A stretch of DNA of 64,000 nucleotides from Pseudomonas sp. B6002 (GTDB taxonomy: Bacteria > Pseudomonadota > Gammaproteobacteria > Pseudomonadales > Pseudomonadaceae), in the NCBI RefSeq assembly GCF_013385985.1, contig NZ_JACAOY010000010.1, forward strand, positions 233,071 through 297,070. The letters are read 5' to 3'. A program made the translations under genes and the position numbers. The notes under the pieces were generated by a model. The model saw nothing but the letters and a program-made list of their open reading frames with translations. It was not told where the DNA came from and did no database searches. Below, piece by piece: positions 1-64,000 of the stretch (the first letter of the stretch is position 1; each line of letters begins with the position of its first letter).

Positions 1-1262
1 CGGCTTTCCGGTTCGACGGTGCCGACCATGCCCGCCAGCGTGGCTTCGACATAAAGCAAGGCGCCCGCAACGTCCATCAACACGGCGTCGTTGGGTTCGC
101 GTTGGCCCTGGACCAGGCTCAGTACCACGGCCAACTGGTCGATGATCACTTTGCGCGGCTGGCCAAAGCCCAGCACCGCCAGGGTGTCAGCGATCTGCCG
201 CAGCGGCGCGAGCAAGGCCTCAAGGTCGCTGGTGTGCTGGCGATCGCTGCGCACGAACAGGTCGAGACGCTCCTTGACCCGCACCAGTTCTTCGCACAAC
301 GCGCCAAGCACCGAGCCCATGGCATTGCGGTCCGGCCCGGCCAGGCGCGCACGCTCGGCATCGACCACGGCACTGTCGGGCAAGGCTTCGTCCAGCCCGT
401 AGCGTTCTTTCAGGCTTTGCATGCGCGGCGTCGGCCGGGTCACCTTGGCGACGTAGAACAACAGGCTTTTGAGCAGTTCATCCGGCGCTGGTTGGTTGAT
501 GCCGCCGATGCCTTGGGCCAGCAGACGCTTGAGCTGCTTGTCACTGGCCTTGAGCAGGCTGCGCAGGGCCGGGCTGTTGGCGATCACGCCGGTGAGCATG
601 CCTTCGACCAGCGCCGAGGTGACTTGCCACAACGGCAGCAGCGGCGCGCCTTGGCACAGCGCTTCGAGGCGCGCAAAGACCCGCGCCATGTCTTCCAGGT
701 TGCTGGGGCCGTGGTCTTCTCGCAGCAGGCCGGCGAGGGCCTGTTGCAAGAGTTGGTGCCACTGGCGCAGTTGTTCGTGCAGGTCGGGCAACGCACGCTG
801 GGCAAGGGCTTCGTCGGGCAGCGGCGCAATCGATAGCAGTTGCGGGCTGAACAGGCTGGTCTCCGACAACAGGCTTTCGCCGCGCGCACTGCGCAGGTCG
901 TTGAGCAGCGGCAAGACCACCAGCGGTAAGTCGCGGCGGGCGCTGTGCACGCGGTCCAGGTACAGCGGCAGCTGGTTGAGGGCCTGTTGCAGCAGGCGGA
1001 TGCTTTCGTCGCGCTGGCTGACGTGCCCGGCCTGGAGTGCCAGGGCGAGTTCTTCAAGCTCTTCGGCCAGCAGTGCCGCGCCGTAGAACTCGACCATCTG
1101 CAACGCGCCATGCACCTGATGAATGCCGGCCAGGCACTCGCTGATGGCCTCGGCGTCAGTGGTCTCGACGAAGGCGTCCAGCGCCGAACGCGCCTGTTTC
1201 AGGGTTTCGGCAATGTCGCCCTTGACCCATTCGAGGGCCACGTAGTCGTGCCGATCAACCAT
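1..1262 (-). CDS. chpA: ChpA, chemotaxis-like hybrid histidine kinase (N-terminal part only)
   Basis: This is the N-terminal 420 codons of the large Chp-system histidine kinase that signals to PilG and PilH to control type IV pilus activity. The reading frame starts at an ATG at 1262 (MVDRHDYVALEWVKG) and stays open to the left edge, so the gene is cut by the window. The opening about 120 residues look like a phosphotransfer (Hpt) module, with a GIHQVHGALQMVEF helix carrying the candidate phospho-accepting histidine. The rest is helical, as expected for the multi-Hpt region of ChpA/PilL; kinase and receiver domains would lie outside. It is last in the visible pilGHIJ-chpA order, separated from pilJ by a REP element at 1328-1418. 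In P. aeruginosa a methyltransferase gene, pilK, sits at this place and none is present here. Confidence 0.88.
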   Translation of the reverse strand, partial: MVDRHDYVALEWVKGDIAETLKQARSALDAFVETTDAEAISECLAGIHQVHGALQMVEFYGAALLAEELEELALALQAGHVSQRDESIRLLQQALNQLPLYLDRVHSARRDLPLVVLPLLNDLRSARGESLLSETSLFSPQLLSIAPLPDEALAQRALPDLHEQLRQWHQLLQQALAGLLREDHGPSNLEDMARVFARLEALCQGAPLLPLWQVTSALVEGMLTGVIANSPALRSLLKASDKQLKRLLAQGIGGINQPAPDELLKSLLFYVAKVTRPTPRMQSLKERYGLDEALPDSAVVDAERARLAGPDRNAMGSVLGALCEELVRVKERLDLFVRSDRQHTSDLEALLAPLRQIADTLAVLGFGQPRKVIIDQLAVVLSLVQGQREPNDAVLMDVAGALLYVEATLAGMVGTVEPES

Positions 1263-1327
1263 AACTGCTCCGCTTAGAATTCGTGGGTTGCTGGTGTTGC
1301 TAGGATCTCCAGACGGGTGGAGATCAA

Positions 1328-1418
1328 CTGTGGGAGCTGGCTTGCCTGCGATAGCGGTGGGTCAGCTATACATGGGCCAGTTGATAGATCGCTATCGCAG
1401 GCAAGCCAGCTCCCACAG
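1328..1418. repeat. REP pair (convergent), GTGGGAGCTGG type
   Basis: Two inverted copies of a REP of the form TGTGGGAGCTGGCTTGCC face each other across about 40 bases, giving a large potential cruciform. It fills the gap between pilJ and chpA, where pilK would be expected. Confidence 0.9.
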
Positions 1419-1447
1419 TTGGACAGTGGTGTTCTTTAAAATGCATT

Positions 1448-3499
1448 TCAATTGTCGACCTGCTTGGGCGGCGGCAAGGTGAACCCCGACACCGACCGGC
1501 GCAACTGGCTGGCCATCTTCGCCAGGTTGCCGATGCTTTCGGCGGTGGCCGTGGAGCCCGACGAGGTCTGGGTGGTGATCTGCTGGATCACGTTCATGGT
1601 CAGGGAAATCTGCCCTGCCGACGAAGTCTGCTGCTGCGCCGCGTTGGAAATGCTCTGGATCAACGCCGCCAGGGTTTTCGAGACGCCTTCGATTTCTTCC
1701 AGCGCCACGCCCGCGTCCTGGGCGAGCCGTGCACCGCGCACCACTTCGGTAGTGGTCTGCTCCATGGAAATCACGGCTTCGTTGGTGTCGGCCTGGATCG
1801 CGCGCACCAGGGTTTCGATTTGTCGGGTGGCCGCCGACGAGCGCTCGGCCAGCCGCTGCACTTCATCGGCGACCACGGCAAAACCGCGCCCGGCATCGCC
1901 GGCCATGCTCGCCTGGATCGCGGCGTTGAGGGCCAGGATGTTGGTCTGGTCGGCAATGTCGTCGATCAGGCTGACGATGTCGCCAATCTCCTGGGACGAC
2001 TCGCCCAGGCGCTTGATGCGCTTGGCGGTGTCCTGGATCTGCTCGCGAATGTTGTCCATGCCGTGGATGGTGTTGTGCACCACCTCATTGCCCTTGTTGG
2101 CGATCTCTACCGAGCGCTCCGCCACCGCCGAGGACTCAGCGGCGTTGGCCGAGACCTGGTCGATGGACTGGGCCATCTCGTTGATCGCGGTGGACGCCTC
2201 GGCAATCTGCTGGGCCTGGTGCTCCGAAGCCTGGGCCAGGTGCATGGCGGTGGCCTGGGTGTCCTGCACCGCGCCGGCGACTTGGCCGGCGGTGAGGTTG
2301 ATGGTGGCGACCAGGTCGCGCAGTTGGTCCACGGAATAGTTGATCGAGTCGGCGATGGTGCCGGTGAAGTCTTCGGTTACCGAAGCGGTCACGGTCAGGT
2401 CGCCGTCGGCCAGGTCTTCGATTTCATCGAGCAGGCGCATGATCGCGTTCTGGTTGCGCTCGTTCTTCTCGGCGGTTTCATGCAGCTGGCGGTTGGTTTC
2501 GCGCACCATTACCAGGCCGATCAGGATGATCGACGTCAGCGCCAGCAAACCCAGCACATAGCCGCCAATGGTGTCGAAACTGCGCCCGCTGGCGAGGTTT
2601 TCAAACCCGGTGGCCAGGTGCGAGGCTTCATCGAGCAGGGTTTGCGACAGGTTGAAGATGTTGCTCGCCGACGCCCGCACCTGGAACAACTGCGGCGAGG
2701 TTTCGAGGATTTCATCCACAGAGCCCGAGACGAATTCGAACAACTCGGCGATTTCCGCCAGCCGCGCCCGGGCGTCGTGGTCTTCGACCTGGCTGATGCG
2801 CAACCCGGCGTTGCCCTGGAGCATGCCGTTGAGCACCTGGCCGAAGCGGTTGGCGTCGCGACCAAAGGCGTCGGCGGCCTGGGCGGCGGTTTCGTCGCCG
2901 GCGAGCACAGTGTTCACGGCGCCCAGGATTCGCTCGGCCAACAACGACTGGCGTTGGGCCAGGGCTACTTGGCTGGCCGGGGCACCACGCTGCAGAAGGA
3001 TGTCGACGACTTTTTCCGACTCCATCTGCAACTGCGGCACCGTTTCGGCCAGGGTCGCGGCCACTTGGTGCAATGACAGCACCGTCTGCTCGCTGGCGAG
3101 AATCGCGTCGGTGTTTTTCAGCAGCGCTTCCCAATCGGTCTGCACCGCACGCATCTCGGCACGCACGGCATTGGGTGCGGCGGGCAGGCCGGTCTCGATG
3201 TCGCCTTTTTTCAGGTAACCCCAACGCTGAGCAAAGTCGTTGCGCGCGTCAGACAGCAGCTTGAACGCCGCCGCCTTGCCGGCCGCGGCTTCGGTGGCGT
3301 TCTTGGCGATACGCTGGGACAGCACGCGCAGCTCGCCGGCGTGGCCGATGTACTGTTTGTCGTAGGTGGACTGGGTGTTGAGGTACGCGAAGTTGGCGAA
3401 CAGCAACATGATGAACACGATCAGCGCGATGAACAGCACGATGATCTGCGAGCGACTGCGCGAGGCGGCTTGGGGTTTGGGCGTGGTAGCGGTGGTCAT
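1448..3499 (-). CDS. pilJ: PilJ, methyl-accepting chemotaxis protein of the Pil-Chp system
   Basis: A 683-residue membrane chemoreceptor that feeds surface and pilus signals to the ChpA kinase. An N-terminal membrane segment (about residues 20-40, [19 protein letters not shown]) is followed by a periplasmic PilJ-type sensor region, a second membrane segment near residue 335, a HAMP linker and a long coiled-coil signalling domain. The hairpin tip reads [18 protein letters not shown], the form typical of PilJ rather than ordinary receptors. I place the start at 3499 ([10 protein letters not shown]), because its ATG overlaps the pilI stop by four bases and this fits family length; an in-frame start 20 codons upstream would lie inside pilI. 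It is co-transcribed with pilI, pilH and pilG. Confidence 0.95.
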
Positions 3500-4020
3500 G
3501 CGGCAACATCCATGAAGCCTGGGGCCTGGGCCAGAGCGAAGGGGCTGAAGACCTGCCACAGCTGCTCGCCGTCGAACTGGCCCTGGATAAACGGCGCGCT
3601 GGAGAGCGTGCCCGTCAACAATGCGTCTTGCTCGAAATGCTGCATGCCCACCACCTCGTCTACCAGCAGTCCGACAAACAGGTCGTTGTATTCCACTACC
3701 AGTACCCGCCGCTGCTTGCGCACCCGGGACAGCTCCAGGCCGAGAAAACCGCCAAGGTCCATCACCGGCAGCAAGCGCCCGCGCAGGTTGGCCACGCCCT
3801 TGACCCAGGGTTTTACGCCCGGCATCACGGTGCAGCGCGGTTCATGCAGGACTTCGGCGACTTCGCCCATGGGCGCCACATACCAGTGCGGCCCCAGGCG
3901 AAAGCCGATCCCGCTCCAGCGTTGCAGGCGGGTTTCCTGGGACGGCAGGTCGGCGGCCAGCAGGCGGCAGCGGCGGTCGATGTCCAGCAGCAGCTCGAAG
4001 GCGGTTTGCGACTCGGTCAT
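3496..4020 (-). CDS. pilI: PilI, CheW-like adaptor protein
   Basis: A 174-residue CheW-domain protein expected to link the PilJ receptor to the ChpA kinase in the cytoplasm. The whole chain is one CheW domain: [21 protein letters not shown] opens the first sub-barrel, [19 protein letters not shown] is the usual CheW core, and [20 protein letters not shown] follows. Its stop overlaps the pilJ start (ATGA), which implies translational coupling, and it begins 12 bases after the pilH stop. Order and spacing match the Chp operon of other pseudomonads. Confidence 0.93.
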
Positions 4021-4032
4021 GGTGGCGAACCG

Positions 4033-4398
4033 TCAGCCGGCCAGCACCTTGTTCAGGGTGGCGATCAAGGTTTCTTCGTCCACCGGCTTGGTCAGGTAGT
4101 CCTTGGCCCCTTGGCGGGCGCCCCAGATCTTGTCGGTCTCCTGGTCCTTGGTGGTGATGATGATGATCGGGATACCGTTGGTTTCCGGCTCCTTGGACAG
4201 CTGGCGGGTGGCCTGGAAGCCGTTGAGGCCCGGCATCACGATGTCCATCAGCACGGCGTCGGGCAGTTCCTGGCGGGCCAGGGCCACGCCGTCCGCACCG
4301 TTTTCGGCTTTCAGGACCTGGTGGCCATGCTTTTCCAGCATGCCGGTCAGTTTGTACATTTCGGTCGGCGAATCGTCGACGATCAGAACACGTGCCAT
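4033..4398 (-). CDS. pilH: PilH, single-domain response regulator
   Basis: A 121-residue CheY-like receiver that is phosphorylated by ChpA and, in P. aeruginosa, opposes PilG in control of pilus retraction and cAMP. The acidic pocket is in VLIVDDSPTEMYK, the phospho-acceptor aspartate in VLMDIVMPGLNGF, and the conserved lysine in DYLTKPVDEE. I use the start MARVLIVDD at 4398; a start four codons upstream (MGKT) is possible. There is no output domain. It lies between pilG and pilI. Confidence 0.93.
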   Translation of the reverse strand: MARVLIVDDSPTEMYKLTGMLEKHGHQVLKAENGADGVALARQELPDAVLMDIVMPGLNGFQATRQLSKEPETNGIPIIIITTKDQETDKIWGARQGAKDYLTKPVDEETLIATLNKVLAG

Positions 4399-4444
4399 GG
4401 TTTTCCCCACTACATTGGTTGGCGCCAGCCCTTGTGAGGCGACG

Positions 4445-4852
4445 TCAGTGTGCTTGTTCTACTGCGGCGAAGGCAGGCACGTAGGCCTTGATCGCACCCA
4501 GCAGTTCTTCCTTGCTGAAAGGCTTGGTCAAAAACTGATCGACACCCACGATGCGCCCCTTGGCCTTGTCGAACAGGCCGTCCTTGGAGGACAGCATGAT
4601 CACCGGGATCGACTTGAACGCCGGGTTGTTCTTCACCAGCGCGCAGGTCTGGTAGCCATCCAGGCGCGGCATCATGATGTCGACAAAAATAATGTGCGGG
4701 TGATGATCAACAATCCGGGCCAGGGCATCGAAACCGTCGATGGCCGTGATGACGTCGCACCCTGCGTTCTTCAACAGTGTTTCGGCGGTGCGGCGGATCG
4801 TTTTCGAATCGTCGATCACCATCACTCTCAAGGCGTTGGAATGCTGTTCCAT
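4445..4852 (-). CDS. pilG: PilG, single-domain response regulator
   Basis: A 135-residue CheY-like receiver, the first gene of the visible Pil-Chp operon, expected to promote pilus extension when phosphorylated. The aspartate pair is in VMVIDDSKTIRRTA, the acceptor aspartate in IIFVDIMMPRLDGY and the lysine in QFLTKPFSKEELL. The start at 4852 (MEQHSNALRV) gives the usual length; an upstream in-frame ATG at 4927 would add 25 residues unlike any receiver. The 239-base gap to the divergent gshB should hold both promoters, but I see no convincing sigma-70 match for pilG. Confidence 0.93.
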   Translation of the reverse strand: MEQHSNALRVMVIDDSKTIRRTAETLLKNAGCDVITAIDGFDALARIVDHHPHIIFVDIMMPRLDGYQTCALVKNNPAFKSIPVIMLSSKDGLFDKAKGRIVGVDQFLTKPFSKEELLGAIKAYVPAFAAVEQAH

Positions 4853-5091
4853 ATCTGCTCTACCATCGCCACAGCGAATCGGTTTTCGGTGTGTACTGCC
4901 TGATGTCTCACAGGATGAGCGCCGCAAGCCTTGGAATCCAAGGGCTGCTGCACCGTGGCAGTCTTTTTAGCACAGTCTTGGGGTGCAATCTATCGAGCGG
5001 CCTGCCCGGTGGTTTTTCCTTGACCCACAACAGCCGCAGCGCCACTCTGACGCCACTTTTATGCGCCCTAATTTGCTAGAGGAAATCCCCC

Positions 5092-6045
5092 ATGAGCGTT
5101 CGCGTCGGCATTGTCATGGACCCTATCGCCAGCATTTCCTATAAAAAGGACAGCTCGCTGGCCATGCTCCTGGCCGCTCAGGCCCGCGGCTGGACCCTGT
5201 TCTACATGGAGCAGCGCGACCTTTACCAGGGCGACGGCGAGGCCCGTGCACGCATGCGCCCGCTGCAGGTATTCGCCAACCCGGAGAAGTGGTTCGAGCT
5301 GGCCGACGAAATCGACAGCCCGCTGAGCGATCTGGACGTGATCCTGATGCGCAAGGACCCGCCGTTCGACATGGAGTTTGTCTACTCCACCTACCTGCTG
5401 GAGCAGGCCGAGCGCGCCGGCGTGTTGATCGTCAACAAGCCGCAGAGCCTGCGCGACTGCAATGAAAAGCTGTTCGCCACCCTGTTCCCGCAGTGCACGC
5501 CGCCGACCGTGGTCAGCCGCCGCGCCGACGTGCTGCGTGAATTCGCGGCCAAGCACGGTGATGTAATCCTCAAGCCGCTGGACGGCATGGGCGGTACCTC
5601 GATCTTCCGTCACCGCGCCGGCGACCCGAACCTGTCGGTGATCCTCGAAACCCTGACCGCGCTGGGCACCCAGCAAATCATGGGCCAGGCGTACCTGCCG
5701 GCGATCAAGGACGGCGACAAGCGCATCCTGATGATCGACGGCGAGCCCGTGGATTACTGCCTGGCGCGCATCCCGGCAGCCGGCGAGACCCGTGGCAACC
5801 TGGCGGCCGGTGGCCGTGGCGAAGCACGCCCGTTGTCGGACAAGGATCGCTGGATCGCCTCCCAAGTCGGCCCGACCCTGCGCGAAAAAGGCCTGCTGTT
5901 TGTAGGCCTGGACGTGATTGGTGAAAACCTCACCGAAATCAACGTGACCAGCCCGACCTGCATCCGTGAAATCGACAACGCCTTTGGTACCAACATCGGC
6001 GAAATGTTGATGGCGGCCATCGAGCGCAAGCTACAAGCCAAGTGA
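5092..6045 (+). CDS. gshB: Glutathione synthetase
   Basis: A 317-residue ATP-grasp enzyme that joins gamma-glutamylcysteine and glycine to make glutathione in the cytoplasm. The N-terminal domain begins MSVRVGIVMDPI and is followed by the ATP-grasp fold: VILKPLDGMGGTSIFRH is the glycine-rich lid, and GLDVIGENLTEINVTSPTC carries the Mg-ligand acidic residues and the family's end motif. Length equals that of E. coli GshB (about 315). A GAGGAA ribosome site precedes the ATG. It is divergent from pilG and followed by a TonB gene, an order also known in P. aeruginosa. Confidence 0.96.
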   Translation: MSVRVGIVMDPIASISYKKDSSLAMLLAAQARGWTLFYMEQRDLYQGDGEARARMRPLQVFANPEKWFELADEIDSPLSDLDVILMRKDPPFDMEFVYSTYLLEQAERAGVLIVNKPQSLRDCNEKLFATLFPQCTPPTVVSRRADVLREFAAKHGDVILKPLDGMGGTSIFRHRAGDPNLSVILETLTALGTQQIMGQAYLPAIKDGDKRILMIDGEPVDYCLARIPAAGETRGNLAAGGRGEARPLSDKDRWIASQVGPTLREKGLLFVGLDVIGENLTEINVTSPTCIREIDNAFGTNIGEMLMAAIERKLQAK

Positions 6046-6122
6046 CATAGAACAGCCGGACACACACCAACATTGCGTTATCATGCGCCACCTGTGAAAC
6101 GCGCGATGTTGGTTTTTTTGTC

Positions 6123-7028
6123 ATGACACTCCCGTCCGATCTGCCCCCCGAACTCTCCCACACCGGCGTGCGCCCGGCTGATCGGCTCGGATTTACCCTG
6201 TTCCTGGCAGCATTGATTCACCTGGCCCTGATCCTCGGCGTGGGTTTCACCATGGTCGAGCCCAAGCAGATCACCAAAACCCTGGAAATCACCCTCGCCA
6301 CGTTCAAAAGCGAGAAAAAGCCGGAAAAAGCCGACTTTCTCGCCCAGGAGAACCAGCAAGGCAGTGGCACCCTCGACAAGAAAGCCGTGCCCAAGACCAC
6401 CGAAGTGGCGCCGTTCCAGGACAACAAGGTCAATAAAGTCACCCCGCCTCCGGCCCCCAAGCCCGAGGTCAAGCAGGCCGCCCCCAAGGCCGCCGTGACC
6501 ACCGTCGCGCCCAAGCCGCAAAGAGCGCCAACCCAGCGCGAAAAAACCAAGACTGAACCAACCCCTGAACCGGTGAAACCGGCGCCAACCTTCGACAGTT
6601 CGCAGCTTTCCGACCAGATCTCCAGCCTGGAAGCCGAACTGGCCAACGAACAGCAGCTGTACGCCAAGCGCCCGCGCATCTACCGGCTGAACGCGGCCTC
6701 GACCATGCGCGACAAAGGCGCCTGGTATAAGGACGAATGGCGCAAGAAGGTCGAGCGCATCGGCAACCTGAACTACCCGGATGAGGCACGTCGCCAGCAG
6801 ATATATGGCAATTTGCGCTTGCTGGTGTCGATCAACCGCGACGGCACGCTCTATGAAGTGCAGGTGCTGGAATCGTCCGGCCAGCCGCTGCTGGACCAGG
6901 CCGCCCAGCGCATCGTGCGCCTGGCCGCGCCCTTTGCCCCGTTTACCGGGGACCTGAACGACGTCGACCGCCTGGAAATCATCCGCACCTGGAAGTTCGC
7001 CAAGGGCGACCGCCTGTCCAGCAACTGA
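6123..7028 (+). CDS. tonB3: TonB-family energy transducer (TonB3-like)
   Basis: A 301-residue TonB paralogue. It has a short cytoplasmic N-terminus, one membrane anchor (about residues 20-40, GFTLFLAALIHLALILGVGF), a long periplasmic stretch rich in Pro, Lys and Ala (about residues 100-160, with PPPAPKPEV and PEPVKPAP), and a C-terminal TonB fold (YPDEARRQQIYGNLRLLVSI to the end). Members at this position next to gshB and the Pil-Chp genes are called TonB3 in P. aeruginosa and affect twitching rather than iron uptake; that role is transferred by position only. It lacks adjacent exbB/exbD. Confidence 0.82.
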   Translation: MTLPSDLPPELSHTGVRPADRLGFTLFLAALIHLALILGVGFTMVEPKQITKTLEITLATFKSEKKPEKADFLAQENQQGSGTLDKKAVPKTTEVAPFQDNKVNKVTPPPAPKPEVKQAAPKAAVTTVAPKPQRAPTQREKTKTEPTPEPVKPAPTFDSSQLSDQISSLEAELANEQQLYAKRPRIYRLNAASTMRDKGAWYKDEWRKKVERIGNLNYPDEARRQQIYGNLRLLVSINRDGTLYEVQVLESSGQPLLDQAAQRIVRLAAPFAPFTGDLNDVDRLEIIRTWKFAKGDRLSSN

Positions 7029-7035
7029 CGCAGCC

Positions 7036-7125
7036 CCCTGTAGGAGCCGGCTTGCCGGCGATGCGGCATGTGTGTTTTGCGGTGTCTGAACGGACGCGAT
7101 CGCCGGCAAGCCGGCTCCTACAGGG
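7036..7125. repeat. REP pair (convergent), GTAGGAGCCGG type
   Basis: Inverted copies of TGTAGGAGCCGGCTTGCCGG flank about 36 bases directly after the tonB stop codon. The two arms extend to a CCCTG/CAGGG tip. Confidence 0.9.
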
Positions 7126-7204
7126 TTGGTGTTTGACATGAAAGGTGGGCCTGCCGTGCATCCCCGGCTTGTCAGTTCGCCCCTCCACCGCCACACTAGC
7201 GGAC

Positions 7205-7774
7205 ATGAAAAATGTCAGCCCGACCTACCTCAAGCACCAATTCCTGATCGCCATGCCCCACATGGCCGACCCGAACTTTGCGCAAACCTTGACCTACATC
7301 GTCGAGCACACGGCCAATGGTGCCATGGGGTTGGTGATCAACCGCCCACAAGAGCTGAACCTGGCGGACATCCTTGAGCAACTGCGCCCGGAAATCGATC
7401 CGCCAGCCCGTTGCCAGCATGTACCGATCTACGTCGGCGGGCCGGTGCAGACCGATCGCGGTTTCGTGCTGCACCCCACCGGGCCGAAGTTCCAGGCCAC
7501 GGTCGACCTTGAAGGGGTTTCGCTGTCCACGTCCCAGGACGTGCTGTTCGCCATCGCCGACGGCATAGGCCCCGAACAAAGCGTGATCACCCTGGGTTAC
7601 GCCGGTTGGGAAGCAGGCCAGTTGGAGGCCGAACTGGCCAGCAATGCCTGGCTGACCTGCCCGTTCGATGCCGAAATCCTGTTCAACACCCCCAGCGAAC
7701 TGCGCCTGGAAGCGGCGGCGGCCAAGCTGCGGGTCAACCTCAGCCTGCTGACCAGCCAGGCGGGGCACGCCTGA
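7205..7774 (+). CDS. yqgE: YqgE/AlgH family protein
   Basis: A 189-residue protein of the UPF0301 (YqgE/AlgH) family, whose biochemical function is unsettled; AlgH was named for an effect on alginate production. Family features seen are the start region YLKHQFLIAMPHMADPNF, AMGLVINRPQELNLADIL, IYVGGPVQTDRGFVLH, and LGYAGWEAGQLEAELASNAW. I chose the start MKNVSPTYLKH at 7205 because it fits family length and the upstream in-frame start would run back through unrelated sequence. The stop overlaps the ruvX ATG by one base, so the two are probably translated together. Confidence 0.92.
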   Translation: MKNVSPTYLKHQFLIAMPHMADPNFAQTLTYIVEHTANGAMGLVINRPQELNLADILEQLRPEIDPPARCQHVPIYVGGPVQTDRGFVLHPTGPKFQATVDLEGVSLSTSQDVLFAIADGIGPEQSVITLGYAGWEAGQLEAELASNAWLTCPFDAEILFNTPSELRLEAAAAKLRVNLSLLTSQAGHA

Positions 7775-8211
7775 TGGCTTTGCGTCTGATTCTGGGGTTT
7801 GACTACGGCACCAAACAGATCGGCGTGGCGGTTGGCCAGGTCATTACCGGCCAGGCCCGCGAGCTGTGCACCTTGAAAGCCCAGAACGGCGTGCCGGACT
7901 GGAACCAGGTCGAAGCCCTCATTAAAGAGTGGAAGCCCGACGCCGTGGTGGTCGGCCTGCCCTTGAACATGGACGGCACCCCCAGCGACATGTGCCTGCG
8001 CGCCGAGAAATTCGCCCGCCGCCTCAACGGCCGCTACAACCTGCCCTTCTATACCCACGACGAACGCCTGACCACCTTTGAAGCCAAGGGTGAGCGCCGT
8101 GACCGTGGCGGGCAGAAAGGCAGCTACCGCGACAACCCCGTGGACGCCATCGCCGCCGCCTTGTTGTTGCAGGGCTGGTTGGATGAAAACACCGCTTTAT
8201 TTGAGTCCTGA
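7774..8211 (+). CDS. ruvX: Putative pre-16S rRNA nuclease / RuvX (YqgF)
   Basis: A 145-residue RNase H-fold protein of the YqgF family, implicated in 16S rRNA 5'-end processing and, in older literature, as a Holliday-junction resolvase-like protein. The acidic active-site positions are seen in LGFDYGTKQIGVAVG, VVVGLPLNMDGTPSDM, HDERLTT and the C-terminal DNPVDAIAAALLLQGWL. It overlaps yqgE by one base, and this pair is one of the most widely conserved neighbours in gammaproteobacteria. A strong stem-loop terminator begins three bases after the stop. Confidence 0.94.
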   Translation: MALRLILGFDYGTKQIGVAVGQVITGQARELCTLKAQNGVPDWNQVEALIKEWKPDAVVVGLPLNMDGTPSDMCLRAEKFARRLNGRYNLPFYTHDERLTTFEAKGERRDRGGQKGSYRDNPVDAIAAALLLQGWLDENTALFES

Positions 8212-8213
8212 CT

Positions 8214-8236
8214 GACGCGGCTTGCCGCGTCTTTTT
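8214..8236 (+). terminator. Intrinsic terminator after ruvX, before pyrR
   Basis: A perfect 7-bp G+C-rich stem, GACGCGG and CCGCGTC around a CTTG loop, runs directly into five T residues. It starts three bases after the ruvX stop. It may simply end the ruvX transcript or act as an attenuator ahead of pyrR, since only 48 bases separate it from the pyrR ATG. Confidence 0.85.
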
Positions 8237-8248
8237 ACGTTTGAGCCC

Positions 8249-8271
8249 GGACCCTGCCTGCGGCAAGGTCC
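8249..8271 (+). promoter_or_regulatory. Hairpin in the pyrR leader
   Basis: GGACC and GGTCC form an outer stem and TGCC/GGCA an inner stem with one C-A mismatch and a TGC loop. It ends a few bases before the AAGGAG ribosome site of pyrR, so it could influence translation or follow a promoter in this gap. Confidence 0.45.
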
Positions 8272-8284
8272 TGAAGGAGCCTGC

Positions 8285-8791
8285 ATGAGCCTGCCGAACC
8301 CCGCCGAACTGATCAGCCAGATGGCCACAAGCCTCACGGCCCATCTGCAACACCGCAACATCAGCGAGCCGCGCTTCATCGGCATTCGCACCGGCGGTGT
8401 GTGGGTGGCCCAGGCGCTGCTGGAAGCGCTGGGCAGCGATTCGCCATTGGGTACCCTCGACGTGTCCTTCTACCGCGATGACTTCAGCCAGAACGGCCTG
8501 CACCCGCAAGTGCGCCCTTCTGCCCTGCCGTTCGAGATCGAAGGCCAGCACCTGGTGCTGATCGACGACGTGCTGATGAGCGGCCGTACCATCCGCGCCG
8601 CCATGAACGAACTGTTCGACTACGGCCGCCCGGCCAGTGTGACCCTGGTGTGCCTGCTGGACCTGGACGCCGGCGAATTGCCGATCAGCCCGGATGTGGT
8701 CGGTGCCACACTGTCGCTTGCACCCCACCAGCGGGTAAAATTGACCGGTCCTACGCCGCTCGAACTCGAACTGCAAGACCTCGCCCTTTAA
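8285..8791 (+). CDS. pyrR: PyrR, pyrimidine operon regulator / uracil phosphoribosyltransferase
   Basis: A 168-residue type I phosphoribosyltransferase of the PyrR family. The PRPP-binding loop is [17 protein letters not shown], and the N-terminal [13 protein letters not shown] is the usual pyrophosphate-side loop. In Bacillus PyrR is an RNA-binding attenuator protein; in Pseudomonas it has been linked to control of pyr gene expression, by a mechanism I cannot infer from sequence. The start at 8285 is set by an AAGGAG site five bases upstream. It begins the pyrR-pyrB-pyrC' cluster and is 24 bases from pyrB. Confidence 0.92.
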
Positions 8792-8815
8792 ACCGCCTTG
8801 TAAAGAGTCCCCGCG

Positions 8816-9820
8816 ATGACGCCTCTAGATGCCAAGCGCCCGCTGCAGCTCAATGCTCAGGGCCAGTTGCAACACTTCTTGTCCCTCGACGGTTTGCCCC
8901 GCGAACTGCTCACCGAGATCCTCGACACCGCCGACTCGTTCCTCGAAGTCGGTGGCCGGGCGGTGAAGAAGGTCCCGCTGCTACGCGGCAAGACCATCTG
9001 CAACGTGTTCTTCGAGAACTCGACCCGCACCCGCACCACCTTTGAACTGGCTGCCCAGCGGTTGTCAGCCGACGTGATCACGCTGAACGTGTCCACCTCG
9101 TCGGCGAGCAAGGGCGAAACCCTGCTCGACACCCTGCGCAACCTGGAAGCCATGGCCGCCGACATGTTCGTGGTGCGCCACGGCGACTCCGGCGCCGCGC
9201 ACTTCATCGCCGAACACGTGTGCCCGCAGGTGGCGATCATCAACGGCGGCGATGGCCGCCACGCCCACCCGACCCAGGGCATGCTCGACATGCTCACCAT
9301 CCGTCGGCACAAGGGCAGCTTTGAAAACCTCTCGGTGGCCATCGTCGGCGACATCCTGCACTCGCGGGTAGCACGCTCGAACATGCTGGCCCTGAAGACC
9401 TTGGGTTGCCCGGATATCCGCGTGATCGCACCGAAAACCCTGCTGCCGATCGGCATCGAGCAATACGGCGTGAAGGTCTACACCGACATGGCCGAAGGCC
9501 TCAAGGATGTGGACGTGGTGATCATGCTACGCCTGCAGCGCGAGCGCATGGCTGGCGGCCTGCTGCCGAGCGAGGGCGAGTTCTACCGCCTGTTCGGCCT
9601 GACCACTGCGCGCCTGGCCGGCGCCAAGCCGGATGCCATCGTGATGCACCCGGGCCCGATCAACCGGGGGGTGGAGATTGAGTCGGCGGTGGCCGACGGC
9701 CCACAGTCGGTGATCCTCAACCAGGTCACCTACGGCATCGCCGTGCGCATGGCCGTACTGTCCATGGCCATGAGCGGGCAAACCGCGCAACGTCAATTCG
9801 AGCAGGAGAACGCCCAGTGA
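8816..9820 (+). CDS. pyrB: Aspartate carbamoyltransferase catalytic subunit
   Basis: A 334-residue enzyme that makes carbamoyl-aspartate from carbamoyl phosphate and aspartate, the first committed step of pyrimidine synthesis. The carbamoyl-phosphate site is [16 protein letters not shown], with [14 protein letters not shown] and HPTQGMLDM further on and a C-terminal domain containing [12 protein letters not shown] and [10 protein letters not shown]. The N-terminus extends about 20 residues beyond the E. coli protein, as in the Pseudomonas class A enzymes that assemble with the inactive PyrC'. Its stop overlaps the pyrC' ATG by four bases. Confidence 0.96.
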
Positions 9821-11088
9821 AGCTCAGCATTCTCGGCGCCCGAGTCATCGATCCGGCCAGTGGCCTGGATCACGTTACCGATCTGCACATGGAAGCCGGC
9901 AAGCTCATCGCTATCGGCGCTGCGCCTGCGGGTTTCAGCGCGATTGAAACCATCGATGCCAAAGGCCTGGTGGCTGCACCCGGCCTGGTCGACCTGAACG
10001 TCGCCCTGCGCGAGCCGGGCTACAGCCGCAAAGGCAACATCACCAGCGAAACCCGCGCCGCCGCTGCCGGTGGCGTGACCAGCCTGTGCTGCCCGCCGCA
10101 CACCAAGCCGATCCTCGACACCTCGGCCGTGACCGAGCTGATCCTCGACCGCGCCCGCGAAGCCGGCAATTGCAAGGTGTTCCCTATCGGCGCCCTGAGC
10201 AAAGGCCTGGAAGGCGAACAGCTCGCCGAGCTGATCGCCTTGCGTGACGCCGGTTGCGTGGCCTTCGGCAATGGCCTGGAGAGCTTTCGCAGCACCCGCA
10301 CGCTGTTGCGCGCCCTGGAATACGCAGCCACCTTCGACCTGACGGTGATCTTCCATTCCCAGGACCGCGACCTGGCCGAAGGCGGCCTGGCCCATGAAGG
10401 CGCCGTGGCCAGCTTCCTCGGCTTGCCGGGCATTCCGGAAACCGCCGAGACCGTGGCCCTGGCCCGCGACCTGCTGCTGGTGGAACAAAGCGGCGTGCGC
10501 GCGCACTTCAGCCAATTGACCAGCGCACGCGGTGTCGCCCTGATCGCCCAGGCCCAGGCCCGTGGCCTGCCGGTCACGGCGGACGTGGCGCTGTATCAGC
10601 TGATTCTGACGGATGAGGCGCTGATCGATTTCTCCAGCCTTTACCACGTGCAGCCGCCGCTGCGCACCCACGCCGACCGCGAAGGTTTGCGCGCGGCGGT
10701 GAAGTCGGGGGTGGTTTCGGCGATCTCCAGCCATCACCAGCCGCACGAGCGGGATGCCAAGCTGGCACCGTTTGGTGCAACTGAGCCGGGCATCAGCAGT
10801 GTCGAACTGTTGCTGCCGCTGGCCATGACGCTGGTGGAAGACGGTTTGCTGGACTTGCCGACACTGCTGGCACGCCTGAGCGCAGGCCCGGCCCAGGCTC
10901 TGCGCCTGCCGGCGGGCAAGCTGGCGGTGGGTTCGGCAGCCGACCTGGTGCTGTTCGACCTGGGCAGCTCAACGGTTGCCGGGGAGCAGTGGCTGTCCAA
11001 GGGTGAAAACTGCCCGTTCATCGGCCATAGCCTGCCGGCGACGGTGCGTTACACGCTGGTAGACGGACGCATCAGCTACCAGGCCTGA
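9817..11088 (+). CDS. pyrC': Inactive dihydroorotase-like subunit PyrC' of the ATCase complex
   Basis: A 423-residue dihydroorotase homologue that in Pseudomonas is a structural partner of PyrB. The fold is intact, but the first metal motif, normally HxHxRxPG, reads NVALREPG here: both histidines are gone. The later metal region, usually a TDHAPH-type motif, reads SSHHQPH. So this copy should not hydrolyse dihydroorotate, and a true dihydroorotase must lie elsewhere. It overlaps pyrB by ATGA, which fits equal synthesis of the two subunits. A REP pair follows 30 bases after the stop. Confidence 0.93.
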
Positions 11089-11117
11089 TAGAACACATCT
11101 AATGTGGGTTCGGTCCC

Positions 11118-11204
11118 TGTGGGAGCTGGCTTGCCTGCGATAGCGTCACCTCGGTTGAACTGAAAGACCGAGGTGCCTGCATCGCAGGCAAGCCAGCTCC
11201 CACA
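11118..11204. repeat. REP pair (convergent), GTGGGAGCTGG type
   Basis: Inverted TGTGGGAGCTGGCTTGCC arms flank a spacer that is itself partly palindromic (CACCTCGGT and ACCGAGGTG). It separates pyrC' from the converging TM2 gene. Confidence 0.9.
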
Positions 11205-11236
11205 CAAGCCGGCGCCACATTTAAGGGTGTGCAGAT

Positions 11237-11665
11237 TCAGCGGCCGTTATTGCGCTCGGCATTGCGGATCGAAATCTGCGTATTCAGCGTCCAGAAGTCG
11301 TACAGCACCCCCACCAGGAACAAGCCGCCGGTCAGCAGGTAGATCAGGCCGGTGATCCATTTGCCCTGGTACATGCGGTGCACACCGAACACGCCAAGGA
11401 ACGCCAATAGAATCCAGGCCACGTTGTATTCGATCGGTCCGGCGGTAAAACGCAGGTCCGCTTCACGGTCCATGGCCGGGATGAGGAACAGGTCGATCAG
11501 CCAGCCGATGCCCAACAGGCCGAAGGTAAAAAACCAGATCGTCCCGGTGACCGGTTTGCCGTAATAGAAGCGATGGGCACCGGTAAAACCGAAAATCCAC
11601 AGCAGGTAGCCAATCACCTTGCTATGAGTGTCTGTCTGGGAATAATCCTGTCGATAGGTGTTCAT
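11237..11665 (-). CDS. TM2 domain-containing membrane protein
   Basis: A 142-residue inner-membrane protein with two tandem TM2-type units. Each has a first helix, a turn with the GxHRxYxGK signature (GAHRFYYGK near residue 30, GVHRMYQGK near residue 95) and a second helix ending near an aspartate (WLIDLFL, VLYDFWT). Function of the family is unknown in bacteria. The cytoplasmic N-terminus (MNTYRQDYSQTD) is hydrophilic. It stands alone, convergent with pyrC' and divergent from the peptidase gene at 11916. Confidence 0.8.
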   Translation of the reverse strand: MNTYRQDYSQTDTHSKVIGYLLWIFGFTGAHRFYYGKPVTGTIWFFTFGLLGIGWLIDLFLIPAMDREADLRFTAGPIEYNVAWILLAFLGVFGVHRMYQGKWITGLIYLLTGGLFLVGVLYDFWTLNTQISIRNAERNNGR

Positions 11666-11855
11666 GAAGGACCTCTTTTGCCTCGATAGATAAATTTTTT
11701 CATTTTCTTTGTGACTTTTTTACGGGCGCCCGACGTACGGCAAATGGTATCTTCCCTCCCCTCAAAGCCTTATGCCACCTGACTTGTGTAGGACAATTGC
11801 GGCGATTCGTCGCGTATTTCCTGATTTTGACGTCAACATTCAGTCGACAAACGGC

Positions 11856-11884
11856 CTGAGAACGACACAAAAAGCTGTTATAAA
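11856..11884 (+). promoter_or_regulatory. Candidate sigma-70 promoter of the NlpC/P60 gene
   Basis: CTGAGA and TATAAA hexamers are 17 bases apart (4/6 and 5/6 matches to consensus), placing a start about 25 bases before the ATG at 11916. Confidence 0.35.
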
Positions 11885-11915
11885 GTTGCGCGCAAACCTA
11901 AAAGAGCCACGCCTA

Positions 11916-12554
11916 ATGCGACCATTTTTCAAGACATGGCTAACCATCTGCCTATTAATGCCACTGGCCGCCCACGCCACCAATCGTGAGCAACGACTTC
12001 CGAACGTTAATGGTTTCACCCCTAAAGTCCACAGCACACCGAGCACCGCCAAGTCGGTAAAGCTGACCGTCAACCGCCCGACTCAAGTGAGCAAGGTTCA
12101 CGGTAAAGCAATCCACACCGCACTGGCTGCCAGCAACACCAAGCAAAGCAGCAACGTCCTCAGCCGCGCCGTCAACGTGCTCGGTACTCCTTATCGTTGG
12201 GGCGGCAGCAGCCCAAGTAAAGGGTTCGACTGCAGTGGTTTGGTGAAATATGCGTTTAACGACGTAAAAGCCGTGGATTTGCCGCGTACTTCCAACGCCA
12301 TGGCCGCTGGCCACGGGCTGAAGGTTGATCGCAAGGACCTGAAACCCGGTGACCTGTTGTTCTTCAAATTGAAGAGCCGCCAGGTCAACCACGTTGCCAT
12401 CTACCTGGGCAATGACCGCTTTATCCACGCACCGCGTCGCGGCAAGGCCGTCAGCATCGACACGCTGAAAAAGCCGTTCTGGGACAAGAACTACGTGATT
12501 GCCAAGCGGGTTCTGCCTAAAGAGCAGAACAACCTGCGCGTCGTTCAGCGCTGA
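11916..12554 (+). CDS. Secreted NlpC/P60 (C40) cell-wall peptidase
   Basis: A 212-residue exported protein with an N-terminal signal peptide (MRPFFKTWLTICLLMPLAAHA, cut after AHA), a basic Ser/Thr-rich linker of about 70 residues, and a C-terminal NlpC/P60 domain. The catalytic cysteine is in GFDCSGLVKYAF, the histidine in VNHVAIYLGN and the third polar residue near FIHAPRRGK. Such enzymes cut the stem peptide of peptidoglycan. I moved the start to 11916, since the longer frame adds 48 residues before a textbook signal peptide. It resembles Spr/MepS-like hydrolases but carries no lipobox cysteine, so it is predicted to be free in the periplasm. Confidence 0.88.
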   Translation: MRPFFKTWLTICLLMPLAAHATNREQRLPNVNGFTPKVHSTPSTAKSVKLTVNRPTQVSKVHGKAIHTALAASNTKQSSNVLSRAVNVLGTPYRWGGSSPSKGFDCSGLVKYAFNDVKAVDLPRTSNAMAAGHGLKVDRKDLKPGDLLFFKLKSRQVNHVAIYLGNDRFIHAPRRGKAVSIDTLKKPFWDKNYVIAKRVLPKEQNNLRVVQR

Positions 12555-12583
12555 TACCTAGCTCCCCATTTGAAATGCAATCA

Positions 12584-12677
12584 ACTGTGGGAGCTGGCTT
12601 GCCTGCGAAAGCGGACTGTCAGGCAATATCTGTGCAAGCTGCCAGACAGCTATCGCAGGCAAGCCAGCTCCCACAGT
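12584..12677. repeat. REP pair (convergent), GTGGGAGCTGG type
   Basis: Inverted arms, ACTGTGGGAGCTGGCTTGCC and its complement, lie between the converging peptidase gene and pilT. Each gene stops within about 30 bases of the element. Confidence 0.9.
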
Positions 12678-12691
12678 GATTTTTGTGTCCT

Positions 12692-13726
12692 TTAGATATC
12701 TGCAGGCACCCTCGCCTTTTCCCGCGCGTGCTCCCGGCTGATCACCCCCTCGCTCACCAGCGCCTTCAAGCTCATATCCAGGGTCTTCATCCCCATCGCC
12801 CCGCCTGTCTGGATTGCCGAGACCATCTGCGCCACCCTGTCCTCACGGATCAAATTCCGAATTGCCGGCGTGCCCAGCATGATTTCATGGGCCGCCACGC
12901 GCCCGCCGCCGATCTTCTTCACCAGCACCTGAGACACCACCGCCTGCAGCGACTCGGACAGCATCGAGCGCACCATGGTCTTTTCCCCTGCCGGGAACAC
13001 ATCCACCAGCCTGTCCACGGTCTTGGCCGCCGACGTGGTGTGCAGGGTGCCAAACACCAGGTGCCCGGTCTCGGCCGCCGTCAGGGCCAGGCGGATGGTT
13101 TCCAGGTCGCGCAGTTCGCCCACCAGGATCACGTCCGGGTCTTCGCGCAACGCCGAGCGCAAGGCCGTCGAGAAGCTGTGGGTGTCCCGGTGCACCTGGC
13201 GCTGATTGATCAGTGCCGTTTTCGGCTGGTGGATAAATTCGATGGGGTCTTCCAGAGTCAGGATGTGCTGGCGCCGATGCTGATTGAGGTAATCGATCAT
13301 CGCCGCCAGTGTCGTGGACTTGCCGGACCCGGTAGGCCCAGTGACCAGCACCAGCCCACGTGGCAACTGCGCGATACGCTGGAACACCTCGCCCAGTCCC
13401 AGGCTTTCCAGGCTCTGGACCTCAGCGGGAATCGTACGAAATACGGCCCCCATGCCACGGTCCTGCTGGAACACGTTCGCGCGGAACCGCCCCACGCCCG
13501 GCAGCGCAAAGGCAAAATCCGTTTCAAGAGATGTTTCGAAATCCTTTTGTTGGTATTGGTTGAGCAAAGGGCGCAATAAATCCGCAACGTGCGAGGCTGA
13601 AAGCACCGGCCCGTCCAAAGGCCATACCTCCCCATCCACACGCAGCATCGGCGCCAGGCCGGCCGACAAATGCAGGTCGGAGGCGCCTCGGCGCACGCTG
13701 ACCGTCAGCAATTCAGTGATATCCAT
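12692..13726 (-). CDS. pilT: PilT, type IV pilus retraction ATPase
   Basis: A 344-residue hexameric ATPase that powers pilus retraction and twitching. Walker A is GPTGSGKSTTLAAM, the Asp box is LTLEDPIEF, Walker B is DPDVILVGELRDLET and the His box is TGHLVFGTLHTTSAAKT; the PilT-specific AIRNLIRE motif is present near the end. The start at 13726 (MDITELLTVSVRRGASDLH) matches the known PilT N-terminus; an in-frame ATG 60 codons upstream lies inside the divergent yggS gene. pilU, which follows pilT in P. aeruginosa, is absent: a REP and an unrelated convergent gene come next. Confidence 0.95.
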   Translation of the reverse strand: MDITELLTVSVRRGASDLHLSAGLAPMLRVDGEVWPLDGPVLSASHVADLLRPLLNQYQQKDFETSLETDFAFALPGVGRFRANVFQQDRGMGAVFRTIPAEVQSLESLGLGEVFQRIAQLPRGLVLVTGPTGSGKSTTLAAMIDYLNQHRRQHILTLEDPIEFIHQPKTALINQRQVHRDTHSFSTALRSALREDPDVILVGELRDLETIRLALTAAETGHLVFGTLHTTSAAKTVDRLVDVFPAGEKTMVRSMLSESLQAVVSQVLVKKIGGGRVAAHEIMLGTPAIRNLIREDRVAQMVSAIQTGGAMGMKTLDMSLKALVSEGVISREHAREKARVPADI

Positions 13727-13783
13727 AGGGCTTTCCATTTCCAGTAGAATGCCGCGGACTCCATATCCACGGGCGCATCTTGA

Positions 13784-14470
13784 ATGTCGACGATAGCAGA
13801 CAACATTGGCCTGGTTAGCCAGCGCATCCGCGCCGCAGCCGACGCCGTGCAACGTGACGCAAGCAGCATCCACCTGCTGGCCGTGAGCAAGACCAAACCC
13901 GCGCAAGCCGTGCGTGAAGCCTACGCCGCCGGGATGCGCGACTTTGGCGAGAACTACTTGCAGGAAGCCTTGGGCAAACAGGCCGAATTAACCGACCTGC
14001 CCTTGAGTTGGCACTTCATCGGCCCCATTCAATCGAACAAGACGCGCGCTATCGCCGAGAACTTCGCTTGGGTGCATTCCGTGGACCGCCTAAAAATCGC
14101 ACAACGCCTGTCCGAACAACGCCCGGCCGACCTGCCGCCGCTGAACATCTGCATCCAGGTCAACGTCAGTGGCGAAGCCAGCAAGTCCGGCTGTACGCCC
14201 GCCGACCTGCCGGCGCTGGCCCAGGCGATCAGCGCACTGCCGCGCTTGCAACTGCGGGGCTTGATGGCAATCCCTGAGCCGACGGAAGATCGTGCCGCGC
14301 AAGATGCAGCCTTCGCCACGGTGCGCGAACTGCAAGCCAGTTTGAACCTGCCGCTGGACACACTTTCCATGGGCATGAGCCACGACCTTGAGTCGGCCAT
14401 CGCCCAAGGCGCCACCTGGGTGCGGATCGGTACCGCCCTGTTTGGCGCCCGCGACTACGGCCAGCCTTGA
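13784..14470 (+). CDS. yggS: PLP homeostasis protein YggS (PLPBP family)
   Basis: A 228-residue, single-domain PLP-binding protein with the alanine-racemase N-terminal fold. It controls free pyridoxal phosphate levels rather than catalysing a known reaction. The PLP lysine is in LLAVSKTKPAQAV, the fold continues through WHFIGPIQSNKTRAI, and the C-terminal SMGMSHDLESAIAQGATWVRIGTALFG is diagnostic. It is divergent from pilT across 57 bases and is followed by proC and yggT in the standard bacterial order. Confidence 0.94.
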   Translation: MSTIADNIGLVSQRIRAAADAVQRDASSIHLLAVSKTKPAQAVREAYAAGMRDFGENYLQEALGKQAELTDLPLSWHFIGPIQSNKTRAIAENFAWVHSVDRLKIAQRLSEQRPADLPPLNICIQVNVSGEASKSGCTPADLPALAQAISALPRLQLRGLMAIPEPTEDRAAQDAAFATVRELQASLNLPLDTLSMGMSHDLESAIAQGATWVRIGTALFGARDYGQP

Positions 14471-14503
14471 AATGGCTGACTTCCCTCTGAGTAAGGACCT
14501 GTC

Positions 14504-15322
14504 ATGAGTAACACGCGTATTGCCTTTATCGGCGCCGGTAACATGGCGGCCAGCCTGATCGGTGGCCTGCGGGCCAAGGGCCTGCAAGCCCAGCAGATCC
14601 GCGCCAGCGACCCGGGCGCCGAAACCCGCGCCCGCGTCAGCGCCGAGCACGGCATTGAAACCTTTGCCGACAACGCCGAGGCCATTCAAGGCGTCGACGT
14701 GATCGTGCTGGCGGTCAAGCCGCAAGCCATGAAGGCCGTGTGCGAAAGCCTGCGCCCAAGCCTGCTGCCCCATCAACTGGTGGTCTCGATTGCCGCTGGC
14801 ATCACCTGTGCCAGCATGACGAACTGGCTTGGCGCGCAGCCGATCGTACGTTGCATGCCCAACACCCCGTCGCTGCTGCGCCAGGGCGTGAGCGGCCTGT
14901 ATGCCACCTCCGAAGTCAGCGCCGAGCAGCGTGGCCAGGCTCAGGAACTGCTGTCTGCCGTGGGCATCGCCCTGTGGCTGGAACAGGAGCAGCAGCTGGA
15001 CGCGGTCACCGCCGTGTCCGGCAGCGGCCCGGCGTATTTCTTCCTGCTGATCGAAGCCATGACCGCCGCCGGCGTGAAACTGGGCCTGCCGCAGGAAATC
15101 GCCAAGCAACTGGCCGAACAGACGGCCCTGGGCGCCGCGAAGATGGCGGTGACCAGCGACGTGGACGCCGCCGAACTGCGCCGCCGCGTGACCTCCCCGG
15201 GCGGGACCACGCAGGCTGCCATCGAATCGTTCCAGGCCGGGGGCTTTGAAGCCCTGGTGGAAAAAGCACTGGGTGCCGCAGCACATCGTTCGGCCGAGAT
15301 GGCCGAGCAGCTGGGCAAATAG
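14504..15322 (+). CDS. proC: Pyrroline-5-carboxylate reductase
   Basis: A 272-residue NAD(P)H-dependent reductase for the last step of proline synthesis. The nucleotide fold is at the N-terminus (IAFIGAGNMAASLIGGL), followed by VIVLAVKPQAM and a helical dimerisation domain with the family signature region AVSGSGPAYFFLLIEAM and VTSPGGTTQAAIESF. It lies 33 bases after yggS and 23 before yggT, which suggests one transcript. Confidence 0.96.
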   Translation: MSNTRIAFIGAGNMAASLIGGLRAKGLQAQQIRASDPGAETRARVSAEHGIETFADNAEAIQGVDVIVLAVKPQAMKAVCESLRPSLLPHQLVVSIAAGITCASMTNWLGAQPIVRCMPNTPSLLRQGVSGLYATSEVSAEQRGQAQELLSAVGIALWLEQEQQLDAVTAVSGSGPAYFFLLIEAMTAAGVKLGLPQEIAKQLAEQTALGAAKMAVTSDVDAAELRRRVTSPGGTTQAAIESFQAGGFEALVEKALGAAAHRSAEMAEQLGK

Positions 15323-15345
15323 TCGTCCCCTACAAGGAATCAAAC

Positions 15346-15933
15346 ATGCTTGGAATCAATGACGCTGCCGTTTTCATCATCCAGACCCTGGGCAGCCTGT
15401 ACCTGCTGATCGTACTGATGCGCTTTATCCTGCAACTGGTGCGGGCGAACTTCTACAACCCGCTGTGCCAGTTCGTGGTGAAGGCCACCCAGCCGCTGCT
15501 CAAGCCACTGCGCCGGGTTGTGCCGAGCATGTTCGGCCTGGACATGTCGTCGCTGGTGCTGGCGCTGCTGCTGCAGATCCTGCTGTTTGCGGTAATCCTG
15601 CTGCTCAACGGCTACCAGGCCAACACCGTGCTGCTGTTGCCGTGGGGCCTGATCGGCATTTTCTCGCTGTTTTTGAAGATCATCTTCTGGTCGATGATCA
15701 TCAGCGTGATCCTCTCGTGGGTCGCTCCCGGCAGCCGCAGCCCGGGCGCCGAGCTGGTGTACCAGATCACCGAGCCGGTGCTGGCGCCGTTCCGTCGCTT
15801 GATCCCCAACCTGGGCGGCCTGGATATCTCGCCGATCTTCGCGTTTATCGCGATCCAGCTGCTGCAAAGCTGGGTGATCCCGCGTCTGGCCTACTACGCG
15901 TTCATGCCTAAGGAATTGTTCGGCCTGATCTGA
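15346..15933 (+). CDS. yggT: YggT family integral membrane protein
   Basis: A 195-residue inner-membrane protein with two YggT units. Each is a pair of hydrophobic helices around a conserved turn: FYNPLCQFVVKATQPLLKPLRRVVP in the first and ELVYQITEPVLAPFRRLIPNLGG in the second (the last quoted only in part elsewhere). Its function is not well defined; homologues are linked to osmotic tolerance and cell-shape or division traits. It ends the yggS-proC-yggT group. Confidence 0.9.
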   Translation: MLGINDAAVFIIQTLGSLYLLIVLMRFILQLVRANFYNPLCQFVVKATQPLLKPLRRVVPSMFGLDMSSLVLALLLQILLFAVILLLNGYQANTVLLLPWGLIGIFSLFLKIIFWSMIISVILSWVAPGSRSPGAELVYQITEPVLAPFRRLIPNLGGLDISPIFAFIAIQLLQSWVIPRLAYYAFMPKELFGLI

Positions 15934-15942
15934 CGCGCCTCC

Positions 15943-15993
15943 TGTGGGAGCTGGCTTGTGTGAAAGCCAGCTCCCACACAACCAGCTCCCACA
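15943..15993. repeat. Compressed REP hairpin plus a third half-copy
   Basis: TGTGGGAGCTGGCTT and its complement are separated by only a few bases, so the element is a tight hairpin. A further fragment, CCAGCTCCCACA, follows at once. It looks like a REP pair that lost its spacer by deletion. Confidence 0.8.
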
Positions 15994-16035
15994 TTTTGTA
16001 TCTGTGCCCTGATTTGAATCCGTGCAGGCCTTTGC

Positions 16036-16064
16036 TTGCCGCTGGCCCCCCCGCTCTTTAGACT
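16036..16064 (+). promoter_or_regulatory. Candidate sigma-70 promoter of metX
   Basis: TTGCCG and TAGACT hexamers are 17 bases apart, 30 bases before the metX ATG. Each matches consensus at four of six positions, so this is only a candidate. Confidence 0.3.
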
Positions 16065-16093
16065 TACGCCTCATTTAAACGAGAGCAGGGTCG

Positions 16094-17233
16094 ATGCCAG
16101 CTGCCTTCCCCCCCGATTCTGTTGGACTGGTCGTGCCCCAAGTGGCGCACTTCAGCGAACCGCTGGCCCTGGCCTGCGGCCGGTCGCTGCCAGCCTACGA
16201 CCTGATCTACGAAACCTACGGCCAATTGAACGCTACAGCGAGCAATGCCGTGCTGATCTGCCACGCCCTGTCCGGCCATCATCACGCCGCAGGCTATCAC
16301 TCGGCCGACGAGCGCAAGCCCGGCTGGTGGGACAGCTGCATCGGCCCCGGCAAGCCCATCGACACCAACAAGTTCTTTGTGGTCAGCCTGAACAACCTCG
16401 GCGGCTGCAACGGCTCCACCGGCCCGAGCAGCCTCAACCCGGAAACCGGCAAGCCATTCGGCGCGGACTTCCCGGTGCTCACCGTGGAAGACTGGGTGCA
16501 CAGCCAGGCGCGCCTGGCCGACCTGCTGGGCATCAGCCAGTGGGCCGCCGTGATCGGTGGCAGCCTGGGCGGCATGCAGGCCCTGCAATGGACCATCACC
16601 TACCCGGACCGCGTGCGTCATTGCCTGGCTATCGCCTCGGCACCTAAGTTGTCGGCACAGAACATCGCCTTCAACGAAGTGGCGCGCCAGGCCATCCTCA
16701 CCGACCCCGAGTTCCACGGCGGTTCGTTCCAGGAAGCCGGTGTGATCCCCAAGCGCGGCCTGATGCTGGCGCGGATGGTCGGGCATATCACCTACCTGTC
16801 CGATGACTCCATGGGCGAGAAATTCGGCCGTGGCCTCAAGAGCGAAAAGCTCAACTACGACTTCCACAGCGTCGAGTTCCAGGTGGAAAGCTACCTGCGT
16901 TATCAGGGCGAGGAGTTCTCCGGGCGTTTCGACGCCAACACCTACCTGTTGATGACCAAGGCCCTGGACTACTTCGACCCTGCGGCCAACCACGACGATG
17001 ACCTGGCGAAAACCTTCGAAGGCGCCACGGCCAAGTTCTGCGTGATGTCGTTCACCACCGACTGGCGCTTCTCGCCGGCGCGCTCCCGCGAGCTGGTGGA
17101 TGCCTTGATGGCGGCGCGCAAAGACGTCTGCTACCTGGAGATCGACGCACCGCAGGGCCACGACGCCTTCCTGATTCCGATCCCGCGTTACTTGCAGGCG
17201 TTCGGCAACTACATGAACCGGATTACTGTGTGA
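16094..17233 (+). CDS. metX: Homoserine O-acyltransferase MetX
   Basis: A 379-residue alpha/beta-hydrolase-fold enzyme that activates homoserine for methionine synthesis. The nucleophile serine is in [14 protein letters not shown], the aspartate is in the C-terminal third, and the histidine is in [10 protein letters not shown]. The oxyanion region [18 protein letters not shown] is typical of MetX. In Pseudomonas this protein is usually the succinyl-transferring form (MetXS); acyl specificity cannot be settled by eye. metW starts seven bases downstream, the usual pair in this genus. Confidence 0.93.
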
Positions 17234-17240
17234 GAACGCC

Positions 17241-17861
17241 ATGAGAGCCGACCTGGAAATCATCCAAGACTGGATCCCCGCCGGCAGCCGCGTGCTCGAC
17301 CTGGGCTGCGGCGATGGCGAACTGCTGAGCTGGCTGCGCGACAACAAGCAAGTCACCGGCTACGGCCTGGAAAACGACCCGGACAACATCGCCCAATGCG
17401 TGGCCAAGGGCATCAACGTGATCGAGCAGGACCTGGACAAGGGCCTGGGCAACTTTGCCAGCAACAGCTTCGACATCGTGGTGATGACCCAGGCCCTGCA
17501 GGCGGTGCACTACCCGGACCGCATCCTCGACGAGATGCTGCGCGTCGGCCGCCAGTGCATCATCACCTTCCCCAACTTCGGCCACTGGCGCTGCCGCTGG
17601 TACCTGGCCACCAAGGGCCGCATGCCGGTGTCGGATTTCCTGCCGTACACGTGGTACAACACGCCGAACATCCACTTCTGCACCTTCGAAGACTTCGAAG
17701 CCTTGTGTGGCGAGCGTGAAGCCAAGGTGATCAACCGCCTTGCCGTCGATCAACAGCACCGCCATGGCTGGGCGAGTAAGCTGTGGCCTAATCTGTTGGG
17801 AGAAATCGGGATTTACCGGGTCAGCAGCCCAGGCCTGACCGACCACAAGATTGCCGTCTAA
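17241..17861 (+). CDS. metW: MetW, methionine biosynthesis protein
   Basis: A 206-residue SAM-methyltransferase-fold protein needed with MetX for methionine synthesis in pseudomonads. The Rossmann motif is VLDLGCGDGELLSWL, with VVMTQALQAVHYPDRIL and the family end FPNFGHWRCRWYLATKGRMP (each a known MetW segment). No catalytic methylation has been assigned from sequence. It lies seven bases after metX and 21 before the DUF4426 gene. Confidence 0.92.
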   Translation: MRADLEIIQDWIPAGSRVLDLGCGDGELLSWLRDNKQVTGYGLENDPDNIAQCVAKGINVIEQDLDKGLGNFASNSFDIVVMTQALQAVHYPDRILDEMLRVGRQCIITFPNFGHWRCRWYLATKGRMPVSDFLPYTWYNTPNIHFCTFEDFEALCGEREAKVINRLAVDQQHRHGWASKLWPNLLGEIGIYRVSSPGLTDHKIAV

Positions 17862-17882
17862 TCATTTTCAAGAGGGACGCTC

Positions 17883-18317
17883 ATGAGTCGTTTGGCTGTT
17901 TTTCTATTGACCGCACTGCTTGGCGCCAACGCCATGGCCGCCGACGTTATCGACCCTAACCGCACGAAGGAATTCGGCGATATCACCGTGCGTTACAACA
18001 CCTTCACCTCCAGCTTCCTGCAGCCGGAAACCGCCCAGGCCGTTGGCGTGGTGCGCAGCAAGAACAAGGGCCTGATCAACGTATCCGTGTTCAAGGGCGT
18101 GACCCCGGTGGTGGCGCAAGTGACCGGCACCATCAAGGACTCGCTCGGCAAAAGCGAAGTGCTGACCTTCAAGCAGATCACCGAAAAAGGCGTGACCAAC
18201 TACCTCGCGCCCTACTCGGTGCCGCAGCAGGAATTCAAGACTTTCACCATCAATGTTGAAACCGGCGGCAAAGCCCACGGCTTCAGTTTTGTCCAAGAAC
18301 TCTTCCCGGCCGAATGA
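17883..18317 (+). CDS. Exported DUF4426 protein
   Basis: A 144-residue protein with a cleavable signal peptide ([20 protein letters not shown]) and one DUF4426 domain, which is predicted to be all beta. Internal landmarks are [19 protein letters not shown] and [15 protein letters not shown]. Function is unknown. Its stop overlaps the rdgB start in an ATGATGA junction, and this order (metW, DUF4426, rdgB, hemW) is kept across Pseudomonas, so it is probably translated with the rdgB-hemW block. Confidence 0.85.
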
Positions 18318-18910
18318 TGAAACTCACCCAACTCGTACTGGCCAGCCATAACGCCGGCAAACTCAAAGAACTGCAAGCCATGCTCGGTGAGTCCGTGCAG
18401 CTGCGCTCGATTGGCGAGTTCAGCCAGGTGGAACCGGAAGAGACCGGCCTGTCGTTCGTCGAAAACGCCATCCTCAAGGCACGCAACGCCGCACGCATCT
18501 CCGGCCTGCCCGCATTGGCCGACGACTCGGGCCTGGCGGTGGATTTCCTCGGCGGCGCCCCGGGCATCTATTCGGCGCGTTATGCCGACGGCAAAGGTGA
18601 TGCGGCCAACAACGCCAAACTGCTGGACGCCCTCAAGGACGTGCCGGACGCCGAGCGCGGCGCGCAGTTCGTCTGCGTGCTGGCCCTGGTGCGCCACGCC
18701 GACGACCCGTTGCCGATCCTGTGTGAAGGCCTGTGGCATGGGCGCATCCTGCATGCGGCCAGCGGTGAGCATGGCTTTGGCTACGACCCGCTGTTCTGGG
18801 TGCCGGAGCGCAATGTCTCCAGCGCCGAACTGAGCCCCGCCGACAAGAACCAGATCAGCCACCGTGCTCGCGCAATGGATTTGCTGCGCCAACGCCTGAG
18901 CCTGAAATGA
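18314..18910 (+). CDS. rdgB: RdgB, non-canonical purine NTP pyrophosphatase
   Basis: A 198-residue house-cleaning enzyme that hydrolyses ITP, dITP and XTP to monophosphates. Family motifs are [18 protein letters not shown] at the N-terminus, [20 protein letters not shown] in the middle and [15 protein letters not shown] towards the end. Two adjacent ATG codons (18314 and 18317) are possible starts and differ by one residue. It overlaps both neighbours by four bases, so DUF4426, rdgB and hemW are translationally linked. Confidence 0.96.
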
Positions 18911-20109
18911 CCCAGAACACCTCCGCGCAGCCGCTGATCCACGGCGGCGCGCAAACTCCTCGGGCGGCGCTGCCGGTGCTGCCGCCCCTGGCGCTGTATA
19001 TCCACATCCCGTGGTGCGTGCGCAAATGCCCCTATTGCGACTTCAACTCCCACACCGCCAGCAAGGTGCTGCCGGAAGAAGAGTATGTGGACGCACTGCT
19101 GGCCGACCTCGACCAGGACCTGCACGCGGTTTACGGCCGCGAGCTGAGTTCGATCTTCTTTGGTGGCGGCACCCCGAGCCTGTTCAGCGCTGCAGCGCTG
19201 GGCCGTTTGCTCAAGGGCGTGGAAGCACGCATCCCGTTTGCCAGCGATATCGAGATCACCCTGGAAGCCAACCCCGGCACCTTCGAGCAAGAGAAGTTCG
19301 TGGCGTACCGCAAACTGGGGATCAATCGGCTGTCCATTGGCATCCAGAGTTTCCAGCAGCAGAAGCTTGAGGCCCTGGGGCGCATCCACAACGGCGACGA
19401 AGCCGTGCGTGCGGCCGGCATGGCGCGCGAGGCCGGCTTCGATAACTTCAACCTGGACTTGATGCATGGTTTGCCCGATCAGTCCCTGGACGACGCCCTG
19501 AGCGACCTGCGCCAGGCGATCGCGCTCAAGCCGACGCACTTGTCGTGGTACCAGCTGACCCTGGAGCCCAACACGGTGTTCTGGAACCAGCCACCGGCGC
19601 TGCCGGAAGACGACACCTTGTGGGATATCCAGGAAGCGGGTCAGGCGCTGCTCGCCGAGCACGGCTATGCGCAATACGAAGTGTCGGCCTACGCCCAACC
19701 GGGTCGCCCGGCACGGCATAACCTGAACTACTGGAGTTTTGGCGACTTCATCGGCATCGGCGCGGGCGCCCATGGCAAGCTCAGCCACCCGGACGGGCGC
19801 ATCGTGCGCACCTGGAAGACACGCGCACCGAAGGACTACCTCAACCCGGCCAAAAGCTTTCAGGCCGGTGCGAAAGAGCTGACGAACGAGGAGCTGCCGT
19901 TCGAGTTCCTGATGAACGCCTTGCGCCTCACCGAAGGTGTGGACGCCAAGCTATACGCCGAGCGCACCGGGCTGGACCTGGCGAGCCTGGATGAAGGCCG
20001 CCGCGAGGCCGAACAAAGTGGCTTGATGCAGGTCGAACCGTCACGCTTGGCGGCGACCGACCGCGGGCAACTCTTTCTCAATGACCTGCTGCAGAAGTTT
20101 TTGAGCTGA
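18907..20109 (+). CDS. hemW: HemW, radical-SAM heme chaperone
   Basis: A 400-residue radical SAM protein. The iron-sulfur motif is [13 protein letters not shown] (CxxxCxxC), followed by [10 protein letters not shown] and the long barrel. The HNxxYW heme-related motif is seen in [21 protein letters not shown]. HemW proteins are heme carriers, once misannotated as oxygen-independent coproporphyrinogen oxidases; the cysteine motif lacks the extra cysteine of HemN, which supports HemW. It overlaps rdgB by four bases. Confidence 0.93.
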
Positions 20110-20127
20110 CGCTCTTAAGGAAATCAC

Positions 20128-20451
20128 ATGGATTTGGTACTCGACCTGCTCGCCACCGTATCCCGCTGGAGCCGTAGCAACCTGTCGGAAATCTCCCTGG
20201 CCCTTGTGGGCTGCCTGCTGGTGCTGTTCGGCGCCGACATCAAGGGCTGGGTGGAAGCCCGCCTGGGCAGCGTCGCCGGCGCCTTGCGCGTGCCGCTGAT
20301 GGCGCTGCTGTGCATGATCGGCAGCGGCGCGGCGCTGATCTACGCCACGCCGTGGATTGTGCGGGGCTTGAGCCAGTTCAATAACTACAGCCTGGCACCG
20401 GTGTTAGTCGTGGTGCTGGTATTGATTGGCGTAGTCGCCGACCGCCGCTGA
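20128..20451 (+). CDS. DUF3392 membrane protein
   Basis: A 107-residue inner-membrane protein with three predicted hydrophobic segments: ISLALVGCLLVLFGADI, VPLMALLCMIGSGAALIYA and SLAPVLVVVLVLIGVVADRR at the C-terminus. This matches the small DUF3392 family, whose function is unknown. It sits 18 bases after hemW with a TAAGGAAAT ribosome site and likely ends the metX-to-hemW transcript; a REP pair follows. Confidence 0.8.
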   Translation: MDLVLDLLATVSRWSRSNLSEISLALVGCLLVLFGADIKGWVEARLGSVAGALRVPLMALLCMIGSGAALIYATPWIVRGLSQFNNYSLAPVLVVVLVLIGVVADRR

Positions 20452-20473
20452 CTTAAGGCCCGACACAAATCAA

Positions 20474-20564
20474 CTGTAGGAGCCGGCTTGCCGGCGATGG
20501 CGGTGTGTCAGGCAGTTCATTGGCCGCCTATAGACCGCTATCGCTGGCACGCCAGCGCCTACAG
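20474..20564. repeat. REP pair (convergent), GTAGGAGCCGG type
   Basis: The left arm is CTGTAGGAGCCGGCTTGCC; the right arm is degenerate (CTGGCACGCCAGCGCCTACAG). Its spacer is nearly the same as that of the element at 24582-24676. Confidence 0.85.
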
Positions 20565-20638
20565 GGGTGCGTTTTGGGCTGGCCGATTTTTTGAATTTCA
20601 GCGACACAGGTCGCTGACCAGCGTTAAACGAAGCATCC

Positions 20639-21451
20639 CTATTTGGACGCCGGCCCTCCAAACGCTTTCTCGTAATACTCTTTAAGCGTCATCGGGTCTT
20701 TGCAGCCCAACGCCAGTGCTTGGTTCAGATAGGTCAGGTTGAGGCTGTCGGGCATGCCTTTTTCGTTCATTCGAGTTGCGGCCAGTATGTAGTAGGCGTC
20801 GGCTCGGTACTGGTCATAGGTCAGCATTCGCGCACTGGCCTGCGCCTGCTGGTTGGCTACGGTCCACTCCTCCTTGATCTCAGCCAGACGATCTTTCTCG
20901 AAACAGAGCGAGCGCTGTGTGTACAAAGGGTAATAGCCCTGAAACCCATCAGCGCGCAGGAGCATCTGCTTAAGATCCTCCAGATACTTCACATGGCCTA
21001 GGTCAAGAAAATTAAGGCGCATGTAAGTCTGGTCGCATTGGTAGTAATAACCTACCGCGGCTGCCAACAGGCCTTGATCCATTGCCCTGTGCATCGGTTC
21101 GCAGACCTGTTTGCGCTCGGCGTCCGACATCCCGAACCGACTTTGCATATTGGCCAGCATGTAAGTCGCTACCGTATGCCCACCGTCGGAAGCCATCTTC
21201 AGGTCGCTTTGCAACGCAGCTATCTTATCCTTACCTTCTTTGGCCAACTCAGCCGAGACCTTGGGATCCAGTTTGCCACTGGCTTCCAGAGGCAGGTTTT
21301 CCTCAATCAACACGCGCAGTTGTTCCGCTTTCTTTTGAGCACGCTCAAAGTAGTCGTCCGGAGAAATCACTGGAAGGGAGGCGGTCGTGGTGGCGAATAC
21401 TGCCGCAGACAGCAGACTCAGCAGCAACAAGCAGGGGAACGTAAATTTCAA
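20639..21451 (-). CDS. Exported protein of unknown function
   Basis: A 270-residue protein I do not recognise. It has a clear signal peptide (MKFTFPCLLLLSLLSAAVFA) and a mainly helical mature part with three or four cysteines (QVCEPMHRAM, YYYQCDQTYM, RSLCFEKDR, LGCKDPMTL) that could form disulfides. Stretches such as ATYMLANMQSRFGMSD and YLNQALALGCKDPMTLKEYYEKAFG recall Sel1/TPR-like helix pairs, but no repeat is clear. The coding sequence is visibly more A+T-rich than its neighbours. It lies downstream of trmB on the same strand but after a strong terminator, so it must have its own promoter. Confidence 0.75.
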   Translation of the reverse strand: MKFTFPCLLLLSLLSAAVFATTTASLPVISPDDYFERAQKKAEQLRVLIEENLPLEASGKLDPKVSAELAKEGKDKIAALQSDLKMASDGGHTVATYMLANMQSRFGMSDAERKQVCEPMHRAMDQGLLAAAVGYYYQCDQTYMRLNFLDLGHVKYLEDLKQMLLRADGFQGYYPLYTQRSLCFEKDRLAEIKEEWTVANQQAQASARMLTYDQYRADAYYILAATRMNEKGMPDSLNLTYLNQALALGCKDPMTLKEYYEKAFGGPASK

Positions 21452-21485
21452 ACCCTTGTATTCCTTTACAAGTAGAAACGAAAAC

Positions 21486-21513
21486 GGCGGTGAAGCAAAC
21501 CTGCTTCACCGCC
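21486..21513 (-). terminator. Intrinsic terminator after trmB
   Basis: A perfect 12-bp stem (GGCGGTGAAGCA and its complement) with a four-base loop is followed, on the minus strand, by a T-rich run GTTTTCGTTTC. It ends the thiS-thiG-trmB transcript and isolates the gene at 20639. Confidence 0.85.
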
Positions 21514-21529
21514 GCTGATGCGTAGCCGT

Positions 21530-22258
21530 TTAAGCCAGCTTCTCGAACTTCAAATCCCACACCCCATGCCCGAGTCGCTCGCCGCGGCGTTCGAACTTGG
21601 TGATCGGGCGCTCGGCCGGGCGCGGCACGCACTTGCCGTCTTCGGCGATGTTGCGGTAGCCAGGGGCGACGTTCATCACTTCCAGCATGTACTCGGCATA
21701 CGGTTCCCAGTCGGTGGCCATGTGCAGGATGCCGCCCACTTTCAGCTTGCTGCGTACCAGTTCCGCGAAGGAAGCCTGGACGATGCGGCGCTTGTGGTGA
21801 CGGGCCTTGTGCCATGGGTCGGGGAAGAACAGCATCAGGCGGTCGAGGCTGTTGTCGGCGATGCAGCGGTTGAGCACTTCGATCGCGTCGCAGTCATACA
21901 CCCGCAGGTTGGTCAGGCCTTGAGTCAGCACGCCATTGAGCAGCGCGCCGACACCCGGGCGGTGAACTTCCACACCGATGAAATCCTGATCCGGCGAGGC
22001 GGCCGCCATTTCCAGCAGGGAGTGGCCCATGCCGAAGCCGATTTCCAGGGAACGCGGGGCCGAACGGCCGAACACCTGGTCGTAGTCCACTGGCGCATCC
22101 GCCAATGGCAGCACGAACAGCGGCGTACCTTGCTCCAGGCCCTTTTGCTGGCCTTCGGTCATGCGACCGGCGCGCATCACAAAACTCTTGATGCGGCGGT
22201 GCTTGGACTCGTCGCCTTCTTCCACGGTGTTCGGCGTTTCGTTTGATTCAGTCATCAA
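21530..22258 (-). CDS. trmB: tRNA (guanine-N7)-methyltransferase
   Basis: A 242-residue SAM enzyme that makes m7G46 in tRNA. The SAM motif is [15 protein letters not shown], followed by [14 protein letters not shown] and the catalytic-region motif [21 protein letters not shown]. The C-terminal [20 protein letters not shown] is typical. Two starts are possible (22258 or the next ATG at 22255). It lies six bases after thiG on the same strand. Confidence 0.95.
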
Positions 22259-22264
22259 TGGCTC

Positions 22265-23059
22265 TTACTTGATCAGACCATCCAGCGGCGAAGAGGCGCT
22301 GGCGTAGAGTTTTTTCGGCATGCGCCCGGCGAGGTACGCCAGGCGGCCTGCGACGATTGCGTGTTGCATGGCTTGGGCCATCATGACCGGTTGCTGGGCA
22401 TGGGCGATGGCCGAGTTCATCAGCACCGCGTCGCAGCCCAGTTCCATGGCGATGGTCGCGTCGGAGGCCGTGCCTACGCCCGCATCCACCAGCACCGGGA
22501 TCTTGGCTTCCTCGAGGATGATCTGCAGGTTGTACGGGTTGCAGATCCCCAGGCCGGAACCGATCAGGCCGGCCAGCGGCATCACCGCAATACAGCCGAT
22601 TTCCGCCAGTTGGCGCGCGATGATCGGGTCATCGCTGGTGTAGACCATCACGTCGAAGCCTTCCTTGACCAGGGTTTCGGCGGCCTTGAGGGTTTCGATC
22701 ACGTTGGGGAACAGGGTTTTCTGGTCAGCCAGCACTTCCAGCTTCACCAGGTTGTGGCCGTCGAGCAGCTCACGGGCCAGGCGGCAGGTGCGCACGGCTT
22801 CGATGGCGTCGTAGCAGCCAGCGGTGTTCGGCAGGAAGGTGTAGCGGTCTGGCGACAGCACTTCGAGCAGGTTCGGCTCGCCTTCGATCTGGCCCAGGTT
22901 GGTGCGGCGCACGGCGAAGGTGACGATCTCGGCGCCGGAGGCCTCGATGGCCAGGCGGGTTTCTTCCATGTCGCGGTACTTGCCGGTGCCGACCAGCAAA
23001 CGGGACTGGTAGGTACGACCGGCCAGGACGAAGGGCTTGTCGCTACGAACGATGCTCAT
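22265..23059 (-). CDS. thiG: Thiazole synthase
   Basis: A 264-residue TIM-barrel enzyme that builds the thiazole phosphate of thiamin using the ThiS thiocarboxylate. The lysine that forms the imine lies in [16 protein letters not shown]; other family segments are [36 protein letters not shown] and [21 protein letters not shown]. It is directly downstream of thiS (53 bases), the normal arrangement. No TPP riboswitch is visible ahead of the pair. Confidence 0.96.
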
Positions 23060-23111
23060 GGGAAATCCTCGAAATGGGGTGAGGTTCTGCAGAATTCAGA
23101 AAGCTGCGCGA

Positions 23112-23312
23112 CTAACCGCCGCCGATGGCGTGGACTACTTCCACCTGGTCACCGTCGGTGAGCGCGGTCTCGGCGTGCTGGCTACGCGGGACGATATCCA
23201 GGTTGAGTTCCACTGCGACGCGACGCCCGGTCAGGTCCAGACGGGTCAGCAGGGCCGCAACGGTTTCACCGTCGGGCAGTTCAAAGGATTCGCCGTTCAA
23301 CTGAATGCGCAT
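23112..23312 (-). CDS. thiS: ThiS, sulfur carrier for thiazole synthesis
   Basis: A 66-residue ubiquitin-like protein that carries sulfur as a C-terminal thiocarboxylate. It begins MRIQLNGESFELPDGETV and ends in AIGGG, giving the glycine tail that is adenylated by ThiF. A longer upstream frame exists, but the start at 23312 matches the family exactly. It precedes thiG; the DUF423 gene is 71 bases upstream on the same strand. Confidence 0.93.
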   Translation of the reverse strand: MRIQLNGESFELPDGETVAALLTRLDLTGRRVAVELNLDIVPRSQHAETALTDGDQVEVVHAIGGG

Positions 23313-23383
23313 GCCACGGGCCGCCATCGTTTTTAGGGGCCCGCATTCTAGCCCGATTGGGGTTGCGGGCCCAAGTCCCTTGG

Positions 23384-23761
23384 TCAGGCCGCTTGCAGGC
23401 GCCACGCCGCCAAACCGAGGAAGAACCAGCCCAGCAGGAACGCCAAGCCACCCAACGGCGTGATGATGCCCAGCTTGCTGAAACCTGTCAGCGTCAGCAC
23501 ATACAGGCTACCGGAGAACAGCAGGATGCCGACGGTAAACGAGATACCCGCCCAGCTGACCAACCGGCCAGGAATATGCGCCGCCAGCAACGCCACGCCG
23601 AACAACGCCAAGGTGTGTATCAACTGATAGGTCACGCCGGTGTGGAAGATCGCCAGGTACTCGGCGCTCAGGCGGTTTTTCAGGCCGTGGGCGGCGAAGG
23701 CGCCAAGGGCGACACCGGTAAAGCCGAAAAAGGCAGCCAACATCAGAAAGCCACGCAACAT
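23384..23761 (-). CDS. DUF423 family membrane protein
   Basis: A 125-residue inner-membrane protein with four hydrophobic helices and the DUF423 N-terminal signature GALAAHGLK-like (seen as GAFAAHGLKNRLSAEYL). Other landmarks are YQLIHTLALFGVALL and LFSGSLYVLTLTG. Function is unknown; E. coli YgdD is the usual reference. It is the first gene upstream of thiS on the minus strand and divergent from mtgA. Confidence 0.87.
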   Translation of the reverse strand: MLRGFLMLAAFFGFTGVALGAFAAHGLKNRLSAEYLAIFHTGVTYQLIHTLALFGVALLAAHIPGRLVSWAGISFTVGILLFSGSLYVLTLTGFSKLGIITPLGGLAFLLGWFFLGLAAWRLQAA

Positions 23762-23796
23762 GAGGAACTCCAGTCAGACGCAAAGGGCCGGGTCTG

Positions 23797-23802
23797 TATA
23801 AT
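23797..23802 (+). promoter_or_regulatory. Perfect -10 hexamer for mtgA
   Basis: TATAAT lies 33 bases before the mtgA ATG in the 74-base divergent gap. The -35 region (TCAGAC at 17-base spacing) is weak. Confidence 0.5.
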
Positions 23803-23835
23803 GGCCCGCTCAACGGGTTCGGCCAAGCCATCTCT

Positions 23836-24558
23836 ATGCTGCGTCTCCTCTTCAAACGTTTTCTCAAAGTCGTGAAATGGTTTGCCATCGGCAGTGTGCT
23901 GCTGGTGCTGCTGTTCCGTGTCGTCCCGCCGCCCGGCACTGCGCTGATGGTGGAGCGCAAGGTGGAGTCCTGGGTCGACGGCGAGCCGATTGACCTGCAG
24001 CGCACCTGGGTGCCGTGGGACGAGATCTCCGATGACCTCAAAGTGGCGGTGATGGCCGGTGAAGACCAGCGCTTTCCGCAGCACTGGGGTTTCGACTTTG
24101 GCGCGATCCAGGCAGCGATCCTGCACAACGAGCGCGGTGGCTCGATCCGTGGCGCCAGCACCTTGAGCCAGCAGGTGTCGAAAAACCTATTCCTGTGGGC
24201 CGGCCGCAGTTATTTGCGCAAGGGCCTGGAAGCGTGGTTTACCGGGCTGATCGAGGTGTTGTGGCCCAAGCAGCGGATTCTTGAGGTGTACCTCAACAGC
24301 GTGGAATGGGATGAAGGGGTGTTTGGCGCAGAAGCGGCCGCCCGGCATCACTTTGGGGTGAGTGCCAAGGCGCTTTCGCGGCAGCAGGCCAGTTACCTGG
24401 CGGCGGTGTTGCCTAATCCGAGGGTGTGGAGTGCCAGCCATCCGACGGCGTATGTGGCACGGCGGGCGGCGTGGATTCGGCAGCAGATGAGTCAGTTGGG
24501 TGGGGATGGCTATCTGGTGGAGTTGAACAACTCGCGCAAAGCGCCCTGGTCCGACTGA
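23836..24558 (+). CDS. mtgA: Monofunctional biosynthetic peptidoglycan transglycosylase
   Basis: A 240-residue GT51 enzyme that polymerises lipid II into glycan strands. One N-terminal membrane anchor (about residues 13-28) is followed by the five GT51 motifs, including [12 protein letters not shown] with the catalytic glutamate, [15 protein letters not shown] and [33 protein letters not shown] holds the later motif. There is no transpeptidase domain. The -10 TATAAT at 23797 suggests its own promoter. Confidence 0.95.
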
Positions 24559-24581
24559 CACAACACAAAACTGGCTGACAC

Positions 24582-24676
24582 CCTGTAGGAGCCGGCTTGC
24601 CGGCGATGGCGGTGTGTCAGGCAGTTCATTTTCCACCGGTAGACCGCTATCGCTGGCAAGCCAGCTCCTACACGGG
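24582..24676. repeat. REP pair (convergent), GTAGGAGCCGG / GTAGGAGCTGG hybrid
   Basis: The left arm is CCTGTAGGAGCCGGCTTGCC and the right arm ends AAGCCAGCTCCTACA, so the arms belong to different subtypes. The spacer shares GGTGTGTCAGGCAGTTCATT and TAGACCGCTATCGCTGGCA with the element at 20474-20564. Confidence 0.87.
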
Positions 24677-24694
24677 GTGCGTGAGGCCGGAAAC

Positions 24695-24728
24695 AAAAAT
24701 GCCCTGATCTTTCGATCGGGGCATTTTT
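24695..24728 (-). terminator. Bidirectional intrinsic terminator after rpoH (and mtgA)
   Basis: AAAAATGCCC and GGGCATTTTT form the stem, extended inward by TGATC/GATCG around TTTC. The A- and T-tracts on either side let it work in both directions between converging mtgA and rpoH. Confidence 0.88.
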
Positions 24729-24746
24729 CTGTCTTATCGCTGCGTG

Positions 24747-25601
24747 TTATGCGGCGATCGACAACTTCAGCTTGTTCATCGCGCTCTTCTCAAGCTGACG
24801 AATTCGCTCGGCCGACACGTTGTACTTCTGCGCCAGGTCGTGCAGCGTGGCTTTGTCTTCTGCCAGCCAGCGCTGGTAGAGGATGTCACGGCTGCGGTCG
24901 TCCAGCACTTCCAGCGCTTCGTGCAGGTTGTGGTTGGAGTTGTCGCTCCAGTCCGCATCCTCCAGTTGACGCGCCGGGTCGTACCGGTGGTCTTCCAGGT
25001 AGTTGGCCGGCGATTGGAAGGCGCTGTCGTCGTCTGCTTCAGCAGCAGGGTCGAAGGCCATGTCATGGCCGGTCAGGCGACTTTCCATCTCGCGCACTTC
25101 ACGAGGCTCCACGCCGAGGCTTTCGGCCACGCGGTGGACTTCCTCGTTGTTCAGCCACGCCAGGCGTTTCTTCTGGCTGCGCAGGTTGAAGAACAGCTTG
25201 CGCTGGGCCTTGGTGGTCGCGACTTTCACGATGCGCCAGTTGCGCAGGATGAATTCGTGAATTTCCGCCTTGATCCAGTGCACGGCAAACGACACCAAAC
25301 GCACGCCCATTTCCGGGTTGAAGCGTTTCACAGCCTTCATCAGGCCGACGTTGCCTTCCTGGATCAGGTCAGCCTGGGCCAGGCCGTAGCCGCTGTAGCT
25401 ACGGGCGATATGTACGACAAAACGCAGGTGGGCGAGCACCATCTGCCGAGCCGCCCCCAAATCCTGCTCATAGTAGAGACTCTCGGCCAGTTCACGCTCC
25501 TGCTCGGGCGTCAGCAATGGAATGCTGTTGACCGTGTGCACATAGGCTTCCAGGTTCGCACCCGGGACCAAGGCATAAGCAGGTTGCAAAGAAGTGGTCA
25601 T
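24747..25601 (-). CDS. rpoH: RNA polymerase sigma factor RpoH (sigma-32)
   Basis: A 284-residue heat-shock sigma factor. Region 2 contains [20 protein letters not shown] and [20 protein letters not shown]; the RpoH box, specific to this subfamily, is QRKLFFNLR within [19 protein letters not shown]. Region 4 ends with [21 protein letters not shown] use the start [14 protein letters not shown] at 25601; the longer frame adds 24 residues unlike the family. It follows ftsYEX on the same strand, as in most gammaproteobacteria, and has an AlgU-like promoter of its own in the 129-base gap. Confidence 0.96.
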
Positions 25602-25630
25602 ACGAAAAAACCTCCGACTCACATAACTCG

Positions 25631-25677
25631 TGCAGTGAAGCACTGCGAAAATTGACCGGGAACCGTAGGACAAGTTC
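25631..25677 (-). promoter_or_regulatory. AlgU/RpoE-like promoter and leader hairpin of rpoH
   Basis: Reading the minus strand, GAACTT (25677-25672) is followed after 16 bases by TCAAT (25655-25651). GAACTT is a perfect match to the -35 of the envelope-stress sigma factor AlgU; the -10 is partial. Just downstream, GCAGTG and CACTGC with a CTT loop (25632-25646) form a hairpin in the 5' leader. Confidence 0.55.
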
Positions 25678-25730
25678 CCTAAACCACCAATACGGTCAAT
25701 ACAAACGAAACCACATTAATCTGACATTAA

Positions 25731-26756
25731 CTACTTCGGTGCCAACTCACGTAAGTGACGGGCGACCGCAATCCAAGCACCGATATACCCCAACAAGACT
25801 GCGCCAAGCAAGAGACTCAGACCATCGGCTACCGGCACGCCCGCCAGGGCGAAATCGCTGCCGTACAAGCCAGCCAGCCCGATCACCGCGTCGTTCAGCC
25901 AGTCAAGGCCAAACGCCAGCACTCCCCAGGACAAAATCCCGGCACCAAAGCCATAAAGCGCGCCCATGTACAGAAAAGGACGACGCACATAGCTGTCTGT
26001 GCCGCCGACCAGTTTAATCACTTCTATCTCGGTGCGACGGTTTTCAATATGAAGACGAATGGTATTACCTATCACCAAAAGTAATGCAGACACCAACAAC
26101 ACCGTCAGGCCGAACACAAAGCGGTCGCCCAGCTTGAGAATCGCCGCCAGGCGCTCCACCCAGACTAGATCAAGCTGCGCCTGCTGCACCTTGGGCATCT
26201 CTGCGAGTTTTTGTCGCAGGGCTTCCAGCGCGGGCTTGTCCACTTCATTTGGCGTAACCAGCACCACGCCCGGCAGCGGGTTCTGCGGCAGCTCTTTCAG
26301 CGCTTCGCCCAGGCCGGACTGTTGCTGGAACTCTTCCAGGGCCTGGTCGCGGCTGATGTACTCGGCGTCTGCTACGCCGGGCAGGTTCTTGATGTCATCG
26401 CGCAGGGCCTCGCCCTCTTTGGCGCTGGCATCGATGTTCAGGTACAGCGAAATCTGCGCCGCACGCTGCCAGGAGCCGCCCAGGCGCTCCACATTATTAA
26501 GCAGCAACGACAAGCCCATCGGCAGGCTCAAGGCCACAGCCATTACCAGGCAGGTAAAGAAGCTGCCGATCGGTTGCTTGCCCAGACGACGCAGGCTGTC
26601 CAGCAGGCTGGCGCGATGGCTTTCGATCCAGGCGCGCAGCAGCGTACCGAAGTCCGGGCCATCATCCTCGTCGTGTTTTTTCTTTTTCTGCGGTTGCGGG
26701 TCGGCGGCTTTGGGCGCCACGCGCTCGGAAACCTTGGGGCTGCGTGTTGCACTCAT
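25731..26756 (-). CDS. ftsX: Cell division protein FtsX
   Basis: A 341-residue membrane partner of FtsE, controlling peptidoglycan hydrolysis at the septum. It has a hydrophilic basic N-terminus (about 70 residues), a first membrane helix near residue 80, a periplasmic domain of about 100 residues (YLNIDASAKEGEALRDDIK onward) and three C-terminal helices (FVFGLTVLLVSALLLVIGNT, FLYMGALYGFGAGILSWG, LLLGAVLLGYIGAWIAVA). It overlaps ftsE by four bases. The N-terminal KKKKHDED tract is longer than in E. coli. Confidence 0.95.
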   Translation of the reverse strand: MSATRSPKVSERVAPKAADPQPQKKKKHDEDDGPDFGTLLRAWIESHRASLLDSLRRLGKQPIGSFFTCLVMAVALSLPMGLSLLLNNVERLGGSWQRAAQISLYLNIDASAKEGEALRDDIKNLPGVADAEYISRDQALEEFQQQSGLGEALKELPQNPLPGVVLVTPNEVDKPALEALRQKLAEMPKVQQAQLDLVWVERLAAILKLGDRFVFGLTVLLVSALLLVIGNTIRLHIENRRTEIEVIKLVGGTDSYVRRPFLYMGALYGFGAGILSWGVLAFGLDWLNDAVIGLAGLYGSDFALAGVPVADGLSLLLGAVLLGYIGAWIAVARHLRELAPK

Positions 26757-27424
26757 ACTCCGGCCTCCCCGTCACCGATCAGGCGGCCGCGTTGCAGGGT
26801 CAGCATGCGGTGGCGCATGCGGGCGATCAGGGCCAGGTCGTGGCTGGCGATCAGCACGCTGGTGCCCAGGCGGTTGATGTCTTCGAACACGCCCATGATC
26901 TCGGCCGCCAGGCGCGGGTCGAGGTTACCGGTAGGTTCGTCCGCCAGCAGCAGGGCCGGGCGATGGACGATGGCGCGGGCGATGCCGACGCGCTGTTGCT
27001 GGCCGGTGGACAGGTCGCCCGGGTAGAGATCGGTCTTGTCCGACAGCGCCACGCGCTCCAGGGCCGAATCCACGCGCTTGACGATCTCGGCCTTGGACAG
27101 CCCGAGGATCTGCAGCGGCAGCGCCACGTTATTGAACACGGTGCGATCAAACAGCAACTGGTGGTTCTGGAACACCACGCCGATCTGGCGGCGCAGGAAC
27201 GGAATCTGCGCATTGCTGATGGTTGCCAGATCCTGGCCGGCCAGCAGCAGCTTGCCGGTGGTCGGGCGTTCCATGGCCAGCAGCAAGCGCAACAAGGTAC
27301 TTTTGCCGGCACCGGAGTGGCCGGTTACAAACAGAAACTCGCCACGACGCACTCGAAAGCTCAGCTCATGCAAGCCCACATGCCCGTTGGCATAGCGTTT
27401 ACCGACCTGTTCGAATCGAATCAT
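26753..27424 (-). CDS. ftsE: Cell division ATP-binding protein FtsE
   Basis: A 223-residue ABC ATPase. Walker A is VTGHSGAGKSTLLRLL, the Q-loop VVFQNHQLL, the signature DLSTGQQQRVGIARA, Walker B ALLLADEPTGNLD and the switch histidine in VLIASHDLALI. The opening MIRFEQVGKRYANGHVGLHEL is typical of FtsE. It overlaps ftsX by four bases and ftsY by four bases, giving a tightly coupled ftsY-ftsE-ftsX unit. Confidence 0.96.
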   Translation of the reverse strand: MIRFEQVGKRYANGHVGLHELSFRVRRGEFLFVTGHSGAGKSTLLRLLLAMERPTTGKLLLAGQDLATISNAQIPFLRRQIGVVFQNHQLLFDRTVFNNVALPLQILGLSKAEIVKRVDSALERVALSDKTDLYPGDLSTGQQQRVGIARAIVHRPALLLADEPTGNLDPRLAAEIMGVFEDINRLGTSVLIASHDLALIARMRHRMLTLQRGRLIGDGEAGV

Positions 27425-28776
27425 GAACGCTCCCGCTCGGCAAACAGTGCCTGTACAAAGGGTTCGGCTTCAAAGGTGCGCAGGTCATCGATGCCTTCAC
27501 CGACGCCGATATAACGAATCGGCAACCCGAACTGTTTGGCCAGGGCAAAGATCACGCCGCCCTTGGCCGTGCCGTCGAGCTTAGTCAATGCCAGGCCGGT
27601 CAGTTGCACCGTCTGGTTAAATTGCTTGGCCTGGCTGATGGCGTTCTGGCCAGTGCCGGCGTCAAGCACCAGCAACACTTCGTGGGGAGCGTCTGCGTCG
27701 AGCTTGCCGATCACGCGGCGTACTTTCTTCAGCTCTTCCATCAAATTGTCTTTGGTGTGCAGGCGGCCTGCGGTGTCGGCGATCAGCACATCGATGTTAC
27801 GGGCCTTGGCGGCCTGCACGGCATCGAAGATCACGGAGGCGGAATCGGCGCCGGTGTGCTGGGCAATCACCGGGATCTTGTTGCGCTCACCCCAGACTTG
27901 CAGCTGTTCTACGGCAGCGGCACGGAAGGTATCACCGGCCGCCAGCATGACTTTTTTGCCTTCGGACTGCAGCTTCTTGGCCAACTTGCCGATGGTGGTG
28001 GTCTTGCCCGCACCGTTCACGCCCACAACGAGGATCACGAACGGCTTGTTCGGCTTGATCACCAGCGGAGCTTCCACGGGCTTGAGCATCGCGGCCAGCT
28101 CGGCCTGCAGGGATTTGTAGAGGGCGTCGGCGTCGGTCAACTGCTTGCGCGCGACCTTCTGGGTCAGGCTCTGGATGATCACGGCGGTGGCTTCGACACC
28201 CACGTCGGCGGTGAGCAGGCGGGTCTCGATGTCTTCGAGCAGCTCGTCATCAATGACTTTTTTGCCCAGGAACAGGCTGGCCATGCCTTCGCCAATGCTG
28301 GCGCTGGTCTTGCTCAGGCCTTGCTTGAGGCGGGCGAAGAAGCCGGTTTTGCTGGTTTCGGGCGCTGCAACGACGGGCGCAGGCTCGATGACCGCAGGCG
28401 CTGCGGCTTCGACGGCGACAACCACTGGCTCAACCACGGCTGGAATCGGCGGCGTGATGTGTTCGGCCTGCACGTCTTCAACCAGGGCCACCGGTTCTTC
28501 AGCGACCGGCAGCTCCAGCCACGGCTTGGGCTCTGGTTCGGGCTCTGGTGCAGCTTCAACCACGGGCTGCAACACCGGTTCAGCCATCGGCAATACCACT
28601 GGCGCCGGGGTTTCTACGACCGGTTGGGCTTCTACGATGGGCTCAGGGATAGGTTCAGGCTGAACCTGCGGCTGTTCGTCGACGGTTTCCTGCGGCTTTT
28701 TGCGCAGCCATCCGAACAGGCCTTTTTTCTCGCCAGCCGCAGCTGGGGTCTTCTTGTCGTCGTTGGAACCAAACAT
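27421..28776 (-). CDS. ftsY: FtsY, signal recognition particle receptor
   Basis: A 451-residue GTPase that docks the SRP and nascent membrane proteins at the inner membrane. The first about 145 residues are an acidic, Pro/Val/Glu-rich A domain with repeated PVVE/VEP-like words. Then come the N domain (FFARLKQGLSKTSASIGEGM) and the G domain: VVGVNGAGKTTTIGKLAKKL (P-loop), DTAGRLHTKDNLMEEL (G3) and TKLDGTAKGG (G4). It begins the ftsYEX unit. Its leader carries a perfect 9-bp hairpin at 28799-28820. Confidence 0.96.
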   Translation of the reverse strand: MFGSNDDKKTPAAAGEKKGLFGWLRKKPQETVDEQPQVQPEPIPEPIVEAQPVVETPAPVVLPMAEPVLQPVVEAAPEPEPEPKPWLELPVAEEPVALVEDVQAEHITPPIPAVVEPVVVAVEAAAPAVIEPAPVVAAPETSKTGFFARLKQGLSKTSASIGEGMASLFLGKKVIDDELLEDIETRLLTADVGVEATAVIIQSLTQKVARKQLTDADALYKSLQAELAAMLKPVEAPLVIKPNKPFVILVVGVNGAGKTTTIGKLAKKLQSEGKKVMLAAGDTFRAAAVEQLQVWGERNKIPVIAQHTGADSASVIFDAVQAAKARNIDVLIADTAGRLHTKDNLMEELKKVRRVIGKLDADAPHEVLLVLDAGTGQNAISQAKQFNQTVQLTGLALTKLDGTAKGGVIFALAKQFGLPIRYIGVGEGIDDLRTFEAEPFVQALFAERERS

Positions 28777-28798
28777 GGAGACGGCTATCTCAAGGTAG

Positions 28799-28820
28799 CG
28801 ACGCGCCAGCAGGCGCGTCG
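28799..28820 (-). promoter_or_regulatory. Perfect hairpin in the ftsY leader
   Basis: CGACGCGCC and GGCGCGTCG make a 9-bp perfect G+C-rich stem with a four-base loop, ending 22 bases before the ftsY ATG. There is no T-run after it in the direction of ftsY, so it is not an obvious terminator. Confidence 0.5.
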
Positions 28821-29008
28821 GTAAATAAAATTCGATGCGTAACAGACTGTTTTTTAGCCAGCTCGTTCATGCGCAACATTTTGTAAGGCCTAAATAGAGC
28901 CTTAACAGGACAGCCGCAGTGGCCGTTCGTAAATCCGACCAGTATCCTAGCACCTCCTCGCCCGCCGACGCTAAGACCAAGCGGGCAGCCCAACAGGTTT
29001 AAAAACGA

Positions 29009-30364
29009 ATGAATGCTCTAGCCCGCCACGCCGCAGGCCTGCTGTTCAGCACAGTTTGTCTGCCTCTTTCAGCCTTGGCTGCCGACCCACAACCCACCCA
29101 CGAATTCACCCTGGATAACGGCCTCAAGGTGGTCGTGCGCGAAGACCATCGCGCGCCGGTTGTGGTTTCCCAGGTCTGGTACAAGGTCGGTTCGAGCTAC
29201 GAAACCCCGGGCCAGACCGGTTTGTCCCACGCCCTGGAGCACATGATGTTCAAGGGCAGCGCCAAGATCGGCCCCGGCGAAGCCTCGCTGATCCTGCGCG
29301 ACCTGGGCGCCGAAGAAAATGCCTTTACCAGCGACGACTACACCGCCTACTACCAAGTACTGGCCCGTGACCGCCTGGGTGTCGCCTTCGAACTGGAAGC
29401 CGACCGCATGGCCAGCCTGCGCCTGCCGGCCGACGAGTTCAGCCGCGAGATCGAGGTCATCAAGGAAGAACGCCGCCTGCGCACCGACGACAACCCCATG
29501 TCCAAGGCCTACGAGCGCTTCAAGGCCATGGCCTACCCCGCCAGCGGCTACCACACGCCGACCATCGGCTGGATGGCCGACCTGGAACGCATGAAAGTCG
29601 AAGAGCTGCGCCACTGGTACCAATCCTGGTACGTGCCGAACAACGCCACCTTGGTCGTCGTGGGCGATGTCACCCCGGATGAAGTAAAAAAACTGGCCCA
29701 GCGCTACTTTGGCCCGATCCCCAAACGTGACGTGCCACCCGCCAAGGTCCCGCTGGAACTGGCCGAGCCCGGCGAGCGCCTGCTGACCATGCATGTGCAG
29801 ACCCAACTGCCGAGCGTCATTCTCGGCTTCAATGTGCCAGGCCTGGCCACCGCAGAGGACAAGCGCTCGGTGCAAGCCCTGCGCCTGCTCTCCGCCCTGT
29901 TGGATGGCGGTTACAGCGCGCGCATTTCGGAACAGCTGGAGCGTGGTGAAGAGCTGGTCTCGGCCGCCTCCACCAGCTACGACGCCTACACCCGTGGCGA
30001 CAGCCTGTTCACCCTGACCGCCACGCCGAACCAGCAGAAGAAAAAGACCATCGCCCAAGCCGAAGCCGGCCTGTGGCGCCTGCTGGATGAGTTGAAAGCC
30101 AAGCCGCCGACCAACGAGGAGCTGGAGCGTATCCGCGCCCAGGTCATTGCCGGCGTGGTTTACCAGCGCGATTCCATCACCAGCCAGGCCACGGCCATCG
30201 GCTCCCTGGAAACCGTCGGCCTGTCCTGGAAGCTCATGGACACCGAACTGGCTGACCTGCAAAGCGTGACCCCGGAAGACATCCAGAAAGCCGCGCGCAC
30301 TTATTTCACTCGCGAACGCCTCAGCGTCGCCCATGTCCTGCCTGAGGAGACCGCTCATGAGTGA
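29009..30364 (+). CDS. Zinc peptidase of the M16 family (active subunit)
   Basis: A 451-residue exported M16 (pitrilysin-like) peptidase. An N-terminal signal peptide (to about residue 25, LPLSALAADP) precedes the first M16 domain. The zinc motif HxxEH is intact in SHALEHMMFKG, and the distal glutamate is in EIEVIKEERRLRTDDNP. A second M16 fold fills the C-terminal half. It is followed with a four-base overlap by an M16 paralogue that lacks the zinc motif, so the two probably form a heterodimer in the periplasm. Substrate unknown. Confidence 0.9.
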   Translation: MNALARHAAGLLFSTVCLPLSALAADPQPTHEFTLDNGLKVVVREDHRAPVVVSQVWYKVGSSYETPGQTGLSHALEHMMFKGSAKIGPGEASLILRDLGAEENAFTSDDYTAYYQVLARDRLGVAFELEADRMASLRLPADEFSREIEVIKEERRLRTDDNPMSKAYERFKAMAYPASGYHTPTIGWMADLERMKVEELRHWYQSWYVPNNATLVVVGDVTPDEVKKLAQRYFGPIPKRDVPPAKVPLELAEPGERLLTMHVQTQLPSVILGFNVPGLATAEDKRSVQALRLLSALLDGGYSARISEQLERGEELVSAASTSYDAYTRGDSLFTLTATPNQQKKKTIAQAEAGLWRLLDELKAKPPTNEELERIRAQVIAGVVYQRDSITSQATAIGSLETVGLSWKLMDTELADLQSVTPEDIQKAARTYFTRERLSVAHVLPEETAHE

Positions 30365-31847
30365 TCGCAAAAGCAGCCGCCTGATCTTCCCCGGCCTGGT
30401 CGTGGTCACCCTGATCGCGGCGAGCGCCGTGTATTTCCTGCGCCCGAGCGAATCCGTGGCCAGCCCGGCGCTGGAAAAAGCCCAATCGGCCAACAAGCTG
30501 CAATCCCTGGCAGAGCTGGACGGCAAGGCGCCGACCAACCGCAAGCTCGACGTGCAAACCTGGACCACTGCCGAGGGTGCCAAGGTGCTGTTCGTCGAGG
30601 CCCACGAACTGCCGATGTTCGACATGCGCATCCTGTTCGCGGCCGGCAGCAGCCAGGACGGCAACGTCCCGGGCCTGGCGCTGATGACCAACGCCATGCT
30701 CAACGAAGGCGTGCCGGGCAAGGATGTCAGCCAGATCGCCAGTGGCTTTGAAGGCCTGGGCGCCGATTTTGGCAATGGCGCCTACCGCGACATGGCGCTG
30801 GTGTCCCTGCGCAGCCTGAGCGACAGCAACAAGCGCGACGCCGCGCTGGCGCTGTTTGACCAGGTGATCGGCAAGCCGACGTTCCCGGCCGATTCCCTGG
30901 CGCGGATCAAGAACCAGATCCTGGCGGGCTTCGAGTACCAGAAACAGAACCCCGGCAAGCTGGCGAGCCTGGAGCTGTTCAAGCGCCTGTATGGCGACCA
31001 CCCGTACGCTCATCCGAGCGAGGGCACGCCCCAGAGCGTTCCCGCGATTACCCTGGCGCAGTTGCAGGCGTTCCACGCCAAGGCCTATGCCGCCGGCAAC
31101 GCCGTGATCGCCGTGGTCGGCGACCTTACCCGCGCCGAGGCCGAAGCCATGACCGCCAAGGTCTCGGCCTCGCTGCCCAAAGGCCCGGCCCTGGCGAAGA
31201 TTGCCCAGCCTGCCGAGCCCAAGGCCGGCCTAAGCCATATCGAGTTCCCGTCCAAGCAGACCCACCTGCTGTTCGCCCAACTGGGCATCGACCGCGCCGA
31301 CCCGGATTACGCCGCGTTGTCCCTGGGCAACCAGATCCTCGGCGGCGGCGGCTTCGGCACCCGCTTGATGAGCGAAGTGCGCGAGAAACGCGGCCTGACC
31401 TACGGCGTGTACTCCGGCTTCTCGCCGATGCAGGTGCGCGGCCCGTTCATGATCCAGCTGCAGACCCGCGCCGAAATGAGCGGCGGCACCCTGCGCCTGG
31501 TGGAGGATGTGCTGGCCGATTACCTCAAGAACGGCCCGACCCAGAAGGAACTGGACGACGCCAAGCGCGAGCTGGCGGGCAGCTTCCCGCTGTCCACCGC
31601 CAGCAACGCCGACATCGTCGGGCAGTTGGGCGCCATGGGTTTCTATAACCTGCCGCTGAGCTATCTTGAGGATTTCATGAAACAATCCCAGGCCCTGACC
31701 GTAGAGCAGGTCAAGGCTGCAATGAATAAACACTTGAGCGCCGACAAGATGGTCATCGTGACCGCCGGCCCGACGATTGCGCAAAAGCCACTACCGCCCC
31801 CCACTGATAAACCCGCCGAGCAGCCGCTCGGGGTTCCGGAGCATTAA
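30357..31847 (+). CDS. M16-family protein, probably catalytically inactive partner
   Basis: A 496-residue M16 paralogue with an N-terminal membrane anchor or signal (LIFPGLVVVTLIAASAVYFL). Where the active partner has HxxEH, this one reads ALMTNAMLNEGVPG, with neither histidine nor the catalytic glutamate, so it should not bind zinc. The C-terminal domain keeps a good M16 core, with GGGGFGTRLMSEVREKRGLTYG-like sequence (R-x7-Y loop that binds substrate). This split of active and inactive halves is like other bacterial M16B pairs. The start at 30357 overlaps the upstream gene; stop overlaps rsmD. Confidence 0.88.
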   Translation: MSDRKSSRLIFPGLVVVTLIAASAVYFLRPSESVASPALEKAQSANKLQSLAELDGKAPTNRKLDVQTWTTAEGAKVLFVEAHELPMFDMRILFAAGSSQDGNVPGLALMTNAMLNEGVPGKDVSQIASGFEGLGADFGNGAYRDMALVSLRSLSDSNKRDAALALFDQVIGKPTFPADSLARIKNQILAGFEYQKQNPGKLASLELFKRLYGDHPYAHPSEGTPQSVPAITLAQLQAFHAKAYAAGNAVIAVVGDLTRAEAEAMTAKVSASLPKGPALAKIAQPAEPKAGLSHIEFPSKQTHLLFAQLGIDRADPDYAALSLGNQILGGGGFGTRLMSEVREKRGLTYGVYSGFSPMQVRGPFMIQLQTRAEMSGGTLRLVEDVLADYLKNGPTQKELDDAKRELAGSFPLSTASNADIVGQLGAMGFYNLPLSYLEDFMKQSQALTVEQVKAAMNKHLSADKMVIVTAGPTIAQKPLPPPTDKPAEQPLGVPEH

Positions 31848-32455
31848 TGGCCAGTTCATCTCGCCCGAAAAAACCTGTCCACAACGTGCATAACGGTGTG
31901 GGCCAGCTGCGCATCATTGGCGGCGAATGGCGCAGCCGCAAGCTGAGCTTCCCCGACGTGGTGGGCCTGCGCCCCACGCCGGACCGCGTGCGCGAAACCC
32001 TATTCAACTGGCTCGCGCCGTACATTGCGGACGCCAAGGTGCTGGACCCGTTCGCGGGCAGCGGTGCGCTGTTCCTGGAAGCACTGTCCCGTGGCGCCGC
32101 CCTGGGCCAGGCGCTGGACGCCAGCAATGTGGCGGTTTCCAGCCTCAAGGAACACCTGGGCACCCTGCGCTGCACCACCGGCCAGGTACAGACCGCCGAC
32201 GCCCTGCGCTACCTGGAAACCCAGCCGGCCAGCGAGTTCGACGTGGTGTTCCTCGACCCGCCGTTCAACCAGAACCTGCTGCCGACCGTCTGCGCGCTGC
32301 TGGAAGAACGCCAATGGCTGGCGCCGGATTCGTGGATCTACACTGAAAGCGAAACCGCGCCCTCGACCCTGGGCTTGCCCGGCACCTGGCGCTTGCACCG
32401 CGAGCAAAAGTCCGGCCGCGTCTACTACGCGCTGTGGCAACGCAGCATCGCTTGA
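31847..32455 (+). CDS. rsmD: 16S rRNA (guanine966-N2)-methyltransferase RsmD
   Basis: A 202-residue SAM enzyme that makes m2G966 in 16S rRNA. Motifs are LRIIGGEWRSRKLSFPD, the early GLRPTPDRVRETLFNWL, SAM-binding LDPFAGSGALFLEALSRGA and the catalytic DPPF in VVFLDPPFNQNLLP. Its ATG shares one base with the stop of the M16 gene, so it belongs to that transcript. A REP pair begins right at the stop. Confidence 0.94.
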   Translation: MASSSRPKKPVHNVHNGVGQLRIIGGEWRSRKLSFPDVVGLRPTPDRVRETLFNWLAPYIADAKVLDPFAGSGALFLEALSRGAALGQALDASNVAVSSLKEHLGTLRCTTGQVQTADALRYLETQPASEFDVVFLDPPFNQNLLPTVCALLEERQWLAPDSWIYTESETAPSTLGLPGTWRLHREQKSGRVYYALWQRSIA

Positions 32456-32569
32456 CTGTAGTGAGCGGGCTTGCCCCGCGCCAGGGGAACCGCGGTGCTT
32501 CAGAAAATCCGAGGTGCCTGGGTTTAGGGAGCGGCGCCCCCGGCGCGGGGCAAGCCCGCTCACTACAAG
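32456..32569. repeat. REP pair (convergent), TAGTGAGCGGG type
   Basis: Arms read TGTAGTGAGCGGGCTTGCCC and its complement, a different family from the other REPs here, with an inner GCGCCAGGGG/CCCCCGGCGC region. The spacer holds two more short inverted words (ACCGCGGT and CCGAGGTGCC). Confidence 0.85.
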
Positions 32570-32591
32570 TGTGTTCGCCATAGAGACATTG

Positions 32592-33596
32592 ATGAAACCT
32601 TCCGCCGACCTGTTTAAACCCGCCTTCGGCCTCGGCAACCCTCACCTGCAAACCTTGTGGGGACCGTTGTGGCGCCCCACCACCCACATTGAACGCCAGC
32701 GCGAACGCCTTTGGCTGGACGACGGTGACTTCCTCGACCTCGACTGGCACGGCCCTCACGATGCGCAAGCGCCGTTGGTGCTGGTGTTGCACGGTCTGAC
32801 CGGCTCGTCCAATTCGCCCTACGTGGCCGGGCTGCAAAAAGCCTTGGCCACTCAAGGTTGGGCCAGCGCCGCGTTGAACTGGCGTGGGTGTTCGGGAGAG
32901 CCCAACCTGTTGGCGCGCAGCTATCACTCGGGCGCCAGCGAAGACCTGGCCGCCGCAATTGCCCATCTGCGCACCAAGCGGCCGCTGGCGCCGTTGTATG
33001 CCGTCGGGTATTCGCTGGGCGGCAACGTGCTGCTCAAGCATTTGGGCGAGACGGGCGAGGCGTCGGGGTTGCAAGGAGCGGCGGCAGTGTCGGTACCGTT
33101 TCGCCTGGACCAGTGCGCCGATCGCATCGGGCTGGGCTTTTCGCGGGTGTACCAGAAGCACTTCATGCGCGAGATGCTGGCGTACATACGCGTCAAGCAG
33201 AGCCGCTTTGAGCAGGATGGCCGGGCGGACGGGCTCAAGACCCTGGAAGACCTTGGCTCATTGGAGAAGATGCGCACGTTTTGGGATTTCGATGGCCGGG
33301 TCACCGCGCCGCTGCACGGCTTCCTGAGTGCCGAGGACTATTACCGCCGCGCGTCGAGCCGTTATTACCTGGGGGCAATTCGTACGCCGACCCTGATTAT
33401 CCAGGCAGCGGATGACCCGTTTGTGTTTGCCCACAGCTTGCCCGAGGCGAGTGAACTGTCGGCGTGCACCGAGTTTGAGCTGCTGGCCAAGGGTGGGCAT
33501 GTGGGGTTTGTCGACGGTTCGCTCAAACGCCCCGGTTATTATCTGGAGCGCCGTATTCCTGCCTGGCTACTGACACAATACAAACCACCCCTGTAG
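32592..33596 (+). CDS. Alpha/beta hydrolase, YheT family
   Basis: A 334-residue alpha/beta-hydrolase of the YheT/UPF0017 type, probably an esterase. The entry motif is FGLGNPHLQTLWGPLWRP, the oxyanion loop VLHGLTGSSNSPYV, the nucleophile AVGYSLGGNVLLKHLGE, the aspartate in QAADDPFV and the histidine in LAKGGHVGFVDG. Start at 32592 (MKPSADLFKP) matches family length. It stands between two REP elements. Confidence 0.87.
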   Translation: MKPSADLFKPAFGLGNPHLQTLWGPLWRPTTHIERQRERLWLDDGDFLDLDWHGPHDAQAPLVLVLHGLTGSSNSPYVAGLQKALATQGWASAALNWRGCSGEPNLLARSYHSGASEDLAAAIAHLRTKRPLAPLYAVGYSLGGNVLLKHLGETGEASGLQGAAAVSVPFRLDQCADRIGLGFSRVYQKHFMREMLAYIRVKQSRFEQDGRADGLKTLEDLGSLEKMRTFWDFDGRVTAPLHGFLSAEDYYRRASSRYYLGAIRTPTLIIQAADDPFVFAHSLPEASELSACTEFELLAKGGHVGFVDGSLKRPGYYLERRIPAWLLTQYKPPL

Positions 33597-33664
33597 GAGC
33601 CCGGCTTGCCGGCGATGGCGCCCGTGAGACCGCCATCGCCGGCAAGCCGGGCTCCTACAGGGGT
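33587..33664. repeat. REP pair (convergent), GTAGGAGCCCGG type
   Basis: Nearly perfect long inverted repeat: ACCCCTGTAGGAGCCCGGCT on the left and its exact complement on the right, with a short spacer. It begins at the hydrolase stop and ends beside the sseA stop. Confidence 0.9.
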
Positions 33665-33668
33665 GTGT

Positions 33669-34523
33669 TTAGTCGCCGGTTGCGATGGTTCTGTTTGGAT
33701 CGGTAATCCACTCACTCCACGACCCTGCATACAACTTGCCCAACGGGTAACCCGCCAGGCTCAGGGCGAACAGGTTGTGGCACGCCGTGACGCCCGAACC
33801 GCAATACGCCACCAGCTCATCCGGCGAGCGCCCCTGTAGTTGCGCGGCGAAGCGCTGCTTGAGTTGTTCGGCCGGCAGGAAGCGCCCATCACTGCCCAGG
33901 TTTTCAGTGAACGCCGCACATTGCGCGCCCGGAATATGGCCGGCGACCGGGTCGATAGGCTCCACGTCGCCACGAAACCGCGCCTGGGCCCGGGCATCGA
34001 GCAAGGTCAGGCCCGGTTGGCCCAGGCGTTTTTGCAGGTGTTCGGCGTCCAGCACCAGGTGGTTGTCCGGCGTGCCGGCAAACGTACCGGGCTCGATCAC
34101 CGGTGCGTCCAGGCTCAGCGGGAACCCTGCGCTGTGCCAGGCCTTGAGGCCACCGTCCAGCACAAACACGCCCTCGCGCTTGCCCAGCCAGGCCAGCAAC
34201 CACCAGGCGCGGGCGGCATAGGCGCCGGGGCCGTCGTCATACAGCACGATGTCGGTGTCGTCGGTGATGCCCCAGGCGCGCAATTGTCGAACCAGAGCAT
34301 CGGCAGCAGGCAGCGGGTGACGACCGGTCACACCCTTGGTCACCGGGCCACTGAGGTGGCGCTCCAAATCAGCATACTGCGCGCCGTCGATATGCCCTTC
34401 GGCATAGCTGCACAGCCCGTAGTCCGGGTCTTCCAGGGCAAAGCGGCAGTCGAGGATCACCCATCCACCGGCCTTCTGGCGCTCGGCCAGTTGCTGGGGG
34501 CTGATCAATTGGGCAAGCGGCAT
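33669..34523 (-). CDS. sseA: 3-mercaptopyruvate / thiosulfate sulfurtransferase
   Basis: A 284-residue enzyme with two rhodanese domains. The first (GGWVILDCRFALEDPDYG onward) is inactive; the second has the catalytic cysteine in the loop VAYCGSGVTACHN. CGSGVTA is the loop usual for mercaptopyruvate sulfurtransferases, as against the CRxGxx loop of thiosulfate rhodaneses. It transfers sulfur to thiols or cyanide. It is next to a TetR gene on the same strand, 33 bases apart. Confidence 0.88.
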   Translation of the reverse strand: MPLAQLISPQQLAERQKAGGWVILDCRFALEDPDYGLCSYAEGHIDGAQYADLERHLSGPVTKGVTGRHPLPAADALVRQLRAWGITDDTDIVLYDDGPGAYAARAWWLLAWLGKREGVFVLDGGLKAWHSAGFPLSLDAPVIEPGTFAGTPDNHLVLDAEHLQKRLGQPGLTLLDARAQARFRGDVEPIDPVAGHIPGAQCAAFTENLGSDGRFLPAEQLKQRFAAQLQGRSPDELVAYCGSGVTACHNLFALSLAGYPLGKLYAGSWSEWITDPNRTIATGD

Positions 34524-34556
34524 GACGGACTCCTGTGAACAGATTCGGGAAAGGTC

Positions 34557-35228
34557 CTACTTCACTTCTTCCAGTGCCTGGTTCAACGGCACGTAAAACT
34601 CTTTGAACAGGGCATCCACCGCCTCTTTCGCCTGGGGCGTGACGAAACCTGCTTCCAGTACCAACACCTGATACACCCCACGCTTGATCGCCTCAGCGCT
34701 CAAATGGGTGGAATTTTCGTTGGTGGTGCACAAAAAACGCACCCAGGAGGTGAGGATGATCCAGGCATTGAGGGTTAGGGCCTCGGTTTGCACCGGGTCC
34801 ATATTGAGGATCCCCGCGTCGACAAACCCTTGATAGATAGCACCGCCCTGGGTCAGGCAGCGCTGGGAAAAACGCCGGTAACCGGTGGCCAGCTCCGGGT
34901 CGCTTTCCAGCAGGTGTTCGAGGTCACGGTGCAGGAAACGGTAGCGCCACATGCCGGCCAGCACGGCTTGCAGGTAGAAGCGTTTGTCTTCGACGGTGAC
35001 GGCGCGGCCCTGGGGCGGGCGCAGGAAACTGTCCACCAGGGCTTCGTATTCACGAAACAGCACGGCGATGATCGCCTGCTTGTTGGGGAAGTGGTAGTAC
35101 AGGTTGCCCGGGGAGATTTCCATATGGGCAGCAATATGGTTGGTGCTGACACTGCGCTCGCCCTGCTGGTTAAAAAGCTCCAGGCTGGTTTGCACAATGC
35201 GCTCGCTGGTCTTTACTCGTGGTGCCAT
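34557..35228 (-). CDS. TetR-family transcriptional regulator
   Basis: A 223-residue repressor-like protein. The N-terminal helix-turn-helix is VSTNHIAAHMEISPGNLYYHF with the NLYYHFPNKQAI recognition helix; the remaining about 150 residues are the helical ligand domain (TetR_C family unclear). It is divergent from the aldehyde dehydrogenase gene, and the shared 146-base gap holds a palindrome inside a TTGACA promoter, so it most likely represses that gene and possibly the downstream GMC oxidoreductase. The ligand is unknown; an aldehyde or alcohol is a guess. Confidence 0.88.
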   Translation of the reverse strand: MAPRVKTSERIVQTSLELFNQQGERSVSTNHIAAHMEISPGNLYYHFPNKQAIIAVLFREYEALVDSFLRPPQGRAVTVEDKRFYLQAVLAGMWRYRFLHRDLEHLLESDPELATGYRRFSQRCLTQGGAIYQGFVDAGILNMDPVQTEALTLNAWIILTSWVRFLCTTNENSTHLSAEAIKRGVYQVLVLEAGFVTPQAKEAVDALFKEFYVPLNQALEEVK

Positions 35229-35311
35229 AGGGAATCAGCTTCTGTACACGTGAAGGGGCATCTTACGGCCTATCCTTGCCGGGATAAATCCACATGTTGC
35301 TGCAATGTTAT

Positions 35312-35340
35312 TTGACAATTTAGAGCAATGACTCTAATAA
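35312..35340 (+). promoter_or_regulatory. Promoter with overlapping palindromic operator, before the aldehyde dehydrogenase
   Basis: A perfect -35 TTGACA (35312-35317) is followed after 17 bases by TAATAA (35335-35340). Between them is the perfect inverted repeat TTAGAG-N6-CTCTAA (35320-35337). A dimeric TetR protein bound here would block polymerase. Confidence 0.6.
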
Positions 35341-35374
35341 ATGAACCATTCAAATAACAATTGGGAACTGCACC

Positions 35375-36802
35375 ATGTCTGCCAACGTTGCTTACCTGCA
35401 AGATTCCCAGGCGCTGGATCAACTCCAGGACCTGTTCGACGCCCAACGTCGTGCCTACGCGGCCACCCCGATGCCGCCTGCCGCGCAACGCCAGCAATGG
35501 CTCAAGGCCCTGCGCGATTTGCTCAGTGACGAGCGGCAAGCATTGATCAACGCGATCAGCCAGGACTTCAGCCATCGCAGCGCCGACGAAACCCTGTTCG
35601 CCGAACTGATGCCCAGCCTGCATGGCATTCACTACGCCAGCAAACACCTCAAACGCTGGATGAAACCTTCTCGCCGCGCCGTAGGCATTGCCTTCCAGCC
35701 CGCATCAGCCAAAGTCATTTATCAACCGCTGGGGGTGGTCGGGGTGATCGTGCCCTGGAACTACCCGCTGTACCTGGCCATTGGGCCACTGGTCGGCGCG
35801 TTGGCGGCCGGCAACCGGGTGATGCTCAAGCTCAGTGAATCCACCCCCGCCACCGGCGAATTGCTCAAGGCCTTGCTGGCGAAAATATTCCCTGAGGATC
35901 TGGTGTGCGTGGTGTTGGGTGAGGCCGAAGTCGGCATGGCGTTTTCCAAGCTGCCCTTCGATCACCTGTTGTTCACCGGCGCCACCAGCATCGGCAAACA
36001 CGTGATGCGGGCGGCGGCCGAACACCTGACCCCGGTCACCCTGGAGCTGGGTGGCAAGTCCCCGGCGATCGTCTCGGCCGACGTGCCACTCAAAGACGCC
36101 GCCGAACGTATCGCCTTCGGCAAAGCCCTGAACGCCGGGCAAACCTGTGTGGCCCCCGACTACGTGCTGGTTCCAGAGGATCGGGTAGACGGTTTCGTCG
36201 AGGCCTACACCCAGGCCGTTCGCGGGTTCTATCCGACTCTGGCCGACAACCCGGACTACACCGCGATTATCAACGAGCGGCAATTGGCCCGGCTCAATGC
36301 CTACGTCAAGGACGCCACCGACAAGGGCGCGACCTTGATTTCGCTGTACGACCAGGGCCAGGCCCGGCGCATGGCCCACAGCCTGCTACTGAATGTCAGC
36401 GACGACATGACGGTGATGCAGGATGAAATCTTCGGCCCGGTGCTGCCCATCGTGCCCTATCGCGGCCTTGACCAAGCGTTTGCCTACATCAACGGGCGCC
36501 CTCGCCCACTGGCCCTGTATTACTTCGGCTACAACAAGGCCGAGCAAAACCGCGTGCTCCACGAGACCCATTCCGGTGGCGTGTGCCTGAACGACACCCT
36601 GCTGCATGTGGCCCAGGACGACATGCCGTTTGGCGGTATCGGCCCTTCCGGCATGGGCCACTACCACGGCCACGAAGGCTTCCTCACGTTCAGCAAGGCC
36701 AAGGGTGTGCTGGTGAAACAGCGCCTGAACGCGGCGAAGCTGATCTACCCGCCGTATGGCAAATCGATCCAGAAGTTGATCCAGAAACTGTTCGTGCGCT
36801 GA
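35375..36802 (+). CDS. Aldehyde dehydrogenase (coniferyl-aldehyde-dehydrogenase-like)
   Basis: A 475-residue NAD(P)-dependent aldehyde dehydrogenase. The cofactor region is VVGVIVPWNYPLYLAIGPL, the general-base glutamate is in PVTLELGGKSPAIV and the catalytic cysteine in NAGQTCVAPDYVLV. PDYV after the cysteine, the short overall length and the C-terminal membrane-seeking tail (SIQKLIQKLFVR) point to the coniferyl or fatty-aldehyde subgroup rather than betaine aldehyde dehydrogenase. It leads a group with the Tat protein and GMC oxidoreductase, and is under the putative TetR operator. Confidence 0.88.
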   Translation: MSANVAYLQDSQALDQLQDLFDAQRRAYAATPMPPAAQRQQWLKALRDLLSDERQALINAISQDFSHRSADETLFAELMPSLHGIHYASKHLKRWMKPSRRAVGIAFQPASAKVIYQPLGVVGVIVPWNYPLYLAIGPLVGALAAGNRVMLKLSESTPATGELLKALLAKIFPEDLVCVVLGEAEVGMAFSKLPFDHLLFTGATSIGKHVMRAAAEHLTPVTLELGGKSPAIVSADVPLKDAAERIAFGKALNAGQTCVAPDYVLVPEDRVDGFVEAYTQAVRGFYPTLADNPDYTAIINERQLARLNAYVKDATDKGATLISLYDQGQARRMAHSLLLNVSDDMTVMQDEIFGPVLPIVPYRGLDQAFAYINGRPRPLALYYFGYNKAEQNRVLHETHSGGVCLNDTLLHVAQDDMPFGGIGPSGMGHYHGHEGFLTFSKAKGVLVKQRLNAAKLIYPPYGKSIQKLIQKLFVR

Positions 36803-36830
36803 AACCACCACCCTCGGGATAACAATAACA

Positions 36831-37376
36831 ATGAACCCAAGCCTGACTGAAACACCCGCGCTGTCGCGGCGCGGCGTCCTCAAGATCGGCCTGTGTGCCA
36901 GTGCCTTCCTGGCCACGGCCGGGCTGGGCGCCAGCCTCAGTGGTTGCTCCAGCAGCACCCCGGCCAGCGGCTTTGCCATGTTGCGCAGCAGTGACCTGCC
37001 GTTTCTGCGGGCGGTCATTCCGGTGCTGCTGGAAGGCGCCGCCAGCGCCGAGGAGGTGGTCGCCGGTATAGAGGACACTCTGAAAAAACTCGACTACAGC
37101 CTGCAGCACCTGTCGCCGGAGATGTTCAAGCTCACCCAGCAACTGTTCGACGTGCTGGGCATGGGCATCACCCGTGGCCCGCTGACCGGCGTCTGGGGCA
37201 GTTGGGAAAACGCCAGCGCCGAGCAGATCCGCAACTTCCTGCACCGCTGGGAAAACAGCTACCTGAACCTGCTGCGCATGGGCCAGGGCTCGCTGCTCAA
37301 GCTGGTGATCATGGCCTGGTATTTCCGACCGGCGTCCTGGGCCCATTGCGGCTACCCCGGCCCGCCGAAGATCTAG
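36831..37376 (+). CDS. Tat-exported small protein linked to the GMC oxidoreductase
   Basis: A 181-residue protein with a twin-arginine signal (LSRRGVLKIGLCASAFLATA, n-region MNPSLTETPA). A cysteine follows in LSGCSSSTP, so it could also be lipidated. The mature part is helical, with AVIPVLLEGAASAEEVVAGI, and resembles the small subunits (gluconate-dehydrogenase gamma-like) that accompany periplasmic GMC dehydrogenases; I give that as an inference. It is 28 bases after the aldehyde dehydrogenase and 141 before the GMC gene, with a REP in the second gap. Confidence 0.78.
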   Translation: MNPSLTETPALSRRGVLKIGLCASAFLATAGLGASLSGCSSSTPASGFAMLRSSDLPFLRAVIPVLLEGAASAEEVVAGIEDTLKKLDYSLQHLSPEMFKLTQQLFDVLGMGITRGPLTGVWGSWENASAEQIRNFLHRWENSYLNLLRMGQGSLLKLVIMAWYFRPASWAHCGYPGPPKI

Positions 37377-37395
37377 CCCTGACACCCCAAATCAA

Positions 37396-37487
37396 TTGTG
37401 GGAGCTGGCTTGCCTGCGATAGCGGTGGATCAGCAATAAATGCACTGGCCGGCAGACCGCTATCGCAGGCAAGCCAGCTCCCACAGT
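37396..37487. repeat. REP pair (convergent), GTGGGAGCTGG type
   Basis: Inverted TGTGGGAGCTGGCTTGCC arms sit inside the presumed operon, between the Tat protein gene and the GMC gene, and may lower downstream expression. Confidence 0.9.
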
Positions 37488-37517
37488 GACTGCAACGTCG
37501 TACAAAAATAAGAGTGC

Positions 37518-39119
37518 ATGTTTATGCCCGTACCCGATCTGTTCCGCGAGGGCCTGGCCCGTGGCTGGAAAACCCACAATGGCGCCGCCCTTGAAAACGA
37601 CCTGACCCTGGAAGCCGACGTGGCCATCATCGGCAGCGGCGCCGGTGGCGGCACCACCGCCGAGATCCTCAGCGCTGCCGGCTACAAAGTGTTGCTGATC
37701 GAAGAAGGCCCGCTCAAGACCAGCAGCGACTTCAAGCTGCTTGAGGACGAGGCCTACGCCAGCCTGTACCAGGAGGGCATTGGCCGCATGAGCAAGGATG
37801 GCGCGATCACCATCCTGCAGGGCCGGGCCGTCGGTGGCACCACACTGATCAACTGGACCTCGAGCTTTCGCACCCCGGACGCCACCCTCGCCCACTGGGC
37901 CAGTGAATACGCGGTCAAGGGCCATAGCAGCGCCGAGATGGCGCCATGGTTCGAAAAAATGGAGCAGCGCCTGGGCATTGCGCCCTGGGCCATCCCGCCA
38001 AATGCAAACAACGACGTGATCCGCAAAGGCTGCGAAAAGCTCGGCTACAGCTGGCACGTGATCCCGCGCAATGTGCGCGGCTGCTTCAACCTGGGGTATT
38101 GCGGCATGGGCTGCCCGGTCAACGCCAAGCAATCGATGTTGGTGACCACCATCCCGTCCACCCTGGAAAAAGGCGGTGAGCTGCTGTACCTCGCGCGGGC
38201 CGAACGCCTCAAATACAGCGGCGACAGCATCAGCAGCCTGGAATGCGTTGCCATGGATGAACGCTGCGTGGCGCCCACAGGGCGCAAGATCACGGTGAAT
38301 GCCAAGCATTACGTGCTGTCCGGTGGTGGCATCAACAGCCCGGCACTGCTGATGCGCTCGGACGCGCCCGACCCGCATTCGCGGCTCGGCAAGCGCACTT
38401 TCCTGCACCTGGTGAATTTCTCTGCGGGGCTGTTCGACGAAGTGATCAACCCGTTCTACGGCGCACCTCAGTCCATTTACTCCGACCATTTCCAATGGCA
38501 GGACGGCACCACCGGCAAAATGTCCTACAAGCTGGAAGCTCCACCCTTGCACCCAGGATTGGCCAGCACCTTGTTCGGCGGCTATGGCGGGCAGAATGCC
38601 CTGGAGATGAGCCAACTGCCCCACACCCACGCGATGCTGGCGCTGCTGCGCGACGGTTTCCACCCTGACAGCCAGGGCGGCACGGTGGATTTGCGCGGCG
38701 ACGGCACGCCGGTGCTCGACTACCAGGTCTCACCTTACGCCTGGGATGGCCTGCGCCGGGCTTTCCACAGCATGGCCGAGATCCAGTTCGCGGCCGGTGC
38801 CAAGTCGGTCAAGCCGCTGCACCACGATGCGCGTTACGTGACCACTCTGGCCGGGGCGCGCAGTGTGATTGACGGGTTGAACCTTGAATTGCACCGCACA
38901 ACCCTGGGCAGCGCCCACGTGATGGGCGGCTGTGCGATGGGCGAAGACCCGAAAAATGCCGTGGCCGACAGCCTGGGTCGGCATCACCAACTGCGCAACC
39001 TGTCGATCCATGATGGCTCGCTGTTCCCCACCAGCATTGGGGCCAACCCCCAATTGTCGGTGTATGGATTGACCGCGCAACTGGCGACAGCATTGGCCGA
39101 ACGTCTGAAAACGGCGTGA
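37518..39119 (+). CDS. GMC-family FAD oxidoreductase
   Basis: A 533-residue flavoprotein that oxidises alcohols or sugars. The FAD motif is DVAIIGSGAGGGTTAEIL, the GMC signature region contains GRAVGGTTLINWTSSFRTP, and the C-terminal part has HVMGGCAMGEDPKNAV and NLSIHDGSLFPTSIGANP, where the active-site histidine/asparagine pair is expected. CFNLGYCGMGCPVNAKQS holds a cysteine cluster common in this subgroup. No signal peptide is seen; it may be exported with the Tat protein next door. An in-frame ATG at 37524 is an equally good start. Confidence 0.9.
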   Translation: MFMPVPDLFREGLARGWKTHNGAALENDLTLEADVAIIGSGAGGGTTAEILSAAGYKVLLIEEGPLKTSSDFKLLEDEAYASLYQEGIGRMSKDGAITILQGRAVGGTTLINWTSSFRTPDATLAHWASEYAVKGHSSAEMAPWFEKMEQRLGIAPWAIPPNANNDVIRKGCEKLGYSWHVIPRNVRGCFNLGYCGMGCPVNAKQSMLVTTIPSTLEKGGELLYLARAERLKYSGDSISSLECVAMDERCVAPTGRKITVNAKHYVLSGGGINSPALLMRSDAPDPHSRLGKRTFLHLVNFSAGLFDEVINPFYGAPQSIYSDHFQWQDGTTGKMSYKLEAPPLHPGLASTLFGGYGGQNALEMSQLPHTHAMLALLRDGFHPDSQGGTVDLRGDGTPVLDYQVSPYAWDGLRRAFHSMAEIQFAAGAKSVKPLHHDARYVTTLAGARSVIDGLNLELHRTTLGSAHVMGGCAMGEDPKNAVADSLGRHHQLRNLSIHDGSLFPTSIGANPQLSVYGLTAQLATALAERLKTA

Positions 39120-39153
39120 AAAAACACGGTCTATCGGGCTTTCTTCTACATAA

Positions 39154-40057
<904 letters not shown>

Positions 40058-40062
40058 GGGCC

Positions 40063-40150
40063 TCATCGCAGGCAAGCCAGCTCCCACAGTTGACCGAGTT
40101 CCAACATGAGAATGCGATCGAATGTGGGAGCGGGCTTGCCCGCGATGGCG
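40063..40150. repeat. REP pair (divergent) with conserved linker
   Basis: A reverse REP (CGCAGGCAAGCCAGCTCCCA) and a forward REP of a different subtype (ATGTGGGAGCGGGCTTGCCC) point away from each other. The linker starts TTGACCGAGTTCCAACATGA, a word shared with 51143 and 54226. Confidence 0.87.
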
Positions 40151-40170
40151 ATATCAGCCATCACACAGAA

Positions 40171-40983
40171 TCAGCGCTGACACTTAGGGCAAAACACACT
40201 CGCCCGCTGCCCCAGCACCACATTGCGCAATTCAGTCCCGCACACCTTGCACGCCTCGCCGCCCCGGCCGTAGACGAACAGTTCCTGCTGGAAATACCCC
40301 GGCTGCCCGTCCCCGCCGATAAAATCGCGCAACGTCGTGCCGCCGCGCTCGATGGCAGCCGCCAGCACGCGCTTGATCTCGATCGCCAGCTTCAAATAAC
40401 GCCCCCGCGAAATGCCGCCGGCCTCGCGACGCGGATCGATCCCCGCCGCGAACAGCGCTTCCGTCGCATAGATATTGCCCACCCCCACCACCACCGCGTT
40501 GTCCATGATGAACGGCTTCACCGCCATCGAACGCCCGCGGGACAGCTGGAACAGGCGATCGCCGTCAAACAGGTCGGTCAGCGGCTCCGGCCCCAGGCGA
40601 ATCAGCAGCTCATGGTTGTGCGGGTCCTGGCTCCACAGCATCGCGCCGAAACGCCGAGGGTCGGTGTACCGCAGGGCCAGGCCCGACTCCAACTCGATGT
40701 CCACATGCTCATGCTTGGCGGCGGGCATCCCGACTTCCACCAGTCGCAGGTTGCCCGACATGCCCAAATGGCTGATCAAAGTGCCCACTTCGGCGTTGAT
40801 CAGCAGGTACTTGGCCCGCCGTTCCACCAGCACGATGCGCTGCCCCGACAGGCGCACATCGAGGTCTTCCGGAATCGGCCAGCGCAGCCGGCGCTCACGC
40901 ACCACCACGCGGCTGACGCGCTGGCCTTCCAGGTGCGGTGCGATCCCGCGTCGGGTGGTTTCGACTTCTGGTAACTCGGGCAT
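40171..40983 (-). CDS. mutM: Formamidopyrimidine-DNA glycosylase (Fpg)
   Basis: A 270-residue base-excision repair enzyme that removes 8-oxoguanine and cuts the abasic strand. The catalytic proline and glutamate are the second and third residues ([14 protein letters not shown]). The lysine is in the RRAKYLL region, the H2TH helix contains [18 protein letters not shown], and the C-terminal zinc finger is [20 protein letters not shown] with CPKCQR. It is convergent with fdx1 and followed upstream by the HDOD gene. Confidence 0.96.
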
Positions 40984-41004
40984 GTGTACCTCGTGAAGAA
41001 CGGT

Positions 41005-41871
41005 TTAGTGGGCGCCCAGCTCGCGGATCGACAGCTTCATGCTTTCGAAGTCGTAGTCCGACAGGCCCACGTAGTCCAGCACCAGGTGGCCAATGGCATT
41101 CCATTCGTGGTCCACCGACTGGTTGCCCAGTACGCGGTAGGACGAGCAGATGTGCTCTGCCATCTTGAGGATCGCCAGCAGGTTTTTCAGTTGGGAATTG
41201 CGCGACGACTCATCGCTGAAGATCGCCAGGGCATTGTGGTGGTTGGCGATGGCGTCGGTCACATGTTGCGGCAGGCGCCAGGATTTGGCGGTGTAGTAGC
41301 CCACCACCGCATGGTTAGTGTTGAACGCGTTGTTTTCGGTGTCGACCACGCGACAATCCGGGCCGGCGTTGGCGTAGGCCTCTTCCAGCACGGCCATGTA
41401 ATTGGGGAAGCGCTTGAGCATCAACGGCACGCCACAATCGTGGAACAGGCCCAAAGCATAGGCTTCGTCCACCGCCTGGGCGCCGGTGCGTTTGGCCAGG
41501 GTGAGGCAGGTCATGGCCACATCCTGGGCGGTGTCCCAGAAACGGTTGAGGGTGACGATGGTGTCGTCGCTCATCTCGCCTCTGATCGACAGCGCGTTGA
41601 TCAGGTTGATGATCGAGCGGCTGCCCAGCAGGTTCACTGCACGCTGGATCGAGGCGATCTTGTTGCTCAGGCCGAAATACGACGAGTTGACGATTTTCAG
41701 CAGTGCGCCGGACAAGCCCGGGTCCTGGGAGATCAACCGTGCGATCACTTCCAGGTCCGGGTCGGGCATGTACTGCTCCATCTGCAAATCCACCATGATT
41801 TGCGGTTGGGGCGGCACGCTGATGCCTTGCAGGGCCTGTTGGATCTGTTCGGCGGAAAGCTCTTGGGACAT
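41005..41871 (-). CDS. HDOD-domain protein
   Basis: A 288-residue cytoplasmic protein with one HDOD domain. This is a non-enzymatic relative of HD phosphohydrolases that often regulates signalling or motility. Characteristic regions are PDLEVIARLISQDPGLSGALLKIVNSSYFG-like start (about residue 35), AVNLLGSRSIINLINALSI, AYALGLFHDCGVPLML and VVGYYTAKSWRLPQHVTDAI. The HD pair is HDCG, as usual in HDOD. No GGDEF, EAL or receiver domain is attached. It lies 21 bases upstream of mutM on the same strand. Confidence 0.88.
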   Translation of the reverse strand: MSQELSAEQIQQALQGISVPPQPQIMVDLQMEQYMPDPDLEVIARLISQDPGLSGALLKIVNSSYFGLSNKIASIQRAVNLLGSRSIINLINALSIRGEMSDDTIVTLNRFWDTAQDVAMTCLTLAKRTGAQAVDEAYALGLFHDCGVPLMLKRFPNYMAVLEEAYANAGPDCRVVDTENNAFNTNHAVVGYYTAKSWRLPQHVTDAIANHHNALAIFSDESSRNSQLKNLLAILKMAEHICSSYRVLGNQSVDHEWNAIGHLVLDYVGLSDYDFESMKLSIRELGAH

Positions 41872-41957
41872 AAGTACTTACTCTGGGCTAGGCGGGGATT
41901 CTAACCTCTATGGGAACCTGACTGACACCTCAAAAACCTGAATGCAAACCCAATCAA

Positions 41958-42046
41958 ATGTGGGAGCTGGCTTGCCTGCGAAAGCATCACCGCCGTACGT
42001 CAGATACACCGCGCCGTCCGCATCGCAGGCAAGCCAGCTCCCACAT
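41958..42046. repeat. REP pair (convergent), GTGGGAGCTGG type
   Basis: Inverted ATGTGGGAGCTGGCTTGCC arms lie in the divergent gap between the HDOD gene and rlmI, one of few REPs here that is not downstream of a gene. It ends 18 bases before a TATACT element. Confidence 0.9.
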
Positions 42047-42064
42047 GAACAGCGCCGCAACAGG

Positions 42065-42070
42065 TATACT
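42065..42070 (+). promoter_or_regulatory. Candidate -10 element of rlmI
   Basis: TATACT (5/6 match) is 26 bases before the rlmI ATG. A 17-base-spaced -35 would fall on the last bases of the REP, and its match is poor. Confidence 0.35.
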
Positions 42071-42096
42071 CCCGCTCTTTTTTCCGGAGCGACGTC

Positions 42097-43293
42097 ATGT
42101 CCCTGCCAAGCCTGCGTCTCAAAGCCAACGCCGATCGTCGTTTGCGCAACGGCCACCTGTGGGTCTACAGCAACGAAATCGATGTGGCTGCCACCCCACT
42201 TCACGGCTTCCAGGCAGGCGACCAGGCTATCCTGGAAGCAGCCGGCGGCAAGACCCTCGGCATCGTGGCCATGAGCCCGAACAACCTGATCTGCGCCCGC
42301 CTGCTGTCGCGCGACATCAAGTTGCCTTTGGACAAGTCGCTGCTGGTACACCGCCTGAACGTCGCCCTGTCCCTGCGTGAGCGCCTGTTCGACAAGCCGT
42401 TCTACCGCCTGGTCTACGGCGATTCCGACCTGTTGCCAGGCCTGGTGGTTGATCGTTTCGGCGACATCCTGGTGGTGCAGATCGCCTCGGCGACCATGGA
42501 AGCCCACAAAGAAGACGTGATCGCGGCCCTGACCCAAGTGCTCAAGCCAAGCGGCATCCTGTTCAAGAACGACTCCGCCGCACGCGACGCTGAAGGCCTC
42601 AACCGCTACGTCGAAACCGTGTTCGGCCTGGTACCGGAGTGGGTGGCGCTGGAAGAAAACGGTGTGAAATTCGAAGCCCCGGTGATCCAGGGCCAGAAGA
42701 CCGGTTGGTTCTACGACCACCGCATGAACCGTGCGCGCCTGGCCCCGTATGCCAAAGGCAAACGCGTGCTCGACCTGTACAGCTACATCGGCGGCTGGGG
42801 CGTGCAAGCTGCCGCGTTCGGCGCCAGTGAAGTGTTCTGCGTCGACGCTTCGGCCTTCGCCCTCGACGGCGTGGAGCGCAACGCCGCGCTGAACGGCTTT
42901 GCCGAGAAGATGACCTGCATCGAAGGCGATGTGTTTGAAGCCTTGAAAGAATTGAAGGCCAGCGAAGAACGCTTCGACGTGATCGTCGCCGACCCACCAG
43001 CCTTCATCAAGCGCAAGAAAGACATGAAGAACGGCGAAGGCGCCTACCGCCGCCTGAACGAGCAAGCCATGCGCCTGCTCAGCAAGGACGGCATCCTGGT
43101 CAGCGCCTCGTGCTCCATGCACTTGCCGGAAGACGACCTGCAAAACATCCTGCTGACCAGCGCCCGCCACCTGGACCGCAATATCCAGATGCTCGAACGC
43201 GGCGGCCAGGGCCCGGACCATCCGGTGCACCCGGCGATTGCCGAAACGCGCTACATCAAGAGCATTACGTGCCGCCTGCTGCCTAACAGCTGA
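42097..43293 (+). CDS. rlmI: 23S rRNA (cytosine1962-C5)-methyltransferase RlmI
   Basis: A 398-residue SAM methyltransferase. An N-terminal PUA-like domain (LRLKANADRRLRNGHLWVYS) precedes an EEHEE-type linker and the catalytic Rossmann domain: VLDLYSYIGGWGVQAAAFGA is the SAM motif, and VADPPAFIKRKKDMKNG and SASCSMHLPEDDL carry the two cysteines or acidic positions typical of m5C enzymes. C1962 is transferred from E. coli RlmI by similarity. Confidence 0.9.
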   Translation: MSLPSLRLKANADRRLRNGHLWVYSNEIDVAATPLHGFQAGDQAILEAAGGKTLGIVAMSPNNLICARLLSRDIKLPLDKSLLVHRLNVALSLRERLFDKPFYRLVYGDSDLLPGLVVDRFGDILVVQIASATMEAHKEDVIAALTQVLKPSGILFKNDSAARDAEGLNRYVETVFGLVPEWVALEENGVKFEAPVIQGQKTGWFYDHRMNRARLAPYAKGKRVLDLYSYIGGWGVQAAAFGASEVFCVDASAFALDGVERNAALNGFAEKMTCIEGDVFEALKELKASEERFDVIVADPPAFIKRKKDMKNGEGAYRRLNEQAMRLLSKDGILVSASCSMHLPEDDLQNILLTSARHLDRNIQMLERGGQGPDHPVHPAIAETRYIKSITCRLLPNS

Positions 43294-43309
43294 CTGACAC
43301 CGCAACACC

Positions 43310-43398
43310 TGTAGGAGCCGGCTTGCCGGCGATGACGCCAGATCAGGCACTGCATCAGCGCCTGACCCACCGCTATCGCCGGCAAGCCGGCTCCTACA
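43310..43398. repeat. REP pair (convergent), GTAGGAGCCGG type
   Basis: Inverted TGTAGGAGCCGGCTTGCCGG arms just after the rlmI stop. The spacer has its own nested dyad (ATCAGGCACTGC and GCGCCTGA). Confidence 0.9.
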
Positions 43399-43502
43399 TT
43401 TTTGTGCGTTGTGTCATGCCTGTTTCCAATGCCTCTGAGCATTGACTTTCCCCCTCATCAAATCAATTCTGCGTCCTCGCTCAAGGACTGAGTTTTGACC
43501 TG

Positions 43503-44690
43503 ATGACCACCCTCGCCACCCCCGCCCGCAAGACTGCCGCCATCTTCCTGCTGATGACGATGACGGTCCTCGGCGTGTTCCCCCTCGATGTAATCCTCCC
43601 CTCATTCCCATCCATGGCGACACATTTCGGCACGTCGGTGGCCGACATCGCGCTCTCCGTCAGCCTGTTTTCCATCGGTCTTTCCTTGTCGCTGCTGCTG
43701 GTCGGCCCCCTGTCCGACAACCTGGGGCGTAAACGCCTGCTGATGATCGGCATGACCGTTGCCGTCATAGGCTCGGCAGGCTGCGCGATGGCAGACGACT
43801 TCACTACGTTTCTGTTGTTCAGGGTGGTGCAGGCAGTCGGGTGCGGCAGCTTTGTGCTGTCCCAGGCGCTGGTTCAGGACCTGTTTGTGGGCAAGGAGCA
43901 GGAGCGGCTGCGTATCGCGATCGTCACGGCGGGCGGGATCTGCATTTCGGTCTCGCCCTTGTTCGGCAGTTGGCTGCAAACCTGGCTGGACTGGCGCGGC
44001 AGTTTCCAGGTGTTTGGGGTCATTGGCCTGATATTGATCTTCAAGGCCTGGTGGCTGCTGGAAAGCCCAGGTTCCACGCCATCAGCCCGCGTTCCCATTC
44101 TGAAGGCCTATCGTCAGGTGTTGTCCGACCGGCGTTTTGTCAGCTACTGGCTGATCTCGGCGCTGGCCTTCACCTGTCACTTCGCCTTTATCGTGGTGTC
44201 GCCGATCATCCTGATGGAACAACTGGCCCTCACGCCTTACCAATTCTCCCTGGCGCTGCTGCTCTATGGCGCGGCCTATGTGCTGGGTGGCATGGGCGCG
44301 GGCTGGATGAACCGACGAATGGAAGGCCACACTCAAATCGTCACCGGCCAGCGGCTGATCGCGTTGGCGGGCGTGCTGATGCTGGTGCTTCATAACGTGT
44401 GGGGCTTGAGCGTGATAACGGTGATGCTGCCGATGATTCTGTGCACCGCCGGCACCACCATCACCCGGCCGATAGCCACGTCCCGTGCCATGGGGCTGTT
44501 TCCACACAGCGCCGGGACGTCAGCATCGGCCGGCAACGTGATCATTTTCGTCAGCGGCGGTTTGATCAGCGGGCTGGTCAGCCAGACCGGCACGCAAGTC
44601 ATGACCGTACTGCCGATGACCTTCCTGATCCTGAGCGCGATCGGCATGGGCCTCAATGCCCGGGTGCAAAGGCCTGCGCACGTCTCGTAA
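43503..44690 (+). CDS. Multidrug efflux MFS transporter, Bcr/CflA family
   Basis: A 395-residue inner-membrane transporter with 12 predicted helices. The MFS signature loop between helices 2 and 3 is LLVGPLSDNLGRKRLLMIG, and the start (MTTLATPARKTAAIFLLMTM, then FPLDVILPSFPSMATHF) is the Bcr/CflA form: D in the first helix and PSFP. It exports drugs or metabolites by proton antiport; the substrate cannot be told. It is expressed alone, between rlmI and ilvD. Confidence 0.88.
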   Translation: MTTLATPARKTAAIFLLMTMTVLGVFPLDVILPSFPSMATHFGTSVADIALSVSLFSIGLSLSLLLVGPLSDNLGRKRLLMIGMTVAVIGSAGCAMADDFTTFLLFRVVQAVGCGSFVLSQALVQDLFVGKEQERLRIAIVTAGGICISVSPLFGSWLQTWLDWRGSFQVFGVIGLILIFKAWWLLESPGSTPSARVPILKAYRQVLSDRRFVSYWLISALAFTCHFAFIVVSPIILMEQLALTPYQFSLALLLYGAAYVLGGMGAGWMNRRMEGHTQIVTGQRLIALAGVLMLVLHNVWGLSVITVMLPMILCTAGTTITRPIATSRAMGLFPHSAGTSASAGNVIIFVSGGLISGLVSQTGTQVMTVLPMTFLILSAIGMGLNARVQRPAHVS

Positions 44691-44736
44691 GCGCTAACTT
44701 CACACTGGCGGCCATTCCCTCCCGCCGCCAGCGGTG

Positions 44737-44742
44737 TAGAAT
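44737..44742 (+). promoter_or_regulatory. Candidate -10 of ilvD
   Basis: TAGAAT (5/6) preceded by GTG, 175 bases before ilvD and 37 before the small frame at 44780. No good -35 is seen. Confidence 0.3.
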
Positions 44743-44779
44743 CGACGCTATTCATCGCCAGTCATCCCCCGGCGGGTTT

Positions 44780-44899
44780 ATGAGCTCGAGGCCCAAGCAA
44801 GCGGCGATCCCGCGACGCGAGTGGCAACTTCCGGACACACGGCCATTTCTGAGTGTTCCAGACGTCAATAGAAGCTCACTCCCTTTTGATACCGATTAG
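44780..44899 (+). CDS. Possible 39-residue leader peptide before ilvD
   Basis: An ATG at 44780 opens a 39-codon frame ([20 protein letters not shown] onward, ending SSLPFDTD) that stops 17 bases before the ilvD ATG. The ribosome site is weak (GGCGGG). It is not rich in Ile, Val or Leu codons, so it does not look like a classical attenuation leader. It may be an uncharacterised small protein or a chance frame; I lean slightly to chance. Confidence 0.25.
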
Positions 44900-44916
44900 C
44901 CGCCCGGAGTGCTCCA

Positions 44917-46758
44917 ATGCCTGATTACCGCTCGAAAACATCCACCCACGGCCGCAACATGGCCGGCGCGCGCGCACTGTGGCGTGCCACGGGGATGAAA
45001 GATGACGACTTCAAAAAGCCGATCATCGCGATTGCCAACTCGTTCACCCAGTTCGTACCGGGCCACGTCCACCTCAAGGACCTGGGCCAACTGGTCGCCC
45101 GCGAGATCGAACGCGCTGGCGGCGTCGCCAAGGAATTCAACACCATCGCCGTGGATGACGGCATCGCCATGGGCCATGACGGCATGCTGTATTCCCTGCC
45201 GAGCCGCGAGATCATCGCCGACTCCGTGGAATACATGGTCAACGCCCACTGCGCCGACGCCATCGTGTGCATCTCCAACTGCGACAAGATCACCCCCGGC
45301 ATGCTGATGGCCGCCCTGCGCCTGAACATCCCGGTGATCTTCGTCTCCGGCGGCCCGATGGAAGCCGGCAAGACCAAGCTCGCCTCCCACGGCCTGGACC
45401 TGGTCGACGCCATGGTCATCGCCGCCGATTCCAGCGCTTCTGACGAGAAGGTCGCGGAATACGAGCGCAGCGCCTGCCCGACCTGCGGTTCGTGCTCCGG
45501 CATGTTCACCGCCAACTCGATGAACTGCCTGACCGAGGCCCTGGGCCTGGCCTTGCCGGGCAACGGCTCCACCCTGGCCACCCACAGCGACCGCGAGCAG
45601 CTGTTCCTGCAGGCCGGCCGCACCATCGTCGAGCTGTGCAAACGCTACTACGGCGAGAACGATGAGTCGGTGTTGCCGCGCAACATCGCCAACTTCAAGG
45701 CGTTCGAAAACGCCATGACCCTGGACATCGCCATGGGCGGTTCCACCAACACGATCCTGCACCTGCTGGCCGCGGCCCAGGAAGCCGAGATCGATTTCGA
45801 CTTGCGCGACATCGACCGCCTGTCCCGCCACGTGCCGCAACTGTGCAAAGTCGCGCCGAACATCCAGAAGTACCACATGGAAGACGTGCACCGCGCCGGC
45901 GGGATCTTCTCGATCCTCGGTTCGCTGGCCCGCGGCGGCCTGCTGCACACCGACCTGCCGACCGTGCACAGCAAGTCCCTCGCCGAAGGCATCGCCAAGT
46001 GGGACATCACCCAGACTGACGACGAAGCCGTGCACACCTTCTTCAAGGCAGGCCCGGCCGGCATCCCGACGCAAACCGCGTTCAGCCAGTCGACCCGTTG
46101 GGAGACCCTGGACGACGACCGTGAAAACGGCTGCATCCGCAGTGTCGAGCACGCCTACTCCAAAGAAGGTGGCCTGGCCGTGCTGTACGGCAACATCGCC
46201 CTGGACGGCTGCGTGGTGAAAACCGCCGGCGTGGATGAGTCCATCCATGTGTTCGAAGGCAACGCCAAGATCTTCGAAAGCCAGGACAGCGCCGTGCGCG
46301 GCATCCTCGCCGACGAAGTGAAAGAGGGCGACATTGTGATCATCCGCTACGAAGGCCCGAAAGGCGGCCCGGGTATGCAGGAGATGCTGTACCCGACGTC
46401 CTACCTGAAATCCAAGGGCCTGGGCAAAGCCTGTGCCTTGCTCACCGACGGCCGTTTCTCCGGCGGCACCTCGGGCCTGTCTATCGGCCACGCTTCGCCA
46501 GAAGCCGCAGCCGGTGGCGCGATTGGCCTGGTGCAGGACGGCGACAAGGTACTGATCGACATTCCAAACCGCTCGATCAACCTGTTGATCAGCGATGAAG
46601 CACTGGCCGCGCGCCGGGTCGAGCAGGACAAGAAAGGCTGGAAGCCGGTGGAGAAGCGTCCGCGCAAAGTCACCACCGCGTTGAAGGCTTACGCCCTGCT
46701 GGCCACCAGTGCCGACAAGGGTGCTGTGCGTAACAAGGCGATGCTCGACGGCCTGTAA
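44917..46758 (+). CDS. ilvD: Dihydroxy-acid dehydratase
   Basis: A 613-residue iron-sulfur enzyme that dehydrates dihydroxy acids in valine, leucine and isoleucine synthesis. Cluster-ligating cysteines are in [12 protein letters not shown] and [18 protein letters not shown]; further family motifs are [38 protein letters not shown] and [17 protein letters not shown]. Length matches E. coli IlvD (616). A good terminator begins 12 bases after the stop. Confidence 0.97.
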
Positions 46759-46769
46759 GCCTCGCCCAT

Positions 46770-46803
46770 AAAAAATGCCCCGCCAGGTGCGGGGCATTTT
46801 TTT
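46770..46803 (+). terminator. Intrinsic terminator of ilvD
   Basis: AAAAAATGCCCCGC and GCGGGGCATTTTTT form a 14-bp stem with a CAGGT loop and a T-tract. It could also act on the opposite strand for the receptor gene. Confidence 0.9.
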
Positions 46804-46839
46804 GCCTGAAGAAAATCCCCGAGACGGGTGGAGATCAAA

Positions 46840-46927
46840 TGTGGGAGCTGGCTTGCCTGCGATGGCGGCCAGTCAGGTTCATAGAGGCAGCTGACACACC
46901 GCCATCGCAGGCAAGCCAGCTCCCACA
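46840..46927. repeat. REP pair (convergent), GTGGGAGCTGG type
   Basis: Inverted TGTGGGAGCTGGCTTGCC arms between the ilvD terminator and the 3' end of the receptor gene. Confidence 0.9.
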
Positions 46928-46931
46928 GCGT

Positions 46932-49391
46932 TTAGAACTGCGGTTTGTAGGTCACGCTGAACATCATGTTGCGCGGGTCGCCGAAGTAGTTGTTGCCCAC
47001 AAGCTGGCTGTAGGACGGGATGTAGTAGTGCTTGTCGAGCAGGTTGTTGAAGTTCACCGCGAGGGTCACTTCATCGCTGGCTTCATACGCGACGCGTGAA
47101 TTGAAGATAGCGAAGCCGGCCTGGCCGAATTTGCGGTCGAAGCTGGTGGTCGCCGTCTGTGCGTTAACCCCGGCACCCAGGCTGACGCGGCTGAAATCCC
47201 CCGGCAGCGTGTAATCGCCCCAGATCCGCAGCATGTGCTTGGGCACGGCCGTACTGAAGACTTTGCCTTTGAGTTCGGTGTCTTTCAAAAATACCGTGGT
47301 GTTGTAGGTGTAGCTGCTGCTGACCTGCAAGCCCGGCGCCAATTGACCGGTGACTTCTGCCTCCAGCCCCTGGCTGCGCACCTTGCCCGAGGCGGTGGAG
47401 CAGTACCAGCCACTGCAGGCATTCGGACCGTCAATATCGGTACTGAAGTCGGTGACGGCGCGGTTTTCGTGGATATAGCGGAACAGGGCGAGAGACGTGT
47501 TAAGCCGCCCATCCATCAACTCACCCTTGATACCCACCTCGTAGTTGCGCCCTTCGATCGGCGGCAGGCCGTTTTTTTGCTGGGTCAACTGGGTTTGCGG
47601 GATAAACACTTCGGCGTAGCTGCCATACACCGACCACTGGTCATCCAAGGCATACACCACGCCGGCGAACGGCGTGACCTTGCCATTGCTCTTGACCGAG
47701 TTTTTCTCACCACCTTCCTCATACTGGCGGGCGTAGTAGTTGTCTTGGTCGAACGCGAAGTCGTACCAACTGGTACGGGCGCCGAGGATCAACGTTAGGG
47801 GCTCGGTCAGGTTGACCCGCCACGTGCCATAAATGCCTTTCTGGGTGATGTCGTAGGTGCTCAGGGCCAGGTTGGCGCTGTCAGCAATGCTGTTGTAGGA
47901 CGGCTGTGGGCGGTGATGGTCAATTGCACCGATATCCGCTCCCGGCGTGAAGGCGCGGGCATAACCATCATCGGTGTTGTACTTGGAGTAGTTGGCGCCC
48001 AACACCACACTTTGCTTGAATGACAGCGCCTCGAACTCACCGCTGACAAAGGCATCCAGGCCCCGGTTCTTGCCGGAGAAGTCCGTGGAATAGTCGGCGT
48101 AGTTACCGCTTTTGGTGCTGCCCGGCGGTACCGCTCCGACGATGAATTGATAGGTCGCCTCATTGGACTCATTCATCGCAATCGCCGAAGCCTTGAACTT
48201 CCACTGGTCGTTGAAGCGATGCTCAAGGTCCAGGTACACCGCCGTCTGATCATTGAACGAACGGTTCCAGGTTGCCCCGGTGTAGGTCGAGCGCGACACA
48301 TCCAGCGGGCTGCCATCGGTGTGGCGCGGCAATGCGATCAGGTAAGGGCGCCCGTGGCTTTTCTTGTTGCTGAAACCGACGCCCAGGGTCGTGTCATCGT
48401 CCAGATCGAAGTCCAGCGCGCCATAGACGGTCTGCTCCCAGTTCCACACGTAGTCGGTGAAGGAGTGGCCCTTCTCATAGTTGACCACGGCGCGACCACG
48501 GACCGTCCCCGCCTCGTTCAAGGGGCCACCGACATCGGCCTGGGAGGCATACCGGTCCCAACTGCCGGCCTTGGCACTCAGGGTGACGGTGGGTGTCGCT
48601 TGCGGGCGCTTGCGCACCAGGTTCACCGCGCCGCCCGGGCTGTTGGCACCTTGCAGCAGGCCGGCAGCACCGCGCATGACTTCCATGCGGTCGTAGATCA
48701 CCATGTTTTCGGTGATGTAGCTGCCCAACGCGTACACGTTACGCGGCACGGGTACGCCGTCGTATTGCAGCGATTCAATCTCGAAGCCACGCGCAAACAT
48801 GAACATCCCCGGCCCCGGGGATTTGACCGACGCCATGCCCGGCACCGCTTCGATCGCCTGGGTCAGGGTGGTGATGTTCTGGTCATCCATGGCCTTGCGC
48901 GTCAGCACGCTGACCGATTGCGGGATGTCCTTGAGTTTTTGCGTGCTCTTGCCCAGGGTCACCGCGCCCGTGGTGTAGGAGCCGCTGCCTTCGGTGGTCG
49001 TGCCCAGATGCTCGGCGCTGACCATCGTGGCCCCCACTTCCAGCGCGGAACCCGAGGCCACGCGTTTTTCCAGAGTGACCGTATCGGCATTGATGAACGC
49101 CGCACTCAACCCCGTGCCACCCAGCAGCAAGCCCAGCGCCTCACGCTGGCCCAGGTTGCCACGCGCCCCCGGCGACACCACACCTTGCGTCAATTCCCCG
49201 GAAACCAGCACCTGCACCCGCGTCACCGCCGAAAACGCCGCCAGCGCGCCGTCCAGGCTTTGCCCCGGAATATCAAAACGATAGGTCTGGGCCTGGGTGG
49301 TCTCGGCGGCCTGCAAGGCCAGCGGCGCAGTGCCGCAGGCCATGGAAATAGCCAATGCCAGCAAAGGCCGTGCGACGTATCGGTGTGCCAT
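46932..49391 (-). CDS. TonB-dependent siderophore receptor with signalling domain
   Basis: An 819-residue outer-membrane receptor. A signal peptide (MAHRYVARPLLALAISMACG to about residue 35) is followed by a secretin/TonB N-terminal (STN) signalling domain (YRFDIPGQSLDGALAAFSAV, about residues 36-110), a plug with GASVLTRKAMDDQNITTLTQ-like start and QAIEAVPGM, and a 22-strand barrel ending in SVTYKPQF with the usual C-terminal phenylalanine. The STN domain means it also signals to the FecR gene product. The start at 49391 fits the signal peptide. The ligand is unknown; siderophore receptors of this form take up ferric chelates. Confidence 0.92.
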   Translation of the reverse strand: MAHRYVARPLLALAISMACGTAPLALQAAETTQAQTYRFDIPGQSLDGALAAFSAVTRVQVLVSGELTQGVVSPGARGNLGQREALGLLLGGTGLSAAFINADTVTLEKRVASGSALEVGATMVSAEHLGTTTEGSGSYTTGAVTLGKSTQKLKDIPQSVSVLTRKAMDDQNITTLTQAIEAVPGMASVKSPGPGMFMFARGFEIESLQYDGVPVPRNVYALGSYITENMVIYDRMEVMRGAAGLLQGANSPGGAVNLVRKRPQATPTVTLSAKAGSWDRYASQADVGGPLNEAGTVRGRAVVNYEKGHSFTDYVWNWEQTVYGALDFDLDDDTTLGVGFSNKKSHGRPYLIALPRHTDGSPLDVSRSTYTGATWNRSFNDQTAVYLDLEHRFNDQWKFKASAIAMNESNEATYQFIVGAVPPGSTKSGNYADYSTDFSGKNRGLDAFVSGEFEALSFKQSVVLGANYSKYNTDDGYARAFTPGADIGAIDHHRPQPSYNSIADSANLALSTYDITQKGIYGTWRVNLTEPLTLILGARTSWYDFAFDQDNYYARQYEEGGEKNSVKSNGKVTPFAGVVYALDDQWSVYGSYAEVFIPQTQLTQQKNGLPPIEGRNYEVGIKGELMDGRLNTSLALFRYIHENRAVTDFSTDIDGPNACSGWYCSTASGKVRSQGLEAEVTGQLAPGLQVSSSYTYNTTVFLKDTELKGKVFSTAVPKHMLRIWGDYTLPGDFSRVSLGAGVNAQTATTSFDRKFGQAGFAIFNSRVAYEASDEVTLAVNFNNLLDKHYYIPSYSQLVGNNYFGDPRNMMFSVTYKPQF

Positions 49392-49522
49392 GGATGATGC
49401 TCCCCGGTGCAAAAAGTCAGTGATCGGCGCTGCACTACTTGAGAGTGCTTACTATTTGCGCCTCAGTGATCAAGGACGATGCCTTGCGGAGAAACCCTGA
49501 AAGTTTTTGAAAAAAATGATGA

Positions 49523-50470
49523 CTAGGACGCTTTGCCTTCACGCAGCACCAGCAAATAGGGGGTGTAGTGCTCGGCGTGCAGGTTGAGGGTGTATTCCAG
49601 CGCCTTGATCACCGCCTCGGGCTTGTCGATCTCAAACACCCCGGACACCACGCGGTTACGCAGCGCATCGCCCAGCACCAGGGTCTTGCCCGGCCAATAA
49701 CGGTTCAGCTCGCTGACCACTTCCGACAGCGGCTGCTGGCGGAACACCAGTTGCCGTTGGCGCCAGGCAAAGCCGCTGGCCGGGTCGAAGCCATGGACAT
49801 CCGTAAGCCGCTGACCTTGATATTCCACAGCCCGGCCGGGCTCCAAGTAGACCGGATCCCCACTGCCCGCACTGACCTGCACCTTGCCCTGGGCCACTTG
49901 CACCCGCGTCTGCGCCTCACGCCGGGCCACGCTGAACTGGGTACCCACCACCTTCACCCAGCCATCGCCCGACTGCACCACGAACGGCCGGGTCGGGTCT
50001 TTGGTCACGCTGAAAAATCCTTCACCGCGCAGCAAACGAATCTGACGCTCGCCGGCACTCATGCGCACTTGAATCGCGCTGTCGGTGTTGAGTTGCAACT
50101 GGGAGCCGTCCGCCAACTCGACGGTGCGCGATTCGCCAGTGCCGGTAGCGTAATCGGCCCGCAGGCGGTCGAGCCAAGGGGTGTTTTGAACGGTCAGCCC
50201 AACCGCCAGCAATACCGCGGCAGCATAGGCCCAGCGCCGCGCGGGCTTGCGCCAAGCGGCCTGTTCGGCACGGCGGATCACCCGCGCCGGCTCGCGCAAG
50301 CCGCCCAGCATCGCCTGCACTTCCTGCCAGGCATCGTCCTGGGCCTGGCCCTGTCCGAGCCAGGCGGCGAAGGCTTCCATTTCGGCCGAGGTCACGTCGT
50401 CGGCCTGCAGGCGGAAGTACCAACCGGTGGCTTCTTCGAACAGCCCATCGGCAGTGTGTGCAGCGGTCAT
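49523..50470 (-). CDS. FecR-family anti-sigma/sigma regulator
   Basis: A 315-residue inner-membrane signalling protein. The N-terminal cytoplasmic part (EEATGWYFRLQADDVTSAEM to AWQEVQAMLGGL) is the DUF4880 sigma-binding domain, one membrane helix follows (about residues 95-112, WAYAAAVLLAVGLTVQ), and the periplasmic FecR domain has GESRTVELADGSQLQLNTDS and VVGTQFSVARREAQTRVQV. The C-terminal STN-like segment (GDALRNRVVSGVFEIDKPEA) contacts the receptor. The start at 50470 overlaps the sigma gene by four bases. Confidence 0.9.
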   Translation of the reverse strand: MTAAHTADGLFEEATGWYFRLQADDVTSAEMEAFAAWLGQGQAQDDAWQEVQAMLGGLREPARVIRRAEQAAWRKPARRWAYAAAVLLAVGLTVQNTPWLDRLRADYATGTGESRTVELADGSQLQLNTDSAIQVRMSAGERQIRLLRGEGFFSVTKDPTRPFVVQSGDGWVKVVGTQFSVARREAQTRVQVAQGKVQVSAGSGDPVYLEPGRAVEYQGQRLTDVHGFDPASGFAWRQRQLVFRQQPLSEVVSELNRYWPGKTLVLGDALRNRVVSGVFEIDKPEAVIKALEYTLNLHAEHYTPYLLVLREGKAS

Positions 50471-51000
50471 GACCGACGTCCTTGTGTATCGCAGGCGAGC
50501 CGCGTCTTGATGTAGGCGCGGCATTCAATCAGGGCACGACGCAGTTGGTATTCCACGCTGCGCGGGGTGATCGACAGGCGTTCGCCAATCTCGCGGTAGG
50601 AAAGTTCGTCGACATGATAAAGCAGGAAGATCTGCCGAGTCGCTTCGGGCAACGCCAGGATCGCGTCCTGCATCAGTTGCTCCTGCTGGTAGGCGGCCAA
50701 TTGCTCATCGGCGCCCGGGTTGCTGCACGGCAGTTCTTCACTGGGTTCGCCGGCGTCCAGGCGCTCACGGCGGATGGCCTGGCGCTGGTGATCGCGCACC
50801 AGGTTGCTGGCGATGGTGAAGAGGAAGGCAGGGAGGTTGTCGATCTTCTCGCCGCAGTCCATGCGTGCCAGGCGCAGGAACGATTCCTGGGTCAGGTCGG
50901 CGGCCACCTGGGCGCTGCCGGTGCGGCGGGTGACGAAGGCTTCGAGGGCTTTCTTCTGCTCCGCGAACAGGCGCGCGATCTGCGAATTCCAGGAGGGCAC
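50467..51000 (-). CDS. ECF sigma factor, FecI type
   Basis: A 177-residue extracytoplasmic-function sigma factor. Region 2 is VTRRTGSAQVAADLTQESFL to FTIASNLVRDHQRQ, and region 4 has LPEATRQIFLLYHVDELSYR and EIGERLSITPRSVEYQL. Order sigma, FecR, receptor is that of iron-regulated cell-surface signalling systems. Start is a GTG at 51000, chosen because an AAGG site lies about eight bases upstream and no ATG fits. A Fur-like box is about 65 bases upstream. Confidence 0.9.
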   Translation of the reverse strand: MPSWNSQIARLFAEQKKALEAFVTRRTGSAQVAADLTQESFLRLARMDCGEKIDNLPAFLFTIASNLVRDHQRQAIRRERLDAGEPSEELPCSNPGADEQLAAYQQEQLMQDAILALPEATRQIFLLYHVDELSYREIGERLSITPRSVEYQLRRALIECRAYIKTRLACDTQGRRS

Positions 51001-51063
51001 AGCACTACCTTGAGAAGAACGAGAGGTTCAGGAAGTGCGCACGCTAGCAGAGGATGAGATTGG

Positions 51064-51082
51064 TTCGCAATTGATATCTATT
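51064..51082 (-). promoter_or_regulatory. Candidate Fur box upstream of the ECF sigma gene
   Basis: On the minus strand AATAGATATCAATTGCGAA matches 14 of 19 bases of the Fur-type pattern AATGATAATCATTTGCGAA that I used as a template. Position, about 65 bases before the sigma start, fits iron repression. Confidence 0.4.
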
Positions 51083-51113
51083 TTTGCCGTGAGGGTTGTG
51101 GTGTTCTTGGGGT

Positions 51114-51202
51114 CGCTATCGCAGGCAAGCCAGCTCCCACAGTTGACCGAGTTCTAAGATGAGAATGCGGTCCACATGTGGGAGCTGGCTTGCCTGCGAT
51201 GC
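51114..51202. repeat. REP pair (divergent) with conserved linker, start of the 141-bp array
   Basis: A reverse REP (51114-51142) and a forward REP (51176-51202) are joined by the TTGACCGAGTT linker. The forward half and linker continue into the tandem array. Confidence 0.85.
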
Positions 51203-51558
51203 AGACGACTCGGTCTTACTGAATTTCGTCCGGCTTGACGATCACCCAGTTCTTGTCCTCCGTCACCGGCAGCCCTCCCACAAGTGACCGAGTTCCAACA
51301 GGAGAATGCGGTCAACATGTGGGAGCTGGCTTGCCTGCGATACAGACGACTCGGTCTTACTGGATTTCGTCCGGCTTGACGATCACCCAGTTCTTGTCCG
51401 CAGTCACCGGCAGCCCTCCCACAAGTGACCGAGTTCCAACAGGAGAATGCGGTCAACATGTGGGAGCTGGCTTGCCTGCGATGCAGGCGACTCGGTGTTA
51501 CTGGATTTCGTCCGGCTTGACGATCACCCAGTTCTTGTCCGCTGTCACCGGCAGCCCT
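51144..51558. repeat. 141-bp tandem array: pchP 3' end plus REP and linker, about 3 copies
   Basis: Two full 141-base units (51144-51284, 51285-51425) are followed by a third that runs into the real pchP gene (51426-51558). Each unit holds the linker TGACCGAGTTCCAACAGGAG, a forward REP, the pchP stop codon and its last about 20 codons, ending GGCAGCCCT and then CCCACAAG, a REP remnant. Copies 2 and 3 are closest. With the ECF leader this fills the only gap over 300 bases in the window (51001-51497); I see no gene in it. Confidence 0.95.
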
Positions 51559-52559
51559 TCTTTGGCTTGGGCCGCGGCGTGCTTAGCCATCATGCCGTTG
51601 AGTTGGGTCATATATTTGTCTTTGCGGTTGACCCACAGGTGAATGCCGCCCTTGGCCACGTCCACATCGTGGAACAGCATGTAACCGTCACTGCTGGGCG
51701 TGTCGCCGCCCACGATCACTGGTTTTTTCCATTCGTCGATGTAGGTGAGGATCGCCGCGTGCTTGCCCGCCATCCAGGTGGCCGGGGTCCACAGGTATGG
51801 GGTGAGTTCGAGGCCGAGGTTGGCCTTCTCGTCATACTTGCCGGCCGCAATTTGCTTGCGTGCGGTGGTCAGCTCGCCGGTCTTGCGGTCCTTGAGCAGG
51901 GTGCTCACGCCGATAACGTTCTCGGGTTTGACGTTGTAGCCGTACTTGGGATCGGCCGCGACCATGCGCACCAGCTCTTCCGAGGCGGCGGTCATCACGT
52001 ACACCTCGATGCCGTTTTCCATCAGCTTGTTGTACAGCTCGGCCTGGCCGGTGAAGACTTTCGGCGGCTGCACTTCGGAGTTCTTCACCACGTCGCCTTC
52101 GTAATAGGTCACGGGTACCGGCTTGCCGGAAGCCATCAGCTCATCCACGTAGCCTTTGAGTTCCTTGAGGGTGAAGCCGGAGAAGATTTGCGCAACCCAC
52201 GGGTAGCAGACCATGTCGTCCACTTCGCACAGGCGGTAGTAGTAACTGAACAGGCTTTCCTTGTGGTCGGCGGTGTCCTTGAACGGGATCAGTTTCAGGG
52301 ACGGGTCCATGGTGTCGCGGGTGATCAGGCCCTTGTTTTCCAGGTAAGGCAGCAAAGACTCTTCGAGGTCGTAGCGGTAGCTGGTGTTGTCCATGTCGAA
52401 CACTGCGAAGTTACCTTTGTTGGCATTCGCAGCGATCATTTCGTTCAGTTGCTTGGCCGCCGGCGCTGGCCAATGCTTCAACTCGGTGGCGGCAAAGGCC
52501 TGGCTGGCGAGGCCAAGGCAGAAGGCGGCAGAGACCAGTAGTTTCGGCGCAAGCTTCAT
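51498..52559 (-). CDS. pchP: Phosphorylcholine phosphatase
   Basis: A 353-residue periplasmic HAD-superfamily phosphatase that releases choline from phosphorylcholine, downstream of host-lipid breakdown by phospholipase C. A signal peptide (MKLAPKLLVSAAFCLGLASQ, cut near AFA) precedes HAD motif I, FAVFDMDNTSYRYDLEESLL (D55 and D57 of the precursor); motif II-like VYVMTAASEELVRMV and the late acidic motif VIVGGDTPSSDGYMLF are present. The name rests on strong resemblance to P. aeruginosa PchP as I recall it. Its last 20 codons are duplicated in the downstream array. Confidence 0.88.
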   Translation of the reverse strand: MKLAPKLLVSAAFCLGLASQAFAATELKHWPAPAAKQLNEMIAANANKGNFAVFDMDNTSYRYDLEESLLPYLENKGLITRDTMDPSLKLIPFKDTADHKESLFSYYYRLCEVDDMVCYPWVAQIFSGFTLKELKGYVDELMASGKPVPVTYYEGDVVKNSEVQPPKVFTGQAELYNKLMENGIEVYVMTAASEELVRMVAADPKYGYNVKPENVIGVSTLLKDRKTGELTTARKQIAAGKYDEKANLGLELTPYLWTPATWMAGKHAAILTYIDEWKKPVIVGGDTPSSDGYMLFHDVDVAKGGIHLWVNRKDKYMTQLNGMMAKHAAAQAKEGLPVTADKNWVIVKPDEIQ

Positions 52560-52800
52560 AAGCGTTTTCTCCCTGAGTGAAAGACATCGACGCTAACAAA
52601 TCCGTATGACAGTTATCGTCCGAGCACGACCGCTTGCATCGTGATTGCGCCAACGGCATGTGCCTGAGCGTCAAACGCTTATTCCAAAAACGACAGTCAC
52701 CATTCCATATCGGTATTAAATCAATATATTTCAAGCTGTTAGGCTTTCCGGTTCGCAATCGCAGGCTCACGCGATTGGCTGCCTTCTCAACGGAGCTTCA

Positions 52801-54192
52801 ATGAATCTGCCCCTGATTCTCAACTTACTGGTGTTCGTGGCCCTGCTGCTGGGCCTGGCACAAACCCGTCGCACAAACTGGAGCCTCGCCAAGAAGGTGT
52901 TGTTTGCCCTCGCCCTCGGCGTGGTGTTCGGCACGGTCCTGCACACGATCTACGGTGACGGCAACCCGGTGCTCAAGGCCTCCATCGGCTGGTTCGACCT
53001 GGTCGGCAACGGCTACGTGCAACTGCTGCAAATGATCGTGATTCCACTGGTGTTCGCCTCGATCCTCAGCGCCGTGGCGCGCCTGCACAACGCCTCGTCC
53101 CTGGGCAAGATCAGCTTCCTGACCATCGGCACGCTGCTGTTCACCACCGCGATTGCAGCGTTGATCGGCATTGGCCTGACCAACCTGTTCGGCCTCACCG
53201 CCGAAGGCCTGGTGGCCGGCACCCAGGAAATGGCGCGCCTGCAAGTGATCCAGAGCGATTACGCGGGCAAGGTCGCCGACCTGAATATCCCGCAACTGCT
53301 GCTGTCGTTCGTACCGGCCAACCCGTTCGCCGACCTGGCGCGGGCCAAGCCTACGTCGATCATCAGCGTGGTGATTTTCGCCGCGTTCCTGGGGGTTGCC
53401 GCGCTGCAGCTGCTCAAGGATGACGTGGAAAAAGGCCAGAAAGTGCTCAACGCCATCGACACCCTGCAAGCCTGGGTGATGCGCCTGGTGCGCCTGGTGA
53501 TGAAGCTCACGCCCTACGGCGTACTGGCGCTGATGACCAAAGTGGTTGCCGGTTCCAACCTGCAAGACATCATCAAGCTCGGCAGTTTCGTGGTGGTGTC
53601 GTACCTGGCCCTGGGCCTGATGTTCGTGGTGCACGGCCTGTTGCTGTCCCTGGCCGGGATCAACCCGCTGCGCTTCTTCCGCAAGGTGTGGCCGGTGCTG
53701 ACCTTTGCCTTTACCAGCCGTTCCAGCGCGGCCGCGATTCCGCTGAGCATCGAAGCGCAAACCCGCCGCCTGGGTATCCCGCAGTCTATCGCCGGGTTCG
53801 CCGCCTCGTTCGGCGCGACCATCGGCCAGAACGGTTGTGCCGGTCTCTACCCTGCGATGTTGGCGGTGATGGTCGCGCCAACCGTGGGTATCAACCCGCT
53901 GGACCCGCTATGGATCGCGACATTGGTGGCAATTGTGACCTTGAGTTCGGCAGGCGTTGCCGGCGTGGGCGGCGGTGCAACCTTTGCTGCGCTGATCGTG
54001 CTGCCGGCCATGGGCTTGCCGGTGTCACTGGTGGCGCTGCTGATTTCCGTGGAGCCGCTGATCGACATGGGCCGTACGGCGTTGAACGTGAATGGTTCGA
54101 TGACGGCCGGCGCGATTACCAGCCAGGTGATGGGGCAGACAGACAAAGCGCTGTTGAATGCCGATGAGCATGCCGAGTTAGCGCAAGGCTGA
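52801..54192 (+). CDS. L-cystine-type sodium/dicarboxylate symporter family transporter (TcyP/YdjN-like)
   Basis: A 463-residue inner-membrane transporter of the DAACS family with eight to ten helices and the two re-entrant hairpins. Diagnostic parts are [39 protein letters not shown] (serine-rich hairpin), [20 protein letters not shown] and [18 protein letters not shown]. The NGCAG in place of NMDG and overall form fit cystine carriers YdjN/TcyP better than glutamate or C4-dicarboxylate carriers. It is divergent from pchP; the 241-base gap is A+T-rich near 52700-52740 but I see no definite site. Confidence 0.85.
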
Positions 54193-54195
54193 TAG

Positions 54196-54285
54196 ACCGC
54201 TATCGCGGGCAAGCCCGCTCCCACATTTGACCGAGTTTTCCTGAAGAAACCGGATCAAACTGTGGGAGCTGGCTTGCCTGCGATG
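54196..54285. repeat. REP pair (divergent) with conserved linker
   Basis: Reverse GCGGGCAAGCCCGCTCCCA and forward TGTGGGAGCTGGCTTGCC, of two subtypes, are joined by TTTGACCGAGTTTTCCTGAA. The same linker start occurs at 40089 and 51143. Confidence 0.87.
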
Positions 54286-54288
54286 CTT

Positions 54289-54801
54289 TTAGGCTTTTTC
54301 CCAGACTTCGAAGTTGTACGCTGGCTTGTCGCCTTCCGGCGCATTCTCCCGATTCGACACCAACGTCCACTGGCCCCGATCAAACTCCGGAAACCAAGCA
54401 TCCCCTTCCGGACTCAACGCCACCCGCGTCAGATACAGGCGATCCGCCTGCTCCAGCCCCTGCGCATACAACTGCGCACCACCGATCAGCATCAGCTCAT
54501 CCGCGCCTTGCTCCAGTGCCCACGCCTCAGCGCGCTCCACGGCGGCGTCCAGCGACGGAAAAACTTCCGCACCTTCCAGCGCCAGATCGGTCTGACGGCT
54601 GACCACAAGGTTCAAGCGCCCCGGCAACGGTCGGCCCAGGGAGTCCCAGGTCTTGCGCCCCATGATGATCGGCTTGCCGAGCGTGGTGGCCTTGAAATAT
54701 TTGAAATCCCCCGGCAAATGCCAGGGCATGCTGTTGTCGACGCCGATCACACGGTTTTCACCGAGGGCTGCGATCAGGCTTAAAGGGAGAGTTTTTTTCA
54801 T
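54289..54801 (-). CDS. folA: Dihydrofolate reductase
   Basis: A 170-residue enzyme that reduces dihydrofolate with NADPH. Motifs are SLIAALGENRVIGVDNSMPW (substrate loop), LPGDFKYFKATTLGKPIIMG, RKTWDSLGRPLPGRLNLVVS and LMLIGGAQLYAQGL. The catalytic acidic residue is the aspartate in PGDFKYF. It is divergent from the DUF2868 gene with a 69-base gap, and its stop lies right after a REP. Confidence 0.96.
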   Translation of the reverse strand: MKKTLPLSLIAALGENRVIGVDNSMPWHLPGDFKYFKATTLGKPIIMGRKTWDSLGRPLPGRLNLVVSRQTDLALEGAEVFPSLDAAVERAEAWALEQGADELMLIGGAQLYAQGLEQADRLYLTRVALSPEGDAWFPEFDRGQWTLVSNRENAPEGDKPAYNFEVWEKA

Positions 54802-54870
54802 GGCGACGAGAATACCAGAGGTACGAGCCAGCGGTTATGCTCAGTCCTCACTGGCTCAACAGGATGACGC

Positions 54871-56250
54871 GTGACTGCACTGAACCCGCTGCACACACTC
54901 TGGATGACAGAAACCGTGCGCCTGCGCGAAGAACACGCCGGCCCACTGGAAGACCTGGAAGCCAACCGCCTGGCCCGCACGGCCGGTGGCGACCTGCCGA
55001 CGCGTATCCAGCACCGCGCGCTGCACCTGGCCGAGCGCGACGGCCTGACCGCCGCCCTCACCCGCTGGCTGCAAGGGGCGCGCCTGGCGCTGGTGTTGCT
55101 GGCTATCGTCGCCGTCATCAGCGGCGCCGGCTTGGCCTTTGCCGCCTTGGGCAACGGCCTGACCCCGGTGAACGTGTTCTGGGCCCTGGGCAGCCTGCTC
55201 GGCTTGAACCTGATCCTGCTGATCAGCTGGGCCCTGGGCTTGCTGTTTGCCGGCGAACACAGCGCCAGCCTGGGACGCTTGTGGTTGTGGCTCAGCGAAA
55301 AACTCGCCCGGGATGCCAAGGCGGCGCAATTGGCACCGGCGCTGTTGCTGTTGCTGCAACGGCAGAAGCTCAATCGCTGGGCCGTGGGTGTGCTGGTCAA
55401 CAGCGTGTGGCTGCTGGCGCTGCTCAGTGCCCTGGTGATTCTTCTTACGCTGCTCGCCACCCGTCGCTACGGCTTCGTGTGGGAAACCACCATCCTGGGC
55501 GCCGACACCTTTGTCGCCGTCACCCAAGCCCTGGGCACCCTGCCTGCCCTGCTGGGCTTCAACGTGCCCACTGTCGAGATGATCCGCGCCAGCGGTGATG
55601 CCGCCCTGAATATCGAAAGCGCCCGCCAGGCCTGGGCCGCGTGGCTGGTGGGCGTACTGCTGGTGTACGGCCTGCTGCCAAGGTTGATCCTCGCCCTGTT
55701 GTGCCTGTGGCGCTGGAAACGCGGGCGCGCCGCCCTGCGCCTGGACCTCAACCTGCCCGGCTACAGCCAACTGCGCGAACGCCTGATGCCCAGCAGCGAA
55801 CGCCTTGGCGTCAACGATGCCGCGCCCGAGCAACTGCACCACGTCAGCGGCGGCGTCAGTGAAGTGGAAAGCGATGGTGCCTTGCTGGTGGCCATCGAAC
55901 TGGACGACCAACATCCCTGGCCACCCAAGCTGCCTAGCAGCGTAAAGAACGCCGGCATTCTCGACAGCCGCGAATCACGCCACACACTGCTGGAACAACT
56001 CACCCGCTTTCCGCCTGCCCGCCTGGCCATTGCCTGTGACCCACGCCGCTCACCCGACCGTGGCAGCCTGGCGCTGATCGCCGAACTCGCCCGTAGCGCC
56101 ACCGCCACCCGCGTCTGGCTGCTGCAAGCGCCGCCCGGCCAGGCACTGGACGCCGAACGCCTGGGCGACTGGCACGCCGCGTTGCAGCAACTTGAGTTGC
56201 CGTTCGCCGACTGCGCGCCGCTGAACTGGCTGGAGACCGGTCATGACTAA
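54871..56250 (+). CDS. DUF2868 membrane protein
   Basis: A 459-residue inner-membrane protein of unknown function. Four hydrophobic helices are seen: about residues 70-92 (LALVLLAIVAVISGAGLAFA), 100-125, 170-195 (VLVNSVWLLALLSALVILLT) and 260-285 (WLVGVLLVYGLLPRLILALL). The first 65 residues and the last about 170 are hydrophilic and probably cytoplasmic. The start is GTG at 54871. It overlaps the next gene by eight bases, and the DUF2868-DUF3482 pair is a known gene neighbourhood, so the two proteins likely work together at the membrane. Confidence 0.85.
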   Translation: MTALNPLHTLWMTETVRLREEHAGPLEDLEANRLARTAGGDLPTRIQHRALHLAERDGLTAALTRWLQGARLALVLLAIVAVISGAGLAFAALGNGLTPVNVFWALGSLLGLNLILLISWALGLLFAGEHSASLGRLWLWLSEKLARDAKAAQLAPALLLLLQRQKLNRWAVGVLVNSVWLLALLSALVILLTLLATRRYGFVWETTILGADTFVAVTQALGTLPALLGFNVPTVEMIRASGDAALNIESARQAWAAWLVGVLLVYGLLPRLILALLCLWRWKRGRAALRLDLNLPGYSQLRERLMPSSERLGVNDAAPEQLHHVSGGVSEVESDGALLVAIELDDQHPWPPKLPSSVKNAGILDSRESRHTLLEQLTRFPPARLAIACDPRRSPDRGSLALIAELARSATATRVWLLQAPPGQALDAERLGDWHAALQQLELPFADCAPLNWLETGHD

Positions 56251-57610
56251 ACCGCTGAAACTCGCCGTGGTTGGCCACACCAACGTCGGTAAGACCTCAC
56301 TGCTGCGCACGCTGACCCGCGACGTGGGCTTCGGCGAAGTGTCCCATCGCCCCAGCACCACGCGGCATGTCGAAGGCGCGCGCCTGTCGGTGGAGGGCGA
56401 GGCGCTGCTGGAACTCTACGACACCCCCGGCCTTGAAGACGCCATCGCCCTGCTCGATTACCTGGAGCGCCTGGACCGCCCCGGCGAACGCCTGGATGGC
56501 CCGGCCCGCCTGGCGCGCTTCCTGGAAGGCAGCGAAGCGCGCCAGCGTTTCGAACAGGAAGCCAAGGTGCTGCGCCAACTGCTGGCGTCGGACGCCGGGC
56601 TGTATGTGATTGACGCCCGCGAACCGGTGCTCGCCAAGTACCGCGATGAGCTGCAAGTGCTGGCCAGTTGTGGCAAGCCGTTGCTGCCGGTGCTCAATTT
56701 CGTCAGCAGCAGCGACCACCGCGAGCCGGACTGGCGCGAAGCCCTGGCCCGCCTCGGCCTGCACGCACTGGTGCGCTTCGACAGCGTGGCGCCGCCAGAA
56801 GACGGCGAACGGCGCCTGTATGAAAGCCTCGCCCTGCTGTTGGAAAACGCCCGGCCGCAATTGGAACGCCTGATCCTGGATCAGGAGGCCCAGCGCCACG
56901 CCCGCCAACAAAGCGCGGCACGCTTGATCGCCGAGTTGCTGATCGACTGCGCCGCGTGCCGACGCAGCGTAGTCACTGAAGATGAACAGCAAGCCATCGG
57001 CGACCTGCGCAAAGCGGTGCGTCAGCGCGAGCAAAAATGCGTGGAGGCCCTGCTCAAACTCTTCGGCTTCCGCCCCCAGGACGCCGCCGCCAGCGACTTG
57101 CCGTTGCTCGACGGCCGCTGGGGCGATGACCTGTTCAACCCCGAAACCCTCAAGCAACTCGGCGTGCGCGTCGGTGGCGGGATCGCCGCAGGTGCGGCAG
57201 CCGGTGCGGGTGTGGATTTGTTGGTCGGCGGTTTGACCCTGGGCGCCGCCGCCCTGGCCGGGGCAATTGCCGGTGGCGCGCTGCAAACCGCACGCAGCTA
57301 TGGCAGCCGTTTGCTGGGCAAGATCAAGGGCCAGCGCGAACTGAGCGTGGACGACAGCGTGCTGCGCCTGCTCGCCCTGCGCCAACGCCAATTGCTCAAG
57401 GCTCTGAACCTGCGCGGGCATGCGGCGATGCACAGCATCAAGGTGGACACGCCCCAGGACAAAACCTGGCGCGAAGGCAAGTTGCCAGACGCCCTGCACA
57501 AGGCCCGCGCCCACCCGCAATGGTCGTCCCTCAACCCCCACGCCAGACTCAGCCAGGCCGAGCGTCAGGAACAGATCGAAGCACTGGCTACCCGGCTCGA
57601 CGAGGCATAA
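56243..57610 (+). CDS. GTPase with DUF3482 C-terminal domain
   Basis: A 455-residue Era/Obg-type GTPase fused to DUF3482. G1 is LAVVGHTNVGKTSLLRTLTR, G3 is ELYDTPGLEDAI, and a G4 element may lie near VLNFVSSSDHREP, where the usual NKxD is not clear. After the G domain come a coiled helix (about 210-290) and a glycine/alanine-rich hydrophobic stretch (about 308-349, GGGIAAGAAAGAGVDLLVGG onward) resembling the membrane-inserting part of dynamin-like or YcjF/DUF697 proteins. It overlaps the membrane-protein gene upstream. Confidence 0.85.
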   Translation: MTKPLKLAVVGHTNVGKTSLLRTLTRDVGFGEVSHRPSTTRHVEGARLSVEGEALLELYDTPGLEDAIALLDYLERLDRPGERLDGPARLARFLEGSEARQRFEQEAKVLRQLLASDAGLYVIDAREPVLAKYRDELQVLASCGKPLLPVLNFVSSSDHREPDWREALARLGLHALVRFDSVAPPEDGERRLYESLALLLENARPQLERLILDQEAQRHARQQSAARLIAELLIDCAACRRSVVTEDEQQAIGDLRKAVRQREQKCVEALLKLFGFRPQDAAASDLPLLDGRWGDDLFNPETLKQLGVRVGGGIAAGAAAGAGVDLLVGGLTLGAAALAGAIAGGALQTARSYGSRLLGKIKGQRELSVDDSVLRLLALRQRQLLKALNLRGHAAMHSIKVDTPQDKTWREGKLPDALHKARAHPQWSSLNPHARLSQAERQEQIEALATRLDEA

Positions 57611-57615
57611 ACCGC

Positions 57616-58149
57616 TTACACCTCATACCAGTTCAAGGCCAGGAAGGTCGTGCATAGCGAGCGGATCAGTTCCTTGTCCGCCTTGTCAGCCGCGCCATTG
57701 CGGTCAACATCACTGTTGGTGAACGACTCCAGTACGCCGTCGCTGTCGCCGTCATAGGCCGCCACCTTGTAGATCAGCGCAGCGCCAGCTCCAGAGGCAG
57801 CAGGTTCGTGAAAGTCCAGCTTGACTGCGTTCGGCCGACCGGTTTTGCCGAAATGGTCGACGTACATGATCAATGTACGCTGCCACTGTCTAGCCGAATT
57901 GAACCAATTGAGCTTCAAGAAGCTGTCGGCGAAACTCACCAACTGAGGTTTGTCCACAACCAGACAGTCAGGCAGCGGCTCTCCCGCCAGTTGTAGATCG
58001 ACCTTGCCATCCACCGTCATATCCAGACCGACGGTTTCGTAGATCAACGCGTCTGGGGCACCGGGGTGCTGCTGATAAAAGTGCAGAATCACCGCATCGG
58101 CGCGACCATTCCCGCACAAGTCCTGGGCAGTGGCTTTCAAATAACGCAT
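57616..58149 (-). CDS. Unknown protein with an internal two-fold repeat
   Basis: A 177-residue protein with no signal peptide that I do not recognise. It contains two homologous halves. Half 1 has NGRADAVILHFYQQHPGAPD and ALIYETVGLDMTVDGKVD, ending FADSFLKLNWF; half 2 has TGRPNAVKLDFHEPAASGAG and ALIYKVAAYDGDSDGVLESF, ending LCTTFLALNWYEV. The DGDSDGVLE and DVDRNGAAD loops look like calcium-binding DxDxxG loops. It is convergent with the GTPase gene and upstream of nothing obvious; the 91-base gap to the phosphonate operon is empty. Confidence 0.75.
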   Translation of the reverse strand: MRYLKATAQDLCGNGRADAVILHFYQQHPGAPDALIYETVGLDMTVDGKVDLQLAGEPLPDCLVVDKPQLVSFADSFLKLNWFNSARQWQRTLIMYVDHFGKTGRPNAVKLDFHEPAASGAGAALIYKVAAYDGDSDGVLESFTNSDVDRNGAADKADKELIRSLCTTFLALNWYEV

Positions 58150-58240
58150 CGCATTGCTCCTTTAACTAAAGAAGCAAGCACCTTAGTAACGTGCCAATCA
58201 TGGCTCTAGGCGGCGCGTCTGCGTTTTGCGTAAGGCCACT

Positions 58241-58795
58241 CTACGCAGCGAGTAGCCGTATGGCCTTGGCCTTGAGCAACTGCAAATCCAGCACCGGCAC
58301 GTGCATTTCCTTGGCCTGCTCATCCCAATAGCGCATGCGCAAACTCACCGCACACAGCGGGTCTTGCTCGAACGCCTGGGCTTCCTCGGCGCTCATCACC
58401 CCGCCCTGATACGCCAGCGTGCGGCGGCTGGCTTCGCTGAGGCGAGCGTAGTAGTCCGGTTGGCTGAAGGTCAGGTAACGCTTGGCCTGTACGTGGTATT
58501 CCACCAGCTTGGCCATGCGCTCGCTGAACCCTGCACGGCGCAGGTAATCGGCCCCTAGCCGTTCATGGCTGACAACGCCATAACCGCCCATGTTCTCGCC
58601 ACCCTGGCCGCAGAGGTGCCCGATGTCGTGGAAAAACGCCGCCAGCACCACTTCATCGTCAAAACCCTCGGCCATCGCCAGCTGCGCGGCCTGGGACATG
58701 TGCTCGATCTGCGACACCGGCTCGCCGATGTAATCCGCCGTGCCATGCGTTTCGTACAAGCCGAAGACGTCGGCAATTGCCTGTTCCGGGTTCAT
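58241..58795 (-). CDS. PhnZ-like HD-domain diiron oxygenase of phosphonate operons
   Basis: A 184-residue HD-domain protein. Candidate diiron ligands are H32 (QIEHMSQ), H56 and D57 (FFHDIGH), H77 (VVSHERL), H101 (EYHVQAK) and D158 (RYWDEQ), plus Y22 and E25 (DYIGEP). The spacing of all eight follows that recalled for PhnZ (Y24, E27, H34, H58, D59, H80, H104, D161) with a steady offset, so it should cleave a 1-hydroxy-2-aminoethylphosphonate-like substrate to glycine and phosphate. The start at 58795 shares one base with the stop of the FAD enzyme, so they are translated together. Confidence 0.82.
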   Translation of the reverse strand: MNPEQAIADVFGLYETHGTADYIGEPVSQIEHMSQAAQLAMAEGFDDEVVLAAFFHDIGHLCGQGGENMGGYGVVSHERLGADYLRRAGFSERMAKLVEYHVQAKRYLTFSQPDYYARLSEASRRTLAYQGGVMSAEEAQAFEQDPLCAVSLRMRYWDEQAKEMHVPVLDLQLLKAKAIRLLAA

Positions 58796-59928
58796 CACGC
58801 CGCTCCCCACAATGCTGTGATATTTCGCTCGGCCATAGCCGGCCCCACGCTCATGCCCACCCCGGTGTGCATCAACGCCGCACTCACGCCCGGCGCCGCA
58901 CGCAGGAACGAAAACGGCCCCGGCCCGCGCGAGCCATACACGCCCTGCCACCGCTCGACCACCTGGATCTTGCACCCCAGGGTTTGCTCGGCCAGCTCGA
59001 TCATCCAGTCGTCCACTTGCTCGGCGTTGAACGGCGAGGCATCGCTGCCGTAGTCGTGGGAGTCGCCGATGATCAGTTCGCCATGGGGCGTCGGGCTGAT
59101 CAGCAGGTGAATCCCGTGCTCGTGCAAGTGCGGTGCTTCACGCAGGATCTGCGCCTGCACCGGTGCCGCTTCCGGCAGGTCGGCAAAGGCGCCGTAGTGC
59201 ACGCAACTCAAGCCCGTGAGCAACGCGTGTTGCAGGTTCAGATTCACGCTTGGCCGGGCACGCAGCATTTGCAAGCGGCAGATACTCGGGTTGAGTTCGG
59301 CCATCGCCTCGGCCAGCAAGGTTTGGTAGTCATGGCCGGAACACACGATGATCTGTTCACCGCGAAAGCTGCCTGCCGTGCTGTGCAACTGGCCCGGCTC
59401 AACATCGCGCACCAGGGTGGAGAAGTAGAACTCCACGTTCAGTTCCTGCGCCAGGTAGTTGATCAGCACCGGGATCGCTTCGCGGGAATACAGCTGCTGG
59501 TCGTCTTTGCCATGCAGTGCGGCGCGGTGATGGCGGAACTGGCCGCCGTACAGGTCCTTCATGGCCGAGCCTTGAAGCAGCTCGACGTTGTAGCCGTGTT
59601 CCCGCGCGCGGCCGGCGCAGAAGGCTTCCAGCAGGTGTTCTTCGGCTTCGGAGCGGGCGAACAGATACGCGCCGTTGCGTTTGAGTTGCAAGCCGGCGAC
59701 TTGAGCCCAATGGCCCCAGATGTCGCGGCTTTCCCGCGACAGATCGAGCATCGGGCCAGGTGGTTGGCCGGTGACCAGGGCTTGGCCGAAGTTGCGCACC
59801 GAGGCGCCGAGCGGCGTGGCACTGCGTTCGAAGACCTTGACCTTGAGGCCGCGCTTGGCGGCGGCGTAGGCGTGGGACAGGCCGAGGATGCCGGCGCCCA
59901 CGATCAGCAGGTCATTGTGTTGTGTCAT
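58795..59928 (-). CDS. FAD-dependent oxidoreductase of phosphonate operons
   Basis: A 377-residue amine-oxidase-like flavoprotein (DAO fold). The FAD motif is DLLIVGAGILGLSHAYAAAK with E near VKVFERS, and the C-terminal part has SFLRAAPGVSAALMHTGVGM. It fits the family of FAD oxidases that accompany 2-aminoethylphosphonate genes and that deaminate AEP or its N-alkyl derivatives; I infer this role from context. Start at 59928 (MTQHNDLLIVG) is preceded by AGGACA. It is 126 bases downstream of the binding-protein gene, with a REP between. Confidence 0.82.
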   Translation of the reverse strand: MTQHNDLLIVGAGILGLSHAYAAAKRGLKVKVFERSATPLGASVRNFGQALVTGQPPGPMLDLSRESRDIWGHWAQVAGLQLKRNGAYLFARSEAEEHLLEAFCAGRAREHGYNVELLQGSAMKDLYGGQFRHHRAALHGKDDQQLYSREAIPVLINYLAQELNVEFYFSTLVRDVEPGQLHSTAGSFRGEQIIVCSGHDYQTLLAEAMAELNPSICRLQMLRARPSVNLNLQHALLTGLSCVHYGAFADLPEAAPVQAQILREAPHLHEHGIHLLISPTPHGELIIGDSHDYGSDASPFNAEQVDDWMIELAEQTLGCKIQVVERWQGVYGSRGPGPFSFLRAAPGVSAALMHTGVGMSVGPAMAERNITALWGAA

Positions 59929-59952
59929 GGAGAGATGTCCTGAATTCGAAGC

Positions 59953-60032
59953 CGCCTTCGCAGGCAAGCCAGCTCCCACATTTGAATGTGTTCACAAATC
60001 AAAATGTGGGAGCTGGCTTGCCTGCGAAGAGG
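59953..60032. repeat. REP pair (divergent) inside the phosphonate operon
   Basis: Reverse CGCAGGCAAGCCAGCTCCCA and forward ATGTGGGAGCTGGCTTGCC are separated by 21 bases (TTTGAATGTGTTCACAAATC, itself nearly palindromic). It lies between the transporter and enzyme genes. Confidence 0.88.
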
Positions 60033-60054
60033 CCATCAGCCCTAACGAAAAATC

Positions 60055-61077
60055 TTACTGACCGGCCACCTTCTCCGACTTGCCGTCATAGCGCTTGCGC
60101 CACTCAGTCAGGATGCTGTCGCGGTTCTTCGACGCCCAGGCAAAGTCGTTCTTGATCAGGCGCTGCTCGTAATCAGCCGGCAATTCGGTCTGCGGCTTGG
60201 CAATGCCTGGCTGCGCGAGCACGGCGAAGTTGTCTTTGTACAGGTCCATGGCCGCGCTGCTGGCAGAGAAGTCAGCGAGCTTTTTAGCGGCGTCCGCATG
60301 GGCGGTGCCCTTCATCACCGCCGTGGCTTCGATGTCCCAACCCAGGCCTTCCTTCGGCAGGATGATGTCCAGCGGCGCGCCCTGGCGTTTGAGCTGCACG
60401 GCCGGGTATTCGAAGGAAATACCAATCGGGAACTCACCCGAAGCCGCCAGCTTGCACGGCTTGGAACCGGAGTGAACGTACTGGCCGATGTTCTGGTGCA
60501 GGTCGTCCATGTACTGCCAGCCCTGCTTCTCGCCGAAGGTCTGCAACCAGGCGCTGACGTCCAGGAAACCGGTGCCGGAAGACGCAGGGTTCGGCATCAC
60601 GATCTTGCCCTTGTACTCAGGCTTGGTCAGGTCTTGCCAGCTCACCGGCTTGGTCAGGCCTTGTTTCTCGGCTTCGACGGTGTTGAAGCAGATGGTTGCC
60701 GCCCAGACGTCCATGCCCACCCAGGCCGGTGGGTTGGCCGGGTCGCGGTAGTTCTTGCCGATCTTGTCCAGGTCCTTTGGCGCGTAGTTGTCCAACATGC
60801 CCTGCTGGTCGAGGATCGCCAGGCTCGACGCAGCCAGGCCCCACACCACGTCGGCTTGCGGGCGGTCTTTCTCGGCCAGCAGCTTGGCAGTGATGATGCC
60901 GGTGGAGTCACGTACCCACTTGATCTCGATGTCAGGGTTGGCCTTTTCGAACGCCTGCTTGTAGGTCTTCAACTGCTCGGCTTCGAGGGCCGTGTACACG
61001 GTGAGCTCGGTCTTGGCGAAGGCATTCAGGCTGAATGCAGTGAGTACGGCAGCGACCAGCGCCAGGGGCTTGAACAT
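60055..61077 (-). CDS. ABC transporter substrate-binding protein, 2-aminoethylphosphonate type
   Basis: A 340-residue periplasmic binding protein with signal peptide MFKPLALVAAVLTAFSLNAF. The mature chain starts KTELTVYTALEAEQLKTYKQ and has the iron/AEP cluster traits ADVVWGLAASSLAILDQQGM, VMPNPASSGTGFLDVSAW and IGISFEYPAVQLKRQGAPLD. This family includes Fe3+ and putative AEP binders; a phosphonate role is favoured by the adjoining FAD and PhnZ-like enzymes. It is 19 bases after the permease gene. Confidence 0.85.
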   Translation of the reverse strand: MFKPLALVAAVLTAFSLNAFAKTELTVYTALEAEQLKTYKQAFEKANPDIEIKWVRDSTGIITAKLLAEKDRPQADVVWGLAASSLAILDQQGMLDNYAPKDLDKIGKNYRDPANPPAWVGMDVWAATICFNTVEAEKQGLTKPVSWQDLTKPEYKGKIVMPNPASSGTGFLDVSAWLQTFGEKQGWQYMDDLHQNIGQYVHSGSKPCKLAASGEFPIGISFEYPAVQLKRQGAPLDIILPKEGLGWDIEATAVMKGTAHADAAKKLADFSASSAAMDLYKDNFAVLAQPGIAKPQTELPADYEQRLIKNDFAWASKNRDSILTEWRKRYDGKSEKVAGQ

Positions 61078-61096
61078 GGAACACCTCCTATCGGGA

Positions 61097-62803
61097 TTAT
61101 TGGCCGGGCGCGGTCTGGCGCCAGGCTTGGGAGCGACGCAGTGCGCCACGTGAAGCCCACGCCAGCAGCAGCGAGACGCCGGCTGAAGTGAACAGGATCA
61201 GAGTCGACATGGCCGCCGCACCGCCCACGTTGCCGGCATCGTCCATGTTCAACACGGCGACAGCGGCTAGGATGGTGTCGGGGCTGTAGAGGAAGATAGC
61301 GGCCGACACGGTGGTCATGGCCGATACAAACAGGTAGCGCACGATGTCCAGCAACGCCGGCAGGCAGATCGGTACGGTCACGCGCAGGTAATGACGGTAC
61401 AGCGGCGCCTTGAGGGACAGCGCGGCGGCTTCGAACTCGGCGTCCAGTTGACGCAGGGCCGTGGTGGCGGTCATCTGCGCAGTGGTCAGATAGTGCGCAA
61501 TGGTGCACACCACCAGCAGGGTCATGGTCCCGTAGAACACATGCAGCGGGTTGCCGTTGAGGTTGAAAAAGAACACGTAGCCCAGGCCCAGCACCAGGCC
61601 CGGCACGGCCATCGGCACGAAGCTGAGCATACGCAGCGCCAGGTTGAGGCCTTTCTGGCCCTTGGTCTTTTCCATCAGGTAAGCGCCGGTGAAGATCAGC
61701 ACGCTGCCGATCAACGCCGTGCACAGCGCCAGGGTCAGGCTGTTGCGATAGGCCAGCCAGCCGCCGCCCGCGGTGTCTTCAAACTGGTAGTGGTTGAGCG
61801 ACAACGACAGGTTGTACGGCCAGAACTTCACCAGCGAGGAATACACCGCCATGCCGAACACCAGCAGCAACACGGCGCAGATCAGCAGCACGATGGCCAG
61901 GTAGCAACCGTCGCGCAGCCGCGAGGGCGCCGGCTGGAACACCTGGGCACGGCCGCTCATCGAGTCGCCATGACGGCGGCGCAGCCAGGCGTCCACACCA
62001 AAGCTGAACAGCGCCGGCAACAGCAATACCATGCCGATCAGTGCACCACGCCCGAACTGTTGCTGACCGACCACCGCCTTGTAGGCTTCCAGCGCCAGCA
62101 CCTGATAATCCCCGCCAACGACAACGGGCACGCCAAAATCGGTGATGGTCAGGGTGAACACCAGGCAGAACGCAGCGAACACCGCCTGGCGCGTGGCCGG
62201 CCAAGTGATGCTGCGAAACGCCCGCGCCGGGCTGGCGCCCATGCTGGAGGCGGCGTCGAACAGGCGCGCGTCCGCCAGGGACAGCGCCGACAGCAGAATC
62301 ATCAGTGCATGGGGGAAGGTGTAGATCACCTCACCCAGCACAATGCCCCAGAAACCGTAGATATTGTCCGATAGCAAGCCGCGCAACATGCCCTGGTTAC
62401 CGAACAGGTAGACCAGCGCAATGCCCGGCAACATCGACGGCGCCATCAGTGGCAGCAGCGACATGCCACGCCAGATCGCCTTGCCGGGAATCAGCGTGCG
62501 TTGCAGGGCGTAGGCAAACAGGTAGGCCAACGGTACGACAATGGCCGCCACGCTGAGGGAGACCTTCAGGCTATTGCCCAGCAGCCAGTGGAAGTTGTCG
62601 CTGGTCACCAGTTCCCGCGCCGCGACCAGGCCACCGCCCTGCCCGGCTTCGCTGCTGAAGCCGCGCCAGAAGATCGCCAACAAGGGCAGCAAGACTGCGA
62701 CGCCCAGCAACACCAGCCACAGCAGTTTGCCGCCGACGACGAAAATACGGTCACCGGTTTCGGCACGGGACACCTGCCGTGGCTGCGTCATGACAGTGGC
62801 CAT
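61097..62803 (-). CDS. ABC transporter permease, fused two-unit type
   Basis: A 568-residue inner-membrane permease with two homologous six-helix halves, each with its ATPase-contact (EAA) loop: ARLFDAASSMGASPARAFRS in the first and EFEAAALSLKAPLYRHYLR in the second. The arrangement is that of FbpB-type single-chain permeases. The start at 62803 (MATVMTQPRQ) lies one base beyond the ATPase stop; MTQPRQ at 62791 is also possible. It serves the binding protein and ATPase next to it. Confidence 0.88.
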   Translation of the reverse strand: MATVMTQPRQVSRAETGDRIFVVGGKLLWLVLLGVAVLLPLLAIFWRGFSSEAGQGGGLVAARELVTSDNFHWLLGNSLKVSLSVAAIVVPLAYLFAYALQRTLIPGKAIWRGMSLLPLMAPSMLPGIALVYLFGNQGMLRGLLSDNIYGFWGIVLGEVIYTFPHALMILLSALSLADARLFDAASSMGASPARAFRSITWPATRQAVFAAFCLVFTLTITDFGVPVVVGGDYQVLALEAYKAVVGQQQFGRGALIGMVLLLPALFSFGVDAWLRRRHGDSMSGRAQVFQPAPSRLRDGCYLAIVLLICAVLLLVFGMAVYSSLVKFWPYNLSLSLNHYQFEDTAGGGWLAYRNSLTLALCTALIGSVLIFTGAYLMEKTKGQKGLNLALRMLSFVPMAVPGLVLGLGYVFFFNLNGNPLHVFYGTMTLLVVCTIAHYLTTAQMTATTALRQLDAEFEAAALSLKAPLYRHYLRVTVPICLPALLDIVRYLFVSAMTTVSAAIFLYSPDTILAAVAVLNMDDAGNVGGAAAMSTLILFTSAGVSLLLAWASRGALRRSQAWRQTAPGQ

Positions 62804-62804
62804 C

Positions 62805-63869
62805 TCAGGCAAACACCTGCAGGCTGCGCGGCGGCAAGGCCACCCAGATATCCTGGACACCCAGGCGCGGCATGGCTTCCGGCGCCAGCTCGGCCAGCAA
62901 TGGGTGGCCGGGCAACTGCTCCAGCTCAAAGCTCATGCGGCAACGATTGCCGAGGAAGGTGATCTCGCGGACCTTGGCCGGGAACAGGTTCTCTTCATGC
63001 ACCGGTGGGTTCACGCTGATCGCTTCCGGGCGGCAGAACAGGCGACCGGACTTGGCCACGCCGGCGTCGTCGGCCAAGCGCATGTTCATCCCGCCGACCT
63101 GGGCATGGCTTGCGCTGTTGCGGCTGAACGGCAGCCAGTTGCCCTGGCCAACAAACTCCGCCACGAACGGCGTGGCCGGGCGGTCGTAAATCTCCTGGGG
63201 CGTGGCGTATTGCTCGACCTTGCCGTTGTTCATCACGGCGATGCGGTCGGCCATCAGCATGGCCTCGTCCTGGTTGTGGGTGACCATCAACGTGGTGATG
63301 CCCAGGCGGCGCTGCAGTTGGCGCAGTTCGGTACACAAATGCTCGCGGACGCGGGCGTCGAGGGCCGACATCGGTTCATCCAGCAACAACAACGAAGGGG
63401 CCGGCGCCAACGCGCGGGCCAGGGCCACGCGTTGCTGCTGGCCGCCAGAGAGTTGGCCGGGGTATTTCTTTTCACTGCCGACCAGGCCGACCAGTTCGAG
63501 CATCTGCCCGACGCGCTTGCGCACTTCATCGCGACCGCTGCCGGTGAGGCCGTAACCGATGTTGGCTTCGACGGTGAGGTTGGGAAACAGCGCGTAGGAC
63601 TGGAACAAAATGCCGTAGTCCCGCGCCTGGGGTGGCAGCAGGGATACATCACGGTTGCCCAGGCGCAGCTCACCGCTGTCCTGGCGCTCCAGGCCGGCGA
63701 TGCAGCGCAGCAAGGTGGTCTTGCCACAGCCGGACGGGCCCAGCAGGCACACCAGCTCGCCCGCAGCGACGTCCAGGGAAACGTTGTCCAGGGCGGTGAA
63801 GGCGCCGAAACGCTTCTGGATACCGCGCACCGTCATCGGCGCGCCGGGGTGGGTCAGGGCTGTGTTCAT
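62805..63869 (-). CDS. ABC transporter ATP-binding protein, AEP-type
   Basis: A 354-residue ATPase. Walker A is LLGPSGCGKTTLLRCIAG, the Q-loop GILFQSYALFPNL, the signature QLSGGQQQRVALARALA, Walker B LLLLDEPMSALD and the switch TLMVTHNQDEAML. A C-terminal TOBE-like domain (about residues 260-350) follows. It is the first gene of the visible transporter operon; the upstream 131 bases reach the edge and hold the partial REP at 63985. Confidence 0.9.
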   Translation of the reverse strand: MNTALTHPGAPMTVRGIQKRFGAFTALDNVSLDVAAGELVCLLGPSGCGKTTLLRCIAGLERQDSGELRLGNRDVSLLPPQARDYGILFQSYALFPNLTVEANIGYGLTGSGRDEVRKRVGQMLELVGLVGSEKKYPGQLSGGQQQRVALARALAPAPSLLLLDEPMSALDARVREHLCTELRQLQRRLGITTLMVTHNQDEAMLMADRIAVMNNGKVEQYATPQEIYDRPATPFVAEFVGQGNWLPFSRNSASHAQVGGMNMRLADDAGVAKSGRLFCRPEAISVNPPVHEENLFPAKVREITFLGNRCRMSFELEQLPGHPLLAELAPEAMPRLGVQDIWVALPPRSLQVFA

Positions 63870-63984
63870 GGTGGCACCTCATCAAACGGATGAAGGCCAT
63901 GCTAGGAGGGCAATGCGTCCCTGATGTGGCAGGAAGGCAAAATGGGGCGATAGTGGTATTGGTAGATTTGGGTTGTCTGGGCGG

Positions 63985-64000
63985 ACGTCATCGCCGGCAA
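63985..64000. repeat. Partial REP at the right edge
   Basis: GTCATCGCCGGCAA is the first part of a reverse GTAGGAGCCGG-type REP, cut by the window end. Confidence 0.55.

Follow-up and report, generated by a model that had tools for sequence, protein, structure and literature searches.

The pchP-like gene and the array at its end

The window, i.e. the whole stretch of 64,000 nucleotides that was analysed, carries on its minus strand an intact gene encoding a PchP-like phosphorylcholine phosphatase, followed by a tandem array of REP sequences and gene ends, and then by an ORF which we read as encoding a putative ECF-type sigma factor. The name PchP-like is given because of the match to PDB 4as2, the search of the protein against Pfam and NCBIfam having returned no match at E 0.001. 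Between the pchP-like gene and the downstream ORF lie 497 bp, versus 215 bp in the sister genome, Pseudomonas sp. P7548. The features are as follows, the unit borders being set by the breakpoints with an ambiguity of 2 bp (CT) at the join:

51498..52559, minus strand: intact PchP-like phosphorylcholine phosphatase gene, 353 aa (ORF; PDB 4as2, E 4.6e-184)
50467..51000, minus strand: ORF downstream of the array (ORF list)
51134..51558, no strand assigned: full extent of the periodicity, with three units of 141 bp and a further 2 bp (CT) of microhomology (TRF)
51118..51140, minus strand: complete REP in reverse orientation, forming the left arm of the original REPIN (motif scan)
51136..51276, minus strand: unit 1, within the intact REPIN; forward REP at 51178-51200, ghost gene end at 51216-51276
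51277..51417, minus strand: unit 2, left REP arm reduced to CTCCCACA; forward REP at 51319-51341, ghost gene end at 51357-51417
51418..51558, minus strand: unit 3, left REP arm reduced as in unit 2; forward REP at 51460-51482
51498-51558: gene end of unit 3, the true 3' end of the pchP-like gene
51275..51278, no strand assigned: join 1, gene end to REP arm, GGCAGCC[CT]CCCACA
51416..51419, no strand assigned: join 2, identical in sequence to join 1

This array (51134-51558) is the only one detected by TRF in the whole window. It has a period of 141, 3.0 copies and no indels, and its periodic length is 3 x 141 + 2, the excess of 2 being found both by TRF and by refined self-comparison (locus L001). 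A three-unit tandem repeat of a gene end with its REP, at a period of 141, had been described in a sequence-only reading of the window and is borne out by TRF. The start given there, 51144, is one register of the repeat, but the periodicity extends a further 10 bp leftwards, into the left REP arm: the array starts at the inner end of the left reverse REP, from CTCCCAC. Read on the plus strand, each unit opens with CCCACA and 36 bases of the REPIN loop, continues through a forward REP and a linker, and closes with the complement of the gene 3' end, the latter measuring 61 bp (stop, 19 codons and one base). That 141 is a multiple of three, as had been pointed out, carries no evident meaning, each unit having a stop.

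The reverse REP at 51118-51140, absent from the sequence-only reading, makes copy 1 part of a full REPIN. The whole REPIN is not repeated in each unit: unit 1 alone adjoins a complete inverted REP, and the arm is truncated in units 2 and 3. The original 84-nt REPIN is predicted to fold, as DNA, into a near-complete hairpin (-40.1 kcal/mol, z -13.6), versus -22.3 (z -3.9) for the 83-nt stretch with a truncated arm (51403-51485). No Rfam match was found over 50900-51800.

Three head-to-tail units that each hold a REP, with flanking DNA repeated alongside, place the array among tandem REP/REPIN clusters. Its membership of this wider class stands, as clusters of REP singletons are also in print, according to the accessible part of the description of GTAG-REPs (PMC3733652). 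In the portion available of the work on P. fluorescens SBW25, 16 ordered tandem REPIN clusters are reported, in which near-identical REPINs are repeated with their flanks (PMC3116915). The array resembles them in that REP and flanking sequence are repeated together in tandem, but its unit consists of one REP, a truncated arm, a stop and 19 codons, and its join has an exact match of 2 bp only. The same likeness holds for GTAG-REP clusters, which reiterate in tandem with flanking DNA of variable length; unlike the pchP array, no gene 3' end within the unit is mentioned in the accessible part of that paper (PMC3733652).

Derivation from a single-copy ancestor and age of the copies

The nearest named relative found is Pseudomonas sp. 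P7548 (locus L009; G435:C53), which is about 95% identical at this locus. Its PchP-like protein has an identical sequence, and the 27 differences among the 1062 gene bases are all synonymous. At the site itself, P7548 has a single gene end followed by one intact REPIN. The site spans 465 bp in the window and 183 bp in P7548, and the difference, 282 bp, is exactly 2 x 141. Over 236,501 bp of the contig compared with the sister contig (95.1% mean identity, matches above 1 kb), the pchP array is the sole tandem array with a period of at least 40 on either side.

We then looked for a second gene end at the same locus in other genomes. None of the 109 other locus rows has one, all being single-ended; the table has 111 rows, of which two are the window itself, the rows partly repeat the same species, and five of the named loci end early at contig ends. 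From the 399 genomes of the genus, compared as species representatives, the exact join string was recovered in one only, that of the window, where it occurs twice. Matches to the join with one mismatch in three other genomes were rejected as unrelated, since the loci fetched around them hold no REP of this class when at most 4 substitutions are allowed. Taken together, the one-copy sister, the single-ended rows and the restriction of the join to its own genome indicate that the array is derived here and, by sequence comparison, that it arose in the lineage of the window after the split from P7548. The single-copy sister, the spans of 465 versus 183 bp and the 2-bp overlap are the marks of a microhomology-mediated tandem duplication; as read from these alignments, the array corresponds to one join with 2 bp of microhomology and then one further round.

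The three copies are not identical. Copies 1 and 2, 1 and 3, and 2 and 3 differ at 10, 11 and 4 of their 141 sites, respectively. Six of the differences setting copy 1 apart lie in the REPIN loop; over the 98 bp outside the loop that were compared with P7548, copies 1, 2 and 3 depart from it at 2, 2 and 3 sites. The amplification had been called exact, which holds for the period and not for the sequence; the two changes noticed in copy 1, ATC to ATT and Ala to Glu, are indeed present. In an active variable-number array the copies would be near-identical, whereas here they differ pairwise at 4-11 of 141 sites. An active array was therefore rejected, because the copies bear private changes, and these changes also argue, in a comparison of species representatives, against frequent ongoing gain and loss of units. 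Judging from this divergence, the array appears aged, neither homogenised nor fresh. The idea of a snapshot of an array under construction does not agree with such privately changed copies, nor with the lack of a second gene end in all 109 other rows. The same differences between copies (4-11 of 141 for each pair) and the position of the array inside a contig of 414,852 bp make an assembly artefact next to negligible, even though the assembly is a draft of 51 contigs.

Three other species also have tandem REP arrays downstream of pchP, independent of this one and built on other units, with periods of 117 bp (L050), 100 bp (L078) and 111 bp (L083). Thus, the pchP site gains REP arrays repeatedly. 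This recurrence could be taken in favour of a selected array, in which repeated 3' REPs would adjust the decay of the pchP mRNA or the extent to which transcription continues into the next gene; most REPs are found 3' of coding regions, and a role as RNA elements is possible (PMC3733652, accessible part). However, the present array is found here only, its copies diverge and units 2 and 3 are devoid of a full hairpin, so that we regard selection as highly improbable. The ghost gene ends are most likely untranslated by-products, and no sign of function was seen.

The join and its comparison with other REP arrays

In the direction of the gene, the sequence reads CTTGTGGGAG, then GGCTGCCGG, and the exit from the far REP arm falls just past its GGGAG foot. 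The first duplication, as had been proposed, brought coding sequence and the inner part of a REP arm together on the basis of little homology. P7548 represents the state before it. An AGCC match at the join had also been put forward. AGCC does occur in both partners, inside a gapped and imperfect similarity to the REP, but two bases out of register, and the exact match is limited to CT. A match of at least 2 bp is expected at about 16% of random joins (our own arithmetic, assuming equal base use), so this microhomology proves nothing by itself.

The similarity to the REP arm that precedes the gene breakpoint was evaluated post hoc, after the join had been seen. With the sequence of the window, 1 of 1029 gene positions equals it when anchored at the join; in its local form, it is matched by 5 of 1029 gene positions and by 68 of 6000 positions in the window. 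With the sequence of P7548, which is closer to the ancestor, these numbers rise to 31 of 1060 (anchored) and 117 of 1060 (local), so that the local similarity is nothing out of the ordinary. Among random pairs of positions, 562 out of 20,000 equal the join when anchored. Given such weak statistics, the similarity between the gene breakpoint and the REP arm is suggestive at most.

REP tandem arrays are common in these genomes. By pattern search, direct REP pairs at one spacing range occur at 29 places in the genome of the window, and 9 of 38 genomes were matched. We compared 40 REP arrays (34 distinct ones detected by TRF in the fetched loci, and 6 from further loci) for the length modulo the period given by TRF. 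Thirty-three of them end in at least 18 repeated bases beyond whole units (e.g. L050, L083, L162 and L174), and the other seven in at most 14: the pchP array (2), L218 (1), L176 (5), L206 (10, beside a run of N), L138 (12), L203 (12) and L156 (14), although finer refinement shifts some of these values (e.g. 6 for L138 and 127 for L203), and for several arrays it failed or an end was cut by the locus, the contig or a run of N. Among the 40 arrays, 17 have a REP within 30 bp of each end, 17 others, including the pchP array, have one near a single end, and 6 have none near either. Within this set, the short overlap is thus unusual for a REP array and a REP at one end is ordinary. Our impression of REP homology across the join in nearly all arrays did not survive this recount (both ends in 17/40). 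According to a purely mechanical ORF test, the pchP array is also the only one of 34 whose unit includes more than 16 nt of a credible gene 3' end. Two other candidates were rejected by eye: in L183, an ORF entering 106 nt into the array was judged spurious by its translation, with a likelier stop before the array; in L170, an ORF across the whole REP array does not make it a coded array, the real protein likely beginning after it. L218 (99% match by TRF) is a better candidate than the pchP array for a recent event. In addition, L127 (G000:C48:577282-578241) contains a nested REP array, in which a 492-bp duplication (98-99% identity) encloses units of about 241-251 bp.

The 18 or more repeated bases at the ends of the 33 arrays are in line with the possibility that most REP clusters were made by ordinary homologous recombination, acting on pairs of REPs or on other long repeats. 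For the pchP array, this origin is very unlikely: the gene side of the join is coding sequence and not REP, the exact match covers 2 bp only, and P7548 has no REP at the corresponding position of the gene. Recombination between REPs was thus rejected for the first join, because of its 2-bp match and of the coding sequence on its gene side.

A transposase could also have acted. A RAYT (TnpA-REP) would have bound the forward REP on the plus strand, cut between C and T both at the foot of the left arm and in the gene end, and a 141-nt unit would finally have been sealed back in. As far as the accessible text goes, the TnpA-REP proteins studied cut between C and T, 5' or 3' of the REP, on the tagged strand, and joining requires a 3' C (PMC8266576). 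Both breakpoints and the join of the pchP array are C followed by T on the strand of the forward REP. Moreover, the genome has three matches to Y1 transposases, one of which (L126) is flanked on both sides by REPs of this class with 0-2 mismatches. But CT is only one of 16 dinucleotides, the joins of two low-excess arrays, L218 and L176, break this rule when read by eye, and the gene-side site is far from the hairpin. We consider a RAYT origin quite unlikely.

A probable template switch, possible REPIN turnover and significance

The best reading is that of an old and ordinary copying accident, rather probably a template switch at the REPIN hairpin followed by unequal exchange. The ancestor would have had pchP, then one REPIN whose two inverted REPs could fold into a long hairpin. 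After the split from P7548, copying would have broken off between GGGAG and CTGG, at the foot of the far REPIN arm, and a polymerase stalled in this arm would have resumed about 140 bp back, in the last pchP codons, on an exact match of 2 bp (AG/CT). The product would be a tandem duplication of the gene end, the stop, the near REP and the loop. The 141-bp repeats would then have undergone unequal exchange or slippage, and this second round would have given three copies with the same join. The join would have truncated the far REP arm of units 2 and 3, with a full REPIN left in unit 1 alone, and the copies would have accumulated their private changes afterwards.

We infer both the succession of these steps and a switch of template at the hairpin, with the support of the predicted fold and of a precedent in E. 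coli. Among 90 new junctions in that species, 22 were at REPs, 14 of which were too short for homologous recombination, and the authors proposed secondary structure and template switching for them, as stated in the accessible part of the paper (PMC3161906). The pchP array resembles these junctions of lac amplifications by its low-homology REP join and its putative expansion by unequal crossing-over; the E. coli events are large amplifications and rearrangements obtained under selection, whereas the array is natural and based on 141 bp (PMC3161906). A second near-blunt array with its left edge at a REP was found in L218 (G059:C1:6610121; 143 bp x 3.0, 1 bp of excess). The short overlap of 2 bp would also suit the repair of a break by end joining at the REP, e.g. 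where gyrase had cut. Gyrase binds REP clusters. End joining is nevertheless unlikely, since a tandem duplication would require breaks on two sister copies, and nothing specific here points that way. The template-switch mechanism rests on one event, and a breakpoint near a REP is no proof of cause, because a REP at one array end is common (17/40) and this DNA is rich in REPs. A driving role of the REP itself is plausible in view of the published precedent, but has a single junction behind it here.

The core of the REPIN at the pchP site also differs in orientation from that of P7548. Copy 1 has 0.88 identity to the sister core when inverted versus 0.77 in the same orientation, and copies 2 and 3 have 0.93 versus 0.77. 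The 236-kb stretch contains 45 inverted REP pairs: 32 have an orthologous REP pair in P7548, 11 have the site but no REP pair by the motif used, and no site was found for 2. The core is recognisable (at least 0.83) in 14 of the 32, nine in the same orientation and five fitting better inverted, namely at contig positions 203312, 273136, 284189 (the pchP site), 293028 and 343982; this cut-off was chosen after seeing the data (null 95% = 0.76, 99% = 0.84), and at a cut-off of at least 0.84, 4 of 13 cores are inverted. Three of these sites lie in the window (40066-40145, 51119-51199 and 59958-60027, compared with G435:C53). Inversion concerns 4 of 6 conserved pairs with the REP feet inside, versus 1 of 8 with the feet outside (Fisher p 0.09). 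Minute inversions in the hairpin loops of chloroplast genomes offer a parallel to such core flips. When paralogous cores were sought in the two compared stretches, the best ones for the five inverted sites had identities of 0.69-0.94, which is near the values of the orthologous cores. Replacement of the core by a related paralogous REPIN, rather than a flip, is thus possible. Core inversion should thus be seen as a lead from sequence comparison; no paper on it was found in the literature listings, as far as their accessible content goes.

A broader and more doubtful proposal is that the REPIN hairpins of these Pseudomonas may be hotspots of template switching, flipping their own cores in place and occasionally copying neighbouring gene ends into tandem arrays. 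The pchP site would show both, with its core inverted relative to the sister and its array. At six other window sites (11122-11200, 12590-12671, 24588-24668, 37401-37481, 43314-43394 and 46844-46923), the flanks are conserved in P7548 but enclose another type of REP or another core, which would suggest that REPINs turn over in place.

Both the tandem repetition of REPs together with their flanks and the occurrence of microhomology joins at REPs have been published before, from what the accessible sources contain. A gene end with its stop inside a tandem REP unit was not found in a literature search where subscription papers were thinly covered. The pchP array alone does not show that REPs drive the process. 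It offers a clean example, with the ancestral state at hand, of a REP array begun from a join with almost no homology, whereas most of the compared REP arrays (33/40, at least 18 bases) have end repeats sufficient for recombination. It also calls for caution from annotators, as ghost gene ends with stop codons may sit in REP arrays.
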